From assembly GCF_040529055.1 (NCBI RefSeq), contig NZ_CP132342.1, positions 1,734,001-1,798,000 on the forward strand: a stretch of 64,000 nucleotides of DNA, written 5' to 3'. A program made the position numbers and the translations under genes. Positions 1 through 64,000 of this stretch are shown here, in pieces. This DNA comes from Xanthomonas sontii (lineage in GTDB: Bacteria; Pseudomonadota; Gammaproteobacteria; Xanthomonadales; Xanthomonadaceae). Position 1 is the first letter of the stretch. The number at the start of each line of letters is the position of its first letter. The notes under the pieces are model-generated. The model did not search any database and was not told the origin of the DNA. It was given only the letters and a program-made list of their open reading frames with translations.

Positions 1-633
1 GACGGCCGCCAGCTGGCGGTGTGCGTGGAGGGGCAGAACCAGGTGATGCTGATCGACCCGGCCAGCTTCACCATCGACGCGCACATCGCCACTCGCGGGC
101 AGGCGCCGGAACACTGCGTCTACACGCCGGATGGCGCGCTGCTGCTGACCAGCAACGAAGGCTCCAACGACCTCGACGTGATCGACCTGAAGGCCGGCGC
201 GTCCACCGGCGTCATCGCCACCAGCGGGCATCCGCGCGGCATGGCGTTCGCGCCGGACGGCAAGACGGCGTACGTGGCGCAGGAAGCGGCCAACGTGGTC
301 GACGTGATCGACCTGGCGGCGCGCACGCGCGTGGCCAGCATTCCGGCCGGGCAGCGTACCGCCGGCATCGCCATCGCCCGCGACGGCAGCCGCGTGTACG
401 CGTCCAATGGCGCCGGCACGGTCAGCGTGATCGATCCGGCCGCGCGCCGTGCGTTGGCGGAGATCCCGGTGGGGCAGCGGCCCTGGAACCCGGCGCTGAG
501 CCCGGACGGCAAAAAGTTGTACGTGGCCAATGGCCGTTCCGACAGCGTCAGTGTCATCGACACGGCGGCGATGAAGGAGATCAAGCAGATCGCGGTGGGC
601 GAGATGCCATGGGGTGTGATCGTGGCGCAGTGA
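1..633 (+). CDS. YVTN-type beta-propeller protein, 5' end missing
   Basis: The reading frame is open to the left edge, so the start and any signal peptide lie outside the window. The visible 210 residues are a run of about five 40-residue beta-propeller blades, each carrying a VIDL/VIDPA strand followed by a G(Q/H)xPxG turn and an SPDGK-type loop. This matches the YVTN/NHL-like propellers annotated as PQQ-dependent-catabolism-associated proteins, which are usually periplasmic and sit beside quinoprotein alcohol dehydrogenase genes. The next gene, 53 bp downstream on the same strand, is an alcohol dehydrogenase, which supports that context. A direct catalytic role is unlikely; a sensory or scaffold role is inferred only. 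Confidence 0.75.
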   Translation, partial: DGRQLAVCVEGQNQVMLIDPASFTIDAHIATRGQAPEHCVYTPDGALLLTSNEGSNDLDVIDLKAGASTGVIATSGHPRGMAFAPDGKTAYVAQEAANVVDVIDLAARTRVASIPAGQRTAGIAIARDGSRVYASNGAGTVSVIDPAARRALAEIPVGQRPWNPALSPDGKKLYVANGRSDSVSVIDTAAMKEIKQIAVGEMPWGVIVAQ

Positions 634-686
634 GGTGAGGCGAGCGGCGCTCTCGGGCGCCGCGACGGGAGGCGGGGAGAGCCGGA

Positions 687-1790
687 ATGAAGACGCGAGC
701 CGCGGTCGCCTGGGCGGCGAACCAGCCGCTGGCCATCGAGGAAGTGGATCTGCAGCCGCCCAAGGCCGGCGAGGTGCTGGTGCGCATGGTCGCCAGCGGC
801 ATCTGCCACGGCGACGACATCGCCCTGTCCGGTGCCGATACCGCATTCCCGGTGATCCTGGGCCAGGAAGGCGCCGGCGTGGTCGAGGAAGTCGGTGTCG
901 GCGTCACCAGCGTGCGCCCGGGCGATCACGTGATCCCGCTGTACATGCCCGAATGCGGCGTGTGCAAGTACTGCCGTTCCAACCGCACCAACCTGTGCCA
1001 GGCGATCCGCAGCAGCCAGGACCGCGGGCTGATGCCCGATGGCAGCAGTCGCTTCTCGCTGCACGGGCGCCCGCTGCTGCACTACATGGGCACCAGCACC
1101 TTCGCCGAATACACCGTGTTGCCGGAGATCGCGGTGGCCAGGATCCATCCGGCCGCGCCGCTGGACAAGGCCTGCCTGCTCGGCTGCACGGTCACCACCG
1201 GCATCGGCGCGGTGCTCAACACTGCGCGGGTGCGTCCGGGCGAGAGCGTGGCCGTGTTCGGGCTGGGCGGCATCGGCCTGTCGGTGGTGCAGGGCGCGGT
1301 GATGGCGCAGGCCGAACGCATCATCGTGGTCGACATCAACCGCGACAAGTTCCCGCTGGCGCGCGCGCTGGGCGCCACCGATTGCCTGGACCCGAAGGAT
1401 TTCGGCGCGCCGGTGCAGCAGGTCATCGTCGACCTCACCGACGGCGGCGCCGACCACAGTTTCGCCTGCGTCGGCGACGTGCGCGCGATGCGCGCGGCGC
1501 TGGAGTGCTGCCACAAGGGCTGGGGCGAAAGCATCATCCTCGGCGTGGCACCGAGCGCGCAGGAGATCAGCACGCGGCCGCTGCAACTGGTCACCGGCCG
1601 CGCCTGGCGCGGCAGCGCCTTCGGCGGGGTCAAGGGCCGCAGCGAACTGCCAGCCTATGCCGAGCGCTACCTGGCCGGGGAGATCCGCATCGACGAACTG
1701 ATCAGCGAAACCCTGCCGCTGGACCACATCAACCGCGGCTTCGAGGCGATGCGCGCCGGCCGCGGCATCAAATCGATCGTTCTCTACTGA
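687..1790 (+). CDS. Class III-like zinc alcohol dehydrogenase with altered catalytic zinc site
   Basis: 367 residues, the usual length for medium-chain NAD-dependent dehydrogenases of the S-(hydroxymethyl)glutathione dehydrogenase/AdhC family. The structural zinc lobe is intact (Cys90, Cys93, Cys96, Cys104), as are the Rossmann motif GLGGIG near 192-197 and the NAD-selecting Asp216. Two catalytic positions are changed. The family GHEG motif reads GQEG (Gln60 in place of the zinc-ligand His), and GICHTD reads GICHGD (Gly42 in place of the proton-relay Thr). Cys40 and Cys167, the other expected zinc ligands, remain. Start ATG 687 follows a GGGGAGAG ribosome site. The gene lies between a PQQ-type propeller and a TonB receptor, so alcohol or aldehyde oxidation is likely, but substrate and activity are uncertain because of the substitutions. 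Confidence 0.85.
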   Translation: MKTRAAVAWAANQPLAIEEVDLQPPKAGEVLVRMVASGICHGDDIALSGADTAFPVILGQEGAGVVEEVGVGVTSVRPGDHVIPLYMPECGVCKYCRSNRTNLCQAIRSSQDRGLMPDGSSRFSLHGRPLLHYMGTSTFAEYTVLPEIAVARIHPAAPLDKACLLGCTVTTGIGAVLNTARVRPGESVAVFGLGGIGLSVVQGAVMAQAERIIVVDINRDKFPLARALGATDCLDPKDFGAPVQQVIVDLTDGGADHSFACVGDVRAMRAALECCHKGWGESIILGVAPSAQEISTRPLQLVTGRAWRGSAFGGVKGRSELPAYAERYLAGEIRIDELISETLPLDHINRGFEAMRAGRGIKSIVLY

Positions 1791-1806
1791 ACCTCAAGGA
1801 ACCGGC

Positions 1807-4203
1807 ATGCCCCATACCCCAGGACGCAGCACCCCGTCGGCGAGTCTGCTCGCCCTGGCCGTCGCCACTGCCATCGGCGTGCTCGCCGCACCGGCGCGCG
1901 CGCAGACCACGGTCAACGCCGACGATGCGCAGATCACCGCGCTGGACCGGGTCGAGGTCACCGCCACACCGATTCCCGGCACGCTCATCGATGCCGACCT
2001 GCTGCCGTACACGGTGCAGACCGCCAATGCCGACGACATCGCGCGCAGCCAGGCCGGCAACCTCACCGACTTCCTGCTGCGCGAGATGAACGGCGTGGAC
2101 ACCAACGAGGTGCAGGGCAGTCCGTTCCAGACCGATCTGACCTTCCGCGGCTTCCGCGCCTCGGCGCTGCCCGGCGCCTCGCAGGGCGTGTCGGTGTACC
2201 TGGACGGCGTGCGCATGAACGAGCCGTTCGCCGACATCGTCAGCTGGGACATGATGCCGGAAGCAGCGATCCGCAGCGTCGCGCTGATGCCGGGCTCCAA
2301 CCCGCTGTTCGGTCCCAACACGCTCGGTGGCGCGCTGGCCTTCACCACCCAGTCCGGCCTGACCGCGCCGGGCCTGCGCGCCGACCTGTCGGTGGGCAGC
2401 GGCGCACGCAAGCGCCTGGATGCGTCCTACGGCTACGCCGGCCGCGACGGCCTGCATGCCTTCGTCGCGGTCACCGGCTTCGACGAGAACGGCTGGCGCG
2501 ACGCCTCCGCCGGCCGCCTGGGCACCGTGTTCGGCAAGTTCGGCCGGCAGGGCGAGCGCACCGACTGGGACGTGTCGCTGCTGCACGGGCGCAGCCGCCT
2601 GGTCGGCAATGGCCTGCTGCCGAGCTACCGCTACACCGACGAGGGCACCGAGCCGGGGCTGTACGAAGCCGACCGCGCTGCGGTCTACACCTCGCCGGAC
2701 CTGACCCGCAACCGCAACACGCTGCTCACCGGACAGTTCGACCATCGCTTCGACGAGCGCACCGCATTGCACCTGCTCGCCTACTACCGCCAGGGGCGGC
2801 GCGACACCGTCAACGGCGACATCAACGACGACTACGAGGAATTCGTCGACGATTGCGCCGACGGCTACGCCGCCGACGGCACGCCGCTGGACGCCGGCTG
2901 CACGGTGTCGCGCGCCGATGCCGACGCGCTGCACAGCGGCGTGCTCAACACCACGCAGATGCGCCAGCACGCCGAGGGCGTGGCACTGAACCTCAGCCAC
3001 CAGGCCGGCGCGCACGCGCTGAGCATCGGCGCCACCTACGACCGCAACCGCGTGCGCTACCGGCAGTACGAGCAGGAGGCGTTCGTGCAGGACGATCGCT
3101 CGGTGGTCGCCGATCCGGACGAGGATCGGGAGTTCTTCTCCGGCGTCGACGGGCGCAGCAGCACCCTGGGCCTGTTCGCCGCCGATACCTGGGAGCTGAG
3201 CGAGGCCACCCACCTCAATGCCGCGCTGCGCTGGAACCGCGTCGCCGTCGCCAACACCCTGTCCACCGCCGACGACGGCGTGCTGCCGCGCGAGCGCTTC
3301 GTGTTCGCCAAGGCCAATCCCTCGCTGGGCATCACCCAGCGCCTAGGCGACGGCTTCACCGCGTTCGCCTCGGCCTCGCAGAACAGCCGCGCGCCGACCG
3401 CGATCGAACTCGGCTGCGCCGACCCGGAACAGCCGTGCCGGTTGCCGACCGGGCTGCAGGCCGACCCGCGCCTGGAGCAGATCGTCTCGCGCACCTACGA
3501 GCTCGGCCTGCGCTGGAACCCGACGCCGGCGCAGACGCTGAACGCCTCGCTGTACCGCGCCGACAACCGCGACGACATCCTGTTCCTGCGCGCACCCAAT
3601 TCCCAGCAGGGCTATTTCGACAACGTCGACCGCACCCGCTATCAGGGCGCCGACCTCAGCTACCGCGGCAGCCACGGCGCGCTGCGCTGGTTCGCCGGCT
3701 ACAGCTATCTGGACGCCACTTACCGCAGCGCCGGCGAACTGCTCTCCGGCGAGCGCACTGTGACCTTGCGGCCGGGCACGCGCATCGCTGGCCTGCCGCG
3801 CAACACGCTGAAGCTGGGCGTGGACTGGCAGGCGCTGGCGCAGCTGACGCTGGGGGCCGACTTGCGCGCGGTGTCGCGGCGCGTGGCCAGCGGCAACGAG
3901 GACGGCCTGGTCGAGGACCCCGAGGAAGGCGAGGCGCCAGCGCGCCACGACCTGTCCACCGGCGGCTATGCCTTGCTCGACCTGCACGGCACCTGGGAGC
4001 TCGCCGAAGGCCTGTCGTTGTACCTGCGGGTCAACAACGTGTTCGACCGCCGCTACGAGACGTATGCGGCGATCGCCGAGGATCTGTTCCCGGGCGGCGT
4101 CCTGGCGCGCCCGCAGGACGCTGCGGTCGAAGACGGCCCCTCGCGCTTCGTCGCCCCCGGCGCCCCGCGGCAGTACCAGGTCGGTTTGCGCTGGCGTTTC
4201 TAG
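1807..4203 (+). CDS. TonB-dependent outer-membrane receptor
   Basis: 798 residues. A signal peptide ends at about ARA|QTT (residue 32/33). A TonB-box-like DRVEVTATP near 47-55 is followed by a plug domain (about 60-170, with RGFRAS and the LDGVRMNEP loop) and a 22-strand-type barrel ending in the aromatic-terminated RWRF expected for BAM-assembled porins. The ATG lies 16 bp after the dehydrogenase stop, with an AAGGA ribosome site, so the propeller, dehydrogenase and receptor probably form one operon. Family knowledge supports active uptake across the outer membrane. The ligand cannot be read from sequence; the neighbours suggest an alcohol-catabolism-linked substrate or cofactor such as PQQ or a chelated metal. 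Confidence 0.9.
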   Translation: MPHTPGRSTPSASLLALAVATAIGVLAAPARAQTTVNADDAQITALDRVEVTATPIPGTLIDADLLPYTVQTANADDIARSQAGNLTDFLLREMNGVDTNEVQGSPFQTDLTFRGFRASALPGASQGVSVYLDGVRMNEPFADIVSWDMMPEAAIRSVALMPGSNPLFGPNTLGGALAFTTQSGLTAPGLRADLSVGSGARKRLDASYGYAGRDGLHAFVAVTGFDENGWRDASAGRLGTVFGKFGRQGERTDWDVSLLHGRSRLVGNGLLPSYRYTDEGTEPGLYEADRAAVYTSPDLTRNRNTLLTGQFDHRFDERTALHLLAYYRQGRRDTVNGDINDDYEEFVDDCADGYAADGTPLDAGCTVSRADADALHSGVLNTTQMRQHAEGVALNLSHQAGAHALSIGATYDRNRVRYRQYEQEAFVQDDRSVVADPDEDREFFSGVDGRSSTLGLFAADTWELSEATHLNAALRWNRVAVANTLSTADDGVLPRERFVFAKANPSLGITQRLGDGFTAFASASQNSRAPTAIELGCADPEQPCRLPTGLQADPRLEQIVSRTYELGLRWNPTPAQTLNASLYRADNRDDILFLRAPNSQQGYFDNVDRTRYQGADLSYRGSHGALRWFAGYSYLDATYRSAGELLSGERTVTLRPGTRIAGLPRNTLKLGVDWQALAQLTLGADLRAVSRRVASGNEDGLVEDPEEGEAPARHDLSTGGYALLDLHGTWELAEGLSLYLRVNNVFDRRYETYAAIAEDLFPGGVLARPQDAAVEDGPSRFVAPGAPRQYQVGLRWRF

Positions 4204-4648
4204 CGGGCGGTTTGCGGTTCGTGTGGTGGCACCGCTCGGCGCGTGCCATCCGCCGTGTCCAACACGGCTGCACGCCAGTCGGCGCGGGCGACTGGCGCGG
4301 CTGACGCCGCTCCTGCCTGGGTCCGCGCTTGGTCACCGGCGCATGGCTTCCTGCAGGAGCGGTGTCAGCCGCGACCTCGGACGGAACCTATCCGGCGTCG
4401 AACGCAGTCGGGACTGAAGTCCCTTCCACAGTGTGCGATCTCAGCGGCCCGCAAGCTGTTGTCGTAAAAACGGATGTCGTGGGAGCTGCTTCAGCCGCGA
4501 CACCGAAGCCCGGCATCCTCCAGCGGCCTCAACGGTTGGGACGCCAATACCCCACAGCACTCACGCCGCTACCGAATGGCAGGCCGCGACAGGCGAGGCT
4601 TCATTCGCGACGCGCAGCAACTCCATTGAATCGCGATGCCGCCGCCAC
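4204..4648. other. Intergenic region between convergent genes, REP-rich
   Basis: No credible gene is present. The region lies between the TonB receptor and the oppositely oriented sigma-54 activator and is occupied mainly by short GC-rich palindromes of the GGGAG...CAGCCGCGAC and GGGACTGAAGTCCC kinds, annotated separately. No hairpin followed by a T run was found, so the REP hairpins may themselves end or stabilise the transcripts. Confidence 0.7.
4300..4515. repeat. Cluster of REP-like palindromes
   Basis: Four degenerate copies of one theme lie here. They are GGCTGACGCCGCTCCTGC (about 4300-4317), CAGGAGCGGTGTCAGCCGCG (about 4354-4373), GTCGGGACTGAAGTCCCTTC (about 4407-4426) and GTGGGAGCTGCTTCAGCCGC (about 4479-4498). 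Each folds into a short hairpin with a TTCAG- or TGAAG-type centre and carries a GGGAG or CTCC arm. They resemble Pseudomonas REP sequences built on GTGGGAGCGGGC. Further copies occur at 34807-34915 and 37891-37976. Confidence 0.7.
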
Positions 4649-6631
4649 TCAAGCCGTCGCCAACCCGTGCTTGCGCAGCTTGCGATACAAGGTGTTGCGG
4701 CTGATGCCCAGCGCATCGGCGGTGCGGCTGACGTTCCAGCGGTGACGCTCGAGCTGCTGCTGCAGCACGCTGCGCTCGGCACTGTCCAGGGCGACGCGGC
4801 CGGGCATGCCGTCGCCGGCATGCGCATCGTCGCCGAGCAGGCATGGGCCGCTGTCGGCATCGACGATTTCCTGCGGCAGGTTGGGGATGCGGATGACGCC
4901 ATCGGCGCACAGCACCGCCGCGGTACGCAGCACGTTGCGCAGCTGCCGCAGGTTGCCGGGCCAGGCATAGCTGAGCAGCTTGTGCAGGGCGTCCTCGCTG
5001 ATGCGCACCGTCTGCTCGCCGCTCTCCTCGCGCAGCAGGGTGCGGATCAGTTCGGCCTTGTCGCTGCGCTCGCGCAGCGGCGGCAGGTGCAGCACCACGC
5101 CGTTGAGGCGGTAGTACAGGTCCTCGCGGAAGCCGCCGCTGCCGACCATCTGCGCCAGGTCGCGGTGGCTGGCGCTGATCACGTGCAGTTCCAGCGGCAC
5201 CGCGCGGTCGCTGCCCAGCGGGGTCACGCTCTGTTCCTCCAGCACCCGCAGCAGGCGCGTCTGCAGCGGCAGCGGCATGTCGCCGATCTCGTCCAGGAAC
5301 AGGGTGCCGCCGCTGGCCTGCAACAGCTTGCCGTGGCGTCCTTCGCGCGCGGCATCGGTGAAGGCGCCGCGCGCATAGCCGAACAGCTCGCTCTCGATCA
5401 GCGCTTCCGGGATCGCCGCACAGTTCACCGCCACGAACGGGCGGTCGGCCCAGGGCGAGCTGCGGTGCACCGCCTTGGCGAACTCTTCCTTGCCGGTGCC
5501 GGTGGCGCCGCATAGCAGGATCGACACGCGGTGCTTGGCCAGCTTCAGCGCATTGTCCAGGTTGTGCAGCATGCGCGGATCGGAACCGACATGATCGTTG
5601 GCGCGCGCGGCCTGGCCGTCCCCGCCCGCGGCGCGCGTTCGTCCGGCAGCGCTGCGCGCACGCGGCGGCTGCGCCAGGGCGAAGAAGCGGCGGCCGTGGC
5701 AGGCGCAGCGGATCGACCACAACGTGCTGGCGTCTTTGCGCGCGCGCTGCTCCAGCGTGTCGAAATCCAGCTGCATCACCTGGGCGATGTCGCGCCCGAC
5801 CAGTGGCGAACGGTCGGGCTTGCCGAGCTGTTCCAGCGTGGCCTCGTTGACCGCGAGCACGCGGCCGTCGCCGCCGACCGCGATCAGCGCCTCGTGCAGC
5901 AGCCCGGCGAACTCGGGGCGGCTGTGGAAGCGCAGGATCCACGCATGCCGGTACTGTTCCAGGAAGTATGCGCGGGCGATCTGCGCCGCCGACATGCGCA
6001 CCAGCGCGCCGGTATGGCATTGCACCAGCTTGGTGTCGCGCGGGTCGGGCGTGGAGGCGTCCAGCACCGCCAGCAGATGGCCTTGCGGGTCCAGGATCGG
6101 CGCGCCGCTGCAGGACAACGGCAGGTGCCGCTCCAGGTAGTGTTCGCCGCGGTGCACGCTCAGCGCACTGCCCTCCACCGCACAGGTGCCGATGCCGTTG
6201 GTGCCCTGGTAGCGTTCGGCCCAACTGGCGCCACAGAACAGCCCGGTCTCGCGGAACGCACGCAGCAGCGCCGGATCCTGCACGCTGTGCAGGACCGTGG
6301 CCTCGGTGTCGGCGAACACCACCGCGTAGCTGCCGCCGGCGATCTGTTCGTAGAGATTTTCCATCTCCACCTTGGCGATGCGCAGCAGCGCCTCCAGCCG
6401 CTGCTGGCGCTCGCGCAGCTCGCCGTCGTCATGGACCATCGGCGAGGGGTGGGTGTCCGGGGCCAGGCCGTACTCGTCGAGGCAGCGCCGCCACGAGCGT
6501 GCCAGCGCCGGCGGCAAGGACTCGATCTGGCGGAAATGGCGCATGCGCGCCAGCGGCGCGCAGTCGGCCTCGGTGGCGGATGGTGCGACGACCTTGGCTT
6601 GCGCGAGGCTGGCGACAGTCGACTCGGACAT
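4649..6631 (-). CDS. Sigma-54-dependent AcoR-like transcriptional activator
   Basis: 660 residues from the ATG at 6631, with a weak GAGAG ribosome site. A GAF-type sensory region occupies about 90-220, and a second PAS-like segment lies near 240-320 (HEALIAVGGDGRVLAVNEA). The AAA+ domain starts near 350, with Walker A GATGTGKE (375-382) and Walker B GGTLFLDEIG. A Fis-type helix-turn-helix follows (about 615-655, SRTADALGISRNTLYRKL). The sigma-54 contact loop reads GAFTDA (422-427) instead of GAFTGA. The architecture matches AcoR-class activators of alcohol or acetoin catabolism. The gene converges on the propeller-dehydrogenase-receptor operon, its likely target, although no -24/-12 promoter is visible within the window. 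Confidence 0.88.
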   Translation of the reverse strand: MSESTVASLAQAKVVAPSATEADCAPLARMRHFRQIESLPPALARSWRRCLDEYGLAPDTHPSPMVHDDGELRERQQRLEALLRIAKVEMENLYEQIAGGSYAVVFADTEATVLHSVQDPALLRAFRETGLFCGASWAERYQGTNGIGTCAVEGSALSVHRGEHYLERHLPLSCSGAPILDPQGHLLAVLDASTPDPRDTKLVQCHTGALVRMSAAQIARAYFLEQYRHAWILRFHSRPEFAGLLHEALIAVGGDGRVLAVNEATLEQLGKPDRSPLVGRDIAQVMQLDFDTLEQRARKDASTLWSIRCACHGRRFFALAQPPRARSAAGRTRAAGGDGQAARANDHVGSDPRMLHNLDNALKLAKHRVSILLCGATGTGKEEFAKAVHRSSPWADRPFVAVNCAAIPEALIESELFGYARGAFTDAAREGRHGKLLQASGGTLFLDEIGDMPLPLQTRLLRVLEEQSVTPLGSDRAVPLELHVISASHRDLAQMVGSGGFREDLYYRLNGVVLHLPPLRERSDKAELIRTLLREESGEQTVRISEDALHKLLSYAWPGNLRQLRNVLRTAAVLCADGVIRIPNLPQEIVDADSGPCLLGDDAHAGDGMPGRVALDSAERSVLQQQLERHRWNVSRTADALGISRNTLYRKLRKHGLATA

Positions 6632-6938
6632 GGGCGCGCTCTCGTCCCCCCCAGGGGCCCTTGCGCAAGTGACGCACAAACCAGGCCTGGGCTCAACCCG
6701 CAGTGCAGCAAAGCGATGGCGTTGCCCGCCGTCGATCCCCCGGTCGCGCTGGGAGCCTCGCTCCATCATGACTGTCGGTGGGTGTGCAGGACGCGCCGCG
6801 CCCCGGCAGCGCCCTGTCGTAGTGCATCCGCATCCACCGTCGCGCGGGGGGAACGGCGACGGGGCGAATCGAGTGCCGCATCGCCTGCTACGCAGACGGC
6901 GCGATGCGCGCTGCCGCATGCGCCCGGCCGAAGTCGGG
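6632..6938. other. Upstream region of the sigma-54 activator gene
   Basis: About 300 bp separate the activator start from the stop of the effector gene, both on the minus strand. No open frame with plausible protein content was found. No clear -35/-10 or -24/-12 element and no intrinsic terminator could be identified. The region presumably contains the activator promoter. Confidence 0.4.
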
Positions 6939-8684
6939 TTATGCCAGTGCCGGGCCGTTGCGGCTCGGTGCGTCCCGCTCGCGCGCCAATTCCTGCTGTT
7001 GCGCGAGTTGCCGTTCGCGGTCGATCGCCTGGTTCGCGGCCTGCAGTCGCTGGTCGGACTGCTCCACCGGAGTGGCGAGCGCCACTTGCACATCCACGCT
7101 GGCGCGCTTTTGCGCCGGGTCGCGCTGTTCACCTTCGACCACCACCAGATGGCCCTTCTCGGTGAGCGCCACGCGATCGGCCCGTTCCAGTGCGTTCGAC
7201 GCCAGCGGCGCGTTGCCGGGGCCGCCATTGTCCCGGCAAGCGGCCAGCGCAGCACGGCTCAGGCGTTCGCTGGCCGCATCGTACGGTTTGCCCAGATCCT
7301 GGTCGATCCTTCTGACGCCCTCGCGGATCTGCTCGAGCAGCGCATGATTCCGGTGGCTGGCGTCGTTCGGGCCGGGCGCCGACGCCGGAGCGCGATCCGG
7401 CGCAGGCGTTTGCGGTTGCTGCTGCTCGCTGCGTTCGCGCAACTGCGCCGGGGTCGGTACGTGCAGCAGCGTTTCGCTCTTGCCGTCCTTGCGCAGTTGA
7501 AGATCCACGCTCTGATCGGCATTGCCGACGCGCTTGACCTCGTCGCGCTGCACCGCGCTCCACTTGCCGCCGACGAAGGCGGTACCGTGACCGTTCCCAT
7601 CGAAGACGACCACATCGTTGTCCGCGCCGAACAGGCTCGACGACTGCGCGACCGTCTTACCGTTCCGGCCTTTGAGGTTGTAGCCGAACGCACTGTCCTG
7701 GTCGAGGGCGCCGATCAGTTTTGGCGACTGGCCGTTCTGCAGGAACAGGGTCTTGGTCGCGTTGTACTGATGCAGCGCATCCGCGTGGGCGGTATCGCCC
7801 TTCAGGTCGACGGGGCTGCGCAATGGGTCGGCGGAGACCGCCGCAAAAGCGTCATGCAGGGGATTCCCGGGCTGCGCCGCACGGAGCTTGTTGAACACCT
7901 CGGTACCTGCGAGCGCGTGGTGGACGCCGCTCTCGATGTAGTCGGGCACCACCTCGCCTTTCTTGTTGGTCTTGTTCGGCAGCAGCGCGTCGACCTTGTT
8001 CACCACGTCCTCGACGCTGCCGAGGCTGCCGTCGTTGATGTCCTTGAGGATCTTCGGATACTGACTCTTGCCGGCCTGGTTCTCCAGCTTCATCAGCACG
8101 GTGGCGTACTTGGCCTGGTCGTCCAGGCTCGCGTTCTTGTACAACTCCGTCTGGCGCAATTGGTGCAGCGCGCCGCCAGGGTCCTTCTTGCCGTCGCCTT
8201 CGCGCATCAGATGGTCGATCTGCGTGCGGTCGCGATCGTGTACGAATTGCACGCCTGCATCGGAGGCCAGGAAGCTATTGAGGTTCTTGAGCACGGTTGC
8301 ATCGGGTGCGCGGCCGTTGTCCGCGCGGATGGCATCGCCATTGCGCTGCAGATCGGAGATCGTCTGTGTTCTTTGGTTTTCCGACAGCGCCAGGCTCGGA
8401 GTCTGCCGGGCGGCCCATGTCTGGTAGGCATCCACCAGCGTCGGGACGACGTCCGGATGTGCGCCCAGGTCGGTCTGCAGCGTGCCGATGCTGAAGCCGC
8501 TGTTGGCCACCGGCTTGAGCGTGTTGCCCTCGACCGATCCGGCGAACGACAGGTGATAGGCCACATTCTTGGAGCCCAGGCTGCCTTCCGAGACCACGCC
8601 GATGGCGAAGTAACCCAAGGTCTTGAGTTGCGCGTCGGTGAGTTGCGGCCTTGCCGCGGTGGGGGCGGTGTTTGGATCGGACAT
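6939..8684 (-). CDS. Predicted antibacterial type IV secretion effector (XVIPCD protein)
   Basis: 581 residues without a signal peptide. The C-terminal 136 residues (about 446-581) carry the hallmarks of the Xanthomonadales VirD4-interacting domain. These are a helix LLEQIREGVRRID, an ALTEKGHLVVVEGE strand pair, a DPAQKRASVDV motif, TPVEQSDQRL and a Gln-rich tail. The N-terminal 110 residues (SEGS..., NSGFSIGTLQTDLG) resemble lysozyme-like or peptidoglycan-hydrolase effector domains; that assignment is weaker. The middle (about 110-445) is unassigned. Family knowledge says such proteins are delivered into rival bacteria by the X-T4SS and are paired with periplasmic lipoprotein immunity proteins. 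A lipoprotein gene lies immediately upstream on the same strand. Confidence 0.8.
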   Translation of the reverse strand: MSDPNTAPTAARPQLTDAQLKTLGYFAIGVVSEGSLGSKNVAYHLSFAGSVEGNTLKPVANSGFSIGTLQTDLGAHPDVVPTLVDAYQTWAARQTPSLALSENQRTQTISDLQRNGDAIRADNGRAPDATVLKNLNSFLASDAGVQFVHDRDRTQIDHLMREGDGKKDPGGALHQLRQTELYKNASLDDQAKYATVLMKLENQAGKSQYPKILKDINDGSLGSVEDVVNKVDALLPNKTNKKGEVVPDYIESGVHHALAGTEVFNKLRAAQPGNPLHDAFAAVSADPLRSPVDLKGDTAHADALHQYNATKTLFLQNGQSPKLIGALDQDSAFGYNLKGRNGKTVAQSSSLFGADNDVVVFDGNGHGTAFVGGKWSAVQRDEVKRVGNADQSVDLQLRKDGKSETLLHVPTPAQLRERSEQQQPQTPAPDRAPASAPGPNDASHRNHALLEQIREGVRRIDQDLGKPYDAASERLSRAALAACRDNGGPGNAPLASNALERADRVALTEKGHLVVVEGEQRDPAQKRASVDVQVALATPVEQSDQRLQAANQAIDRERQLAQQQELARERDAPSRNGPALA

Positions 8685-8733
8685 GTCGCTGTTCCCCGAT
8701 GGTGTGTCGTCCCTGTAGACGCTTGCGTTCGCG

Positions 8734-9582
8734 TTAGCCTCTGCCTTCTCCGCAGAGCTTGAGGTTGGTGCGTGCGGCGCGGATCACGCGGAGGTAATCG
8801 TCGACGAGGGCGGGCGTCATGCCATCGCTGATGGCGTCGTCGCTGCGCTTGGCGTCGTCCTGGTAGGGCGCCAGCGTCTGCCGGCATCCGGCATCGTCGC
8901 CGAGTTTATGCTGGGTCAGCGCGTAGTCGTTGCGGATGGCGCCGGCGTCGCTGAAGCTGAGGGCCGCCACGCAGTCGCGATAGAGCGGCGCGAGCGCCGC
9001 TTCGGCACCCGCATAGTCCTTGCGATCGTAGGATGCCTGGAAGGCCTTGCGCGTTTGCTGCATGACTTCAGGCGTGCAGGTCGCAGCCTGTTTCAGATAG
9101 TCGCCTGCGAAGCTGCCGTTGCCGCCGCAGTACTCCCGGCACGCGCTCTCGGCGCCGGCCGTGGCGGACACCGCCACGCCGTCTGCCTTGGGTGCGAACT
9201 GCAGCGTGCAGGTGCCGTCGTCGACCGCGGCCTGGGTCCCGTGCAGCGTGCCGCTGAAGCTGCAACCGGCATCGACATTCTGCGTTTCGAGGGTGAAGCG
9301 CGCATCGGGCTGCACGGTCAGCTGGCCCCAGCCGGGCTGGGTGGCATAGTGGCCGGGGGGCACTTGCGCGGCCGCCGCATCGTGCGTCGCAGCAGGCGCC
9401 GTCAGGCCGTTCGCGGCAGGCGCGGGGGCGGTCGGGGGCACGGAGGGCGTCGCGCTCGCGGGTGCCTGGGCGGCGTTGCCACAGGCGCACAGGGTCGCCG
9501 CGCAGCACAGGGAGAGCAGCAGTCCACGCGGGATCGGTGCGGCGGCCAGGATCCTGGCGGTCCAGCGAGGCGCGGTGTCCAT
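8734..9582 (-). CDS. Lipoprotein, candidate immunity partner of the adjacent effector
   Basis: 282 residues from the ATG at 9582. The N-terminal hydrophobic stretch ends in a lipobox LCAC with lipidated Cys34. The residue after the Cys is Gly rather than Asp, consistent with outer-membrane sorting. A Pro/Ala linker (about 40-80) leads to a small beta-rich domain with several paired cysteines and then a helical region of about 120 residues. I do not recognise a named domain. It ends 49 bp before the effector start on the same strand, the arrangement seen for X-T4SS effector/immunity pairs, whose immunity proteins are typically periplasmic lipoproteins. Immunity is inferred from position and localisation, not homology. 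Confidence 0.6.
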   Translation of the reverse strand: MDTAPRWTARILAAAPIPRGLLLSLCCAATLCACGNAAQAPASATPSVPPTAPAPAANGLTAPAATHDAAAAQVPPGHYATQPGWGQLTVQPDARFTLETQNVDAGCSFSGTLHGTQAAVDDGTCTLQFAPKADGVAVSATAGAESACREYCGGNGSFAGDYLKQAATCTPEVMQQTRKAFQASYDRKDYAGAEAALAPLYRDCVAALSFSDAGAIRNDYALTQHKLGDDAGCRQTLAPYQDDAKRSDDAISDGMTPALVDDYLRVIRAARTNLKLCGEGRG

Positions 9583-9751
9583 CCGATCATTCCATCGACG
9601 CGGGCGGCCGAGTCTAGCCCCGCCCGGATCGGCGCCGCAAGCCTGGATGCCGCCTCGTAATCGGTCGTGGAACGGCGGCCCGCCGGGCAAGCGTCCGGCA
9701 AGCGCGATGGCCAGGTGTCGACGCTGCCGTTCCGCCGGTAGTGCCCCAGCC

Positions 9752-10684
9752 TTACAACGCGTAACCGAACTGCTGCTTGAACTGGTCGTTGAATTCGTCG
9801 AAGTCGAAGCGCTGGTTCTGCGTGCCCGGGTGCTCGACCTTCAGGGCGCCCATCAGGTTGCCCATGCGGCCGATGGTCAGCCAGTCGCAGCCGCGCTGGA
9901 TGCCGAAGATCAGGCCGGCGCGGAAGGCGTCGCCGCAGCCGGTGGGGTCGACCACGCGGCGCTCGTGCGCCGGCGGGATGTCGTAGGTCTTCTCGGGGGT
10001 GTGGACCAGGGCGCCCTTGGGGCCCTGGGTGGTGATGTAGGCCTGCACGCGCGAGACGATGTCCTTCTCGTTCCAGCCGGTGCGCTCCTGCAGCAGGTTG
10101 GACTCGTAGTCGTTGACCACCACGTAGTCGGCCTGCTCGATGAACTGGCGCAGCTCCGGGCCGTTGAACAGCGGCATGGCCTGGCCGGGGTCGAAGATGA
10201 ACGGCACGCCGCCGGCGCTGAACTCCTCGGCGTTCTGGATCATGCCCTCGCGCCCGTCCGGGCCGACCAGGCCCAGGGTCACGCCCGGCACGTCCTTCAC
10301 GTGGTTCTCGTAGCTGCGCATCATCGCGCCCGGATGGAACGCGGTGATCTGGTTGTTGTCGTGGTCGGTGGTGATGAACGCCTGCGGGGTGAACAGCTCC
10401 TCGATCACCTTGACCCGCGACAGGTCGATGCCCAGCGCCTGGAAATGCTCGCGGTACGGGCCGAAGTCCTGGCCCACGGTGCCCATCGGGATCGGGTGGC
10501 CGCCCAGCAGGTGCAGGTTGTAGGCGATGTTGCCGGCGCAGCCGCCGAACTCGCGGCGCATCCGCGGCACCAGGAACGACACGTTCAGGATGTGCACCTT
10601 GTCCGGCAGGATGTGGTTCTTGAACTGGTCCGGGAACACCATGATGGTGTCGTAAGCGAGAGAACCACAGATCAGTGCAGACAT
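9752..10684 (-). CDS. PfkB/ribokinase-family sugar or nucleoside kinase
   Basis: 310 residues from the ATG at 10684; an in-frame start 33 bp upstream is less likely because it adds a non-conserved tail. The PfkB signatures are present: the N-terminal GGCAGNIAYNLHLLGG glycine-rich motif and the C-terminal DPTGCGDAFRAG motif containing the catalytic Asp and anion hole. The overall sequence resembles the adenosine-kinase-like branch annotated in xanthomonads. It is transcribed divergently from mreB. Phosphorylation of a sugar or nucleoside hydroxyl by ATP is well supported; the substrate is not. Confidence 0.85.
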   Translation of the reverse strand: MSALICGSLAYDTIMVFPDQFKNHILPDKVHILNVSFLVPRMRREFGGCAGNIAYNLHLLGGHPIPMGTVGQDFGPYREHFQALGIDLSRVKVIEELFTPQAFITTDHDNNQITAFHPGAMMRSYENHVKDVPGVTLGLVGPDGREGMIQNAEEFSAGGVPFIFDPGQAMPLFNGPELRQFIEQADYVVVNDYESNLLQERTGWNEKDIVSRVQAYITTQGPKGALVHTPEKTYDIPPAHERRVVDPTGCGDAFRAGLIFGIQRGCDWLTIGRMGNLMGALKVEHPGTQNQRFDFDEFNDQFKQQFGYAL

Positions 10685-10844
10685 CGGGCAGGCCTTGGCG
10701 GAGGAATGAGCCCGCATTCAGGCGGGCGAGGGGCGGGGTCGCCGCGGCGCAAAGGGTAACGGCTGCGGCCCGGCAGGGCCAGAACCACGATCCATCGCGG
10801 TCCCGCCGATACCACGCAACGCGTGGTTTTAGCGAGAATTTTCC

Positions 10845-10873
10845 TTGCCCGCACCCAGGCGGGTTGCTAGGCT
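10845..10873 (+). promoter_or_regulatory. Sigma-70 promoter for the mre-rod operon
   Basis: TTGCCC (10845-10850), a 17-bp spacer and TAGGCT (10868-10873) form a near-consensus sigma-70 element. Transcription would begin near 10880, leaving a leader of about 65 nt before the mreB ATG. Confidence 0.55.
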
Positions 10874-10875
10874 AG

Positions 10876-11991
<1,116 letters not shown>

Positions 11992-11999
11992 TGGTGAGG

Positions 12000-12153
12000 C
12001 TGGGAATCGGGAATGGGGAATGGGCAATCGAATGCCCCATCCGCACCGATGCCCCAGTACCCGCGTTCACCGCCATATCCGCGCCCCGGCCCGATCGCGC
12101 CGGGAGCGCGCCGTTGCTTTCCGATTCCCCACTCCCGATTCCCCATTCCCGGC
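12000..12153. repeat. Inverted pair of GGGAAT-type arrays between mreB and mreC
   Basis: A forward array of GGGAATCGGGAATGGGGAAT type (from about 12002) is mirrored by ATTCCCC/ATTCCCG units (about 12121-12151), with roughly 90 bp between them. The arms could fold into a long imperfect hairpin. The right arm ends about 10 bp before the mreC start codon, so the pair lies in the mreC leader. Confidence 0.85.
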
Positions 12154-12161
12154 TTTAGCCC

Positions 12162-13265
12162 GTGCCTCCTTACGCCGGTCCTCCCGTCACCGCCCGCCCC
12201 GGCGAATCCGCCAGCACGCCGCGCCTGCTGGCCTACCTGGCGTTGGCGCTGGTGCTGATCGTGCTCGACGCGCAGGCCGACTGGCTGGCCCGCCTGCGCA
12301 GCCAGGCCACGGTGCTGGTGCAGCCGATCTGGGCGCTGGCCGGCCTGCCCGGGCGGCTGGGGTCGCAGGTGCAGGAGAACGCGGCCAGCCACGCGCAGCT
12401 GGTCAAGGAAAACCGCGCGTTGCGCAACGAACTGCTGATCGCCAAGGCGCGCCTGACCCGGCTGCAGACCGCGGCGCTGGACAACGCGCAGCTGCGCGAA
12501 CTGCTGGGCGTGGCCGAGCGCCGCGGCCTGGACGTGCAACTGGCGCCGATCCTGGACATCGACCTGGACCCGACCCGGCAGCGCCTGGTGCTCGATGCCG
12601 GCAGCCGCGACGGCGTGCACGTCGGCCAGGCGGTGATCGACGCCGGCGGCCTGATGGGCCAGGTGATCGCGGTGACCCCGCTGCACTCCACCGTGCTGCT
12701 GCTGACCGACCCCGACCACGCGGTGCCGGTGACGGTGGCGCGCAACGGAGTGCGCCTGATCGTCTACGGCCGCGGCGGCAGCCTGGAACTGCGCGACATC
12801 CCGCTCAGCGCCGGCGTCGAGGTGGGCGACGAGATCGTCACCTCCGGGCTGGGCGGCCGCTTCCCGGCCGGCTTCCCGGTCGGCACCATCTCCGCCCTGC
12901 GCCCGGACGACACCCACGCCTTCCTAGTCGGCGAACTGAAGCCGGCGGCGAAGCTGGACCGCGGGCGGGATGTGTTGTTGCTGAAGAGCCGGGAGTGGGG
13001 AATCGGGAATCGGGAATTGGCGAAGCCGGCGTCCGCGGCAGCGGAAGGCGCCTCGCCCGTGGCTGGAGCAGCGCAAGGCGGTGACACCAAGCCAGCGCAG
13101 GGCGCGGCTCCGGCCGCAGCCGGAGCTGCGGTCACTGCGTCGCCGAGCGCGCACCCGTCCGGCAACGCGACCACCCCGCCGCCGACCAAGCCGGCACGCG
13201 CGACATCCGATTCCCGATTCCCGAATCCCGATTCCCGCCCGGCTCCAAAGGAGACGGGCCAATGA
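12162..13265 (+). CDS. mreC: Rod-shape-determining protein MreC with repeat-derived C-terminal tail
   Basis: 367 residues from a GTG start that follows the upstream repeat. There is a short cytosolic segment, one transmembrane helix (about 23-39, LLAYLALALVLIVL), a coiled coil (about 75-110) and the two beta-barrel MreC core with DAGSRDGVHVGQ and VTSGLGGRFPAGFPVG. The conserved fold ends near residue 275. The remaining roughly 90 residues are Ala/Pro-rich and begin and end with peptides encoded by GGGAAT-type repeats (SREWGIGNRE and SDSRFPNPDSR). MreC bridges MreB to PBP2 in the periplasm, so the tail would be periplasmic. The stop overlaps mreD by 4 bp (ATGA). Confidence 0.95.
   Translation: MPPYAGPPVTARPGESASTPRLLAYLALALVLIVLDAQADWLARLRSQATVLVQPIWALAGLPGRLGSQVQENAASHAQLVKENRALRNELLIAKARLTRLQTAALDNAQLRELLGVAERRGLDVQLAPILDIDLDPTRQRLVLDAGSRDGVHVGQAVIDAGGLMGQVIAVTPLHSTVLLLTDPDHAVPVTVARNGVRLIVYGRGGSLELRDIPLSAGVEVGDEIVTSGLGGRFPAGFPVGTISALRPDDTHAFLVGELKPAAKLDRGRDVLLLKSREWGIGNRELAKPASAAAEGASPVAGAAQGGDTKPAQGAAPAAAGAAVTASPSAHPSGNATTPPPTKPARATSDSRFPNPDSRPAPKETGQ
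12990..13242. repeat. Inverted pair of GGGAAT-type arrays inside the mreC coding sequence
   Basis: The left arm (about 12996-13018, GGGAATCGGGAATCGGG core) and the right arm (about 13207-13240, CCGATTCCCGATTCCCG core) are inverted relative to each other. Both are read in frame as mreC. The 190 bp between them encode low-complexity Ala/Gly/Pro sequence. Confidence 0.85.
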
Positions 13266-13747
13266 GCCGCCTGCGCAGCAAAGGCTGGGTGCTCCCGGTC
13301 AGCGTGATCGTGGCGCTGTTGCTGGGATTGATGCCGTTGCCGCTGGTGGTGCAGCCGCTGCGGCCGTACTGGCTGGCGCTGGTGGTGGCGTACTGGGTGA
13401 TCGAGACGCCGGACAAGGTCGGGCTGGGCTTCGCCTTCGCGGTCGGGGTGCTGGCCGATCTGCTGTACGGCGGGGTGCTGGGCGAGCAGGCGCTGCGCCT
13501 GGTGATCCTGAGCTTCATCCTGCAGCGCTTCCGCGCGCGCATCCGCTTCTTCCCGATGTCGCAGCAGGCGCTGGCGATCGGCGGCCTGCTGGTCAACGAC
13601 CGCATCGTCGCCGCGGCGGTGCACCTGGCCGTCGGCGAGCCGACGCTGCCGTGGAACTACTGGTGGGCGCCGCTGCTGGGCATGGCGCTGTGGCCGCCGC
13701 TGTTCGTGCTGCTGGACGCGCTGCGGCTGGGCCGGCGGAGCAAGTAG
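13262..13747 (+). CDS. mreD: Rod-shape-determining protein MreD
   Basis: 161 residues, nearly all hydrophobic, with five or six predicted inner-membrane helices and the MreD-type WALVVAYWVIETP and GVLADLLYGGVLGEQAL segments. The ATG overlaps the mreC stop by 4 bp, and a single base separates its stop from mrdA, so it is translationally coupled on both sides. MreD is the multi-pass elongasome partner of MreC, RodA and PBP2. Confidence 0.95.
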   Translation: MSRLRSKGWVLPVSVIVALLLGLMPLPLVVQPLRPYWLALVVAYWVIETPDKVGLGFAFAVGVLADLLYGGVLGEQALRLVILSFILQRFRARIRFFPMSQQALAIGGLLVNDRIVAAAVHLAVGEPTLPWNYWWAPLLGMALWPPLFVLLDALRLGRRSK

Positions 13748-13748
13748 C

Positions 13749-15809
13749 ATGGCCCTGCATCCGCGCCGCGCGCAGAAGAATCCGCACGCCGAGGCCGAGC
13801 AGTTCCGGCGCCGCGCGGCGCTGGGTTTCCTCGCCGTGCTGCTGGCGTTGCTGGGCCTGGGTGGCTGGTACTTCAAGCTGCAGGTGCTGGACCACGACAT
13901 CTACGCCACCCGCTCGGACGCCAACCGCATCAAGCCACGGCCGGTGGTGCCCGGGCGCGGCATGATCTACGACCGCAACGGCCGCCTGCTGGCCGAGAAC
14001 GTGCCCGCGTTCCGGCTCGACGTGACCCCGGACAAGGTCGCCGACATGGACGCGCTGCTGGCCGAGCTGGGCAAGGTCATCGCGCTGTCGCCTGAAGACA
14101 TCGAGCGGTTCCAGGCCGCGCGCAAGGCCAGCCGCAGCTTCCGCCCGATCACCCTGAAGCTGCGTGTCAGCGAGGAGGAGCGGGCGCGCTTCGCGGTGGA
14201 CCGCTGGCGCTTCCCGGGCGTGGAGCTGGAACCCTACCTGACCCGGCACTACCCCTACGGCGACCTGTTCGCGCACATCATCGGCTACGTCGGCCGTATC
14301 GACGAGAAGGACCTGGAGACGCTGGGCGAGGGCAACGCCGCGCTGACCCACATCGGCAAGTCCGGGCTGGAGCGCTATTACGAGGAGCAACTGCGCGGCA
14401 AGGTCGGCTACGAGCAGGTCGAGACCAACGTGCAGGGCCGCGCGATCCGCACCGTCGGCCGGGTGCCGGCGCAGTCCGGCGCCGACCTGCGCCTGTCCAT
14501 CGACGCCGACCTGCAGCGCGCCATGGTCGCCGCGTTCGGCGACTACCAGGGCTCGGCCATCGCCATCGATCCGCGCACCGGCGAGATCCTGGCCATGGTC
14601 AGCCTGCCGTCCTACGACCCCAACCTGTTCGTCAACGGCATCTCCCACGCCGATTTCCAGGCGCTCAACAGCGACCCGTCGCGGCCGCAGTTCAACCGCC
14701 TGGTGCTGGGTGGCGTGGCGCCCGGTTCCACCATCAAGCCGTTCATGGGCCTGGCCGGCCTGGACAGCGGCACCCGCCGCCCGGAGGACAAGATCCTCTC
14801 CACCGGCATGTTCTACCTGCCCGGGGTCAGCCGCGGCTGGGGCGACTCGCACCGCGGCGGCCACGGCTGGACCGACCTGCGCAAGTCGATCGCGCAGTCT
14901 GTGAACACCTACTACTACAAGCTGGCCATCGACATGGGCATCACCAAGGTCGACCAGTACATGACCCGCTACGGCTTCGGCGTGCCCACCGGTATCGACC
15001 TGGTCGGCGAGACCGGCGGCATCGTGCCCTCGCCGGCGTACAAGGCCAAGAGCCGCAAGGAAGCCTGGTACCCCGGCGACACGGTCAACATCGCCATCGG
15101 CCAGGGCGACTGGAAGGTGACCCCGCTGCAACTGGTGCGCGGCGTCGCCGGCCTCGCCGATGGGCAACTGCGCACGCCGCACCTGGTGATGGCCACGCGC
15201 CAGGCCTTCGACCAGCCCTGGGCGCCGGTGCAGCCGGGCACGAGCAAGCCGATCAGCGACAACCCCAGCAATCTGCAGGCGGTGCGCGAAGGCATGATGG
15301 ACACCATGCGCCCGGGCGGCAGCGGCTATTCGATCACCGTCGGCGCGCCCTACCAGATGGCCGGCAAGACCGGCACCGCGCAGGTGGTCAGCCGTAAGGG
15401 ACTGGCGGCGGTCGATCCGCGCAGCCTGCCGATGCACCTGCGCCACCGTTCGCTGTTCGAGGGCTTCGCGCCGGCGGAGCGGCCGACCATCGCCCTGGCG
15501 ATCGCGGTGGAAGGCGGCGGCTACGGCGCCAGCACCGCCGCACCGATCGCGCGCAAGATCTTCGATGCTTGGCTGCTCGGCCGGCTGCCGCCCGGGGTCG
15601 AGCCGCTGGACAGCCTGCGCGGCGCCACCGCGTTCGGCAGCCACCTGTACTACGCAGAAGATCCCGGCTCGCGCGCCGCCGCCGACGCGGTCGCACTGGC
15701 CGCCGGCGAACGCCCGGTGCTGATCGGCCAGGCCGAGGTGGACGCCGCGGCGGTGCCGCTGCCGGCTGCGCCGCCGGCGATCCCCGACGAGATTCCGGAC
15801 GAGCGATGA
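13749..15809 (+). CDS. mrdA: Penicillin-binding protein 2 (elongation D,D-transpeptidase)
   Basis: 686 residues. A cytosolic N-terminus and a single transmembrane helix (about 28-50) are followed by a pedestal/dimerisation domain (about 60-240, with RGMIYDRNGRLLAEN) and a transpeptidase domain. Active-site motifs are intact: Ser327-x-x-Lys330 (STIK), SVN and KTGTAQ. The length and the position between mreD and rodA identify it as PBP2 rather than PBP3. It cross-links new glycan made by RodA during side-wall growth. Its stop overlaps rodA by 4 bp. The last 60 residues form an Ala/Pro-rich extension. Confidence 0.96.
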   Translation: MALHPRRAQKNPHAEAEQFRRRAALGFLAVLLALLGLGGWYFKLQVLDHDIYATRSDANRIKPRPVVPGRGMIYDRNGRLLAENVPAFRLDVTPDKVADMDALLAELGKVIALSPEDIERFQAARKASRSFRPITLKLRVSEEERARFAVDRWRFPGVELEPYLTRHYPYGDLFAHIIGYVGRIDEKDLETLGEGNAALTHIGKSGLERYYEEQLRGKVGYEQVETNVQGRAIRTVGRVPAQSGADLRLSIDADLQRAMVAAFGDYQGSAIAIDPRTGEILAMVSLPSYDPNLFVNGISHADFQALNSDPSRPQFNRLVLGGVAPGSTIKPFMGLAGLDSGTRRPEDKILSTGMFYLPGVSRGWGDSHRGGHGWTDLRKSIAQSVNTYYYKLAIDMGITKVDQYMTRYGFGVPTGIDLVGETGGIVPSPAYKAKSRKEAWYPGDTVNIAIGQGDWKVTPLQLVRGVAGLADGQLRTPHLVMATRQAFDQPWAPVQPGTSKPISDNPSNLQAVREGMMDTMRPGGSGYSITVGAPYQMAGKTGTAQVVSRKGLAAVDPRSLPMHLRHRSLFEGFAPAERPTIALAIAVEGGGYGASTAAPIARKIFDAWLLGRLPPGVEPLDSLRGATAFGSHLYYAEDPGSRAAADAVALAAGERPVLIGQAEVDAAAVPLPAAPPAIPDEIPDER

Positions 15810-16912
15810 AGGATTTCCTGCGCTGGCTGGTCGACATCGGCGGCCGCTTCACCCGCACCCTGGACTGGCCGCTGTGCCTGGCCCTGGGCGCGCTGATGGC
15901 GATGGGGCTGGCGGTGCTCAAGAGCGCCGGTGGCATGCACCTGGTGATGGCGCAGGGCGCGCGTTTCGCCATCGGTGCGGCGGCGATGTGGAGCCTGTCG
16001 CGGGTGTCGGCGCTGCGCCTGCGCGCCTGGACCCCGCTGATCTACGCGCTGTCGATGCTGCCGTTGCTGGCGGTGTTCGTGCTGGGCACCGGCAAGTACG
16101 GGCGGCAGTGGCTGGACCTGAAGGTGTTCTACCTGCAGCCGGCCGAGCTGTTGAAGATCAGCATGCCGATGATGGTGGCCTGGTACCTGCACCGCATGCC
16201 GCTGCCGCCGCGCATCCCGACCGTGCTGGTCAGCGCGGTCATCATCGGCATTCCCACCGCCTTGATCATGCTGCAGCCGGACTTCGGGACCGGCGTGCTG
16301 ATCGCCGCCAGCGGTGGCTTCGTGCTGCTGCTGGCCGGCCTGCCGTGGTGGTGGGTGGGCATCGCCGTCGGCGGCGTCGCCGCGGCCGCGCCGGTGGCCT
16401 GGCTGTGGCTGCTGCGGCCCTACCAGAAGGACCGCATCATGATGTTCCTCAACCCGGAGAACGACGCGCTCGGCGCCGGCTGGAACATCATCCAGTCCAA
16501 GATCGCGATCGGTTCCGGCGGCCTGCACGGCAAGGGCTGGGGCATGGGCTCGCAGTCGCACCTGAACTTCATTCCCGAGCAGACCACCGACTTCGCGTTC
16601 TCCGTGCTCAGCGAAGAGTTCGGCTGGATCGGCGTGGCCACGGTGATGACCCTGTACCTGATCGTGATCGGGCGCTGCCTGTGGATCGCCTCGCAGGCGC
16701 GCGACACCTTCTCGCGGCTGCTGGCCGGCGCCACCGGCCTGGCGTTCTTCGTCTACGTGCTGGTCAACGGCGGCATGATCTCCGGGCTGCTGCCGGTGGT
16801 CGGCGTGCCGATGCCGCTGATGAGCTACGGCGGCACCTCGGCGGTGTCGCTGCTGGCCGGGCTGGGCCTGGTGATGGCGGTGAAGGCGCACCGTCCGGTG
16901 CACGGCTACTGA
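15806..16912 (+). CDS. rodA: SEDS glycosyltransferase RodA
   Basis: 368 residues with about ten hydrophobic helices. SEDS-family hallmarks include QPDFGTG, the periplasmic loop ending in WNIIQSKIAIGSGGLHGKG, FIPEQTTDFAFSVLSEEFG and the C-terminal GVPMPLMSYGGTS. RodA polymerises lipid II into glycan strands in complex with PBP2. The ATG overlaps the mrdA stop by 4 bp; it ends the rod operon. No hairpin terminator was found directly after it. Confidence 0.96.
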   Translation: MKDFLRWLVDIGGRFTRTLDWPLCLALGALMAMGLAVLKSAGGMHLVMAQGARFAIGAAAMWSLSRVSALRLRAWTPLIYALSMLPLLAVFVLGTGKYGRQWLDLKVFYLQPAELLKISMPMMVAWYLHRMPLPPRIPTVLVSAVIIGIPTALIMLQPDFGTGVLIAASGGFVLLLAGLPWWWVGIAVGGVAAAAPVAWLWLLRPYQKDRIMMFLNPENDALGAGWNIIQSKIAIGSGGLHGKGWGMGSQSHLNFIPEQTTDFAFSVLSEEFGWIGVATVMTLYLIVIGRCLWIASQARDTFSRLLAGATGLAFFVYVLVNGGMISGLLPVVGVPMPLMSYGGTSAVSLLAGLGLVMAVKAHRPVHGY

Positions 16913-17238
16913 ACCAGCGCACAGCGTTCGACGCGCGCTGGCTTAACCGCAACCTTGCTGGCAGGTGACGGCATTATTGCGGCGCATGTCGTGCATCCGC
17001 ACAATGCGCGTCGATGCCACGTGACGCGCGCCGCTCCCCCCCGGCCCACAGGTGTGCAGGAACTTCCGGGTAGGCAGGTGCGACCCCGCGCATCCATCCC
17101 AGCCCACATCGCCGAGGCATCCTCCGCAGCGCATCCGCCGATCCGGGCTCCGGCCCACCCGTCTGCGTCGTCCGCCGCTGCCTCGTCGTTCCCGTGGTTG
17201 TCCAGAGGCTCGGCGTTGGCCGGGATGGATGCGTGTCG
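16913..17238. other. Intergenic region upstream of the AcvB-like gene
   Basis: About 325 bp with no convincing gene. It holds a mildly AT-richer patch near 16960-17010 and Pro/Ser-coding-like low-complexity sequence after 17090, but no promoter with both boxes, no REP copy and no terminator that I can support. Confidence 0.4.
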
Positions 17239-18579
17239 ATGAAATTCCTGCGCGTGTTGCTGTTGACGAGCGTGGTGCTGGGCCTGAGCGGCTATGCACT
17301 GCTGCGCTATTACTTTCCGCCGGGGGCGCTGCACGCCCGTGGCTACGGGCGCACGACCCTGGTGCATCCGCAGGGGGCGCCGCAGGGCCTGGTGATCCTG
17401 CTGGCCAGCGGCAGCCCGGCGCAGCGGCAGGACGCCGCGCGGCGCATCGCCGCCAGCGGCGCGCTGGTCGCGGTGGTCGACGGCCAGCGCTATCTGAAGC
17501 ACTTGCGCCGTGGCGGCCACGGCTGCGACAAGGCCTGGCACGATGCCGAACGGCTGAGCCGGCGGCTGCAGCGGCAGTTGCACGGCGACAGCTACTACCT
17601 GCCGGTGCTGGCTGGCACCGGCACCGCCGCGACCCTGGCCGCGCGCATCGTCGGCGCGGCGCCCTCCGCGACCCTGGGAGGCGCGATCGGCGTGGCGCCG
17701 GCACCCACCGAGGTCTGTGCCGGCACCGCCGCCGCGACCGCTGCGCAGGGCTTTGTCGACACCGTGGCCGCGCCGGCCGATGGCGGCGTGGATGCCGCGC
17801 TGGCCGCGCGGGTCGCCGCGCATCTGCATGCGCGCGGCCGTGGCGGGGCGCTGGACGATCTGCCGCTGACCGAGCTGCCCTCGGCGACCCCGGGCGCACC
17901 GCTGGCCATCGTGCTGTCCGGCGACGGCGGCTGGCGCGACATCGACAAGGGCATGGCCGAAGCGCTGCAGCGCCGCGGCATCGCCGTGGTCGGCTGGGAC
18001 AGTCTGCGCTACTTCTGGCGGGCCAAGCCGCCGGCGCGGGCCAGCGCCGACCTGAGCCGGGTCATCGCCTACTACCAGCAGCGCTGGCGTCCGCAGAAGA
18101 TCCTGCTGGTCGGCTATTCCTTCGGCGCCACCACCCTGCCGTTCATGGTCAACCGGCTGCCACCGGCGCAGCGCGAGCAGGTCGGCCTGGTCGCGTTGTT
18201 GGGCCTGGAACACAAGGCCGATTTCCAGATCCGCGTGCGCGGCTGGCTCAACCTCGGCGATGACGACGACGCACTGCCGGTGCAGCCGGAACTGGCGCGC
18301 ATTCCCGCGGCGCAGTTGCTGTGCGTGTACGGCGACAAGGAAAAAGATACGCTCTGCCCGCAATTGCGCGCGCGCGGAGCGGAGGTGGTGGTGTTGCACG
18401 GCGGTCACCATTTCGATCAACACCCGGCCGGGCTGGCGACGATCGTCGACGACCGCTGGCAGCAATTGTCCGCCGACGCGCGCCTGCCGGTCGCCGAGCT
18501 GCCGGAGCCGCGTCCTGCGGCTGCCGCGGCGTCGCCCGCCGCCACGCTGCCGCCGTCGCACGCCGCGCTCCGGCAATGA
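17239..18579 (+). CDS. AcvB/VirJ-family periplasmic serine hydrolase
   Basis: 446 residues from the ATG at 17239, chosen because it starts directly before a signal-anchor (MKFLRVLLLTSVVLGLSG). The C-terminal half is a VirJ-type alpha/beta-hydrolase domain: LSGDGGWRDIDKGMA, the nucleophile elbow GYSFGA and the terminal HGGHHFDQ histidine. The N-terminal half is the additional domain found in the chromosomal AcvB form, so the length fits AcvB rather than the shorter VirJ. In Agrobacterium and Rhizobium, AcvB homologues hydrolyse lysyl-phosphatidylglycerol in the periplasm. The same role is plausible here, but no lysyl-PG synthase gene is adjacent. It overlaps the GH28 gene by 4 bp. Confidence 0.85.
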   Translation: MKFLRVLLLTSVVLGLSGYALLRYYFPPGALHARGYGRTTLVHPQGAPQGLVILLASGSPAQRQDAARRIAASGALVAVVDGQRYLKHLRRGGHGCDKAWHDAERLSRRLQRQLHGDSYYLPVLAGTGTAATLAARIVGAAPSATLGGAIGVAPAPTEVCAGTAAATAAQGFVDTVAAPADGGVDAALAARVAAHLHARGRGGALDDLPLTELPSATPGAPLAIVLSGDGGWRDIDKGMAEALQRRGIAVVGWDSLRYFWRAKPPARASADLSRVIAYYQQRWRPQKILLVGYSFGATTLPFMVNRLPPAQREQVGLVALLGLEHKADFQIRVRGWLNLGDDDDALPVQPELARIPAAQLLCVYGDKEKDTLCPQLRARGAEVVVLHGGHHFDQHPAGLATIVDDRWQQLSADARLPVAELPEPRPAAAAASPAATLPPSHAALRQ

Positions 18580-20006
18580 GCAAGCCTGTGCGCGTCGCGC
18601 TGGTGTCCGGCGGCGTACTCGCCGCCGCTGCGTTCGTCAGCGCCGCCGCGACCGGCGATTCCCGCCACGTGGTCGAACCGCACTTGCCGCCGGTGTGCGT
18701 GGCGCTGGATGCCACCCTGCAGGCGCAGCAGCGCCGCTTCGCCGACGCGCAGGAGCGCAGCGCGCCGGACACTGCGCGCATCCAGGCCGCGCTCGACCGC
18801 TGCGCTGCCGGTGCGCACGGCGCGGTGCTGCTGCGCGCCGGCAGCGGCAACGCCTTCCTCAGCGGACCGTTGACGATCCGCAGCGACACCACGCTGGCGA
18901 TCGACAGCGGCGTGACCCTGTTCGCCTCGCGCCAGCCCGCCGACTACCAGGTGCCCGGCCGCAACGCCTGCGGCCAGGCCGCGGCGCGCAGCGGCGGCTG
19001 CCGGGCGCTGATCGCCCTGCAGGGGCGCAGCCTGGGGGTGATGGGCGTGCGCGACGGCGCCGGCCGCCAGGGCACTATCGACGGCCGCGGCGACCTGCCG
19101 ATGCTCGGCGGCAGCGACAGCTGGTGGCAGTTCGCGCGCAGCGCCAAGGCCGCCGGCCAGACCCAGAACGCGCCCGACCTGATCCGCGCGCAGGACGTCG
19201 CCGATCTGCAGCTCTACCACGTCAACCTGGTCAATGCGCCGTACTTCCACGTCTTCGTGCACGGCGGCGACGGCGTCACCGTGTGGGGCGTGCGGGTCCG
19301 GGCGCCGGCCAACAGCCCCAACACCGACGGCCTGGATCTGGACAGCGTGCGCAATGCGACCCTGGCCGACAACGACGTGATGGCCGGCGACGACGGCATC
19401 GCGATCAAGACCAGCGCCGCGCGCTCGGCCGACATCACCGTGCGCGACTCGCGCTTCTACGGCACCCACGGCATCTCCATCGGCAGCGAGGTGATGTACG
19501 GCGTCGGCAACGTGCTGGTGGACGGCAATCGCCTGGTCGGCCACGACGCCGACGGCATCGTCGCCACCGACAGCAACGGCCTGCGCATCAAGACCGGCCT
19601 GGCCAAGGGCGGACCGGTGCGCGACGTGCTCTACCGCAACACCTGCCTGTTCGATGTGGCCAAGCCCCTGGTGATCACGCCGCTGTACGGCCACGACCAC
19701 GGCGGCAGCCGCAGCGGCAGCGTGCCGACCTTCGCCGGGATCGTGGTCGACGGATTGCGCGCGCAGGACACGCCCGCCGGCAAGGGCAGTACGGTGCAGG
19801 GCTACAGCGCCGCGACACCGCTCGAGCTGGTGCTGGCGCACGTGGCCGCCGATGTCGCCACGCTGCATGCCAGCAATGCGCGCATCGGCGTGGACCAATC
19901 CGACCTGCGCTTGAGCGAGGACAGCAGCGCGGCCTCGACCTATGCGACCACGCTCGCCGGGTCGATTCCAGCCTGCAGCAGCGCGCCGGTGTTCCCGGCC
20001 CTGTAG
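18576..20006 (+). CDS. Secreted glycoside hydrolase family 28 (polygalacturonase-like)
   Basis: 476 residues from the ATG that overlaps the preceding stop (ATGA). A signal peptide covers about the first 25 residues. The right-handed beta-helix carries the four GH28 motifs in order: NTD (249-251), GDD with catalytic Asp272/Asp273, a THG motif with His298, and RIK (337-339). GH28 enzymes cut alpha-1,4-galacturonan or related pectic linkages. Asp and His motif spacing is normal, so activity is expected; endo versus exo mode cannot be judged. Pairing with an AcvB-like gene by overlap is unusual and may reflect co-regulated envelope and plant-interface functions. Confidence 0.9.
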   Translation: MSKPVRVALVSGGVLAAAAFVSAAATGDSRHVVEPHLPPVCVALDATLQAQQRRFADAQERSAPDTARIQAALDRCAAGAHGAVLLRAGSGNAFLSGPLTIRSDTTLAIDSGVTLFASRQPADYQVPGRNACGQAAARSGGCRALIALQGRSLGVMGVRDGAGRQGTIDGRGDLPMLGGSDSWWQFARSAKAAGQTQNAPDLIRAQDVADLQLYHVNLVNAPYFHVFVHGGDGVTVWGVRVRAPANSPNTDGLDLDSVRNATLADNDVMAGDDGIAIKTSAARSADITVRDSRFYGTHGISIGSEVMYGVGNVLVDGNRLVGHDADGIVATDSNGLRIKTGLAKGGPVRDVLYRNTCLFDVAKPLVITPLYGHDHGGSRSGSVPTFAGIVVDGLRAQDTPAGKGSTVQGYSAATPLELVLAHVAADVATLHASNARIGVDQSDLRLSEDSSAASTYATTLAGSIPACSSAPVFPAL

Positions 20007-20280
20007 CCCGCGCGCGCAACGCCGGCAGCCACCCGGCGCGCGCCCGCGTGGCGCGAGCGGTCGGTGCCCGCGTCTTGCGGCTTTGATGGCGTGCGCCGCC
20101 ACGCACTGCAATCGTCCGCACGTGATGCCATCGCCCTGTCACACCGCAGCGTTCCGCCGCCTAGCTGCGGACATCGCGCGCGTTCTTTTGCGCGTGATGC
20201 GGCAGCGCGCTTGATCCGGATCAATGCCCGCGCGTCGGCCGGCGCGCACAGTGCACGCGTCCTCCAAGCGAGCCGCGATC

Positions 20281-21420
20281 ATGGCGTTCACTGTTGCAGT
20301 CCTGAGGGAAGAACAGGCCGAGGAGCGCCGCGTGGCGATGGTGCCCGCGGTGCTGCCGAAGCTGGCCAAGTTGGGCGCGCAGTTGCGCCTGCAGGCCGGT
20401 GCCGGCAGCGGTTCGCGACTGCCGGATGCGGCCTATGCCGGCGCCACCGTGCTCGACGATGCGCAAGAGGTGGTGGCCGGTGCGGACCTGCTGCTGGCCG
20501 TGCAGGCGCCATCGCTGCGCACGGTGGCGGCGCTGCGCCCGGGCAGCATGCTGATCGCGATGCTGTACCCGGCCAAGCTGCCCGGCCTGCTGGAGCTGCT
20601 GTGCGAACGCCGCATCACCGCCTTCGCGATGGAGACCGTGCCGCGCATCAGCCGTGCGCAGGCGCTGGACGTGCTGTCCAGCCAGGCCGCACTGGCCGGC
20701 TATTACGCGCCGCTGCTCGGCGCCGTGCATCTGCCGCGCATCCTGCCGATGATGACCACCGCGGTCGGTTCGCTGCGCGCCGCGCGCGTGCTGGTCATGG
20801 GCCTGGGCGTGGCCGGCCTGCAGGCGCTGGCCACCGCGCACCGGCTAGGCGCGATCACCGAAGGCTACGACGTGCGTCCGGAAACCCGCGAGCAGGCGCA
20901 GTCGGTCGGCGCGCGCTTCGTCGACACCGGCATCGACGCACGCGGCGAGGGCGGCTATGCGCGCGAACTCAGCGCCGAGGAGCGGGCCAAGGCCGCGGCG
21001 GTGCTGACCCAGCACATCCAGCAGGCCGATCTGATCATCACCACCGCCAACGTGCCCGGGCGCACCGCGCCGATCCTGATCGACCGCGAGCAGATCGCCG
21101 GCATGAAGCCCGGCGCGGTGATCGTCGATCTCGCCGCCGACAGCGGCGGCAACTGCGAAGGCAGCGTGCCGGGGCAGACCGTGGACGTCGGACCGGTCAC
21201 CCTCGTCGCCCCGCGCAACGTGCCTTCGGCGTTGGCCCAGCACGCCAGCGAGCTGTACGCCAAGAACCTGCTGGGGCTGCTCGACCTGCTGGTGCGCGAC
21301 GGCGCACTGGCGCCGGACTTCGACGATGCGGTGGTCGCCGGCACCGCGCTCACCCATGACGGCCGCCTCTGCCACCCACCGGTGCCGGCCGCCGCGCCCG
21401 TTCCCACCAAGGAGTCCTGA
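20281..21420 (+). CDS. pntAA: NAD(P) transhydrogenase alpha subunit, domain I
   Basis: 379 residues from the ATG at 20281 (MAFTVAVLRE), where family similarity begins. It has the alanine dehydrogenase/transhydrogenase N-terminal fold with METVPRISRAQ, a Rossmann motif MGLGVAGLQALATA and the NAD-binding GYDVRPE. It lacks the membrane helices, which are on the separate pntAB gene, the split arrangement seen in Rhodospirillum-type enzymes. Domain I binds NAD(H) on the cytosolic side and exchanges hydride with NADP(H) on PntB, coupled to proton flow. Confidence 0.95.
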   Translation: MAFTVAVLREEQAEERRVAMVPAVLPKLAKLGAQLRLQAGAGSGSRLPDAAYAGATVLDDAQEVVAGADLLLAVQAPSLRTVAALRPGSMLIAMLYPAKLPGLLELLCERRITAFAMETVPRISRAQALDVLSSQAALAGYYAPLLGAVHLPRILPMMTTAVGSLRAARVLVMGLGVAGLQALATAHRLGAITEGYDVRPETREQAQSVGARFVDTGIDARGEGGYARELSAEERAKAAAVLTQHIQQADLIITTANVPGRTAPILIDREQIAGMKPGAVIVDLAADSGGNCEGSVPGQTVDVGPVTLVAPRNVPSALAQHASELYAKNLLGLLDLLVRDGALAPDFDDAVVAGTALTHDGRLCHPPVPAAAPVPTKES

Positions 21421-21423
21421 GTC

Positions 21424-21738
21424 ATGTCTCTCGATCTGTCGATGAGCTGGCTGATCGCGTTGTACGTGTTCATGCTGGCCGCGTTCACCGGCTACGAAGT
21501 GATCGGCAAGGTGCCGTCGATCCTGCACACGCCGCTGATGTCCGGGTCCAACTTCGTCCACGGCATCGTCGTGGTCGGCGCGATGCACGCGCTGTTCAAT
21601 GCCGACACCGTCGCCGGCCAGGCGATCGGTTTCGTCGGCGTGCTGCTGGGCGCCGGCAATGCCGCCGGCGGCTACGTGGTCACCGACCGCATGCTGGCGA
21701 TGTTCAAGCCCAGCGCCGCGCCAGCCGCGAAGGAGTAG
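21424..21738 (+). CDS. pntAB: NAD(P) transhydrogenase alpha subunit, membrane domain
   Basis: 104 residues with three to four membrane helices and the PntA C-terminal signature YEVIGKVPSILHTPLMSG. The ATG is 3 bp after the pntAA stop. It supplies the alpha part of proton-translocating domain II, assembling with PntB in the inner membrane. Confidence 0.95.
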   Translation: MSLDLSMSWLIALYVFMLAAFTGYEVIGKVPSILHTPLMSGSNFVHGIVVVGAMHALFNADTVAGQAIGFVGVLLGAGNAAGGYVVTDRMLAMFKPSAAPAAKE

Positions 21739-21742
21739 CGCC

Positions 21743-23149
21743 ATGCTCTCGCTCCTGGTGGAACTGAGCGGGTTCGCCGCCGCGTTGCTCTTCATCCTCG
21801 GCCTCAAGCGCATGTCCTCGCCGGTGACCGCGCTGCGCGGCATCGTCCTGGCCGGGATCGGCATGCTGGTGGCGGTGGCCGCCGCCTTCGGCTATCTCGC
21901 CGACCTGCAGCCCGCGGCGCGTCCGCACGCGCTGACCAACCTGGCACTGGCGCTGCTGGCGTTGCTGCTGGGCGGTGCCTGGGCCTGGCGCAGCGGCCGC
22001 CGTGTCGCGGTGACCGCGATGCCGCAGATGGTGGCGCTGTACAACGGCATGGGCGGCGGCGCCGCCGCGGCCGTGGCCGGGGTCGCGCTGACCGCGCGGC
22101 AGCCGCAGCAGGGCGGCCTGCATCTGGCGGTGACCGTGCTCGGTGCGCTGATCGGCGCGATCTCGCTGTCCGGCTCGGTGATCGCCTGGGCCAAGCTCGA
22201 TGGCCGCATCGACACCGCGTGGCGGTTCAAGGGCCAGAGCGCCTTCAATGCTGCGGTGTTCCTGGCCGCGCTGGTGCTGGGCACGCTGGTGGTCACCGGC
22301 ACGGGCGGCGCCTGGGCGGCGCCAGCGTTCTTCATCGCCGCGCTGGGCTTCGGCGTGCTGATGACGCTGCCGATCGGCGGCGCCGACATGCCGGTGGTGA
22401 TCTCGCTGTACAACGCCTTCACCGGCCTGGCGGTGGGCCTGGAAGGCTTCGCCCTGCAGAACCCGGCGCTGATGATCGCCGGCATGGTGGTTGGCTCCGC
22501 CGGCACCCTGTTGACCGTGCTGATGGCCAAGGCGATGAACCGCTCGCTGGGCAACGTGCTGTTCAGCAATTTCGGCGACGGCGCCGCGGTCGTGCAGGGC
22601 GACGTGCAGGGCCGCATGACCGCGGTCGAGCCGGGCGATGCGGCGACGTCGATGCGCTACGCCTCCAGCGTGATCATCGTGCCCGGTTACGGCCTGGCCG
22701 TGGCGCAGGCGCAAGGGCGGCTATACGAACTGGTGAAGCTGCTGCAGGCCGCCGGCGTCGACGTGAAGTTCGCCATCCATCCGGTCGCCGGGCGCATGCC
22801 CGGGCACATGAACGTGCTGCTGGCCGAGGCCGGCGTGCCCTACGACCTGATCTACGACATGGAGGACATCAACGACAGCTTCGCCAGCACCGACGTGGCG
22901 CTGGTGATCGGCGCCAACGACGTGGTCAACCCGGCGGCGCGCACCGACAAGGCGTCGCCGATCTACGGCATGCCGATCCTCAACGCCGACCAGGCGCATC
23001 AGGTCTACGTGATCAAGCGCGGCCAGGGCAAGGGCTACGCCGGCGTGGAGAACCTGCTGTTCTACTGCGACAACTGCGACATGGTCTACGGCGACGCCGC
23101 CGCGGTGCTCAACCGCATGGTGCAGGCGGTGAAGGAGCTGGCCGCCTGA
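21743..23149 (+). CDS. pntB: NAD(P) transhydrogenase beta subunit
   Basis: 468 residues from the ATG 4 bp after pntAB. About nine N-terminal membrane helices (to about residue 270) carry the proton channel, and the C-terminal NADP-binding domain III has VPGYGLAVAQAQ, the GANDVVNPAA motif and KRGQGKGYAGVEN. All expected motifs are present. With PntAA and PntAB it uses the proton gradient to make NADPH from NADH. The following dehydrogenase gene begins 65 bp downstream. Confidence 0.96.
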   Translation: MLSLLVELSGFAAALLFILGLKRMSSPVTALRGIVLAGIGMLVAVAAAFGYLADLQPAARPHALTNLALALLALLLGGAWAWRSGRRVAVTAMPQMVALYNGMGGGAAAAVAGVALTARQPQQGGLHLAVTVLGALIGAISLSGSVIAWAKLDGRIDTAWRFKGQSAFNAAVFLAALVLGTLVVTGTGGAWAAPAFFIAALGFGVLMTLPIGGADMPVVISLYNAFTGLAVGLEGFALQNPALMIAGMVVGSAGTLLTVLMAKAMNRSLGNVLFSNFGDGAAVVQGDVQGRMTAVEPGDAATSMRYASSVIIVPGYGLAVAQAQGRLYELVKLLQAAGVDVKFAIHPVAGRMPGHMNVLLAEAGVPYDLIYDMEDINDSFASTDVALVIGANDVVNPAARTDKASPIYGMPILNADQAHQVYVIKRGQGKGYAGVENLLFYCDNCDMVYGDAAAVLNRMVQAVKELAA

Positions 23150-23214
23150 CCCAACCGCTTCCCGCGCCGGCGCGAGGCGTCCGGCGCTTTCCGACCTTCC
23201 ACGAGGACACCACC

Positions 23215-24606
23215 ATGACCTATGCGACCCGCAATCCCTATACCGGCGAATTGCTCGCCAGCTTCCCGGAGGCCACCGATGCGCAGGTACTGGCCGCGAT
23301 CGATGCCGCCGACGCCGCGTTCCAGCAATGGAAGCAGGCCCCGTTCGCCGAACGCGCCAGGGTGATGCATGCCGCGGCGCGGCTGCTGCGCGCCAACACC
23401 CGAGAGTACGCATGCCTGCTGACGCTGGAGATGGGCAAGCTGATCGGCGAGGCCGAAGCCGAGGTGCGGCTGTCGGCGGACATCTTCGAGTACTACGCGG
23501 TCAACGCCGAGCGCTTGCTGGCGCCGGAGCATCTGCCGGTGGCCGATCCGGCCGAGGGCAGGGCGATGGTGGTGCACGAGCCGCTGGGCGTGCTGCTGGC
23601 GATCGAACCGTGGAATTTCCCGTACTACCAGATCGCGCGGATCATCGCCCCGCAACTGTCGGCCGGCAACACCGTGTTGCTCAAGCACGCCTCCAACGTG
23701 CCGCAGTGCGCGGCCAAGTTCGAAGCGCTGATGGCCGAAGCCGGGCTGCCGGCCGGGGCCTTCGTCAATCTCTACGCCACCCGCGGCCAGGTGGAGACCA
23801 TCCTCAACGACCCGCGCGTGCACGGTGTGGCGCTCACCGGGTCGGAAGGTGCCGGCGCCATCGTCGCGGCCCAGGCGGCCAAGGCGCTGAAGAAGTCGAC
23901 CATGGAACTGGGCGGTGCCGACGCCTTCGTGGTGCTGGACGATGCGCCGCTGGAGAAGACGGTGAAGTGGGCGGTGTTCGGCCGCCACTGGAACGGCGGG
24001 CAGGTCTGCGTGTCGTCCAAGCGCATGATCGTGGTGCAGGAGGTGTACGAGGAGTTCCTGCAGCGCTACCGCGCCGGCGTGGCGGCGCTGCGGGCCGGCG
24101 ATCCGATGGATCCGGCGACCACCCTGGCGCCGCTGTCTTCGCAGGGCGCCGCCGACGACCTGAAGCGGCAGATCGCCGAGGCGGTCAGGCATGGCGCCAC
24201 CGCGACCGAGGTCGGGCCGCCGGTGCCGGTGCATGGCGCGTTCGTGCAGCCGACCTTCCTCACCGACGTCGCCCCGGACAACCCGGCCTACCACCAGGAG
24301 TTCTTCGGCCCGGTGTCGATGCTGTTCCGCGCCCGGGACGAGGACGACGCGGTACGCATCGCCAACGATTCGCCGTTCGGCCTGGGCGGCTCGGTGTTCA
24401 CCGGCGACGATGCGCGCGGCGTGGCGGTGGCCAGGCGCATCTCCACCGGCATGGTGTTCGTCAACCACCCGACCATGGTCAAGGCCGACCTGCCGTTCGG
24501 CGGCGTGCGCCGTTCCGGCTACGGGCGCGAACTGATCGGGCTGGGCATCAAGGAATTCGTCAATCACAAGCTGATCGACGTGGTCGACATCGACGCGCCG
24601 TTCTGA
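23215..24606 (+). CDS. gabD: Succinate-semialdehyde dehydrogenase (aldehyde dehydrogenase superfamily)
   Basis: 463 residues, the length of the short GabD/YneI branch. It has PWNFPYYQ, the cofactor loop LTGSEGAG, general-base Glu in MELGGADAF and the catalytic Cys in GGQVCVSSKR, followed by EEFFGPV-type and PFGGVRRSGYGRE motifs. The likely reaction is NAD(P)-dependent oxidation of succinate semialdehyde to succinate in GABA or hydroxybutyrate catabolism. Position behind the transhydrogenase genes suggests cotranscription, with PntAB balancing the cofactor pool; that link is inference. A strong intrinsic terminator follows. Confidence 0.88.
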   Translation: MTYATRNPYTGELLASFPEATDAQVLAAIDAADAAFQQWKQAPFAERARVMHAAARLLRANTREYACLLTLEMGKLIGEAEAEVRLSADIFEYYAVNAERLLAPEHLPVADPAEGRAMVVHEPLGVLLAIEPWNFPYYQIARIIAPQLSAGNTVLLKHASNVPQCAAKFEALMAEAGLPAGAFVNLYATRGQVETILNDPRVHGVALTGSEGAGAIVAAQAAKALKKSTMELGGADAFVVLDDAPLEKTVKWAVFGRHWNGGQVCVSSKRMIVVQEVYEEFLQRYRAGVAALRAGDPMDPATTLAPLSSQGAADDLKRQIAEAVRHGATATEVGPPVPVHGAFVQPTFLTDVAPDNPAYHQEFFGPVSMLFRARDEDDAVRIANDSPFGLGGSVFTGDDARGVAVARRISTGMVFVNHPTMVKADLPFGGVRRSGYGRELIGLGIKEFVNHKLIDVVDIDAPF

Positions 24607-24628
24607 GTGGGCGTCATGCGTCAGGCCA

Positions 24629-24659
24629 GGCCGCCGGGGGCAACCCCGGCGGCTTTTTT
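24629..24659 (+). terminator. Intrinsic terminator of the pnt-gabD operon
   Basis: The stem CCGCCGGGG / CCCCGGCGG with a GCAA loop is followed by CTTTTTT. It is 24 bp after the gabD stop. Confidence 0.9.
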
Positions 24660-24802
24660 GTGCCGTCGCCACGCCCGGGTCGGGGCGCGTGCCCGGTGCA
24701 TGCCGGCAGGTCATGCTGCAGGCGCACTTGACCTGGAGCAAAGTTCTTTTGTTTCATGGCGTTATTGGTAGAAATTCATCTTGAATCTGTTAGTCTGCCG
24801 GC

Positions 24803-25939
24803 ATGATCCGACGCTCGCTGATTTGCCTGCTCACGCTTGGCCTGGTCGCATGCGCGACCCAGCCCAAGGCGCCTCCGTCGCCGCCGCAGGCCAGCGCGCC
24901 GCCGCCTGCGCCGCGTCCGGCTCCGCCGGCCGAGGCCGCGCCGGAAGTGGTGCAGGCGCCACCGGTGGACCTGACCCCGGTCCCGTTCGAGGTCGCCCGC
25001 GCCAACTTCGTCCGCGACACCGCGGCCAGGTACGGCATGGATCCGGCGCAGATCGAGGCGACCCTGGCGCAGGCCCAGTTCAAGGATGCGATCGTCGCGG
25101 CGATGTCGCGCCCGGCCGAGCGGGTCAAGCCGTGGAGCGAGTACCGGCCGATGTTCATCAGCCAGGCGCGCATCGACGGCGGCCGTGCGTTCCTGGCCAC
25201 GCATCGCGACGAACTGCAGCGGGTGCAGGCGCGCACCGGCGTGCCGGCCGAGGTCATCGTCGCGATCATCGGCGTGGAAACCAGCTACGGCAAGAACGCC
25301 GGCTCCTACCGCGTGCTGGATGCGCTGTACACGCTGGCGTTCCGCTATCCGCGCAGCGGCGATCCAGCCAAGCTCGAGCGCGAGGTGCGCCGCGAACTGT
25401 TCTTCCGCGATGAGCTCGGCCAACTGTTCGCGCTGGCCCGCGAGGAGAACCTGGACATCACCGGCCTGATCGGCAGCTACGCCGGCGCGATGGGCCTGGG
25501 CCAGTTCATGCCGTCCAGCTACCGCCAGTTCGCGGTCGATGGCGACGGCGACGGCAAGCGCAATCTGTTCACCGACTACGACGACGCGTTCTCGTCCATC
25601 GCCAACTACTTCGTCAAGAAGGGCGGCTGGGTGCGCGACGGCGTGGTCGCGGTGCCGGCGACGCTGCGCCCGGGCGCCGAGGAATTCAATCCGACCGACT
25701 GGACGCCGACCTACACCCTGGCCGACCTGGCCGCGCGCGGCTACACGCCGACCGCGCCGGTGCCGGCAGCCGCTGGCGGCGCCACGCCGATCACGCTCGA
25801 CGGCAGCGCCGGCAAGCAGTACTGGCTCGGCTTCCAGAACTACTACGCGATCACCCGCTACAACAATTCCAAGATGTACGCGATGGCCGTCTACCAACTG
25901 TCCCAGGCCATCGCCGGCAAGGAGTTACCCCCGGCATGA
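24803..25939 (+). CDS. mltB: Membrane-bound lytic murein transglycosylase B
   Basis: 378 residues. A lipobox LVAC gives lipidated Cys17; a Pro/Ala linker (about 20-55) leads to the SLT-like MltB domain with catalytic Glu159 in GVETSYGKN and the GAMGLGQFMPSSYR motif, then an EF-hand-like DGDGDGKRNLFTDYDD loop. It cleaves glycan strands to 1,6-anhydromuropeptides on the inner face of the outer membrane. A TAGTCT box ends only 6 bp before the ATG (24791-24796), raising the possibility of a nearly leaderless transcript, though no good -35 box is seen. The stop overlaps rlpA by 4 bp. Confidence 0.95.
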   Translation: MIRRSLICLLTLGLVACATQPKAPPSPPQASAPPPAPRPAPPAEAAPEVVQAPPVDLTPVPFEVARANFVRDTAARYGMDPAQIEATLAQAQFKDAIVAAMSRPAERVKPWSEYRPMFISQARIDGGRAFLATHRDELQRVQARTGVPAEVIVAIIGVETSYGKNAGSYRVLDALYTLAFRYPRSGDPAKLEREVRRELFFRDELGQLFALAREENLDITGLIGSYAGAMGLGQFMPSSYRQFAVDGDGDGKRNLFTDYDDAFSSIANYFVKKGGWVRDGVVAVPATLRPGAEEFNPTDWTPTYTLADLAARGYTPTAPVPAAAGGATPITLDGSAGKQYWLGFQNYYAITRYNNSKMYAMAVYQLSQAIAGKELPPA

Positions 25940-27423
25940 ACCCGAACGCGCTGCTCCGGATCGCTCCCGTCGTCGCTGTGCTGGCGCTGGCCGCCTGCAG
26001 CAGCGCCCCGAAGAAGACCGCCGGCGGCGCCGGGCCCGGCATCCGGGTCGAGGGCAAGGGGCCGGCGCACGTCGCCACCGGTTGTCCGTCGACCTCGCCC
26101 TACGCGCCGGCCAAGGAAGATCCGTCCAAGCGCGGCAACTACACCGCCGGCGGCCTGTATGCGCCCGGCGTGCGCGACAGCACCCCGGACTACGTGCCCA
26201 ACGTCGCCTGCATTCCCGAGCCGCTGGTCACCGACGAACCGCGCTCGGCGATCGGCAACCGCTCCCCGTACATGGTGCTGGGCCGCGAGTACGTGGTCAT
26301 CGACGATCCGCACAGCTACGTCGAGCGCGGCACCGCCTCGTACTACGGCAGCAAGTTCCATGGCCGGCTGACCTCCAACCGCGAGGTCTACGACATGTAC
26401 GCGTTCACCGCCGCGCACAAGACCCTGCCGCTGCCCAGCTTCGCCCTGGTCACCAACCTGGACAACGGCGAGTCGGTGGTGGTGCGGATCAACGACCGCG
26501 GCCCGTTCCACGACGATCGGCTGATCGATCTGAGCTACGCGGCGGCGGTCAAGCTCGGCATCACCGGCAAGGGCACCGGCCGCGTGGAAGTGCGCGGACT
26601 CACTCCGGCCGACAACGGCGACCTGCTGGCGCGGCGCGGCACCGGCCGGCGCCCTGCGACGCTGCTGGCCAGCGCGTCCACCGCCACCGCCACACGCGAT
26701 CCCGCGGCGGTGCGGCGCGCGGCGGACATGGACAATCTGGTCAAGACCTTGCCGGCGACGTCGGTCGGATCGGCCGGCGGCAGCGTGGCCGCCGCCGCGA
26801 CCGTGCCGGCGCGCGCCGTGCCGGTGGCGGCGGTCGTTGCGCCTACCGCCGCCGCGGCGACCGCCACGGCCGCGGCGCTGCCGGAAGGCGAGCGTTGGCG
26901 CTATCGCGTGCAGGACGCGCCGGGCCGGGTCGGCGATGCCGATCGTTTCGACGCCTGGATGAAGTCGCGCGGTGTGCGCGTGGCCACCGGCAAGCCGGCC
27001 ACGCCCGCGCCCAGCGTGGCCGCGGCGAACACCCCGGTGCGCGGATCCCGCGGCACCGCGACGGCCAAGCCCACTGCCGCGCCTACTGCCGCCGTGGCCG
27101 CCCCGACCGTCGCAGTGGCGACGCCGGCAGCGCCTCCCGCACCGGTCGCCAGCGCCGCCGCGCCGCGCGAGGACGACAGCGCGCGCGGGCCGCTCGGCAT
27201 CCTGCTGCAGGTGGCCAGCTTCGCCAGCCGCGAGAACGCCAACCGCGCGCTGTCGCAGTTGGCCTCGGCCGGCATCGTCGGCGCCAGCATCAGCGACATC
27301 GTCTCCGGTGGCCGCACCCTGTGGCGGCTGCGGGTGGCGGCCGAGGACCATGGGCGCGCCGCCGAGCTGGCCACGCGCATCGCCGGCCTCGGCTTCGGCC
27401 GGCCGCAGATCGTCAAGGATTGA
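25936..27423 (+). CDS. rlpA: RlpA septal lytic transglycosylase with SPOR domain
   Basis: 495 residues, longer than many RlpA proteins because of a low-complexity Ala/Thr/Pro linker (about 230-405). Lipobox LAAC gives lipidated Cys21. The double-psi beta-barrel (about 130-215) has GTASYYG, REVYDMYAFTAAHKTLP and VRINDRGPF, covering the Glu, His and Asp catalytic positions known from Pseudomonas RlpA. The last 75 residues are a SPOR domain (LLQVASFASRENANRAL) that binds denuded glycan at the septum. Its ATG overlaps the mltB stop, so two lytic transglycosylase lipoproteins are translationally coupled. Confidence 0.95.
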   Translation: MNPNALLRIAPVVAVLALAACSSAPKKTAGGAGPGIRVEGKGPAHVATGCPSTSPYAPAKEDPSKRGNYTAGGLYAPGVRDSTPDYVPNVACIPEPLVTDEPRSAIGNRSPYMVLGREYVVIDDPHSYVERGTASYYGSKFHGRLTSNREVYDMYAFTAAHKTLPLPSFALVTNLDNGESVVVRINDRGPFHDDRLIDLSYAAAVKLGITGKGTGRVEVRGLTPADNGDLLARRGTGRRPATLLASASTATATRDPAAVRRAADMDNLVKTLPATSVGSAGGSVAAAATVPARAVPVAAVVAPTAAAATATAAALPEGERWRYRVQDAPGRVGDADRFDAWMKSRGVRVATGKPATPAPSVAAANTPVRGSRGTATAKPTAAPTAAVAAPTVAVATPAAPPAPVASAAAPREDDSARGPLGILLQVASFASRENANRALSQLASAGIVGASISDIVSGGRTLWRLRVAAEDHGRAAELATRIAGLGFGRPQIVKD

Positions 27424-27498
27424 GGCGGCGTGCCCGCCACGGCGGGCGGTCGGCGCGCCGATGGCTTAACGCCGGTTCGCGCGCGTGCCCGCGCCGCG

Positions 27499-27527
27499 CC
27501 TGCCCGGGCGCCGGCTCGGCCTACAAT
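27499..27527 (+). promoter_or_regulatory. Probable promoter of the D,D-carboxypeptidase gene
   Basis: A near-consensus -10 box TACAAT (27522-27527) sits 45 bp upstream of the ATG. The -35 region at 17-bp spacing is poor (CCTGCC, 27499-27504). Confidence 0.45.
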
Positions 27528-27572
27528 GTCGCGTTTTCCATCGGCCTTCGGGCCCGCCAGGAGTCGTTTTAG

Positions 27573-28784
27573 ATGAAATTCCGCTTCGCCGTCGCTGCCG
27601 TGGCCACGTTCGCCGTCGGCCTGGTTTCCGCGCAGACGCCCGGCCCGGTTCCCGCGCCGCCGGCCGCCGCTGCCGCCGCTCCGGCCACCGTGGCGATCCC
27701 GCCCGCGCCCAAGCCGGCCGTCTCCAAGTCCTGGGTGCTGATGGATTACGCCACCGGCCAGGTGCTGGCCGGCGAGAACGAACACGAACGCGTGGCCCCG
27801 GCCAGCATCACCAAGGTGATGACCTCGTACGTGATCGCGGCCGAATTGAAGCTGGGCAAGATCACCCGCGACGACCAGGTCATGCTCAGCGAGCGCGCTT
27901 GGCGCGAGGGCGGCGCCGGCACCGACGGCAGCTACAGCGGCTTCCCGGTCAACAAGACCGCGCGCCTGGAAGACATGGAAAAGGGCATGGCGATCCAGTC
28001 CGGCAACGACGCGGCGATCGCGCTGGCCGAACATACCGCCGGCAGCGAGGAAGCCTTCGCGTCGCTGATGAACGAGTACGCGAAGAAGATCGGCATGACC
28101 GGCTCGCACTTCGTCAACGCCCACGGCCTGTCGGCCGAAGGCCACTACACCACCGCCTACGATCTGGCGCTGCTGGGCCGGGCGATGGTGCGCGACTATC
28201 CGGAAACCTACGCGTACAACAAGATCAAGGAATTCCGCGTCGGCGACATCACCCAGCCGAACCGCAACCTGCTGCTGTGGCGCGACCCGAGCGTGGACGG
28301 CATCAAGACCGGCCACACCTCCGAGGCCGGCTACTGCCTGCTCAGCTCGGCCAAGCGCGGCGACCAGCGCCTGATCGCGGTGGTGATGGGCGACAGCTCC
28401 GAGAAGCAGCGTGCCGAGGACAGCCTGGCGCTGCTGAACTGGGGCTTTCGCTTCTTCGAGACCCACAGCCTGTACGAGCCGGGCAAGCAGGTCGCGCAGC
28501 AGCGCGTGTGGAAGGGCACCGAGAAGCAGGTGCTGCTGGGCGTGGCGCAGCCGCTGCTGGTCAGCGTGCCGCGTGGCCGCTACAACGAACTGAAGCCGGC
28601 GATCGAAGTGCCCAAGACCCTCGAGGCGCCGATCAAGCAGGGCCAGCAGATCGGCATGGTCAAGGTGAGCCTGGACGGCAAGGTGGTGGCGCAGGCCCCG
28701 CTGGTGGCGCTCAAGGCGGTCGACGAGGCCGGTTTCTTCAAGCGCCTGTGGGACAGCTTCTGGATGTGGTGGGAATCCGAATGA
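27573..28784 (+). CDS. dacC: D-alanyl-D-alanine carboxypeptidase (PBP5/6 family)
   Basis: 403 residues. A signal peptide (first 22 residues, cleavage near VSA|QTP) and a Pro/Ala linker precede the S11 peptidase domain with Ser78-x-x-Lys81 (SITK), SGN and KTG motifs. A beta-rich PBP5 C-terminal domain follows, then a final amphipathic helix (FFKRLWDSFWMWW) that anchors the enzyme to the inner membrane. It removes the terminal D-Ala from muropeptides and follows mltB and rlpA, making this a local peptidoglycan-remodelling group. Choice between dacA and dacC naming is not resolvable from sequence. A bidirectional terminator follows. Confidence 0.93.
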   Translation: MKFRFAVAAVATFAVGLVSAQTPGPVPAPPAAAAAAPATVAIPPAPKPAVSKSWVLMDYATGQVLAGENEHERVAPASITKVMTSYVIAAELKLGKITRDDQVMLSERAWREGGAGTDGSYSGFPVNKTARLEDMEKGMAIQSGNDAAIALAEHTAGSEEAFASLMNEYAKKIGMTGSHFVNAHGLSAEGHYTTAYDLALLGRAMVRDYPETYAYNKIKEFRVGDITQPNRNLLLWRDPSVDGIKTGHTSEAGYCLLSSAKRGDQRLIAVVMGDSSEKQRAEDSLALLNWGFRFFETHSLYEPGKQVAQQRVWKGTEKQVLLGVAQPLLVSVPRGRYNELKPAIEVPKTLEAPIKQGQQIGMVKVSLDGKVVAQAPLVALKAVDEAGFFKRLWDSFWMWWESE

Positions 28785-28792
28785 TTTGTTTG

Positions 28793-28820
28793 AAAAAAGC
28801 CGGCTGACGCCGGCTTTTTT
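28793..28820. terminator. Bidirectional intrinsic terminator
   Basis: AAAAAAGCCGGC...GCCGGCTTTTTT: a 5-6 bp GC stem flanked by A6 and T6. It can stop transcription of the carboxypeptidase gene on the plus strand and of the LpxR-like gene on the minus strand. Confidence 0.9.
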
Positions 28821-28824
28821 CTTG

Positions 28825-28937
28825 GGAATGGGGAATCGGGAATGGGTAACGCGGTTGTCCCGCGACCTGGAGGATTGGTTGGCGGATGGGAAGCCCGCTT
28901 TTGCCATTCCCCATTCCCCACTCCCCATTCCCAGCCT
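28825..28937. repeat. Inverted pair of GGGAAT-type arrays between convergent genes
   Basis: The left arm GGGAATGGGGAATCGGGAAT (from 28825) and the right arm of ATTCCCC units (about 28906-28934) are separated by about 60 bp. They are followed by three CAGCCTCA repeats just before the stop of the LpxR-like gene. Confidence 0.85.
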
Positions 28938-28952
28938 CACAGCCTCACAGCC

Positions 28953-30008
28953 TCAAAGCTTCCGACTCACCGTAAAGCTCCCGAACACCGGCGTCTGCCG
29001 CTGCAGGTCGAACTCGCGGGTGCGCCAGTAGCGGGCGAGGGCGAACTTCCATTTGCCGCGCATCACCGCCAGGCCGATGCCGGCGTCGCCGACGAAGGGG
29101 CGCTTCTTCACGCTGTGGCTGTCGCGGAAGGTGTTGCCGTCCAGGGTGATGTCGCGCAAGACCCAGCGTCCATCGCTGGTCACGAACAGATGCGCCGACC
29201 AGCCGCTGCCGACGCTGTCGGCCGGCGGGGCGACGTTCTCGCCGGCGGGACGCAGCGGCGAACTACCGAAATCGTCCGGCAGCTTCCAGCCCAGGCGCAG
29301 TTCCATGCCGGCATTGGCGTGGGTGTCCAGCGTACCCAGCGCGCCGCCCCAGTGGCTGATCGCGTCCCACCCCCAGCCGTCGCGGCTGCCGTCGCCGGAC
29401 CAGCGGCGCAGGCGTTCGTGCAGCACGCGGAACACCGGTTCGTCGTGCAACTGGTTGTCCCAGCCCTGGAACTTGGCGTCGCCGAGCAGGGCGTGCACCG
29501 CATCCTGCACCTGCTTGCCCTGCGCCGACGGGCCGATCAGGCCCAGGGTGAGTTGGGTGGTACGCAGGCGGTCGTCGTTGCGCGCGTTGTAGCCGATGTT
29601 CATCAGCAACAGGCCGGCGTAGGGGCGGTCGTCCTCGATCAGGTCGCGGCGGGTCTTGTCGGTGGGGGTGAACAGCGCTTGCCCGACCGCGAAGGTCATG
29701 TTGCGCTGGGTGAAGTCGCTGTTCGGCTGCAGCCAGGTCAGACCACGGTTCGCCGCCCGCGCCAGCCGCGGCAGGCAGGGGTCGTCGGTGTAGTCGCGCA
29801 GGTTCGGCGAGACGATGATCAGGCCGAACCCATTGGTATAGCCCTGGTCCTGGCCGGCGCCGCCGAACAGGTCGTTATCGACGCGGACGTTGACCGTGGG
29901 CGCGGTCGCTTCCAGGGTGTCGTGTGGGCATTGCGTGGTGGCGGCGACCGGGGCCGAGGCGAAGGCCAGGGCGATGGCCAGCGGGACAAGCGGGCGGGGC
30001 GACGGCAT
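28953..30008 (-). CDS. lpxR: LpxR-like lipid A 3'-O-deacylase (DUF2219 outer-membrane protein)
   Basis: 351 residues from the ATG at 30008. A signal peptide ends near VAA|TTQ. The N-terminal VRVDNDLFGG...QGYTNGFGL segment contains the Asn-Asp pair and the YTNG motif conserved in LpxR, followed by RPYAGLL and the amphipathic strands of a 12-stranded barrel. In Salmonella, LpxR removes the 3'-acyloxyacyl chain of lipid A in the outer membrane and lowers TLR4 activation. Overall length and motifs agree; activity on Xanthomonas lipid A is inferred. The promoter and a palindrome overlapping its -35 box lie about 100 bp upstream. Confidence 0.82.
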   Translation of the reverse strand: MPSPRPLVPLAIALAFASAPVAATTQCPHDTLEATAPTVNVRVDNDLFGGAGQDQGYTNGFGLIIVSPNLRDYTDDPCLPRLARAANRGLTWLQPNSDFTQRNMTFAVGQALFTPTDKTRRDLIEDDRPYAGLLLMNIGYNARNDDRLRTTQLTLGLIGPSAQGKQVQDAVHALLGDAKFQGWDNQLHDEPVFRVLHERLRRWSGDGSRDGWGWDAISHWGGALGTLDTHANAGMELRLGWKLPDDFGSSPLRPAGENVAPPADSVGSGWSAHLFVTSDGRWVLRDITLDGNTFRDSHSVKKRPFVGDAGIGLAVMRGKWKFALARYWRTREFDLQRQTPVFGSFTVSRKL

Positions 30009-30108
30009 GGGCGGCGTCTCTGGTCGGAAAAGGCGTGAGCGGCGATGTCCGCCTGCAGGCAGTCGATGCCGGCGACATCCCGGACCATGAACGCAGCCCG
30101 TGCAGTGA

Positions 30109-30137
30109 AGGATAGGCAAAAGTGCCGTATCGGACAA
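30109..30137 (-). promoter_or_regulatory. Sigma-70 promoter of the LpxR-like gene
   Basis: On the minus strand TTGTCC (30137-30132), a 17-bp spacer and TATCCT (30114-30109) match sigma-70 well. Transcription would start near 30102, giving a leader of about 95 nt. Confidence 0.6.
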
Positions 30138-30146
30138 ATTCGTCCG
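30131..30146. promoter_or_regulatory. Palindrome overlapping the lpxR -35 box, possible operator
   Basis: CGGACAAATTCGTCCG is a perfect 5-bp inverted repeat around a 6-bp centre. Its left half covers the -35 box of the minus-strand promoter, the position expected for a repressor site. No regulator is identified. Confidence 0.4.
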
Positions 30147-30306
30147 TTTGGGTTTGTCTGTCCCATTCGCCCTCTTGTCGCGTGAAGGCGATGGTGCGCA
30201 ATGACCCGTGCAGGTAGTCGCATGCCGAGGCAGCGTGGCCGCGCCAGACCGGTGCCTGGCATGCGGCCGGCAGGCCCGGGTTGCTGTCGTCCACCTCGGC
30301 CCGGCC

Positions 30307-30335
30307 TTGGGTTTGCCCGGCGCCGGCCCGATAAT
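30307..30335 (+). promoter_or_regulatory. Sigma-70 promoter for the DUF493-lipB-lipA operon, leaderless
   Basis: TTGGGT (30307-30312), a 17-bp spacer and GATAAT (30330-30335). The DUF493 ATG lies at 30342, exactly where transcription should start, so the mRNA is predicted to be leaderless. Confidence 0.6.
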
Positions 30336-30341
30336 GCGGAC

Positions 30342-30620
30342 ATGGACATCACTTCCGATAACCCCGATCACGGTTTCCAGTTCCCCGGCGTGTTCGAACT
30401 CAGCGCCATGGGCACCGCCAACACCGGCCTGGAGGCCGAACTGCCGCGCCTGCTCGCCGCGGCCGGCGTGGAGGTGATGGAGGAGCGCGTCAGCTGGAAG
30501 CATTCGTCCAACGGCAAGTACGTGTCGGTGCGCATCGCCTTCCGTGCCGTGGACCGCGCCCAGTACGACGCCGCGCATCAGGCGCTGCGCGAACACCCGG
30601 AAGTGAAGTGGACGCTGTAG
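30342..30620 (+). CDS. ybeD: DUF493 (YbeD-like) family protein
   Basis: 92 residues, the usual size of the family, with the start motif [13 protein letters not shown] and the typical [20 protein letters not shown] helix and C-terminal VKWTL. YbeD has an ACT-like alpha/beta fold; a regulatory role near lipoate synthesis is suspected because the gene lies beside lipB in many proteobacteria, as here. No Shine-Dalgarno sequence precedes the ATG, consistent with the leaderless promoter. It overlaps lipB by 13 bp. Confidence 0.9.
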
Positions 30621-31315
30621 CCGGGGACGCGCCAGTGGCGCCGGCACTGAGGCTGCCGCCGTGCGGCGTCCGCCAGCTCGGCCGCCAGCCCTACGAGCCG
30701 GTGTGGCGGGCGATGCAGCGCTTCACCGACGCGCGCGACGAGGCCACCCCCGACGAACTGTGGGTGGTCGAACACGAGCCGGTGTTCACCCTCGGCCAGG
30801 CCGGCAAGCCGGAACACGTGCTGGCACCGGGCGACATCTCGGTGCTGCAGGTCGATCGCGGCGGCCAGGTCACCTATCACGGCCCCGGCCAGCTGGTGGT
30901 GTACCCGCTGCTGGATCTGCGCCGGCTGCACATCGGCGTGCGCGACTACGTGTGCCGGATCGAGCAGGCGATCATCGACACCCTCGACGAATGGAACATC
31001 CTCGGCGAACGCCGCGACGGCGCGCCGGGCGTCTACGTCGGCGGCGCCAAGGTCGCCGCGCTCGGCATCCGCGTGCGCCGCGGCTGCACCTTCCACGGCC
31101 TGTCGTTCAACGTGGCGATGGACCTGGAGCCGTTCCACCGGATCAATCCCTGCGGCTACCAGGGCCTGCAGGTGACCGCGGTGCTAGACTTGGGCGGTCC
31201 CTCCGGCATGCAGGCGGTCACTCCGGTCCTGCTGGCCCAACTGGCGCGCCAGTTCGGGCTGACCCTGCAGCCGCTCGACGCCTTGCCCGATCTTTCGCTC
31301 ACGCACGCGGCCTGA
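30608..31315 (+). CDS. lipB: Octanoyl-[acyl carrier protein]:protein octanoyltransferase LipB
   Basis: 235 residues from a GTG that overlaps the DUF493 gene. LipB signatures include [27 protein letters not shown], the catalytic Lys148 in [11 protein letters not shown] and the acyl-thioester Cys182 in NPCGYQG. It transfers octanoate from ACP to lipoyl domains, the first step of lipoate assembly, in the cytosol. The start is slightly uncertain because the N-terminus is variable, but the overlap geometry favours coupling. Confidence 0.95.
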
Positions 31316-31337
31316 CCGCCTGCCCGCCGACCACGCC

Positions 31338-32348
31338 ATGACCCAGCCCAGCGCACGCTCCATTCCCTTGCAGGTCCTTTCCGGCGACAGCGCGCCCGCG
31401 CCGCTGCAGACCGGCGTCAAGCAGTTGGGCGGCGACAAGATCGCGCGCTCGCCGGTGCAGTTCGCCGACGCGCCGGTGCTGCGCAAACCGTCGTGGATCC
31501 GCGTGCGCATTCCCTCCGGCAATGCGGTGCAGAACCTCAAGGCCAAGCTGCGCGAGAACCGCCTGGTCACCGTCTGCGAAGAGGCCAGCTGCCCGAACAT
31601 CCACGAATGCTTCGGCCACGGCACCGCCACCTTCATGATCCTCGGCGAGGTCTGCACCCGCCGCTGTTCGTTCTGCGATGTCGCGCACGGCCGGCCCAAG
31701 CCGCCGGACGCCGGCGAGCCGGCCAGCCTGGCGCAGACCGTGGCCGACATGGGCCTGAAGTACGTGGTGGTGACCAGCGTCGACCGCGACGACCTGCGCG
31801 ATGGCGGTGCCCAGCATTTCGCCGACTGCATCGGTGCGATCCGCGTCGCCGCGCCGACCACCCGCATCGAGATCCTGACCCCGGACTTCCGCGGCAAGGG
31901 CCGCATGGACCGCGCGCTGGAGATCCTGGCGACCAATCCGCCGGACGTGTTCAACCACAACATCGAGACCGTGCCGGACCTGTACCCGAACGTGCGTCCC
32001 GGCGCCGACTACCAGTGGTCGCTGACCCTGCTGAAGAAGTTCAAGGCGCAGCATCCGACCATCGCCACCAAGTCCGGCATCATGCTCGGCCTGGGCGAGA
32101 CCCTGGAGCAGGTGCAGGCGACCCTGCGCGACCTGCGCGCGCACGACGTGGACATGGTCACCATCGGCCAGTACCTGCAGCCGACCGCCCATCACCACCC
32201 GGTGATGCGCTACTGGACGCCGGACGAATACAAGGCGCTGGAGGAGTACGGCAACGCGCTGGGCTTCAGCCACGTCGCCTCCGGGCCGATGGTGCGTTCG
32301 TCCTATCACGCCGATCGCCAGGCGGCCGGCGCCGGCGTCGCCGCCTGA
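31338..32348 (+). CDS. lipA: Lipoyl synthase LipA (radical SAM)
   Basis: 336 residues. It contains both iron-sulfur cluster motifs: the auxiliary [12 protein letters not shown] (Cx4Cx5C) and the SAM-binding CTRRCSFC (Cx3Cx2C), plus the C-terminal RSSYHA serine that ligates the auxiliary cluster. It inserts two sulfurs into the protein-bound octanoyl chain made by LipB. It starts 22 bp after lipB. Confidence 0.97.
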
Positions 32349-32568
32349 TCGTCCTGCGCGCGCATTGCGCATGGCCGCGGCGACGACGCACGTTCGTCGC
32401 CGCAAAGCGACCGTCCGCGCGGCTCGCACCGGCAGCGTTCACATTTCTGCGCAAGCCGGCAGCTAGTCTGCTTCATGAACAGGTGACACGGCCTGCAACT
32501 TGCGTCACTGTCGTGTTGTCTCACGCGATGTGCTGCCCCCCTGACGGCCTGGTGCCGAGAGTCCCCAG

Positions 32569-34746
32569 ATGAAATTCAAAGCTTCCGCCTTCCTGCTGGC
32601 GTTTGCGCTGACCGCACCGCTGGCGCTGTTCGCCCGTACCGACGCGCCTGCCCTGCCGGCCGCTGCCACCGCCGACCAGGCCACCACCGCCAAGCTGGTG
32701 TACGGCCTGCTCTCCGACAGCCGCTACGCCTACCGGCCGCGCGCCCTCGACGAGGCGACCTCGAAGGAGGTCTTCAAGAAGTATCTGGAGACCCTGGACG
32801 GCAGCAAGCAGTTCTTCACCCAGGCCGACGTCGACAAGTTCGCCAGCTTCCAGAACAACCTTAGCGCCAACATCGCCTCCGGCCAACTGGAACCGGCGTT
32901 CCAGATCTTCGCCGTGTACCGGCAGCGGGTGGACGAGCGCATCGCCTACGCGCGCAAGCTGCTCAAGCAGGACTTCAACTTCGACGGCGACGAGAAGTTC
33001 GAGTACGACCGCAAGAATGCGCCGTGGGCCAAGGACGACCAGGAACTGGATGCGCTGTGGCGCAAGTCGGTGATGAACGACTGGCTGCGGCTCAAGCTCG
33101 CCGGCAAGAAGCCGGAGGACATCCGCAAGACCCTGGACAAGCGCTACGCCAACCTCGATGACTCGGTGAAGGAACTGAAGAGCGAGGACGTGTTCCAGTT
33201 CTTCATGAACGCCTACACCAACACGGTCGATCCGCACACCGACTACTTCACCCCGCGCACCGCCGAGAACTTCAACCAGCAGATGTCGCTGTCGCTGGAA
33301 GGCATCGGCGCGCAGCTGCAGAAGCAGGACGACCTGGTGGTGATCCGCGAGGTGATCCCGGGCGGTCCCGCCGCGCTGGACGGCACGCTCAAGCCGGGCG
33401 ACCGCATCGTCGGCGTCGGCCAGGGCAAGAGCGGTCCGGTCGAGGACGTGATCGGCTGGCGCATCGACGACGTGGTCGCCAAGATCCGCGGCGACAAGGA
33501 CACCCAGGTGCGCCTGGAGTACGTCCCGGCCGAGGCCGGTGTGGACGGCAAGCATCGCCAGGTGCTGCTGACCCGGCAGAAGGTGCGCCTGGCCGAACAG
33601 GCCGCCAAGGGCGAGACCATCGAGCTGCCGGCCAAGGACGGCGAGCCGGCGCGGCGCATCGGCGTGATCAAGCTGCCGGCGTTCTATCAGGATTTCGAAG
33701 GCCGCCGCCGCAACGCCAAGGACTATGCCTCGGCGACCCGCGACGTGGCCAAGCTGCTGGCCGGGTTCAAGACCGACAAGGTCGATGGCGTGGTGCTGGA
33801 CCTGCGCAACAACGGCGGCGGTTCGCTGGACGAGGCGATCGAGCTGACCGGCCTGTTCATCGAGCAGGGCCCGGTGGTGCAGGTGCGCGAATCCGGCGGC
33901 CGCGTCACCGTCAACAGCGACCAGAACCCGGCCGTGGCCTGGGACGGCCCGCTGGCGGTGCTGATCAACCGCGGTTCGGCCTCGGCCTCGGAGATCTTCG
34001 CCGGCGCCATCCAGGACTACGGCCGCGGCCTGATCATCGGCGAGACCAGCTTCGGCAAGGGCACGGTGCAGAACATCGTCGACCTGGACCGCTGGCCGGC
34101 CAACGAGACCGACCGCTTCGGCCAGGTCAAGCTGACCATCGCCCAGTTCTTCCGCGTCAGCGGCAGCAGCACCCAGCACAAGGGCGTGGTGCCGGACATC
34201 GCCTTCCCGGCCAGCGTCGATGCCACCGAGTTCGGCGAAAGCACCTACGACAACGCGCTGCCGTGGAGCCGCATCGCCGCGGTGCCGCACACCCAGTACG
34301 GCAATTTCGCGCCGCTGCTGCCCAAGCTGGAGGCGCTGCACACCACGCGCATCGCCAACGACAAGGAATTCCAGTGGTGGGAAGAGGACGTGCGCCAGTT
34401 CCGCACCGAGGCGGCGAAGAAGTACGTGGTGCTCAACGAGGCCGAGCGCCGCGCCGAGCGTGAGAAGCAGGACGCGCAGCGTAAGCAGCGCCAGGAGATC
34501 CGCAAGCAGCTCGGCCTGCCGCTGGATCCGCTGGCCGACGACAGCAGCGACGACGGCCTGACCGGCAACGAGCGCGACATCGTCAAGGACGCCGCGCGCG
34601 AGAAGCTGGTCGACAAGCGCCCGGATCCGCTGCTGCGCGAATCGGCCTCGATCCTGAGCGATGCGGTCAACCTGCTGGAGAAGGACCGCCCGCTGTCGGT
34701 GCAGGTGCTGCCGCAGTCCACCGGCCCGGGGCGCTGGGCCGACTGA
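32569..34746 (+). CDS. prc: Tail-specific periplasmic protease (Prc/Tsp)
   Basis: 725 residues. A signal peptide (about 22 residues) precedes the N-terminal Tsp domain with VDPHTDYFTPR, a PDZ domain (about 240-330, IREVIPGGPAALDG) and the S41 peptidase core. The Ser/Lys dyad is Ser472 (in GSASASE) and Lys497 (in SFGKGTVQN), 25 residues apart with Asp483 between, as in E. coli Tsp. It degrades proteins with nonpolar C-termini and controls peptidoglycan hydrolase and lipoprotein levels in the periplasm. A strong terminator follows. Confidence 0.95.
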   Translation: MKFKASAFLLAFALTAPLALFARTDAPALPAAATADQATTAKLVYGLLSDSRYAYRPRALDEATSKEVFKKYLETLDGSKQFFTQADVDKFASFQNNLSANIASGQLEPAFQIFAVYRQRVDERIAYARKLLKQDFNFDGDEKFEYDRKNAPWAKDDQELDALWRKSVMNDWLRLKLAGKKPEDIRKTLDKRYANLDDSVKELKSEDVFQFFMNAYTNTVDPHTDYFTPRTAENFNQQMSLSLEGIGAQLQKQDDLVVIREVIPGGPAALDGTLKPGDRIVGVGQGKSGPVEDVIGWRIDDVVAKIRGDKDTQVRLEYVPAEAGVDGKHRQVLLTRQKVRLAEQAAKGETIELPAKDGEPARRIGVIKLPAFYQDFEGRRRNAKDYASATRDVAKLLAGFKTDKVDGVVLDLRNNGGGSLDEAIELTGLFIEQGPVVQVRESGGRVTVNSDQNPAVAWDGPLAVLINRGSASASEIFAGAIQDYGRGLIIGETSFGKGTVQNIVDLDRWPANETDRFGQVKLTIAQFFRVSGSSTQHKGVVPDIAFPASVDATEFGESTYDNALPWSRIAAVPHTQYGNFAPLLPKLEALHTTRIANDKEFQWWEEDVRQFRTEAAKKYVVLNEAERRAEREKQDAQRKQRQEIRKQLGLPLDPLADDSSDDGLTGNERDIVKDAAREKLVDKRPDPLLRESASILSDAVNLLEKDRPLSVQVLPQSTGPGRWAD

Positions 34747-34772
34747 GCCGCGCTCTAGCGTCGCAAAAGCCA

Positions 34773-34807
34773 ACGCGCCATCGCTCAGCGGTGGCGCGTT
34801 TTTTTTT
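34773..34807 (+). terminator. Intrinsic terminator of prc
   Basis: Stem ACGCGCCATCGC / CGGTGGCGCGT (one T-G wobble) with a TCAG loop, followed by nine T residues (34799-34807), 26 bp after the prc stop. Confidence 0.92.
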
Positions 34808-34915
34808 GTGGGAGCGGCGTCAGGCCATCTCTCGCAATCTGTTCCGCCACGCGCAAGCGGATTCTGCTTGCCCGGTAGGAGGGTAATTTCGCGATCAGGT
34901 TGCTCCCACATCCCG
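34807..34915. repeat. Pair of REP-like half sites
   Basis: GTGGGAGCGGCGTCAGGC (from about 34808) and the inverted GGTTGCTCCCACATCCCGCG (ending about 34918) bracket about 90 bp. They match the GTGGGAG family at 4300-4515 and 37891-37976. Confidence 0.6.
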
Positions 34916-34939
34916 CGTCGTCGCGACGACGCGGCCCTA

Positions 34940-35759
34940 GGCTGTATCGACATTCATTTCAGCCACATTGGGATAGAGGCCAGATACAGGAAAGCCAAGA
35001 AATGAGTTGGCTTGCGATCGAAGCGCGTGGCGATACGGCGGAACTGTTTGAGCTTGGCGAAGCAACGTTCGATGCGATTGCGTAACCGGTAGCGTGCTTT
35101 GTCGTAGCGGCGCGGCCGCTGGCAACTGCGTGGAGGGATCACCGCCTTGGCGCCTCGTGACCTGATCAACGCCACCAGTTCCCGACTGTCATAACCCTTG
35201 TCGGCTAGCACATATTTCGGCTTGAACCCGGCCAACAAGGCGCGCGCTTGCGTGATGTCGTTACGCTGCCCACCTGTCAGCACGACCCGCACCGGCCGGC
35301 CCTGGCTGTCCACGGCCAAGTGGATCTTTGTGCTCAGGCCTCCTCGGGAGCGCCCCAGAGCCGAGTCCGAAGCCCCCCTTTTCCGGTCGCCGCTTGTGCA
35401 TGCGCCCGGACGATGCTGCTATCGATCATCAGGTACTCGTTGTCTCGAGCCCGAGTCAGGCTCTGGAAAATCCGCTCCCAGACGCCCTTGGCGGCCCAAC
35501 GGGTAAAGCGTTTGTGCACGCTTTTGTAGGCCCCGTAGCGCGGCGGCAGATCACTCCAGCGTGCGCCGGAGCGCAACACCCACAGCACGCCATTGACGAA
35601 AGTCCGGTTGTCCGCTGCTGTGCGGCCCGGGTCACTGGCTTTGCCTGGAAGCAAGTCTTCGATCCGCTCCCATTGGCTCTGGGTCAATTCATAGCGGCTG
35701 GGCCGCGACGTGATGGTCTTCGACATCCCCAAAAAATACCGCTGAATGTCGATACAGCC
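34940..35759 (-). mobile_element. IS5-family insertion sequence (IS427-like), intact
   Basis: 820 bp bounded by the perfect inverted repeat GGCTGTATCGACATTCA (17 bp) at both ends, with a TA dinucleotide directly flanking each side (34938-34939 and 35760-35761), read as the target-site duplication. One transposase in two overlapping frames fills the element. The uncut target reads CCCTAGGG. The right flanking TA is also the left end of the neighbouring palindromic element. Confidence 0.9.
34954..35732 (-). CDS. IS5-family DDE transposase, made by programmed -1 frameshift
   Basis: The upstream frame (35732-35334, 132 codons) carries the N-terminal DUF4096-like domain (SQWERIEDLLPGK) and the first catalytic Asp in LMIDSSIVRAH. 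It ends at a TGA shortly after the tract AAAAGGGGGG (35382-35373, minus strand). A -1 slip there reads into GRSRGGLSTKIHLAVDSQG and continues with the second Asp (LADKGYDSREL) and the Glu of RNRIERCFAKLK, ending at 34954. The frameshift is typical of the group and needed for an active enzyme of about 258 residues; no other lesions are seen. Confidence 0.88.
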
Positions 35760-35761
35760 TA

Positions 35762-36026
35762 GGGCGTGTCATCAATTCCCGAGTATGCCGCGTTGGGTCT
35801 GGCAGGCGCGCGGCCGGCGTTGCGTGGCGCAGCGCCTGACTGGCCGTCAGGTCAAGCCGCGCGGCGCCGGCCGCGCGCCTGCCAGGCCCAATCCGAAGGG
35901 CCGCGATTGCGCGCGCCCATGGCCGCGTCATCGCTCGGGCGTGGACGGACGTCCACTTCCTCGCTCTTCCTTGCCACAGGCGCGCGCAATTGCGGCGCGG
36001 CATGCTCGGGGATTGATGACACGCCC
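35762..36026. mobile_element. 265-bp non-autonomous palindromic element (MITE-like)
   Basis: The terminal inverted repeats begin GGGCGTGTCATCAAT and match over about 31 bp with two mismatches (35762-35792 against 36026-35996), each flanked by TA. Inside are 26-bp inverted arms (35794-35819 and 35865-35890, one mismatch) around a further hairpin CCTGAC-tggcc-GTCAGG (35835-35851), and the palindrome GTGGACGGACGTCCAC (35941-35956). No coding capacity is credible. The TA flanks and length fit a MITE mobilised by an IS5-group transposase. The right TA supplies the stop codon of the adjacent permease gene. Confidence 0.75.
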
Positions 36027-36769
36027 TAGCCCAGCGCCTGCCACACCTGGTGCAGGCCCAGTGCCAGCAAGGTCAGGAGGAACACGCGGCGGAACGCGCT
36101 GGCGGAGATGCGTTGGCGCAGCCGCGTGCCCAGCCACATGCCCACGGCAGTGGGCAGCAGCGCCAGCAACGACGGACCCAGCGCCTGGGTGGGGAATGCC
36201 CCGTGCGCGACGAGGGCTGCGGCCAGCGCAAGCGTGGCCGCGGCGAAGCAACTGCCGAGCGCGCGCATCAGCGCCTCCCGCGGCAGATCCAGCGCCACCA
36301 GATAGGGCAGCACCGGCAACACGAACACACCGGTGGCGCCGGTCAGCAATCCGGTCGCCAGGCCCACGGGTGGCCCAGCCCAGCGCGCCTGCGAGGGCGA
36401 CAGGCGTGCCTGCCACTGACTCAGCCCAAGCAGGGCATACAGCGCCAACAACGCGCCCAGACCGGCGCGCGTCAGCCGCGGGTCCGCGTCGGCGAGGACG
36501 CCGGCGCTGCCCCAGGTGCCGGCGACGATGCACGCCAGCAGCGGCCACAGTCGCCGCAGCAGCGCGCCGGTGCCTGCGCCCCAGGCTTGTTGCAGGTTGG
36601 TCAGTAGCGACGGTAGCGCCAGCAGCGCCGCGGCCTCGGTCGGCGTCAGCCAGAGTCCCAGCAGGCCCATCGCCACCGTCGGCAGGCCCATGCCGGCCAC
36701 GCCCTTGACGCCGCCGGCGAGCAGGAAGACCAGGGCGATCGGCAGCATGTGCGATGCGAGGGTGTCCAT
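36026..36769 (-). CDS. TSUP-family membrane permease (TauE/SafE-like)
   Basis: 247 residues from the ATG at 36769; an in-frame ATG at 36781 is also possible. About eight hydrophobic helices and the TSUP-type repeats LLAGGVKGVAGMGLPTVAMG and VGLATGLLTGATGVFVLPVLPYLV identify the family, whose members export or import sulfite, sulfonates and other organic anions. It is transcribed divergently from a LysR regulator 86 bp away, a common regulator-transporter pair. Its TAG stop (36028-36026) is contributed by the CTAG at the edge of the palindromic element, so the last codons may differ from the ancestral gene. Confidence 0.8.
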   Translation of the reverse strand: MDTLASHMLPIALVFLLAGGVKGVAGMGLPTVAMGLLGLWLTPTEAAALLALPSLLTNLQQAWGAGTGALLRRLWPLLACIVAGTWGSAGVLADADPRLTRAGLGALLALYALLGLSQWQARLSPSQARWAGPPVGLATGLLTGATGVFVLPVLPYLVALDLPREALMRALGSCFAAATLALAAALVAHGAFPTQALGPSLLALLPTAVGMWLGTRLRQRISASAFRRVFLLTLLALGLHQVWQALG

Positions 36770-36855
36770 GGCATCCAGCATCGGCGCGCCGCGGCAGCCG
36801 GACAATGCGCGAATGCTTCAGGCAGACTTCGGCAACGACGAAGGCGGGAGCATCG

Positions 36856-37755
36856 ATGCACCTGGATTTCACCGATCTGCGGCTGTTCCTGGCGGTGGCC
36901 GAGGCCGGCAGCATCACCGCCGGTGCCGATCGCGCGGCATTGTCGCTGGCCGCGGCCAGTGCACGCATCCGCGCGTTGGAGACGCAGCTTGGCGTCGCGC
37001 TGTTCGCGCGCGGCCCGCGCGGCGTCGGCCTCACCGCGGCCGGCACCGCGCTGCTGCGGCACGCGCGGCAGTTGCTGCGGCAGGCCGAGGCGATGCGCAG
37101 CGAACTGGGCGAGTATGCCGGCGGCCACCCGACCAGCGTGCGCCTGCTGGCCAATACCGCGGCGCTGTCGGAATGGTTACCGGAACTGCTGGCCGAGTTC
37201 CTGGTGGCGCACCCGCGCATCGATCTGGCGCTGCGCGAGCAGGGCAGCGTCGCCGCGGCCGATGCGCTGCGCGAGCAACGCGCCGACCTGGCGGTGATCG
37301 CCGATCACGCCGATCTGCAGGGCCTGCAAGCGTGCCCGTTTCGGCAGGATCGGCTGGTGCTGGTGGCCGCGGCCACGCATCCGCTGGCGCAGGCGCCGCA
37401 GTTGCGGTTCTCGGAGGTATGGCAGGCGCAGTTGCTCGGCCTGGCCGAGGACAGCGCACTGCAGCAGCATCTGCGGATCCATGCCACGCGTGCCGGTGGC
37501 CAGTTGCGCATCCGCGCGCAGGTGCACGGCATCGAACCGCTGTGCCGCATGCTGGCGCGCGGCGCCGGCGTGGCGATCCTGCCGCAGGCGGCGCTGGAGC
37601 GGGTCAGCGTGCGCGCGCAGTTGGTCGCGGTACCGCTGCAGGAGCCGTGGGCGCTGCGCCAGTTGTCGATCGTCTGGCGACCGACACCGGTGCCGTCGCC
37701 GCCAGTGCAGCAGGTCCTGGATTGGCTGTGTGCACATGCGGCGCCGGCGGCCTGA
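36856..37755 (+). CDS. LysR-family transcriptional regulator
   Basis: 299 residues from ATG 36856 with a GGGAG ribosome site. It has an N-terminal winged helix-turn-helix (LRLFLAVAEAGSITAGADRAALSLAAASARIRALE is the usual layout, residues about 7-41) and a C-terminal LysR substrate-binding domain starting near residue 90. It is divergent from the TSUP permease and therefore probably controls it. The ligand is unknown. Confidence 0.9.
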   Translation: MHLDFTDLRLFLAVAEAGSITAGADRAALSLAAASARIRALETQLGVALFARGPRGVGLTAAGTALLRHARQLLRQAEAMRSELGEYAGGHPTSVRLLANTAALSEWLPELLAEFLVAHPRIDLALREQGSVAAADALREQRADLAVIADHADLQGLQACPFRQDRLVLVAAATHPLAQAPQLRFSEVWQAQLLGLAEDSALQQHLRIHATRAGGQLRIRAQVHGIEPLCRMLARGAGVAILPQAALERVSVRAQLVAVPLQEPWALRQLSIVWRPTPVPSPPVQQVLDWLCAHAAPAA

Positions 37756-37890
37756 GGATCCGTCGGCTGGCGCACGACTGACGCCTCTGACGATGCGCTT
37801 GCGCAATGGTGCAGCGAGGCAGCGTTAACTGGCGGGCGCGGGCCTTGTTACGCTGTTCGGGATCGCTTGCGACGGCTGTTCCCCGGTGAC

Positions 37891-37976
37891 GCGTGTCGCG
37901 GCTGAAGTTGCTCCTGCGGACGCACGGCCCTCTGTCAGCGCAGTTGCTTGCTGTGGGAGGGACTTCAGTCCCGACT
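37891..37976. repeat. REP-like palindromes
   Basis: TGTCGCGGCTGAAGTTGCTC (about 37891-37910) and GTGGGAGGGACTTCAGTCCC (37954-37973) are inverted relatives of the copies at 4300-4515. The second contains the perfect hairpin GGGACT-TC-AGTCCC. Confidence 0.7.
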
Positions 37977-38166
37977 GCTACCGGAGCCGGATGCTTTTCG
38001 GTGCGAGATTGCGACGGAAGAACTGAGCGGATCGCGCGCTTCTGCGTTGGCCCTGCCGGAGGTGTTGCCTGTCTTGCAGCGCTCGATGTGGCCTTGGTCA
38101 GCCACGCCAAGGCCTTTGGCGTCATGCGCGTCGCGGCTGATACCGAACAGATAGGAACCGCTCCCG

Positions 38167-38200
38167 TTCGCGGGCCTGCGGTCCATACCGCAGGCCCGCG
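38167..38200. terminator. Possible hairpin terminator without T run
   Basis: CGCGGGCCTGCGGTCCATACCGCAGGCCCGCG-type symmetry: 13-bp complementary arms (GCGGGCCTGCGGT / ACCGCAGGCCCGC) around TCCAT. It lies just after the EEP gene on the minus strand. There is no T run, so rho-independent termination is uncertain. Confidence 0.45.
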
Positions 38201-38204
38201 CGCC

Positions 38205-39086
38205 TCACTGCGGCCAGGCGAACGTGGCGATCACCGGGAAATGGTCGGACGGCCAGTGACCCTGCGGCCGCGCGTCGAGCGTGGCGTAGTCGGTGGCCTT
38301 CAACCCGCGCGAGAGGATCCAGTCGATGCGCCGGTCGGGATGGCCGGTGAAATCGTGGAAGGTCGCTTCCGGGCCCTGCGGTTGCGCCACCTGCGTGCGC
38401 GCATCGGCCAGGCTGGCGGTGAGGGTGCGGTAGGTCGGCGAGTCCGGCACCGTGTTGAAGTCGCCGGTCAGCACCACCGGCACGTCCGCCGGCAGCGCCT
38501 TCAGCCGCGACACGATCAGCGCCGCGCCCTTGGCGCGCGCCGCTTCGTCCTCGTCGCGATAGGGCAGATGGGTGTCGAACAGGTAGAAGCGGCGGCCATC
38601 GCCGATGCGCTCGAACAGGCCCCAGTTGACCATGCGCGGCAGCGGATGGCCCCAGCTGATGCTGCCCATCACCTCCGGCGTGTCCGACAGCCAGAAGTGT
38701 CCCGAGTCCACCAGCTTCAGCGCGTGGCTGTCGTAGAACACGCCCATGCGTTCGCCGTCGTCCTTGCCGTCGCGGCTGGGGCCGAACCAGCGGTACTCCG
38801 GCAACTGCGCGGCCAGGTAGTCGGCCTGGCGTTGGACCAGTTCCTGGGTGCCGAACACATCCGGGTGCTGCGCGCGGATCAGCGCGGCCATCGCGCTGCG
38901 GCGCACGTCCCAGCGCTTGTCGCCGTCGGTATCGACCGGCACGCGGACGTTGAAGCTCATCACCTTGAGCGGGGCCGGCGCGGCGGGCGTTGCGGGCGTG
39001 CGCGCCTGCGCTGGCGCGATGCACGCGCTCAGCACCAGCAGCAGAGGAAGCGCGAGCTTGCGCGCGGACGACAGCGACAGCGACAT
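38205..39086 (-). CDS. Secreted endonuclease/exonuclease/phosphatase-family lipoprotein
   Basis: 293 residues from the ATG at 39086. A lipobox-like LSAC (Cys near 22) follows a hydrophobic stretch. The EEP fold shows its motifs in order: VMSFNVRV, TQELVQRQ (catalytic Glu), THLPY, LTGDFNTVPDS (Asp/Asn), and DWILSRG with terminal SDHFPV (His). Members are metal-dependent phosphodiesterases acting on nucleic acids, phosphoinositides or sphingomyelin; the substrate is not deducible. It lies 86 bp downstream of the galactanase gene on the same strand, so the two may be cotranscribed. Confidence 0.85.
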   Translation of the reverse strand: MSLSLSSARKLALPLLLVLSACIAPAQARTPATPAAPAPLKVMSFNVRVPVDTDGDKRWDVRRSAMAALIRAQHPDVFGTQELVQRQADYLAAQLPEYRWFGPSRDGKDDGERMGVFYDSHALKLVDSGHFWLSDTPEVMGSISWGHPLPRMVNWGLFERIGDGRRFYLFDTHLPYRDEDEAARAKGAALIVSRLKALPADVPVVLTGDFNTVPDSPTYRTLTASLADARTQVAQPQGPEATFHDFTGHPDRRIDWILSRGLKATDYATLDARPQGHWPSDHFPVIATFAWPQ

Positions 39087-39172
39087 GGCAGATCTCGACA
39101 GGAGCGGAGCACGCGATGGTGGCACGGCGGTGGTGTCGGTGACCACCGCGTGGCGCGCCTGCCGCGAGGTGC

Positions 39173-40171
39173 TCAGTTGAACGCCGACAGCGCCTGGGTC
39201 AGTTTCCCGTTGTTGTCGACCGCGCCCATCGTGTAGCCCTGCCAGCCCGGATACGCGTCGGGTTCCCAATAGAACACGCCCAGGCCGCGGCTGCCGAGTG
39301 CGCGGGTCTTGCTCAGCAGATCGGCCAACATCGCGCGGGTGGTCGCGGCCTGCTGCCAGTCCATGCCGACCTCGCTGACGATCACGTCCGACCCGTAGCG
39401 CGCCACCATGTCCTGCATGTTGCTGGCGATCTGGGTGTTGGCGCTCTGCCAGGCATTGGGGGACGGGTAGTGCGACATGCCGATCACGTCCCACTTGCCG
39501 CCGGCCGACTTGAGGCTGTCGAAGAACCAGCGGAAGGTCGCGTTGTCGTGGCCGTTGGCCAGGTGCACGATCACCTTGGCGTTGGGATAGACCAACTTGC
39601 TGGCGTTGTAGCCGCTGTTGATCAGTTGCGCGAGGTTGCCGAAGTTGGGCGTCTTGCCGTCCGGCCACAGCATGCCGCTGTTGATCTCGTTGCCCACCTG
39701 CACCCAGCTCACGTCGATGCCGTTGGACTTGAGATAGGACAGGATGCCGCTGGTGTGCGCATACACGTCCTTCACCAGGGTCGCGAAGTCGTGGTTGTTC
39801 CAAGCCGCCGGCTTGGTCTGCTTGCCGGGATCGGCCCAGCTGTCGCTGTAGTGGAAGTCGATCATGATGCGCATGCCCTGCGCCTTCGCGCGCTTGGCCA
39901 TGTTCAACGTGTCGGCACCGTCGTTCCAGCCGCCCTGCGGATTGACCCACACGCGCAGCCGGATCGCGTTGACCCCGGTGCCCTTGAGCAGCGCGAAGAA
40001 ATCGGTGGTGGCGCCGGAGGCGTTGCGGAATACGCGACCGCTGCTCTCCTGCTGATCGATCCAACTGACATCGGCACCCTTGGCGAAGGTCTGCGCCATG
40101 GCCGGCGCACACAGACAGGCGAGCAACAACACCAGCAGCCAGGCGGACACGCGCTTGCTCGATCGGTTCAT
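39173..40171 (-). CDS. Secreted arabinogalactan endo-beta-1,4-galactanase (GH53)
   Basis: 332 residues from the ATG at 40171. A signal peptide ends at PAMA|QTF. The (beta/alpha)8 barrel shows GH53 landmarks: KGADVSWIDQQE, the RLRVWVNPQGG strand, IDFHYSDSWADP, the acid/base Glu in VGNEINSG, and the nucleophile Glu in VSEVGMDW. It hydrolyses beta-1,4-galactan side chains of type I arabinogalactan and pectin. The motifs are complete and the length is typical. With the GH28 gene and the expansin it forms a dispersed plant cell-wall toolkit. Confidence 0.95.
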   Translation of the reverse strand: MNRSSKRVSAWLLVLLLACLCAPAMAQTFAKGADVSWIDQQESSGRVFRNASGATTDFFALLKGTGVNAIRLRVWVNPQGGWNDGADTLNMAKRAKAQGMRIMIDFHYSDSWADPGKQTKPAAWNNHDFATLVKDVYAHTSGILSYLKSNGIDVSWVQVGNEINSGMLWPDGKTPNFGNLAQLINSGYNASKLVYPNAKVIVHLANGHDNATFRWFFDSLKSAGGKWDVIGMSHYPSPNAWQSANTQIASNMQDMVARYGSDVIVSEVGMDWQQAATTRAMLADLLSKTRALGSRGLGVFYWEPDAYPGWQGYTMGAVDNNGKLTQALSAFN

Positions 40172-40379
40172 GCGATTCTCGCGATGATGGGAGGAGGGAA
40201 GGGGGGCGTCATGCGGCCCCGAGGAGTGGGCGCAGCGACGTGCCGGGCCGTCCCCCCGCGGCCGCGGCGCGCACGAGGCTAGCGCGATCGTCACGGCGAC
40301 GCGCGCTGCACTGCAGCGGTGCTGTCGCGACGTCCGCAAGCGCTGTCTGGATGGCCGATGAATCTGCGCGGTACGTCAC

Positions 40380-40407
40380 TTGACGCGATGCGGCATCGGC
40401 GTAGCAT
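40380..40407 (+). promoter_or_regulatory. Sigma-70 promoter of the nadM-nadV operon
   Basis: TTGACG (40380-40385), a 16-bp spacer and TAGCAT (40402-40407). The predicted start near 40414 leaves a leader of about 50 nt. The upstream 200 bp back to the GH53 gene contains no other feature that I can support. Confidence 0.6.
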
Positions 40408-40463
40408 TCCGCTCACGCCAAGGGACAGACCCGCGGCGATCCACCCAACCGTGAGGGATGCTC

Positions 40464-41513
40464 ATGGAGTTCGACTATCTGGTGTTCATCGGGCGCTTCG
40501 AGCCCTTCCACAACGGCCACGCCGCCGTTGCCCGCCACGCCCTCGCACGTGGTCAGAAACTCATCTTCCTGATCGGCTCGGCCGAGACCCCTCGTACCAT
40601 CCGCAATCCCTGGACCGTTGCTGAGCGCAGCGTGATGATCCAGGCCGCGCTGGAAGGCGCCGGCGAGCGCTTGATCCTGCGGCCGTTGCGCGACCATCTG
40701 TACAACGAAAGCCAGTGGATCGCCGCGGTGCAGTCCACGGTGGCCGAGGCGGTGCGCAGCGACGGCGGCAGCGCCGAGGCGCGGATCGGCCTGATCGGCA
40801 TGGACAAGGACGCCAGCAGCTATTACCTGCGCGAATTCCCGCAGTGGCCGCTGGTCGACGTGCAGCACACCGAGACGCTGTCGGCGACCGAGCTGCGCCG
40901 TTACCTGTTCGAGGCCGGCAGCATCGATTTCCACGGCGCGCTGCTGATGCTGCGCGGCAACGTGCCGACGCCGGTGTTCGACATGCTCGAGGCGTTCCGC
41001 AAGAACTCGCCCTCGTATGCCGAACTGCTCGCCGAGTACCAGTTCATCGAGCAGTACCGCGCCGCCTGGAAGGAGGCGCCGTATCCGCCGACCTTCGTCA
41101 CCGCCGATGCGGTAGTGGTGCATTCCGGGCACGTGCTGCTGGTGCGCCGCCGCGCGGCGCCGGGCAAGGGCCTGTGGGCGCTGCCCGGCGGCTTCGTCGG
41201 CCAGCACGAGAGCATCCTCGACGCCTGCCTGCGCGAACTGCGCGAGGAGACCCGGCTGAAGATTCCGGTGCCGGTGCTCAAGGGCTCGCTGAAGAACCGC
41301 CACGTGTTCGACCACCCCGAGCGCAGCCTGCGCGGGCGCACCATCACCCACGCCTTCCACTTCGAGTTCGTGTTCGGCGAACTGCCCGAGGTGCGCGGCG
41401 GCGACGACGCCGACAAGGCGCGCTGGGTGCCGGTCAGCGAAGTGCTGGGCATGGGTCCGAAACTGTTCGAAGACCATCTGCACCTGCTCGAATTCTTCCT
41501 CGGCCGCGGCTGA
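40464..41513 (+). CDS. nadM: Bifunctional nicotinamide-nucleotide adenylyltransferase/Nudix hydrolase
   Basis: 349 residues. The ATG at 40464 is preferred over 40458 because GAGGG lies at a normal distance. N-terminal NadM-type NMNAT domain (about 1-180): FIGRFEPFHNGH with the HxGH nucleotidyltransferase motif and the C-terminal LSATELRRYLF. C-terminal Nudix domain (about 205-345) with the box GGFVGQHESILDACLREL continuing into REET; the usual Gly near the box end is Arg. NadM-Nudix fusions such as the Synechocystis and Francisella enzymes make NAD from NMN and ATP and hydrolyse ADP-ribose. It is the first gene of a four-gene unit with nadV 61 bp downstream. Confidence 0.95.
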   Translation: MEFDYLVFIGRFEPFHNGHAAVARHALARGQKLIFLIGSAETPRTIRNPWTVAERSVMIQAALEGAGERLILRPLRDHLYNESQWIAAVQSTVAEAVRSDGGSAEARIGLIGMDKDASSYYLREFPQWPLVDVQHTETLSATELRRYLFEAGSIDFHGALLMLRGNVPTPVFDMLEAFRKNSPSYAELLAEYQFIEQYRAAWKEAPYPPTFVTADAVVVHSGHVLLVRRRAAPGKGLWALPGGFVGQHESILDACLRELREETRLKIPVPVLKGSLKNRHVFDHPERSLRGRTITHAFHFEFVFGELPEVRGGDDADKARWVPVSEVLGMGPKLFEDHLHLLEFFLGRG

Positions 41514-41574
41514 CGCGGCCTTCCCGGCCGGCGGACAGACCGCCGGCTTTCCCAGACGCGAAGGAGCTTCCGTC

Positions 41575-42999
41575 ATGCAATGCCTGAACAACCTGCTGCT
41601 CAACACCGACAGCTACAAGGCCAGCCACTGGCTGCAGTACCCGCCCGGCACCGACGCCACGTTCTTCTACGTGGAATCGCGCGGCGGCGTCTACGACCGC
41701 ACCGTGTTCTTCGGTCTGCAGTCGATCCTCAAGGAGGCGCTGGGCCGCCCCGTCACCCATGCCGACATCGACGAGGCGCGCGACCTGTTCGCCGCGCACG
41801 GCGAGCCGTTCAACGAAGCGGGCTGGCGCGACATCGTCGACCGCCTCGGCGGCCAGTTGCCGATCCGCATCCGCGCCGTGCCCGAGGGCAGTGTGGTGCC
41901 GACCCACAATGCGCTGATGACCATCGAGTCCACCGACGCGCAGGCCTACTGGGTGCCTTCGTACCTGGAGACGCTGCTGCTGCGCATCTGGTATCCGGTG
42001 ACCGTGGCCACGGTGAGCTGGCACGCCAAGCAGACCCTGCGCCAGTTCCTGGAGCGCACCAGCGACGATCCGGACGGGCAGTTGCCGTTCAAGCTGCACG
42101 ACTTCGGCGCGCGCGGTGTGTCCAGCCTGGAATCGGCGGCGATCGGCGGCGCGGCGCACCTGGTCAACTTCCTCGGCACCGACACCGTGTCCGGGCTGTT
42201 GCTGGCGCGCGCGCACTACCACGAGCCGATGGCCGGCTATTCGATCCCCGCCGCCGAGCACAGCACCATCACCAGTTGGGGCCGCGAGCGCGAGGTCGAT
42301 GCGTACCGCAACATGCTCAAGCAGTTCGGCAAGCCCGGCGGCGTGGTCGCGGTGGTGTCGGACAGCTACGACATCTTCCACGCGATCCGCGAGCACTGGG
42401 GCACCACGCTGCGCGAGGAGGTGATCGCCTCCGGCGCTACCGTGGTGATCCGCCCGGACTCCGGCGATCCGGTGGCGGTGGTGCACCAGTGCCTGGAACT
42501 GCTCGACGAGGCCTTCGGCCATAGCGTCAACGGCAAGGGCTACAAGGTGCTCAACCACGTGCGGGTGATCCAGGGCGACGGGGTCAACCCGACCAGCATC
42601 CGCGCGATCCTGGAGCGCATCACCAGTGCCGGCTACGCCGCCGACAATCTGGCCTTCGGCATGGGCGGCGCGTTGCTGCAACGGCTCGACCGCGATACCC
42701 AGAAGTTCGCGTTGAAGTGCTCGGCCGCGCGCGTCGATGGCCGCTGGATCGACGTGTACAAGGATCCGGTCACCGACAAGGGCAAGCTCAGCAAGCGCGG
42801 GCGCATGCGCCTGCTGCGGCACCGCGAGTACGGCAGCTACCGCACCGGGCCGGTGGCGGCCGATGCCGTCTCTGCCGAGGCGGTGGCCGGTCCGGCCGGC
42901 TACGACGATGCGATGGTCACCGTGTGGGAGAACGGCCGCCTGCTGCACGACTGGACCTTCGCCGAGGTGCGCGAGCGCGCGAACGCGGCGCGCCTGTAG
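41575..42999 (+). CDS. nadV: Nicotinamide phosphoribosyltransferase (NAMPT type)
   Basis: 474 residues, matching NAMPT. Key features are the N-terminal NTDSYKASHWLQYPPG, RGVSSLESAAIGG, the phosphorylated His229 in EHSTITSWG, the nicotinamide/PRPP-site Asp295 in IRPDSGDP, and GFGMGG-like AFGMGGALLQ. A GAAGGAG ribosome site precedes the ATG. It converts nicotinamide and PRPP to NMN, which NadM then adenylates, so the two genes constitute a complete two-step NAD salvage pathway that bypasses deamidation. The next gene starts 9 bp after the stop. Confidence 0.96.
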   Translation: MQCLNNLLLNTDSYKASHWLQYPPGTDATFFYVESRGGVYDRTVFFGLQSILKEALGRPVTHADIDEARDLFAAHGEPFNEAGWRDIVDRLGGQLPIRIRAVPEGSVVPTHNALMTIESTDAQAYWVPSYLETLLLRIWYPVTVATVSWHAKQTLRQFLERTSDDPDGQLPFKLHDFGARGVSSLESAAIGGAAHLVNFLGTDTVSGLLLARAHYHEPMAGYSIPAAEHSTITSWGREREVDAYRNMLKQFGKPGGVVAVVSDSYDIFHAIREHWGTTLREEVIASGATVVIRPDSGDPVAVVHQCLELLDEAFGHSVNGKGYKVLNHVRVIQGDGVNPTSIRAILERITSAGYAADNLAFGMGGALLQRLDRDTQKFALKCSAARVDGRWIDVYKDPVTDKGKLSKRGRMRLLRHREYGSYRTGPVAADAVSAEAVAGPAGYDDAMVTVWENGRLLHDWTFAEVRERANAARL

Positions 43000-43008
43000 G
43001 AGGCGGTC

Positions 43009-44115
43009 ATGCATGCGTCCCAGTCGAGTCAGCCGCCGTTGAGCGGCGGCTCGCCGCTGTTCGCCGCGCTGCGCGCCAGCACCCCGCACCTGGAATGGCG
43101 GGTGCCGGCCGTTGCCGATGCGTCGCGCTGGCGCCAGCAGCGCATCGGCGCACGCGACTACCGCGTCGCGCAGCCGGTGACCTTCACCCCTTACGCGTCG
43201 GTGCGGCCATGTTCGGCGCGCTGCCGTTTCTGCTCGGAGACCCTGCGGCCGCAGGCCGGCGGCACCGCCGCGGCCAGCCTGCGGCCGCCGCCGGACTACT
43301 TCGCGCAACTGCGTCAGGCATTGGCGCAGTTGCGCGGACTGCCGCTGTCGCATTCGCTGTCGGGGCTGGAGATGACCGACGACGAACACTGGTTCGTGGA
43401 GTTGCTGCAGACCCTGGGTGCGGCCGAGCGCGAGGGCCTGCTGGTCGAACAGCGGGTGCTGTACAGCAACGGCGCTGGTTTCGCCCGCGGCCACGGCGAG
43501 GTCTTGCTGCAGGCGTTGCAGTGCTTCGGTCTGTCGTGGATCGAGCTGTCGCGGCACCATCCGCAGCAGGCGCAGAACGATGCGATCATGCGTTTCCGCC
43601 CCGGCGAGGCGATCGCCGATGCGGAGGTGTTCGTCGCCACTGCGCAACGCATCGCCGAAGCGCTGCCGTTGCGCCTGGTGTGCATCCTGCAGCACGGCGG
43701 CATCGCCGATGCCGACGGCGTCGCGGCCTACCTGGACTGGGCGCGCGCCTGCGGGGCGCGCACGGTGATCTTCCGCGAATTCTCCCGGCTCGGCGACGGC
43801 TACCGCGATGGCGGCACCGCACGCTATCTGACGCAGGCGCGGGTCGCGGTGGAGCAGGTGCTCGGCGCCTGCATGGCCGCGCCGTGGTGGCGCGAATTGC
43901 AGCCGCTGCAGATCACCGAGGGCTACTACTTCTGGAACCTGCGCCTGGCCACCGCCGACGGCATGGAGGTGGTGTTCGAGACCTCCGACTACGGGGCGAT
44001 GCACGCGCGCCACGACAGCGGTGACATCTACAAGCTGGTGTTCTTCGCCGACGGCCGGCTGTGCGCCGGCTGGCAGCCGGACCGCGATCTGCTGTGGCGG
44101 GCGTCGCATGGATAG
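43009..44115 (+). CDS. Radical SAM protein of unknown function in the NAD-salvage operon
   Basis: 368 residues. The 4Fe-4S motif CSARCRFC (Cys68, Cys72, Cys75) defines a radical SAM enzyme. It is followed by a GLEMTDDE segment in the place of the GGE/GGEP motif, a VLYSNGAGF strand and barrel-like repeats to about 280. The C-terminal 70 residues (YYFWNLRLATADGMEVVFETSDYG, then YKLVFFADGRLCAGW) form an extra domain with no further cysteine cluster. I cannot assign a substrate. The AGGAGG ribosome site lies inside the nadV stop region, and its own stop overlaps the next ATG by 8 bp, so it is tightly coupled to both neighbours. Confidence 0.8.
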   Translation: MHASQSSQPPLSGGSPLFAALRASTPHLEWRVPAVADASRWRQQRIGARDYRVAQPVTFTPYASVRPCSARCRFCSETLRPQAGGTAAASLRPPPDYFAQLRQALAQLRGLPLSHSLSGLEMTDDEHWFVELLQTLGAAEREGLLVEQRVLYSNGAGFARGHGEVLLQALQCFGLSWIELSRHHPQQAQNDAIMRFRPGEAIADAEVFVATAQRIAEALPLRLVCILQHGGIADADGVAAYLDWARACGARTVIFREFSRLGDGYRDGGTARYLTQARVAVEQVLGACMAAPWWRELQPLQITEGYYFWNLRLATADGMEVVFETSDYGAMHARHDSGDIYKLVFFADGRLCAGWQPDRDLLWRASHG

Positions 44116-45157
44116 CCGCAGCTGGTGGACGCCGCAGCCGGATCCGCCGCAACATCGGCTGCCGGAGGACCTGCGCCAGCGCGATCCGCTGGGCGCGCGC
44201 GACTGCGGCTGGGTCGGGCAGATGCGTCCGTTCGTGCGCCACTTCAGCGCGCCGGGTGAGCGCGTGCTGGATCCGTTCTGCGGCTTCGGCAGCACCTTGC
44301 TCGCGGCGGAACTGGAAGGGCGCCACGGCATCGGCCTGGAGATCGACGCGGCGCGCGCGGCGCTGGCGCGCGAACGGCTGCAGCGGCTCGGGCTGCACGC
44401 CGAGGTGCTGGACGGCGGCTTGCCGCACTACGCGCCATCCGCGCCGGTGGACCTGTGCCTGACCAACGTGCCGTACTTCGGCTGTGCCTGGCCGGCTGCG
44501 GCGGGGCCCGACCAGCTCTACGCCAGTGCCGACTACGCCGCCTACCTGCACGGCCTGCGCGCGGTGTTCCATGGAGTCCGCCGCCACCTGCGCGAGGACG
44601 GCTTCTGCATCGCGATGGTGGAGAACGTCCAGCTTGGCGAGGCCACGGTGCCGCAGGCCTGGGACCTGGCGCGGATCCTGGGCAGCCTGTTCGCGCCCTG
44701 TCCAGAGCGCGTGTTGTGCTACCCACGCGAGACCGCGCAGCCGCTGGCGCCCGGCGACACCCGCAGCGACCGCAGCCACGAGTACGCGCTGATCTTCCAG
44801 CACCGACGCCAGCGCATCGACCTGGCGGGTACGGCGCAGTTGCTGGAGGCGCTGCACGCCGACGGTTTCGTCTTTGCGCTGTACGGCAGCTATCCGCGCT
44901 GGCTGGCGGATCCGGCGGCGGCGCCGCGCCTGCCCGGCGACGTCGATCTGTTGCTGCCGCGCGACCCGGGCGGGCTGCTGCGGCTGCTCGACTGGCTGCG
45001 CGCGCGTGGCTTCCTGCTTAGCCTGTGGGGCGAGCCGCTGGCGGTGCCGCCGACCCTGGCACTGCTCGACGCCCATCATTACCTGCGCGCCGAACGTCGC
45101 GATCGCCACGGCGGCCTGCTGCGCGTGGACCTGGCGCTGGAACCCGCCGCCGCCTGA
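44108..45157 (+). CDS. SAM-dependent methyltransferase fused to a nucleotidyltransferase-like domain
   Basis: 349 residues from the ATG that overlaps the radical SAM stop. The N-terminal domain (about 20-235) resembles N4/N6 DNA methylases: SAM motif DPFCGFGSTLLAAELEG (Asp55 onward) and a catalytic TNVPYFG (119-125) in place of NPPY. The C-terminal domain (about 240-349) has the nucleotidyltransferase pattern: YGSYPRW (Gly260, Ser261), DVDLLLP (Asp278, Asp280) and a third carboxylate in RVDLALEP (Asp341). I know no named family with this fusion. The target could be nucleic acid or a small nucleotide. No restriction gene is adjacent. Confidence 0.7.
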   Translation: MDSRSWWTPQPDPPQHRLPEDLRQRDPLGARDCGWVGQMRPFVRHFSAPGERVLDPFCGFGSTLLAAELEGRHGIGLEIDAARAALARERLQRLGLHAEVLDGGLPHYAPSAPVDLCLTNVPYFGCAWPAAAGPDQLYASADYAAYLHGLRAVFHGVRRHLREDGFCIAMVENVQLGEATVPQAWDLARILGSLFAPCPERVLCYPRETAQPLAPGDTRSDRSHEYALIFQHRRQRIDLAGTAQLLEALHADGFVFALYGSYPRWLADPAAAPRLPGDVDLLLPRDPGGLLRLLDWLRARGFLLSLWGEPLAVPPTLALLDAHHYLRAERRDRHGGLLRVDLALEPAAA

Positions 45158-45281
45158 CGCGGTGGCGGCCAGCCTGCCCATCTCGCTAACCGCGGGATGA
45201 GCGGCCGCGGTGGCGTCAAGGCCGCGCCCACGCGCTTGCGGCTATCCTTTGCCGCGGTTCCCTCTCTCCGGTCAACGGCCT

Positions 45282-46022
45282 ATGTCCGCTCCCTCCAAGG
45301 TTCTCGCCATTCCCGCGCTCGCGCTGATCGCGATCGGCCTGAGCGGCTGTTTCGCGCGCAAGCAGGACGGCCTGGTGAAAGAGACCTTCAATTCCGACAA
45401 CACCTATTCGCGCAACTACCCGGTGCAGCCGGCGCAGGCCTGCGAATCGGCGCGGCGCGCGCTGCTGAGCCAGGGCTACGTGGTCTCCAAGGCCACCGCC
45501 GATGCGGTGGAAGGCACCAAGAACTTCCAGCCCAGCGACGAGTTGCATGAGCAACTGGAACTGCGCGTGTCCTGCGTCGCGCATGGGCAGGACGAATCCT
45601 GGGTGTTCGTCAGTGCCTTGCAGGACCGCTATGCGCTGAAGAAGAGCCCGACCTCGGCCAGCGTCGGCGTCGGCGTGCTCGGCTCGGTGTCCCTGCCGAT
45701 CGGCAGCAGCGACGATTCGATGGTGCGGGTGGCCAGCAGCACGGTGCAGGACGGCGACTTCTACAAGCGCTTCTTCCAGCTGATGAGCGAATACCTGCCC
45801 AAGAGCAAGCCGGCACCGGAGCCGTCTGCGCATCCGTCCGCGGCGGTGACGGCGCCGGCGCCGGCGCCGGCAGCGCCCGCACCTGTACCTGCAGCGTCGA
45901 CGGTGCCGACTCCGCCGCCCGCCGCAGCGCCCACGCCGCCGCCGGCACCCGCGGCCGCCACTGCGGCGCAGCCGCCCGTCGCGACCGCGCCTCCGAGCGG
46001 CGAGCCCGGCGGCGCCGACTGA
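45282..46022 (+). CDS. DUF2242-like lipoprotein with Pro/Ala-rich tail
   Basis: 246 residues from ATG 45282. Lipobox LSGC (Cys23). The middle region (about 35-170) has CESARRALLSQGYVV, a helix-strand start typical of DUF2242 lipoproteins, and ends with FYKRFFQLMSEYL. The last 70 residues are Pro/Ala repeats, a likely periplasm- or cell-wall-spanning linker. An extended -10 box GGCTATCCT lies 34 bp upstream without a clear -35. The function is unknown; the family assignment is from memory and moderate. Confidence 0.7.
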   Translation: MSAPSKVLAIPALALIAIGLSGCFARKQDGLVKETFNSDNTYSRNYPVQPAQACESARRALLSQGYVVSKATADAVEGTKNFQPSDELHEQLELRVSCVAHGQDESWVFVSALQDRYALKKSPTSASVGVGVLGSVSLPIGSSDDSMVRVASSTVQDGDFYKRFFQLMSEYLPKSKPAPEPSAHPSAAVTAPAPAPAAPAPVPAASTVPTPPPAAAPTPPPAPAAATAAQPPVATAPPSGEPGGAD

Positions 46023-46153
46023 TTCAGGCGTTGCTACACAAGCTGAATGCGGCCGATTTCGCTTCACGAACCATTCGCGAAGCCGGTGAGAAGGTGGCGC
46101 CCGTCGAGAGCGCGGTGCTTGTGCATCGGCTCCGCCACCCAGGAGCAATCAGC

Positions 46154-46522
46154 ATGAACACTCTCAAATCCGCCTTGTGTCTTTCCGTCCTCGCCATCGC
46201 CACGGCCGCCGCGCCGCTGGCCGAGGCGCAGCGTCACTACGGTCCCGAGGACGCCGGCCGCCGCTTCAGCGACGGCACCCGTGTGCACTGCAAGAAGGTC
46301 GCGGTGCGCAAGAACAGCACCGATCCCGACCGCATCGGCGGCACCCTGGCGGGTGCGGCGATCGGCGGCCTGCTGGGCAATCAGATCGGCAAGGGCGATG
46401 GCCGCAAGCTGGCCACCGTTGGTGGCGCGGTCGCCGGCGGCGCTACCGGCCGCTACATCCAGGGCCAGCGTCAGCAGGCCAATGGCAATCGCGTGGTCGA
46501 GACCGTCTGCAAGCGTTATTGA
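46154..46522 (+). CDS. Glycine-zipper 2TM outer-membrane-type protein
   Basis: 122 residues from ATG 46154 with an AGGAG ribosome site. A signal peptide ends near AEA|QRH. A glycine zipper (about 63-105, GGTLAGAAIGGLLGNQIGKG, then VGGAVAGGATGRYIQG) is typical of the Rickettsia 17-kDa antigen/SlyB-like superfamily. Two cysteines flank the zipper. Such proteins insert in the outer membrane or periplasm and stabilise the envelope under stress. A perfect-palindrome terminator follows. Confidence 0.85.
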   Translation: MNTLKSALCLSVLAIATAAAPLAEAQRHYGPEDAGRRFSDGTRVHCKKVAVRKNSTDPDRIGGTLAGAAIGGLLGNQIGKGDGRKLATVGGAVAGGATGRYIQGQRQQANGNRVVETVCKRY

Positions 46523-46582
46523 GTCGCGCGACCGCATCGTGTTGGTCGGTGCCTGACGCCGACCCGGCAACCTGATGCAGCA

Positions 46583-46617
46583 CGCCCCGGCGGAGGCCTC
46601 CGCCGGGGCGTTTTTTT
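46583..46617 (+). terminator. Intrinsic terminator with perfect 28-bp palindrome
   Basis: CGCCCCGGCGGAGG and its exact complement, with no spare loop bases, are followed by seven T residues. It lies 60 bp after the glycine-zipper gene. It sits between convergent genes. Confidence 0.92.
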
Positions 46618-46660
46618 GCGGTGCCGGTTGCGACGTTGCGCGATTCGGCGCCGCGGCGGC

Positions 46661-47551
46661 TCAATCGGCGAGCAGATCGCGCAGTGCCGCGTCCAACTGC
46701 GGATACCGGAACACATAACCCTCGCGTTGCGCACGTGTCGGCAGCACGCGCTGGCTGCCCAGCAACAGCTCGGCCATCTCGCCGAAGCCGAGGCGTAATG
46801 CCGCCGCCGGCATCGGCAGCAGCGCCGGACGATGCAGGGTGGCGGCGAGTTGCTGCGCGAACGTGGCATTGGTCGCCGGCGCCGGTGCGGTGGCGTCGTA
46901 GGCGCCTTCGCCGCCTTGCTGCAGCAGCCACAGCAGCAACCCGACCTGATCGTCACGGTGGATCCAGCTCATCCACTGGCGGCCATCGCCCATGCGCCCG
47001 CCCATGCCGAAGCGGAAGGGCAGCAGCATCCGCGCCAGCGCGCCGCCGTCGCGGCCCAGCACCACGCCGGTGCGGACCAGGCTGGTGCGCACGCCCAGGT
47101 CCTGCGCGCGTAACGCTTCGGCTTCCCAGTCGCGGCAGAGCTGGGCGGCAAAGTCGTCGCCCGGCGTGCTGGTTTCGTCCAGGACCTCGTCGCCGCGGTC
47201 GCCGTAGTAGCCGATCGCCGAGCCGGAGATCAGGCAGCCTGGGCGCTGCGCGGCGTCGAGTCCGCTCATCCAGTCGAGCAGGGCGCGGGTGGTGCCGATG
47301 CGCGAGGTGCGGAAGCGACGCTTGCGGGTGGCGCTCCAGCGGCCTTCGGTCAGCGGTTCGCCGGCGAGATTGATCACCGCATCGGCCGGTGCGGCGCGCT
47401 GCAGATCGTCCAGCACCTGCACCACCGGCAACAGGCGCGCCGCGCGTGCGGGGTCGCGGGTCAGCACGCTGACCCGGTGCCCGGCGTCGAGCAGGGCCGG
47501 GCACAGCGCGCGGCCGATGAATCCGGTGCCTCCGGTAACGAGCACGTGCAT
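46661..47551 (-). CDS. TIGR01777/SDR39U1-family NAD(P)-binding protein
   Basis: 296 residues from the ATG at 47551 (MHVLVTGGTGFIG). Atypical short-chain dehydrogenase with the N-terminal Rossmann motif TGGTGFIGRAL, NLAGEPL, the SGSAIGYYGDRGD motif where the Tyr replaces the classic YxxxK, and the C-terminal DUF1731 region. E. coli YfcH and human SDR39U1 are homologues; the substrate is unknown. It is convergent with the glycine-zipper gene and divergent from the transglutaminase-like gene. Confidence 0.88.
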   Translation of the reverse strand: MHVLVTGGTGFIGRALCPALLDAGHRVSVLTRDPARAARLLPVVQVLDDLQRAAPADAVINLAGEPLTEGRWSATRKRRFRTSRIGTTRALLDWMSGLDAAQRPGCLISGSAIGYYGDRGDEVLDETSTPGDDFAAQLCRDWEAEALRAQDLGVRTSLVRTGVVLGRDGGALARMLLPFRFGMGGRMGDGRQWMSWIHRDDQVGLLLWLLQQGGEGAYDATAPAPATNATFAQQLAATLHRPALLPMPAAALRLGFGEMAELLLGSQRVLPTRAQREGYVFRYPQLDAALRDLLAD

Positions 47552-47735
47552 GCAGGGGATCGCTTGCGCCAAGGGAGCCGCAGTGTAGGTGCGCCGGGCA
47601 TGGCGGAAGAGTGAACGCCGGGGGTGTCGGTGCCGCGGCGGTGGGTTTCGCGACGCCTGCACGGGTGAGGCGGCACGCTGCGCGGGCGCCGCCGCCACGT
47701 GGCCAACGGAAGCTCCTGTTCGTGATGTCCGCTCC

Positions 47736-49046
47736 ATGATCCGACCATCGAGGTTCGCTTGCCCGCCGCGGCTTCGCCGCGGCGTCGGGCTGCTGCTGGC
47801 CGCGCTGCTGGCCAGTGCCGCGGCCACGGCCGCACCGGCGCCGGCCGACCAGGCCAGCGCGGCTTGCCTGGCCGCACTGCTGGAGCGGCTCGGTTGGCGC
47901 ATCGGCACGACCAGCGCGGCGCAGCCGCAGATCGCCGCCGGCGCACCCTGCGAACGCGGTTCGCTGGCCGAGGCGCAGGCGCACGGCGATCTGCAGGCGG
48001 CCTTGCCCGCGGCCTGGAACGACGCGCAACGGCAGCAGGCCTTGCGTGCCTTGCTGGACACGCCGGCCACGCAGTGCGGCTACTTCCTGCAACTTGGGGC
48101 GGCCACCACGCGCGCGGTCGCACGCCTGCAGGACAATCCCGGCTATCGCTTCTCGGCGCTGCAACTGGGCTGGATCGGCTTCGGCCTGCGCGGCGCGCAC
48201 GCACAAGGCTGGGAGCGCTTCCGCAGCTTCGGCCGCGGCTATCGCCCGGCAGGCAGCAATGCGCAGGCGATCGAGGCGTTCTACAGCGGCCATGTGCGTT
48301 CGGAATGCGGTGTCGGCCGGCAGATCGCGCAACTGGCCACACAGCGCGAACTGTATGGCGACGCGGCGTTCGATCGTGCGTTCAGCGCCGACGAGCTGTC
48401 GATCGGCACCTTCCTGACCCTGCACGACACCGACAGCATCCTGCTCGGCGCGCATGCCGGCCAGTTCTTCGCCGACGGCAAGGCGGCCAGGACCGCGCAG
48501 CGCGGCCGCGCCGCCTTCCTAGGTGCGCCTGGCTACATCGTGCACGTGTTCGAGCGCCGCTACCTGGACGACATCAACAACCAGGCCGAGAACTTCGTGG
48601 TCGCCGCGGTCAGCGCCGAGGCCGCTACGGCATTGCGTGCGCACGGCGGCTTCGCTTACTACGACGCCCAGAACCGCCGCATCTGGGAGCTGGCGCGGGC
48701 GCTGCGCGGCCCGGGCCGCGAACGCTTCGAGCGCCTGCTGTATGAGCGCGACCCGGCGCTGCGCGCACGCCTCGATCCGGCGCAGCAGGCGGTGCTCGCG
48801 CAACTCGACGCCTTGCTCGACGATCCGTTCTACCGTGGCTTCGCGGTCTACGTGCATCCCAAGGGCGTCAAGCCGATCGGGTATCACGTGGTGCGGCTGC
48901 TGGATCGCAATCCGCGCACGCCGTTCGCGATCGAGCTGACCCTGCACAACCTGCACACCACGCTGTACCAGCGCTGGCGCGACCTGCAACTGCACGACTG
49001 TGCGCAAACGCCGCCGCCGGCACCTGCCGCCGCATCGGCGCCTTAG
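47736..49046 (+). CDS. Secreted protein with Tgl-transglutaminase-like active-site pattern
   Basis: 436 residues from the ATG at 47736, where a signal peptide begins (LLLAALLASAAATAA). I do not recognise a named family. Two features recall the Bacillus protein-glutamine gamma-glutamyltransferase Tgl. A Glu190-Cys191 pair sits at the head of a helix after FYSGHV (Tgl: Glu-Cys after a FxNGxL-type strand), and Glu285 in NQAENFVVAA aligns with the GENAVVMG Glu of Tgl. Other cysteines occur near 72 and 114. The rest is uncharacterised. It would act in the periplasm if the signal peptide is used. The function is tentative. Confidence 0.6.
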   Translation: MIRPSRFACPPRLRRGVGLLLAALLASAAATAAPAPADQASAACLAALLERLGWRIGTTSAAQPQIAAGAPCERGSLAEAQAHGDLQAALPAAWNDAQRQQALRALLDTPATQCGYFLQLGAATTRAVARLQDNPGYRFSALQLGWIGFGLRGAHAQGWERFRSFGRGYRPAGSNAQAIEAFYSGHVRSECGVGRQIAQLATQRELYGDAAFDRAFSADELSIGTFLTLHDTDSILLGAHAGQFFADGKAARTAQRGRAAFLGAPGYIVHVFERRYLDDINNQAENFVVAAVSAEAATALRAHGGFAYYDAQNRRIWELARALRGPGRERFERLLYERDPALRARLDPAQQAVLAQLDALLDDPFYRGFAVYVHPKGVKPIGYHVVRLLDRNPRTPFAIELTLHNLHTTLYQRWRDLQLHDCAQTPPPAPAAASAP

Positions 49047-49115
49047 CTGCGCGTCACGTCGGCATCGCCGCTTCGTGAGACCCTAACCCTCCTTTTTTCG
49101 AACCGGGAACGACGC

Positions 49116-50060
<945 letters not shown>

Positions 50061-50070
50061 GGCCGGGCGC

Positions 50071-51111
50071 TCAGTCCAGCGTGACGCTGCAGCCGGAGGC
50101 GGCGCTGCGCACGCCTGCCTCCAGCAGCCGCATTACCGCCAGCGCCTGCGCCGCATCCACCGGCGCAGGCGCGCGACCTGCGATCGCCTCGTGAAAGGCC
50201 GCATAGCAGTCGCGGTAATCGCCACGCGGCGCGGGCAGAGTCTGGACGGCGTGCGTGCCGTCGGCGCCGACCAGGCGCAATTGGCCGGGCAGGGGATCCT
50301 CGCCCCAGCCGGGCGCGCCCGGCGCGACGCCCGCGCGCAATTGCGCTTCCTGCGTATCCAGGCCGTGCTTGACGTAGCTGCCGCCGCTGCCGTGGAGCGC
50401 GAAGCGCAGGCCGTTGGCGGCGACCAGCGAGCCGGCATGCAGCACCACCCGCAGCCGCGGATAGCGCAGCACCGCATGCACGTAATCCACGGTCTGCGCG
50501 CCGGGGCGCTGCAGCGCCAGGTCGGCCTGCAGCGATTGCGGCGGCCCGAACAGTTGCAGGGCCTGATCGAGCAGATGCGGCCCCAGATCGAACCACAGCC
50601 CAGAGCCGGGGAGTGCGTGCTCGCGCCAGCGGTCGCCGACCTGCGGACGGTGGCGGTCGAAGTGCGAATGGAACTCGGCGATCTCGCCCAGCGTGCCCGC
50701 CTCCAGCAGGGCGCGCACGCCCAGGAAGTCGCCGTCCCAGCGCCGGTTCTGGAACACGCTGACGATGCGGCCGACGCGCTGGGCCTGGGCCAGCACCTGC
50801 TGCGCTTCGGCCACGTCGAGGGTGAACGGCTTGTCCACCAGCACGTGCTTGCCCTGGGCCAGGGCGGCCAGCGCCAGCGGTGCGTGGGTCTGATTGGGCG
50901 TGGCGATCACCACCGCGTCGATCCGCGGATCGGCGAAGGCCTGTGCGGCCTCGGCAACCACATGCGCCTGCGGCCAGGCCGCGTTCACGGCCTCGGCCTG
51001 GCGCGAGACCACGGTGTGCAGGTGCAGGCCGGGCGTGTGTGCGATCAGCGGCGCATGGAAGGTGCGGCCCACGTAGCCGAAGCCGAGCAGGGCGAGATTG
51101 AAGTCGGACAT
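50071..51111 (-). CDS. Gfo/Idh/MocA-family oxidoreductase
   Basis: 346 residues from the ATG at 51111 (MSDFNLALLGFGYVGR). N-terminal Rossmann domain with GFGYVGR and IATPNQTHAPLA, the family motif GKHVLVDKPF with catalytic Lys, and the C-terminal alpha/beta domain (GPHLLDQ with the active-site His). It is an NAD(P)-dependent oxidoreductase of sugars or inositols (YhhX/YvaA-like); the substrate is not evident. Confidence 0.9.
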   Translation of the reverse strand: MSDFNLALLGFGYVGRTFHAPLIAHTPGLHLHTVVSRQAEAVNAAWPQAHVVAEAAQAFADPRIDAVVIATPNQTHAPLALAALAQGKHVLVDKPFTLDVAEAQQVLAQAQRVGRIVSVFQNRRWDGDFLGVRALLEAGTLGEIAEFHSHFDRHRPQVGDRWREHALPGSGLWFDLGPHLLDQALQLFGPPQSLQADLALQRPGAQTVDYVHAVLRYPRLRVVLHAGSLVAANGLRFALHGSGGSYVKHGLDTQEAQLRAGVAPGAPGWGEDPLPGQLRLVGADGTHAVQTLPAPRGDYRDCYAAFHEAIAGRAPAPVDAAQALAVMRLLEAGVRSAASGCSVTLD

Positions 51112-51255
51112 GGGCGCAGGCAGCAGCGGCGGGACGCCAGTATCGCCTGGGCTGCGTGGGCGGATTGCGCATTCACGCTGCGGCGATTCTTCGGTCACGC
51201 CGCCTGTACGACGGCCTGGCGGAGACTGCGCGCACATTCAGCGGAGGAAGACACG

Positions 51256-51672
51256 ATGAAGACGATCAATGCACGCACCCTGCTTGGCGCCACCCTGGTG
51301 GCCGGTTTCGCGTTGGGCGCGGGCCAGGCGTTCGCAGCCGGCCAGGCCACCAGTGCCAAGGACCACGGCACCATGGGCCAGCAGGACACGATGCAGCACG
51401 ACACCATGGCCCATGACACGACTCGCCACGACTCCAAGGAGCCGGTCACCGACACCTGGATCACCACCAAGGTGAAGGCCGATCTGCTGGCCACCAAGAA
51501 CGTGTCGGGCACCGAGATCAAGGTCGACACCGTCAACGGGACGGTCAAGCTGTCCGGCGCGGTCGCGACCAAGGCCGAGAAGGACAAGGCCGTGGCGGTC
51601 GCCAAGAAGATCGACGGGGTCAAGAAGGTGGATGCGGCCGACCTGAAGGTCAGCGCCGCCGCCAAGAAGTAA
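51256..51672 (+). CDS. Secreted BON-domain protein (OsmY-like)
   Basis: 138 residues with GGAGG 8 nt before the ATG. A signal peptide ends near AFA|AGQ. A His/Asp/Met repeat follows (about 37-60, with three HDT-type units), potentially metal-binding, and then one BON domain (about 66-135, DTWITTKVKADLLA...VKKVDAADLKV). BON proteins bind phospholipid surfaces in the periplasm and are often induced by osmotic or envelope stress. The normal OsmY carries two BON domains; this has one. Confidence 0.88.
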   Translation: MKTINARTLLGATLVAGFALGAGQAFAAGQATSAKDHGTMGQQDTMQHDTMAHDTTRHDSKEPVTDTWITTKVKADLLATKNVSGTEIKVDTVNGTVKLSGAVATKAEKDKAVAVAKKIDGVKKVDAADLKVSAAAKK

Positions 51673-51739
51673 GCATTGCGATCCGCCGCCGCGGGTGGGG
51701 ATGCGACGAGGCGCCCCACCCGCGACAGCCGGTCTGCGA

Positions 51740-51765
51740 CGCACCCTGCGGGGTGCGTTTTTTTT
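51740..51765 (+). terminator. Intrinsic terminator of the BON gene
   Basis: Stem CGCACCC / GGGTGCG with a TGCG loop, followed by eight T residues that run straight into a tract of 14 G residues. Confidence 0.9.
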
Positions 51766-51779
51766 GGGGGGGGGGGGGG
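51758..51779. repeat. T8-G14 homopolymer tract
   Basis: Eight T residues (51758-51765) abut fourteen G residues (51766-51779). Such a G run is prone to slippage during replication and sequencing, so its length should be treated as approximate. It lies 62 bp before a small gene. Confidence 0.8.
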
Positions 51780-51841
51780 CAAATTCGCGACGGAAATCGC
51801 ATTTCGCGTCGCATTGACACCCGCTCAGACATCATGCCTTC

Positions 51842-52210
51842 ATGTTCGTCAACGGATCACGCGCGATGTTGGAGACCCAACCCCACCCGGCTGCGGGGCA
51901 CGCGGCCGCGGCTGCCGAGGCGCTGGGCGCCGCGTTGTCCGGCCATGGCGCGCAGCCGTCACTGCTGCTGCCGGCGGTGCGCCGGCTGGAAGCGCAGTTG
52001 AGCATGCTGTTGACCACGTTTCACGATGACACCGGGTTCTGGCCGGCGTTCTCCGCGCTGATGCAGGAACTGGATCAGGGCCTTAGCCAATCCGAGCGCC
52101 GGCGCCTGCGCAGCCACGCCGATTTCCTGCTGGTCCGCGCCGGCATGCCGGCCTGGACCCTGATCGGCGCCACCGCCGGTTCCATTCCGCCCCCGGCGCG
52201 CCGGCCCTGA
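51842..52210 (+). CDS. Small uncharacterised protein
   Basis: 122 residues from ATG 51842; a second ATG at 51866 is possible. It is helical and Ala-rich in the first half (AAAAAEALGAAL), then has a conserved-looking segment LTTFHDDTGFWPAFSALMQELDQ and an Arg-rich patch (SERRRLRSHADFLL). There is no signal peptide or membrane helix, and I recognise no family. Codon use (GC-rich third positions) supports a real gene. A perfect TTGACA lies 28 bp upstream but lacks a correctly spaced -10 box. Confidence 0.5.
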   Translation: MFVNGSRAMLETQPHPAAGHAAAAAEALGAALSGHGAQPSLLLPAVRRLEAQLSMLLTTFHDDTGFWPAFSALMQELDQGLSQSERRRLRSHADFLLVRAGMPAWTLIGATAGSIPPPARRP

Positions 52211-52373
52211 GCGCGGCGCGCGCGTGGCACTCCCGCGGGTGGCCGCAGGCCGCCCGTGTCGTCGTGCGCGCGGCCTGGGATAGAGTCCTTGCAGGTACCG
52301 CGATCGGGGTGTCGCGCTTCCGCTGAACAATTCATCTGCTGCCGGGGAAGATGGGCGACAATGCGCGCCCGCG

Positions 52374-54221
52374 ATGGCCGCAGCCGTTCCTTCTTTTGAC
52401 GCACCAGCTATGCAGACCATCGCCAAACACGATGCTTGGGACCGCTGGCGGCTGCCGTTGCTGGCGCTGGCCGTCGTCCTGATCGTCATCCTGCCCTCGC
52501 TGCTGCTGCGGCAGATGAATGCCAGCACCCTGCGTGCGGCGGACTGGGTCGGCCACAGCCAGGAAGTGACCGCCACCTTGAACGCGATGGAAGCGGACAT
52601 GCGCGACATGGAGTCGGCGGCGATGGCGATGTCGCACGGCGTGCAGTCGCCGATCCTGACCGCGCGCCTGCAGCAGGCGCGCAACTCGATGCAGCCGACG
52701 CTGGCGCACCTGGCCGAGTTGACCCGCGACAACCCGGACCAGCAGATCCGCGTCGGCCGCCTGCAGAGCACGCTGGAGCGACGCGGCCTGATCGCCGAGC
52801 GGATCGCGCAGACCCGCGATCCGGAGCGGATCCGCGCGCTGATCCAGGACATGACCTCCGACAATCCAGTGCGCGGCCTGATCGCCGAGCTGCAGCGGCG
52901 CGAGGACGAACTGCTGAGCGAGCGGACCGCCGACGCCGAGCAGCGCCGCATGCTCGCCTCGATGATGAGCTGGACCTCGCTGGTGGTGCAGCTGTTGTTG
53001 CTGGGCCTGGTGATCTGGCTGTTGCAACGGCAGATCGGCCGGCGCCTGGACGCCGAGCGCCACATGCTGCGCGCCAACGGCCGCGCCGCGGCGGTGCTGC
53101 AGACCGTGCGCGAGCCGATCGTGCTGCTCGACAACGGCCAGCGCATGCTGATGCACAACACCGCCTTCGCCGAACTGTACGGCATGGACCTGGCGGATCC
53201 GCCGAAGCTGCTCGCCGACGTCGGCGACGGCGTCTGGCAGGATCCGGTGATCGTGCAGCGCTTGGCCGACGTGCTGCTGCGCGGACGCGAATTGTGGGAT
53301 TTCGAGCACGAACAACTTGGCGCGGACGGCGTACCAAGGACCATGCTGCTGAATGCGCGGCGCATGCCGCTGCCGGACAGCGAGGACGAAGTGGTCTTGA
53401 TGACGGTCAGCGACATCACCCTGCAGAAAACCGCGCAACAGCGCATCCAGGAACTGAACCGGCAGCTGGAGGGCAAGATCGAGCAGGTGTCCGAAGTCAA
53501 TCGCGAACTGGAGGCGTTCAGCTACTCGGTCTCGCACGACCTGCGCGCGCCGCTGCGCCATGTCGCCGGCTTCGCCGACAAGCTGGTTCGCCATCTGGGC
53601 GATGGCGCCGACGAGAAGAGCCGCCACTACCTGGAGGTGATCGGCACCTCGGCGCGGCGCATGGCCTCGCTGATCGACGACCTGCTGGTGTACTCGCGCC
53701 TGGGCCGCAGTGCGCTGCGCCTGCAGGCGGTGGACATGCAGTCGCTGGTGGCGGAGACGCGTTCGGTGCTCGACGCCAACTACCAGTCCGACCATGGCGA
53801 CAGCGGGCATCGCATCGAATGGAGCATCGCGCCGTTGCCGATTCTGGTCGCCGACGAAAACATGATGCGCCAGCTGTGGCTGAACCTGCTCGGCAATGCG
53901 GTCAAGTACAGCGCCAAGCGCGAGGTCGCGCAGATCGAGGTCGGCTACCAGGTGCAGCCGGACGGCAGCCATCACTTCAGCGTGCGCGACAATGGCGCAG
54001 GCTTCGACATGACCTATGCGGCCAAGCTGTTCGGCGTGTTCCAGCGCCTGCACAAGGCCAGCGAGTATTCCGGCACCGGCATCGGCCTAGCCAGCGTGCG
54101 CCGCGTGCTGACCCGCCATGGCGGCCATATCTGGGCCGAGTCCGCCCCCGACCAGGGCGCCACCTTCCATTTCGTCTTGCCCCCGGCGCCCGAAGCGCCC
54201 ACTACCGAGTTCATCGCATGA
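52374..54221 (+). CDS. Membrane sensor histidine kinase (CHASE3-like, PAS, HisKA)
   Basis: 615 residues from ATG 52374; ATG 52410 is an alternative. Two membrane helices (about 27-45 and 200-220) bracket a periplasmic helical CHASE3-like domain (about 48-198). Then come a PAS domain (about 235-350), a coiled linker with repeated QELNRQLEG/SEVNRELE, HisKA with phospho-His in SYSVSHDLRAPLRH, and HATPase_c with NLLGNAVKY, DNGAGFD and GTGIGLA. This catalytic core resembles phytochrome-type kinases without a chromophore domain. Its stop overlaps the response-regulator ATG by 4 bp. Confidence 0.92.
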   Translation: MAAAVPSFDAPAMQTIAKHDAWDRWRLPLLALAVVLIVILPSLLLRQMNASTLRAADWVGHSQEVTATLNAMEADMRDMESAAMAMSHGVQSPILTARLQQARNSMQPTLAHLAELTRDNPDQQIRVGRLQSTLERRGLIAERIAQTRDPERIRALIQDMTSDNPVRGLIAELQRREDELLSERTADAEQRRMLASMMSWTSLVVQLLLLGLVIWLLQRQIGRRLDAERHMLRANGRAAAVLQTVREPIVLLDNGQRMLMHNTAFAELYGMDLADPPKLLADVGDGVWQDPVIVQRLADVLLRGRELWDFEHEQLGADGVPRTMLLNARRMPLPDSEDEVVLMTVSDITLQKTAQQRIQELNRQLEGKIEQVSEVNRELEAFSYSVSHDLRAPLRHVAGFADKLVRHLGDGADEKSRHYLEVIGTSARRMASLIDDLLVYSRLGRSALRLQAVDMQSLVAETRSVLDANYQSDHGDSGHRIEWSIAPLPILVADENMMRQLWLNLLGNAVKYSAKREVAQIEVGYQVQPDGSHHFSVRDNGAGFDMTYAAKLFGVFQRLHKASEYSGTGIGLASVRRVLTRHGGHIWAESAPDQGATFHFVLPPAPEAPTTEFIA

Positions 54222-54658
54222 CCGCCATCCGCACCATCCTGCTTGCCGAAGACAGCCCCGCCGATGCCGAAATGGCGGTGGATGCGTTGCGCGACGCGCG
54301 TCTGGCCAATCCCATCGTGCACGTCGAGGACGGCGTGGAAGCGATGGACTACCTGCTGCGCCGCGGCGCCTATGCCGACCGCGAGGAAGGCCTGCCGGCG
54401 GTGCTGCTGCTGGACATCAAGATGCCGCGCATGGACGGCCTGGAAGTGCTCAAACTGGTGCGCAGCGAGGAGTCGCTCAAGCGCCTGCCGGTGGTGATCC
54501 TGTCGTCCTCGCGCGAGGAAAGCGACCTGGCCCGCAGCTGGGACCTGGGCGTGAACGCGTACGTGGTCAAGCCGGTGGACGTGGACCAGTTCTTCACCGC
54601 GGTGAAGACCCTGGGCACCTTCTGGGCGCTGATCAACCAGGCGCCGGACAAAGAGTAA
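54218..54658 (+). CDS. Single-domain response regulator (Rcp1-like)
   Basis: 146 residues, a lone receiver domain: acidic pair LAEDSPAD, phosphoacceptor Asp in LLLDIKMPRMDG, switch Ser in VILSSSREESD, and Lys in VVKPVDVDQF. The long loop with RRGAYADREEG is typical of Rcp1-type regulators that pair with phytochrome-like kinases. It is translationally coupled to the kinase gene and has no output domain, so it probably relays phosphate or binds a partner. Confidence 0.92.
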   Translation: MTAIRTILLAEDSPADAEMAVDALRDARLANPIVHVEDGVEAMDYLLRRGAYADREEGLPAVLLLDIKMPRMDGLEVLKLVRSEESLKRLPVVILSSSREESDLARSWDLGVNAYVVKPVDVDQFFTAVKTLGTFWALINQAPDKE

Positions 54659-54664
54659 GCGCGC

Positions 54665-56179
54665 ATGCCCACCACCGGCCCCAGGCTTGGCCCGATCCGG
54701 ATCCTCATGGTCGAGGATTCGCCGGAGGATGCCGAGCTGCTGTCCGACCAGTTGCTGGACGCCGGCCTGGAGGCGACCTTCCGCCGCGTGGAAAGCGAGC
54801 CGACCCTGCGCGAGGCGCTGGGCGAGTTCGCCCCGGACATCGTGCTGTCGGACCTGAGCATGCCCGGGTTCTCCGGGCACGAGGCGCTGCGGGTGGTGCG
54901 CGAGGACGGCAATGCGGTGCCCTTCATCTTCGTCTCCGGCACCATCGGCGAGGAGACCGCGGTGGAGGCGCTGCGCGACGGCGCCAACGACTACATCATC
55001 AAGCACAACCCGACCCGCCTGCCGTCGGCGGTGGCGCGCGCGATCCGCGAGGCCCGCACCGAGCGCGAGCGGCAGCGGGTGGAGCGCGAACTGATGCGCG
55101 CGCAGCGGCTGGAGAGCCTGGCCCTGCTCGCCGCCGGCCTCAGCCACGACCTGCGCAACATCCTGCAGCCGCTGCTGATCGTGCCGGAACTGATCGTCGG
55201 TCGCAGCGACGATCCGCAACTGCGGCACCTGGCCGACGTCATCGCCGAGTGCGGCCGGCGCGGCCACGAGATGGCCGAGTCGATGCTGTCGTTCGTGCGC
55301 GGCTCGCGCACGCCCAGCGAGCCGGTGCGCATCGCCGAGCTGTTCCAGGCGGTGCAGATGCTGCTCAAGAGCAGCCTGCCGGAGCGGGTGACGCTGCAGG
55401 CGGACGTGGCCGATCCGGCGCTGTCGATCGAAGCCAACTACACCGAACTGCAGCAGTGCCTGCTCAACCTCGGCCTCAACGCCATCCAGGCCATGCCCGA
55501 CGGCGGCCAGCTGAGCTTCTCGGCGGCGCCGGCGATCGGTGCCGACGGCAGCGAGCAGGTGCGCATCCTGGTCCGCGACAGCGGCATGGGCATGGATGCG
55601 GAGACCCAGGCGCGGCTGTTCAGTCCCTTCTTCACCACCAAGCCGGACGGCACCGGCCTGGGCCTGATCTCGTGCAAGCGCATCGTCGAGAGCTACGGTG
55701 GCCGGATCGGCGTGGACAGCACGCCGGGCCAGGGCACCTGCTTCGAATTGCTGATCCCGCTGCGCGCGCCGGTGCCGTCGTTCGAGCCGGAGCCGTCGCT
55801 GCCGATGGGCAAGGGCCAGCGCGTGCTCCTCGTCGACGGCGAGGCCACGCGCCTGTCGCTGCTCGGCAATGCGCTGTCCAGCCAGGGCTACCGTCCGCAG
55901 TTGGCGTCCGATGGCGCCGCCGCGCTGCGCGACGTCGAGGAACACGGCCTGCCGGACCTGGTGATCGTCGACAGCGACATCATCCTGCTGTCGGCGGTAC
56001 GCCTGCTGCTGGCGCTGCAGGACCTGGGCTACCAGGGCCCGGCGATCGTCCTCGAGGACACCGGCACCACCCTGGAGCGCGACCACTTCCCCGCCGACAT
56101 CGCCGTGCACGTCCTGCGCAAGCCGCTGGAAATGCAGCGCGTGTTCCGGGCTGTGGCGCATGCCCTCGAAAGCGGCTGA
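54665..56179 (+). CDS. Hybrid histidine kinase with receiver domains at both ends
   Basis: 504 residues. An N-terminal receiver (about 11-130) has phosphoacceptor Asp in VLSDLSMPGFSG and Lys in IIKHNP. A HisKA-like helix pair follows with phospho-His in GLSHDLRNILQPL, then HATPase_c with NLGLNAIQAM, DSGMGMD and GTGLGL, and a C-terminal receiver (about 385-504). The last receiver keeps Asp (VIVDSD) and Lys (LRKPLE), but Glu stands where the switch Ser/Thr is expected. There is no membrane helix, so it is cytosolic. It starts 6 bp after the response regulator, completing a three-gene phosphorelay operon without a DNA-binding output. Confidence 0.9.
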   Translation: MPTTGPRLGPIRILMVEDSPEDAELLSDQLLDAGLEATFRRVESEPTLREALGEFAPDIVLSDLSMPGFSGHEALRVVREDGNAVPFIFVSGTIGEETAVEALRDGANDYIIKHNPTRLPSAVARAIREARTERERQRVERELMRAQRLESLALLAAGLSHDLRNILQPLLIVPELIVGRSDDPQLRHLADVIAECGRRGHEMAESMLSFVRGSRTPSEPVRIAELFQAVQMLLKSSLPERVTLQADVADPALSIEANYTELQQCLLNLGLNAIQAMPDGGQLSFSAAPAIGADGSEQVRILVRDSGMGMDAETQARLFSPFFTTKPDGTGLGLISCKRIVESYGGRIGVDSTPGQGTCFELLIPLRAPVPSFEPEPSLPMGKGQRVLLVDGEATRLSLLGNALSSQGYRPQLASDGAAALRDVEEHGLPDLVIVDSDIILLSAVRLLLALQDLGYQGPAIVLEDTGTTLERDHFPADIAVHVLRKPLEMQRVFRAVAHALESG

Positions 56180-56469
56180 GGTGCTGGGAATGGGGATGGG
56201 GGAATCGGGAATGGGAAAGGCAAAAGCCAAAGCCAAAGCCAAAGCAGATGCTCATTGCTGCATGGCGACCGTATCTCCAGCGCCAGCTGCGCGATGACGT
56301 GACTCGTTTATCTGGAGTCACCGAGAGAGGCAAGGCTCACCGGATCCGATAAGTGCAGCTTGGAACGCAAGGGCAACGGATTGACGCCTCAGCGGCCATC
56401 ATGTCTCAGCGCAAGCTCCGCGATCCGGCTGTTCCGATTCCCCATTCCCAATTCCCCAATCCCGGCCTT
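56180..56469. repeat. Intergenic GGGAAT-type inverted pair with internal AAAGCC repeats
   Basis: The left arm GGGAATGGGGATGGGGGAAT (from 56186) and the right arm of ATTCCCC units (about 56438-56463) lie 220 bp apart between the hybrid kinase and the Anbu gene. The interior starts with four AAAGCC copies (about 56223-56246) and then about 180 bp with no gene, promoter or terminator that I can support. Confidence 0.8.
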
Positions 56470-57309
56470 TCACTGCTGCGCCGACTGGTCTTCCGGGTCG
56501 CGGCGGGCGGGGGAGCGGCGGGGGGGCAGGGGCGGCAGGGCGTCGCGCGATTCGGTGTCGTGGTCGGCGGACAGGGCCGGTTCCCAGGGGAAGCGCGGCA
56601 GGGTGCGCACGGCGTTCTCCAGCTTGCGCGACCAGGTGTCGTGGATCTCGGCGTACAGGGGGGTGTCGGCTTCCAGGCGCATGCGCTCGGTCACCCGCAG
56701 GTCGTTGCGGCGGATCAGCGCCACATCGATCGGCATGCCCACCGACAGGTTGGAACGGATGGTCGAGTCCAGCGACACCAGGGCGGTGCGCGCGGCGTCT
56801 TCCAGTTGCATCTCCGAGCGGATGATGCGGTCCAGGATCGGCTTGCCGTACTTGGATTCGCCGATCTGCAGGTACGGCGTTTCCGGCGAGGTGGCGATGG
56901 CGTTGCCGAGCGGATAGATCATGTACAGCCCGGGCCGTTCGCCGGCGATCTGCCCGCCCAGGATCAGCGTCGACTGCACGTTGATGCCGCTGTGCTGCGA
57001 TTGCTCGGACAGCTTGACCTGGCTGGAGGCCAGCACGTCGCCGACGTATTCGGCGACCTCGAACAGGTGCCGGAAGGTGCGCAGGCTGCGCGGCGCGTCC
57101 GGATCGTCGGCGTCGCGCTGCAGGCGCGAAAGGGTCAGCTGCGTGGTCGCCAGGTTGCCGGCCGACATCAGCGCGAACACCGCCTGGCCCGGATACTCGA
57201 ACACATGCAGCTTGCGGTGGACGCGGACGTCGTCCAGCGAGGCGTTGGTGCGGGTGTCAGCGGCGAAGACCAGGCCTTCGTCCACTTCGATGCCGACGCA
57301 ATATGTCAT
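56470..57309 (-). CDS. Anbu proteasome-like N-terminal-nucleophile peptidase
   Basis: 279 residues, beginning MTYCVGI so that removal of Met exposes Thr1, the nucleophile. Asp17 (in FAADTRTN) and Lys32 (in VHRKLHVF) complete the proteasome-type triad. The length exceeds HslV (about 175) and fits Anbu, the bacterial 'ancestral beta subunit', which lacks a dedicated ATPase partner. The C-terminal 30 residues are Pro/Arg-rich. A TAGAAT -10-like box lies about 30 bp upstream on the minus strand. In many genomes Anbu clusters with a transglutaminase-like protease, an alpha-E protein and a permuted ATP-grasp; none is present here. Confidence 0.9.
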   Translation of the reverse strand: MTYCVGIEVDEGLVFAADTRTNASLDDVRVHRKLHVFEYPGQAVFALMSAGNLATTQLTLSRLQRDADDPDAPRSLRTFRHLFEVAEYVGDVLASSQVKLSEQSQHSGINVQSTLILGGQIAGERPGLYMIYPLGNAIATSPETPYLQIGESKYGKPILDRIIRSEMQLEDAARTALVSLDSTIRSNLSVGMPIDVALIRRNDLRVTERMRLEADTPLYAEIHDTWSRKLENAVRTLPRFPWEPALSADHDTESRDALPPLPPRRSPARRDPEDQSAQQ

Positions 57310-57405
57310 GGCGCTGCCGAAAACCGGGTACGTCCCGATTCTATGGGGGCGGCTCGGGCTTGGCTAGCCGTTGACGCTCGCGGTCGCGGCATGCGCGAAT
57401 AGCGC

Positions 57406-57930
57406 ATGACCACCGTGCTTCTGAGCCTGGGCAGCAACCTGCGCCCGCATCACCACCTGGCCGCGGCGATCGCGGCGCTGCGCCGGCAGTTCGGTGCGGT
57501 CGCGGTGTCGCCGACCTATCGCACCGCGGCGGTCGGTTTCGACGGGCCGGCCTTCCTGAACAACGCAGTGGCGCTGCAGACCGACTGGGAGCTGGCGCCG
57601 CTGGACGACTGGCTGCATGCGCTGGAGGACGCGCACGGGCGCGACCGCAGCGGCCCGCGCTTCAGCGACCGCACCCTGGACATCGACGTGGTGTTCTACG
57701 GCGACCGCATCGTCGAAGGCCCCGGCCACCTGCGCATCCCGCGGCCCGAGCTGCGCCACGCCTTCGTGCTCAAGCCGCTGGCGGACATCGCCGCCGACTT
57801 CGTCGACCCGGTCAGCGGCCAAACCCTGGGCACGCTATGGCAGGCGCATGCGGAGCATGGGAAGGTGTTCGAAGTGGTCGAGTTGGTTGATGAAGCCGGG
57901 AATGGGGAATCGGGATTGGGGAATCGGTAG
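57406..57930 (+). CDS. folK: 2-amino-4-hydroxy-6-hydroxymethyldihydropteridine diphosphokinase
   Basis: 174 residues. HPPK motifs are LSLGSNLRPHHHL, PAFLNNAVALQTD, the catalytic FSDRTLDIDVVFYG and IPRPELRHAFVLKPL. It transfers pyrophosphate from ATP to 6-hydroxymethyl-dihydropterin in folate synthesis. The final residues (EAGNGESGLGNR) are encoded by a GGGAAT-type repeat that supplies the terminal codons and the stop, so the C-terminus is repeat-derived. It is transcribed divergently from Anbu; TTGACG at 57371 is a possible -35 element. Confidence 0.95.
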   Translation: MTTVLLSLGSNLRPHHHLAAAIAALRRQFGAVAVSPTYRTAAVGFDGPAFLNNAVALQTDWELAPLDDWLHALEDAHGRDRSGPRFSDRTLDIDVVFYGDRIVEGPGHLRIPRPELRHAFVLKPLADIAADFVDPVSGQTLGTLWQAHAEHGKVFEVVELVDEAGNGESGLGNR

Positions 57931-58042
57931 AGCTGGGCGCCGGGCCGATCGTCGCGCTGTCATGGCGCGGCCTGGCGTAGCGCTCAGCAATGGCGGGAAA
58001 GAGGGCGCGCTTGTCGATTCCCCATTCCCTATTCCCGGTTCC
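57896..58042. repeat. Inverted pair of GGGAAT-type arrays, left arm within folK
   Basis: The left arm GGGAATGGGGAATCGGGATT (from 57899) runs through the folK stop. The right arm of ATTCCCC/ATTCCCT units (about 58017-58040) ends just before the folM stop on the other strand. They are about 90 bp apart. Confidence 0.85.
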
Positions 58043-58048
58043 CAGCCT

Positions 58049-58783
58049 TCAAGTCAGCCCGCGTCCGCCATCCACCCGCACGGTCTGCCCGGTGACGAAG
58101 CTGGCGTCGTCGAGCAGCCAGCGCACGGTGTCGGCGATTTCCTCGACCTGGCCGGTGCGTGCCAGCGGGGTGCGTGCCAGCAGGGCCTGCTGCGCGGCGG
58201 CGTCCTTGCCGGCGTCGGGCCACAGGATCGCGCCGGGGGCGATGGCGTTGACGCGGACCTGCGGCGCCAGTTCCAGCGCCAGCGAGCGGGTCAGCATCGC
58301 CAGGGCGGCCTTGGCTGCGCTGTACAGCGGATGCGCGCGCAGCGGCGTTTCCGCGTGCAGGTCGGTGAGGTTGACGATCGCGCCGCCGTGCTGGCGCAGT
58401 TGCGAGGCGGCGGCCTGCGCCAGGAACAGCGGCGCGCGCGCGTTGACCGCGAACAGGTCGTCCCATTGTGCCGGTGTGGCCTCGTGCAACGGCGTGGGAT
58501 AGAAGTTGGAGGCGTTGTTGACCAGTGCGTCGAGGCGGCCGAAGCGCGCCACGCACTGCGCCACCAGGTCGGGTAGCTGCGCGGTGTCGCGCAGGTCGGC
58601 GTGCAGGGTCAGTGTGCTGCCGGCGCGCAGGGATTCCAGTTCCTGTGCCAGCGCCTGCAGCTCGGCCTGCGAGGTGTGCGCATGCAGGGCCACGTCATAG
58701 CCGGCCGCGTGCAGGCGCCGGGCGATGCCGGCGCCGATGCGCCGCGCGCTGCCGGTGATCAGGGCGACTTTGGTCTGGGTCAT
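58049..58783 (-). CDS. folM: Pteridine reductase/dihydromonapterin reductase-like SDR
   Basis: 244 residues from the ATG at 58783. The N-terminal cofactor motif reads TGSARRIGAGIA: the TGxxxRxG form with Arg, characteristic of pteridine reductases rather than the TGxxxGxG of ordinary short-chain dehydrogenases. Other motifs are VNNASNF, the catalytic YSAAKAAL and NAIAPGAI. It likely reduces dihydropterins or monapterin with NADPH. The convergent neighbour folK supports a pterin role. Confidence 0.88.
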   Translation of the reverse strand: MTQTKVALITGSARRIGAGIARRLHAAGYDVALHAHTSQAELQALAQELESLRAGSTLTLHADLRDTAQLPDLVAQCVARFGRLDALVNNASNFYPTPLHEATPAQWDDLFAVNARAPLFLAQAAASQLRQHGGAIVNLTDLHAETPLRAHPLYSAAKAALAMLTRSLALELAPQVRVNAIAPGAILWPDAGKDAAAQQALLARTPLARTGQVEEIADTVRWLLDDASFVTGQTVRVDGGRGLT

Positions 58784-58837
58784 GTACGGGTTCCATGCTC
58801 GGCTATGCTGTGCATTGTCCACGCAATCGCGCAGCGC

Positions 58838-60022
58838 ATGCCCACCGACCTTCCTTTGCCCGATGCCACCGCGCTGGCCCACAGCGAGCGCCTGGCCGCA
58901 CATCTGCGCGCCGAGATCGCCGCCGCTGGCGGGGCCATTCCGTTCTCGCGCTTCATGGAGCTGGCGCTGTACGCGCCCGGCCTGGGCTACTACAGCGCCG
59001 GCAGCAGCAAGTTCGGCGAAGAGGGCGATTTCGTCACCGCGCCGGAACTGGGACCGCTGTTCGCCGCCACCGTGTCCAATGCGTTGGCGCCGGTGCTGCA
59101 GCAACTCGGGCCGCAGGCGCGCATGCTGGAAGTGGGGGGCGGCAGCGGCGCGTTCGCCGAGGTCATGCTCAAGCGCCTGCTGGCGCTGGATGCGCTGCCC
59201 GAGCGCTATGCGATCCTGGAGCCCAGCGCCGATCTGCGCGAACGGCAACGCGAGCGCCTGGCGCGCGCGCTGATCCCGCCGGTGTTCGAGTTGGTGGAAT
59301 GGCTGGACCGGCCGTTCGACGACGACTGGAACGGCGTGCTGTTCGCCAACGAGGTGATCGACGCCCTGCCGACGCCGCGCTTCGCGCTGCGCGACGGCGA
59401 GGTGTTCGAGGAAACCGTGACGCTGGATGGCGAGGGCCGCTTCCGCCGCGGCGAACAGCCGGCCGATCCGCTGCTGGCGGCGGCGGTGCGGCACATCGAA
59501 CGCTATCTGCAGGCGCCGTTCGCCGACGGCTACCGTTCCGAATTGCTGCCGCAGTTGCCGTACTGGATCCAGGCGGTGGCCGGCGGCCTGCGCAGCGGCG
59601 CGATGCTGTTCGTGGACTACGGCTATCCGCGCCGCGAGTTCTATCTGCCCGAGCGCGACGACGGCACCTTGCGTGCTTTCTACCGGCATCGCACGCATGC
59701 CGATCCGTACCGCTGGCCGGGCCTGCAGGACCTGACCGCGTCGGTGGACTTCACCGCGCTGGCCGAGGCCGGCACCGGGGCGGGCTTCGACCTGGCCGGT
59801 TACTGCAATCAGGCCAGCTTCCTGCTCGGCAACGGCCTGGACGCGCTGCTGGCCGAGGCCGAGGCGCGCAGCGACGCAGCCGCGCAACTGCGCCTGCGTC
59901 AGCAGGTGAAGCAGCTGACCCTGCCCAGCGAGATGGGCGAGCGTTTCCAGGTGATGGGCTTCGAGCGCGACGTGTCGCTGGCGCCGGCGTTCCTGTCCGG
60001 CGACCTGACCTGGCGGCTGTGA
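58838..60022 (+). CDS. MidA/NDUFAF7-like SAM-dependent methyltransferase
   Basis: 394 residues from ATG 58838. PFSRFMELALYAPGLGYYSAG and GDFVTAPELGPLFA are the family hallmarks, followed by SAM motif LEVGGGSGAFAEVML and VLFANEVIDALPTPRF. The mitochondrial homologue NDUFAF7/MidA methylates an arginine of a complex I subunit; the bacterial target is unproven. It is divergent from folM, and the stop overlaps the next ATG by 1 bp (TGATG). Confidence 0.9.
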   Translation: MPTDLPLPDATALAHSERLAAHLRAEIAAAGGAIPFSRFMELALYAPGLGYYSAGSSKFGEEGDFVTAPELGPLFAATVSNALAPVLQQLGPQARMLEVGGGSGAFAEVMLKRLLALDALPERYAILEPSADLRERQRERLARALIPPVFELVEWLDRPFDDDWNGVLFANEVIDALPTPRFALRDGEVFEETVTLDGEGRFRRGEQPADPLLAAAVRHIERYLQAPFADGYRSELLPQLPYWIQAVAGGLRSGAMLFVDYGYPRREFYLPERDDGTLRAFYRHRTHADPYRWPGLQDLTASVDFTALAEAGTGAGFDLAGYCNQASFLLGNGLDALLAEAEARSDAAAQLRLRQQVKQLTLPSEMGERFQVMGFERDVSLAPAFLSGDLTWRL

Positions 60023-60417
60023 TGGCGGCAGTGCGCGACTTCCGCTGGCCCTGGCTGTGGCTGGGGCTGTGGTGGCTGGGCATCGCGGTGCTGATCTACG
60101 TGTGCCTGATGCCGCACCCGCCGCAGTTGTCTGACCTGCCCGACACCGACAAGGTCGAGCACTTCATCGCCTACCTGGTGCTGGCCGCCGCGGCCGTGCA
60201 AGTGTATGCCGGGCCGCGCGCCTGGACCTGGGCCGCGCTGGGTCTGCTGGCGCTGGGCGTGGGCATCGAATTCGCGCAGGGCGCCTGGACCACCACGCGC
60301 TCGGCCGATCCGCTGGATGCCCTGGCCGACGCCCTGGGCGTGGCGGCCGGCATGGCCACCGCGGCCACGCCTTGGCGCGATCTGCTGTGGCGGCTGGAGC
60401 GCGGCAGCCGCCGTTGA
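60022..60417 (+). CDS. VanZ-family small membrane protein
   Basis: 131 residues with about four membrane helices. VanZ-like features are LMPHPPQLSDLPDTDKVEHFIAY, here Asp-Lys-x-x-His-Phe, and GVGIEFAQGAWTTTRSADPLDALADALGVAAG. The start codon shares one base with the upstream stop, so it is coupled to the methyltransferase. The family is named after a teicoplanin-resistance accessory gene, but most members have other, unknown roles. Confidence 0.85.
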   Translation: MAAVRDFRWPWLWLGLWWLGIAVLIYVCLMPHPPQLSDLPDTDKVEHFIAYLVLAAAAVQVYAGPRAWTWAALGLLALGVGIEFAQGAWTTTRSADPLDALADALGVAAGMATAATPWRDLLWRLERGSRR

Positions 60418-60571
60418 GCGACGTGACCGCGCGGTCTACGGCGTCGGCCAAGTTGTGGAATCCCAGGCCGCGCGCAAGGCGCGGCACGCGTACCGCGGCC
60501 TAGAGTGCCGGCGCCGGGCAGGTGTCCGGTCGCCGCGCGGCGACTCCGCGCGCCTGTGCAGGAGAACACGC

Positions 60572-61288
60572 ATGCAAGCACGCTACTCCCCCCGTGCCGC
60601 GCGCGGCGCCGGCCTGTTCGCCGCGCTGTGCCTGGCCATCAGTGCCGCCGCACCCGCCAACGCTGCCTGGAACGATGTCTGCAGCGGCACCGCCACCTAC
60701 ACCAGTTCCGGCTATTCCGGCGGCGCGCTGCTGCTGGATCCCATCGACCCGACCGCCACGATCGCCGCGCTGAACCCGACGCAGCTCAACTATGGTGGCG
60801 TCCAGGCGGCACTGGCCGGTGCCTACCTGCAGGTGCAGGGACCGCGCGGTACGGTCACCGTGTACGTCACCGACCTGTATCCGGAGGGCGCCGACTGCGG
60901 GCTGGACCTGTCGCCCAATGCCTTCGCCGCGATCGGCGACACCAGCGCCGGGCGCATCCCGATCCGCTGGCAGGTGGTGGCCGCACCGGTCACCGGCAAC
61001 GTGGTGTACCGGATCAAGGAGGGCAGCTCGCAATACTGGGCGGCGATCCAGGTGCGCAACCACCGCTATCCGGTGGTGAAGTTCGAATACAGGAAGAACG
61101 GCGACTGGGTCAGCCTGCCGAAGACCGCGTACAACCATTTCGTCGGCGAGCAGATGGGCGCGCAACTGCTGGAGATCCGCCTCACCGACATCCGCGGCCA
61201 GGTGGTCACCGACACCCTCGGCGCGCTGCCCAGTCAGGGCGACAAGGGCGTGTACTTCGCCGACGGACACGTGCAGTTCCCGCGCTGA
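60572..61288 (+). CDS. Secreted bacterial expansin (EXLX1-like)
   Basis: 238 residues with AGGAG before the ATG. A signal peptide ends at ANA|AWN. Domain D1 is a double-psi beta-barrel (about 38-130) with GTATYTSSGYSGGALLLDPI and the functional Asp101 in VYVTDLYPEG; D2 is a CBM63-type domain (about 135-238) with YRIKEGSSQYWAAIQVRNH and terminal HVQFPR. Compared from memory with Bacillus subtilis EXLX1, most conserved blocks are nearly identical, including both domains. Expansins loosen cellulose networks without hydrolysis. Plant-associated bacteria are known to exchange such genes laterally. Its only close neighbour is a TonB receptor, convergent. Confidence 0.95.
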   Translation: MQARYSPRAARGAGLFAALCLAISAAAPANAAWNDVCSGTATYTSSGYSGGALLLDPIDPTATIAALNPTQLNYGGVQAALAGAYLQVQGPRGTVTVYVTDLYPEGADCGLDLSPNAFAAIGDTSAGRIPIRWQVVAAPVTGNVVYRIKEGSSQYWAAIQVRNHRYPVVKFEYRKNGDWVSLPKTAYNHFVGEQMGAQLLEIRLTDIRGQVVTDTLGALPSQGDKGVYFADGHVQFPR

Positions 61289-61390
61289 AGCGTGCCCGTG
61301 CATGCGCCGGCGGTCGCGCGCCGGCGTTGCGTCCACTTGCGCGCGCCTGCGCCGCGGCGATGATGCCGCAGCGCAGGTGAAGCCTCACGC

Positions 61391-64000
61391 TCAGAACTTG
61401 AAGTGCAGCGTCGCCATGTAGCGGCGGCCGTTGTGGTAGCGCCCGACCGGGTGGTCCTTGTCGCCCAGGTACTGCAGGTATTCCTCGTCCAGCAGGTTCT
61501 GTGCGTCCAGTTGCAGCGACCACTGCGCGTTGAACGCATAGCCCACGCTCGCACCCAGGTCGGTGTAGGCGTCGACGCTGGCCGGCGCGGCGCCGGCGAC
61601 GTAGCCGCCGGCCAGGTAGCTGTCGCGCCAGTTCAGGCTGATCCGCGCGTTCCACGGTCCCTTCTCGTAGTAGGGGCTGAAGGCGACGCTGTTGCGCGAC
61701 TGGTAGGGCAGCGGGTTGCCGCTGTTGTTCTCGCCGCTGGCATAGGTGTAGTTGGCCGACAGGCCGAAGCCGCTGTCGCCGAACGGCTGCTGGTAGGCCA
61801 GGGTGAAGCCCTTGACCTTGCCGGTGCCGGCGTTGCGCGGGCGCTGGATGCTGTAGTCGCAGTAGCCGTCGGCGGTGCAGCCGTTGCTGCCGAGCATCTG
61901 CGCCCAGGTCTGCGGCGAGGTGTCGCGGATCGCGTTGTACTGGCGCTCGATGGTGGCCGAGGTGTCGATGTAGTTGTCGATCTTCTTGTAGAAGACCGAC
62001 CACGCCACCACCGCCTGCGGCGCGAAGTAGTACTCGGCCGAGAGGTTGAAGTTCCACGATTCGTAGGGCGACAGCGCGGCATTGCCGCCGCTGCCGGTGA
62101 GCGTGGTGTCGTTGAGGAAGGTGTTGTTGACCATCTGGTTGTACGGCGCCCAGGCGATCACCTTGCCGGCGCCGAAGCGGAACACCCAGTCGTTCTCGGT
62201 ATCGTAGGCCAGGTTCAGCGACGGCAGCAGGAAGTGTTCGGTCTGCGTGCGGGTCTGCCACTTGCTGTCCAGATCCTGCAGGGTCGGTGTGCCGCTGTAG
62301 ACGAAGCCGCTGCCTTCGGTCTTGGAGCGCATGTAGCGCAGGCCCAGGTTGCCGCGCAGGCCGGCGTTGGAGAAGTTCAGCTGCACGTAGCCGGCGTTGT
62401 TGGTCTGCTGCAGCGCCCAGGTGTTGTTGAGGTAGCTGGACGGGTCCGGATTGGCGTAGTCGACCGGGCTGTTGCGGATCCAGTCGATCACGTTGCCGCG
62501 CCCGGCCTGCACGTGCTGGCCGTGGTCGGGATAGAACCCGCGGATGTCGGTCAGGCCGATGGTGCCGATGTCGGCCAGGGTGGCCGGGGTGACGCCGCCG
62601 TACACGTTGAGCGCGAAGTCCTCGTCGTGCTTGCCCTGGCGCACGCCGACCAGCAACTGGTTGAACACGCCGTCGAACTGCAGGTCCAGATCGAGCTGGC
62701 CGTAGCGGTCCTTGCTCTGGGTGGAAAACACGCCGTTGTTGCCGATCCAGCCACCGGCCGAGCCCCAGTTGGCCGGGTTGCGCGCGGCGGTGGGATCGTC
62801 GAAGCGGATGCCGCGGTCCAGATCCCAGCGGAAGCCGCCGTTGTAGAACGGCTCGATGAAGTACTGCGCCAGGTGGTCGTTGTCGGACTTGCTCTGGCCG
62901 ACCTGGCCGCGCAAGGTCCAGCGTTCGCCGCGGTAGGCGCCGCGCAGGTCCAGGCCCTTGGTGGTCACCTGCGACTGGCGCACGTTGTTGTCGTAGATCA
63001 CCGTGCCGCCGCCCGCATTGGCGTTGGCGCTGGAATGGCCGCTGTTGACCACGCCGTTGCGCACGTCGCCCAGTGCGTCGACCGCGGCCACGGTGCCCGG
63101 GTTCCAGGTGAGGAAGCTGTACATCGACTGGTTGTAGTTGTCGAAGTCTTCCTTGATGTACAGGCCGCTGAGGTTGAACTCCAGCGCGTCGCTGGGCTTG
63201 AGCTGCAGATTCACCACTGCGCTGTCGCGCTTGCGGTCCTGCTGGAACCAGGCGGCGTTGATCGAGTTGGGCACGTCCGCATCGGCCGGCACGCCGGCGG
63301 CATTGGCGAAGCTGCCGGCCTTGGCGTAGCCGAACACCTCCAGGCCCTGGCGGTCCACGCGTTCCTCGTAGTGCTGCGCGGACACCGCGACGCCGAAGGT
63401 CTCCTGCGGATTCTTCCAGCTGTACAGCAGCGAGGCGTTCGGCTTGCCCTCGCTGGCCTGCTGGCTGTAGCTGTAGCCGACCGAGCCGGCGATCTCGTTG
63501 GCCTTCAGGTCCAGCGGCTGGCGGGTATGCATCAGCACGGTGCCGCCGAGGCTGCCTTCGGTCAGCCGCGCCTCGGTGGACTTGACGATCTCCGCGCGGC
63601 CCAGGATCTGCGGCGACAGCAGGGTGTAGTCGAAGCCGCGGTTGGGCTGCTCGCCGTACAGCCAGATCGCCTGCGCCACCGGGTGGCCGTCCAGGAACGA
63701 CAGGTTGAGGCTGGGATCGGTGCCGTCGATGCTGACTCGCTCGCCCTGGCCGAAGCGGCGGTCGATGGTGACGCCGGGAATCTGCGCGAACGCCTCGGCA
63801 ACGTTGGTGCTGGGGAACTTGCCGATGTCCTCGGCGGTGATCGCCTCGGACACGGTGACGTTGTTGCGCTTGGTGTCCAGCGACTTCTCCAGGCTGGCGC
63901 GGATGCCGACCACCTGGACCGCGTCCAGATCGGTGGCGGCGGAATCGGCTTGCTGCGCCTGCGCGGCGAAGGCGAGGACGCTGGCGGCGATGGCGGCCGA
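61391..64000 (-). CDS. TonB-dependent receptor of the Xanthomonas/Caulobacter type, 5' end missing
   Basis: The frame is open to the right edge; about 869 residues are visible, with the start outside. The visible N-terminus is the end of a signal peptide (AFAAQAQ) followed by a TonB box (DAVQVVGIRAS) and the typical LEKSLDTKRN...EAITAEDIGKFPSTNVAEAF plug start. The barrel ends in aromatic LHFKF. This pattern defines the large TonB-Xanth-Caul subfamily that imports plant-derived oligosaccharides and other nutrients. It is convergent with the expansin gene; a link to cell-wall sugar uptake is plausible but unproven. Confidence 0.92.
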   Translation of the reverse strand, partial: SAAIAASVLAFAAQAQQADSAATDLDAVQVVGIRASLEKSLDTKRNNVTVSEAITAEDIGKFPSTNVAEAFAQIPGVTIDRRFGQGERVSIDGTDPSLNLSFLDGHPVAQAIWLYGEQPNRGFDYTLLSPQILGRAEIVKSTEARLTEGSLGGTVLMHTRQPLDLKANEIAGSVGYSYSQQASEGKPNASLLYSWKNPQETFGVAVSAQHYEERVDRQGLEVFGYAKAGSFANAAGVPADADVPNSINAAWFQQDRKRDSAVVNLQLKPSDALEFNLSGLYIKEDFDNYNQSMYSFLTWNPGTVAAVDALGDVRNGVVNSGHSSANANAGGGTVIYDNNVRQSQVTTKGLDLRGAYRGERWTLRGQVGQSKSDNDHLAQYFIEPFYNGGFRWDLDRGIRFDDPTAARNPANWGSAGGWIGNNGVFSTQSKDRYGQLDLDLQFDGVFNQLLVGVRQGKHDEDFALNVYGGVTPATLADIGTIGLTDIRGFYPDHGQHVQAGRGNVIDWIRNSPVDYANPDPSSYLNNTWALQQTNNAGYVQLNFSNAGLRGNLGLRYMRSKTEGSGFVYSGTPTLQDLDSKWQTRTQTEHFLLPSLNLAYDTENDWVFRFGAGKVIAWAPYNQMVNNTFLNDTTLTGSGGNAALSPYESWNFNLSAEYYFAPQAVVAWSVFYKKIDNYIDTSATIERQYNAIRDTSPQTWAQMLGSNGCTADGYCDYSIQRPRNAGTGKVKGFTLAYQQPFGDSGFGLSANYTYASGENNSGNPLPYQSRNSVAFSPYYEKGPWNARISLNWRDSYLAGGYVAGAAPASVDAYTDLGASVGYAFNAQWSLQLDAQNLLDEEYLQYLGDKDHPVGRYHNGRRYMATLHFKF

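Follow-up and report, generated by a model that had tools for sequence, protein, structure and literature searches.

We analysed a window of 64,000 nucleotides of the Xanthomonas sontii genome (contig NZ_CP132342.1, positions 1,734,001 to 1,798,000), which contains a unit of four genes: nadM-Nudix, nadV, a radical SAM gene and a gene encoding a methyltransferase-nucleotidyltransferase fusion (Table 1). The four genes, their spacings and the residues named in an earlier sequence-only reading of this DNA were all found where that reading had placed them. The radical SAM gene begins 9 bp after the nadV stop codon, and its own last 8 bp (ending at 44115) are shared with the start of the methyltransferase gene (ATG at 44108), while the start of nadM was corrected to the ATG at 40464. 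The description of the unit was right in its gene set but left out two structured RNA leaders, one before nadM and one before nadV. The proposal that a single promoter precedes the set agrees with the one promoter-like site found there (0.2 expected in shuffles), and TTGAC-17-TAGCAT was also present upstream of nadM in the six Xanthomonas and Lysobacter relatives examined, the sixth base differing in one of them (L025). One terminator-like site lies within the unit (43214-43226); the region held two in total, against a chance mean of 1.9.

Table 1. Features of the four-gene unit, in window coordinates.
Feature	Position	Strand	Basis
Sigma-70-type promoter-like site, TTGACG-16-TAGCAT	40380..40407	+	one site, against 0.2 expected from shuffles
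Structured RNA leader copy 1 (ACAGA-loop hairpin and Shine-Dalgarno hairpin), before nadM	40414..40466	+	covariation
nadM-Nudix, nicotinamide-nucleotide adenylyltransferase with Nudix domain	40464..41513	+	NF003788, PF01467 + PF00293
Structured RNA leader copy 2, before nadV	41524..41577	+	covariation
nadV, nicotinamide phosphoribosyltransferase	41575..42999	+	PF18127 + PF04095, NF006629
Radical SAM protein, undescribed family, predicted MoaA/viperin-like barrel	43009..44115	+	CX3CX2C at 68/72/75
Methyltransferase-nucleotidyltransferase fusion, whole gene	44108-45157	+	
Methyltransferase domain of fusion, about residues 1-235	44108..44812	+	DPFCGFG, TNVPY
Probable nucleotidyltransferase domain of fusion, from residue 239	44822..45157	+	GS...DVD...D

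The first two proteins matched their family profiles well above threshold: nadM-Nudix scored 708 bits against NF003788 (cut-off 354) and NadV scored 689 bits against NF006629. These matches, together with the Pfam domains of both proteins, bear out the claim that the two genes provide a complete route from nicotinamide to NAD.

The radical SAM protein carries the CX3CX2C cluster motif of its superfamily, and C68, C72 and C75 were invariant in two alignments (22 and 23 sequences, window included). Beyond these three cysteines, only C225 was kept across eight divergent relatives, and C352 was not. The window protein had no Pfam match, including PF04055, which serves as a detection aid and is not a defining trait of the superfamily. 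Two relatives scored 25.6 and 27.6 for PF04055 (cut-off 29.5), a distant phage relative reached 33.5, and a precomputed PF04055 assignment was present on 5 of 120 relatives among the matches listed. The predicted structure has the partial or full TIM barrel of known members, and MoaA and viperin were among its nearest folds, a resemblance that does not in itself establish function. Both are radical SAM enzymes that act on free nucleotides. The modelled barrel resembles theirs, but the protein differs from them in a C-terminal block of its own (GYYF, NGNLC.GW) and in its partner proteins. An upstream gene that appeared fused to the radical SAM gene in two loci (L075 and L077) was rejected, as the called frames were poor in make-up and that of L077 had no Pfam match.

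For the fusion protein, structure prediction gave a confident model of two domains, in line with the two-part architecture proposed earlier. The N-terminal domain has the class I methyltransferase fold with motif I followed by N/D-x-PY, as in Trm11-type enzymes, and RNA base methyltransferases were the best fold matches of its model. THUMP is the RNA-binding domain of Trm11-type RNA methyltransferases; motif I of the fusion starts near residue 55 of 349, too early for this domain to fit before it, and we therefore class the domain as Trm11-like in fold only. The Trm11/TrmN/Trm14 guanine-N2 RNA methyltransferases share a D/NPPY motif where the fusion has TNVPY, and the fusion, unlike them, lacks THUMP and has a nucleotidyltransferase-like domain at its C-terminus instead. 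In this second domain G260, D278, D280 and D341 were invariant and S261 nearly so (20 sequences). The Pol-beta-like pattern G-S...D-x-D...D is present, and its Asp triad was unchanged in all 9 domains that were aligned, stand-alone ones included. A sequence search of the PDB returned no relative of the domain, and PF14907 and PF09970 gave sub-threshold matches, each in 2 of 9 members. The C-terminal domain is probably a nucleotidyltransferase. It is related to stand-alone proteins that follow radical SAM genes in other phyla. Since radical SAM and nucleotidyltransferase genes occur without the methyltransferase domain in one locus from each of three other phyla (L074, L081, L085), these two probably represent the older core of the module.

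The radical SAM gene was followed by its partner, or by the nucleotidyltransferase part of it, in 77 of 80 loci, and in 47 of the 80 the partner ATG overlapped it by exactly 8 bp. As judged from these loci, the two genes form a conserved, usually overlapping pair. We saw the pair in genomes of Xanthomonas, Lysobacter, Variovorax, Burkholderia, Herbaspirillum and Alcanivorax. Among 119 genomes of the window's family, 14 carried the pair and 28 carried NadV, with all 14 falling within the 28 and the pair lying at most 253 bp from nadV in every one of them (Fisher test 6.8e-11, uncorrected for kinship, 6 genera). The count started from 15 radical SAM matches, of which G449 (18.6 bits, 45 residues, internal stop) had been left out beforehand. 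In the Variovorax family, drawn around a genome already known to carry the pair, the pair and NadV each occurred in 2 of 150 genomes; these two were the same, and the genes lay on different contigs. The expectation of conserved co-occurrence was borne out, and the link to NAD, previously drawn from spacing, now extends beyond it through the counts in the two families. NadV was also found elsewhere in the genome in 15 of 19 chosen Pseudomonadota whose pair locus shows no nadV or nadM, compared with 8 of 299 genomes drawn across the phylum; the 32 genomes chosen were hand-picked, and 8 of them already had NAD genes seen beside the pair.

The reverse relation was much looser. In a draw across the phylum, 8 of 299 genomes had NadV and 2 of those 8 had the pair, and the pair was missing from 14 of the 28 NadV genomes of the window's family. 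The earlier reading would have been refuted by a pair absent or scattered in most nadM-nadV genomes, and on this point the outcome was mixed: half of the NadV genomes of the family have the pair, always adjacent, but only a quarter of those in the phylum draw do. Three Myxococcota genomes carrying the radical SAM gene had neither NadV nor NadM-Nudix, and the same held for three such Pseudomonadota (Pseudomonas indica, a Pseudoduganella and a Massilia). At the level of gene content, the occurrence of the pair within Pseudomonadota follows nicotinamide or nicotinate salvage, whether adjacent or not, and this association with NAD recycling is strong. The dependence runs in one direction: NAD recycling accompanies the pair, but is itself often found without it.

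The gene neighbourhood also varied. On the radical SAM tree we counted seven changes of arrangement; all 27 Xanthomonas-clade rows had one common arrangement. The pair was found in other settings with pncB-nadE-nadM or adjoining the repressor NrtR, and it adjoins nadE in Herbaspirillum and in a Burkholderiales genome; the candidate PncA of the Herbaspirillum operon gave a weak isochorismatase match (E 6e-4), below the cut-off. Further neighbours at times were an ADP-ribosylglycohydrolase, NADAR, KptA (in two clusters) and a 5'-nucleotidase-like gene. By these annotations, the pair lies in several lineages beside the ADP-ribose-sensing repressor NrtR and ADP-ribose-removing enzymes. A candidate operator, TTAGTTN7TAAAYTAA, was common to the Massilia NrtR/pair locus and the NAD operons of relatives, with 0-3 real matches per genome against 0-7 chance matches for the reversed pattern. 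NrtR with the exact pattern was found in Massilia (L062) and, for the whole operon, in L058, L066, L067, L071 and L076, while L055 had two sites with 2 mismatches. These clusters resemble NrtR-controlled NAD salvage regulons in their varying combinations of NadV, NadM-Nudix, PncB, NadE, ADP-ribosylglycohydrolase and NrtR. The Xanthomonas loci differ from such regulons in that phmmer labelled no NrtR gene in them, and the window has neither the operator pattern beside the unit nor a palindrome upstream of nadM.

In the window's lineage, control may lie in the RNA leaders. Each comprises two hairpins over the ribosome-binding site, of nadM in one case and of nadV in the other, and the covariation over 27 leaders was not reached in any of 500 shuffles. 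A covariance model searched against 67 sources found the leader before nadM or nadV only. The two window copies scored 56.1 and 57.4 bits, both by construction; for copy 1, an identical sequence had gone into the model. Searches of the two window stretches against Rfam 15 gave two matches each, all below the gathering scores of the families (7.8-13.8, where 40-100 were required), and no NAD+ riboswitch was among them. The NAD+-I and NAD+-II riboswitches are cis-regulatory RNAs before NAD genes, as the leaders are predicted to be, but the leaders differ in their two-hairpin form with an ACAGA loop. Among the matches listed from a leader-pattern scan of IMG/VR, 22 loci were searched with the model, which found two strong copies in one of them (L120). 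We discarded the idea that the leader also marks unlinked radical SAM genes: the model found none there in the loci searched, and none was seen by eye in 17 upstream stretches (10 bases only for L061). In this lineage translation of nadM and of nadV is probably controlled in each case by the gene's own leader, in which the second hairpin lies over the ribosome-binding site. The leader could be an RNA switch, perhaps a riboswitch that responds to NAD, NMN, nicotinamide or ADP-ribose.

A functional link between the pair and NAD recycling is, in our view, very probable. The best explanation, to which we give about an even chance, is a module of two proteins that modifies a nucleotide or RNA and is coupled to NAD turnover, with leader control; that the substrate is a nucleotide or RNA is itself an evenly balanced question. 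NAD would be split into nicotinamide and ADP-ribose and rebuilt by NadV-NadM, or by PncB-NadE-NadM, while the pair would modify or repair a nucleotide or RNA made or damaged during this turnover. The radical SAM enzyme, with its modelled MoaA/viperin-like barrel, would carry out radical chemistry on a nucleotide or base; methylation of an amino group would fall to the Trm11-like domain, and addition of a nucleotide to the nucleotidyltransferase. The main alternative, possible though clearly less probable, is that the pair acts not on RNA but on a small molecule derived from NAD, which it would recycle or repair; examples are a pyridine nucleotide that has been damaged or a derivative of ADP-ribose. 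NrtR, ADP-ribosylglycohydrolase, the NadM Nudix domain and the 5'-nucleotidase-like gene all handle small products of NAD or ADP-ribose, and the free-nucleotide chemistry of MoaA and viperin points the same way; the RNA base methyltransferases as best matches of the methyltransferase domain and the RNA enzyme KptA in two clusters argue against it. We consider it unlikely that the pair has no functional link and was carried along with the NAD genes through inherited operons and joint horizontal transfer. In Xanthomonas and Lysobacter, many loci do represent one inherited arrangement, whose relatedness inflates the family count, and the six NadV genomes of the phylum draw without the pair fit this reading, but co-occurrence on different contigs, the several NAD gene partners and orders, and the shared candidate operator speak against it.

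NARP2-like NAD reconstitution by phage NadV-NadM uses the same two salvage enzymes in one operon, but here they lie on a bacterial chromosome, in one Xanthomonas-clade arrangement and with two extra enzymes. A further alternative is a role in anti-phage defence or NAD-restoring counter-defence, in which the pair would modify nucleic acid and NadV-NadM would restore depleted NAD. PMC9503650 places NadV-NadM in phages and NADAR in NAD-ADP-ribose conflict networks. In a PADLOC scan of the unit's four proteins, the methyltransferase part matched mad2 of MADS best (residues 47-180, E 1.5e-15), with type II methyltransferases next. The remaining match, PDC-S07, fell on the Nudix part of nadM only, and NadV and the radical SAM protein had none, so that the matches are limited to the methyltransferase fold and the Nudix part. 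Pattern-based IMG/VR scans for the two pair proteins yielded 17 and 26 stretches as candidates, none of which was confirmed as a relative, and phage records held a single 27% relative of the radical SAM protein, in a gut phage; a phage-borne origin of the pair was rejected on these grounds. The single arrangement across the 27 Xanthomonas-clade rows likewise disfavours defence, and we regard a role in phages or defence as improbable, with little in its favour. Least probable of all is that the pair supplies a missing step, such as post-adenylylation amidation of a nicotinate nucleotide, for making NAD via NAMPT alone in Xanthomonas campestris lacking NAD synthetase. As described in PMC10907753, the NAD-synthetase deletion still grows without added nicotinamide and unknown enzymes were postulated. 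X. campestris carries the radical SAM gene, but amidation needs neither a radical SAM enzyme nor a methyltransferase, and Herbaspirillum and a Burkholderiales genome have the pair beside nadE.

The sequence-only reading knew of no described system with these two partners; we found none in the open-licence literature searched, nor any mention there of a radical SAM protein together with NrtR or NadV. The module and the leader have no described counterpart in the databases and literature searched, while each domain belongs to a known superfamily. More tentatively, the two may jointly represent a new NAD-coupled nucleotide/tRNA-modification pathway, in which the radical SAM enzyme, amino-group methyltransferase and nucleotidyltransferase would act in sequence during the regeneration of NAD from nicotinamide, and a new class of cis-acting RNA gating nadM and nadV translation. 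In a bold version, the guanine-N2-type methyltransferase would mark the position used by guanine ADP-ribosylation, and the module would thereby protect or repair RNA against it. NAD salvage and ADP-ribose networks are central in bacterial physiology and immunity, and the tie of the pair to nicotinamide recycling and ADP-ribose-removing enzymes points to where its substrate may be sought. The covarying nadM/nadV leader is a separate candidate for a new NAD-related RNA switch.

Among the matches listed, the proteins of the pair were annotated mostly as hypothetical protein, radical SAM protein or DNA methyltransferase. In comparisons with three Xanthomonas relatives, the radical SAM and fusion genes had dN/dS values of 0.10-0.31, and nadM and nadV had values of 0.007-0.12.

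All four genes of the unit are intact and follow one another in the order claimed by the sequence-only reading, and the single promoter that it had placed before them agrees with one promoter-like site. The TTGAC and TAGCAT elements of this site occur at equal spacing in all six relatives compared. The genome is a single contig of 5.02 Mb, and the closest relatives of the radical SAM protein are from Xanthomonas (95% identity). Purifying selection on the last two genes is clear though weaker, with dN/dS values of 0.10–0.31 against three Xanthomonas relatives.

Features of the four-gene unit (+ strand) and copies of its RNA leader (L-numbers, compared loci)
Feature	Position	Evidence or state
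Promoter-like site	40380-40407	sole one in 39900-45700; 0.2 expected
Leader copy 1, before nadM	40414-40466	covariation, covariance model
nadM-Nudix	40464-41513	intact
Leader copy 2, before nadV	41524-41577	covariation, covariance model
nadV	41575-42999	intact
Radical SAM gene	43009-44115	intact
Methyltransferase-nucleotidyltransferase gene	44108-45157	intact
Leader, other copies	L072 8819-8871; L095 1415-1470; L092 1448-1500

We searched for relatives of the radical SAM protein in one genome per species; 99 were found and 80 loci retained. The methyltransferase-nucleotidyltransferase, or its nucleotidyltransferase part, lay downstream in 77 of these 80 loci; the other three, L075 and L077 of Myxococcota and L070 of Burkholderia, showed no partner. 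An ATG overlapped the radical SAM stop by exactly 8 bp in 47 of the 80, and among the remaining 30 loci with a partner, 8 had GTG or TTG at that position, the rest showing other spacing or no visible start. The partner stands alone, without a methyltransferase domain, at three loci (Hyalangium L081, Planctomycetaceae bacterium L074, Hymenobacter plasmid L085), so the radical SAM protein and the nucleotidyltransferase are probably the core of the module. In phmmer comparisons the Hyalangium protein matched that of Hymenobacter with 92 bits; against the fused domain of many loci it scored 28–52 bits. A wider profile search gave 634 radical SAM relatives; Hymenobacter, Rhodocytophaga, Nocardia and Actinomadura were among the 120 listed.

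The pair (radical SAM and methyltransferase-nucleotidyltransferase genes) had been tied to NAD salvage by spacing alone. Among 119 genomes of the window's family, the radical SAM gene was present in 14 (one spurious match of 15 was dropped), the methyltransferase-nucleotidyltransferase in the identical 14, and NadV in 28, including all 14 pair carriers, where the pair lay at most 253 bp from nadV (Fisher 6.8e-11, uncorrected, the 14 stemming from 6 genera). The other 14 NadV genomes showed no remnant of the pair (best E 0.28), and in 9 of them nadM adjoins nadV. In one of these pair-less genomes (L112, 5826-6728) an ADP-ribosylglycohydrolase gene lies directly 3' of nadM-nadV. The 150 genomes of the Variovorax family, a sample centred on one of its two pair carriers, had the radical SAM gene in 2 and NadV in the same 2, on separate contigs. 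Outside these groups the pair is rare: the order of Alcanivorax had it in 1 of 194 genomes, namely the sample's centre. As a base rate, NadV was found in 8 of 299 genomes of a Pseudomonadota draw; the pair occurred in 2 of 398 genomes of the phylum draw (G000 and G154), both among these 8. The proposed co-occurrence thus stands when read from the pair (14/14 family carriers with NadV) but not from NadV, as 6 of the 8 NadV genomes, also sampled for the pair, lacked it. In 32 pair-bearing genomes or records hand-picked from 81 loci for clade coverage, some with loci cut by contig ends (e.g. L061), NadV was found in 21 of 32 and NadM-Nudix in 23 of 31. One or both were present in 24 of 27 Pseudomonadota, 8 of which were chosen with NAD genes already seen beside the pair; of the other 19, 15 carried NadV away from the pair and 1 carried only NadM-Nudix. 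Neither was found in three of the 27 (Pseudomonas indica, Pseudoduganella, Massilia). Counted without correction for kinship, and mainly in Pseudomonadota with very few genomes of other phyla, the pair is associated with NAD recycling.

The leader consists of an ACAGA-loop hairpin, a spacer and a hairpin containing the Shine-Dalgarno sequence just 5' of the ATG. The loop was closed by at least 3 pairs in 76 of 134 nadM or nadV upstream regions (some duplicated under two locus names). In 27 leaders chosen by hand from 59 distinct sequences, 88.0% of cells were paired (shuffled mean 70.6) and 11 of 13 base pairs showed both-sided changes; none of 500 shuffles attained any of the five covariation measures, though relatedness alone can beat shuffles and the structure was drawn from these same sequences. 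Sliding the partners out of register lowered pairing to 32–50%. In helix 1 the search itself conditioned the innermost three pairs; helix 2, selected only by a Shine-Dalgarno-like word before ATG, showed 98.1% pairing and compensation at 3 of its 4 pairs. Alcanivorax and Burkholderia leaders have the same shape with other stem sequences.

A covariance model run over 67 sources (1.04 Mb) gave 52 matches at E ≤ 1, some of which, including both window copies, had been used in building it; L011, L012, L025, L106, L112 and the nadV of L060 were matched from outside that set. Of the 52, 50 sit no more than 60 bases from a nadM or nadV start assigned by homology, 25 for each gene. Of the remaining two, one falls at the nadM start called in L025, and the other, in L099, occupies the position of the Alcanivorax nadV leader, which was matched in L072 as well (weakest three, E 0.2). 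Within the 67 sources there was no match before unlinked radical SAM genes or in the NrtR-pattern loci L058, L062, L066, L067, L071 and L076. The leader thus goes with nadM and nadV, whether the pair is present or absent. Against Rfam the window's two leader stretches gave only sub-threshold matches, and the element is a candidate new NAD-related cis-regulatory RNA. An IMG/VR contig filed as viral (L120) carries copies at 7800-7851 and 8906-8958, spaced approximately as the nadM and nadV leaders; it is either phage-borne or mis-binned host DNA.

Other arrangements place the pair beside different NAD-related genes. pncB-nadE-nadM precedes it in four Herbaspirillum loci and one Burkholderiales genome, the latter with an ADP-ribosylglycohydrolase gene in between. 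The Alcanivorax order is nadM-radical SAM-methyltransferase-nadV, with NrtR and ADP-ribosylglycohydrolase divergent, so that NrtR and leader are both present. In two uncultured Pseudomonadales the pair is surrounded by NADAR, KptA, NrtR, ADP-ribosylglycohydrolase and NadV. In an uncultured Pseudomonadales genome (L079, 12158-12796) a DUF4291 gene, possibly a further member of the ADP-ribose network, lies beside KptA, NrtR and ADP-ribosylglycohydrolase, and open-licence literature yielded no joint occurrence of DUF4291 and ADP-ribos- terms. NrtR adjoins the pair in Pseudoduganella and Massilia, with no NAD salvage gene within view of the locus. At L078 the stretch from NrtR to the radical SAM gene encodes a 128-residue protein (9544-9927) with no Pfam match. 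A quick radical SAM tree of 81 sequences (the window, L085 and all but one of the 80 retained loci) implied 4 changes between linked and unlinked states and 7 between arrangements, with labels set by hand, three contig-end rows omitted from these counts and a warning that long Alcanivorax and Pseudomonadales branches meet.

In Massilia a perfect palindrome, TTAGTTTACGTTTTAAACTAA, lies between NrtR and the pair, and its pattern also precedes NAD operons in L058, L066, L067, L071 and L076. Five genomes were scanned: the exact pattern occurred once each in G523, G524, G528 and G529, each time at this operon, and was not found in G521; G524 had one extra match with one mismatch. Since the reversed pattern gave 0–7 matches per genome, the evidence lies in position, not number. 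We infer that NrtR binds this candidate operator.

KptA consumes NAD on RNA. NrtR is described by its family entry (NF050029) as an ADPR-responsive repressor. One published source describes ADP-ribose sensing by NrtR-type regulators, and ADP-ribose removal as the role of NADAR and ADP-ribosylglycohydrolase (PMC9503650). In Xanthomonas campestris, another reports, NAMPT-based salvage is functional and a strain without NAD synthetase grows in minimal medium with no nicotinamide added; the authors suggest that enzymes or pathways not yet known may account for this growth (PMC10907753). The condition common to the partner genes would be NAD turnover, which yields nicotinamide and ADP-ribose; the pair is therefore proposed as a module that would be expressed for or with this turnover and, as its folds suggest, may modify or repair a nucleotide or RNA.

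No description of the module or the leader as systems was found in open-licence literature; their domains belong to known superfamilies. The gut phage Dulem virus 40 (L084, 9126-11276) encodes an acetyltransferase and, side by side, two radical SAM proteins, one of which is distantly related (27%) to the radical SAM family of the pair and keeps that family's C-terminal block.
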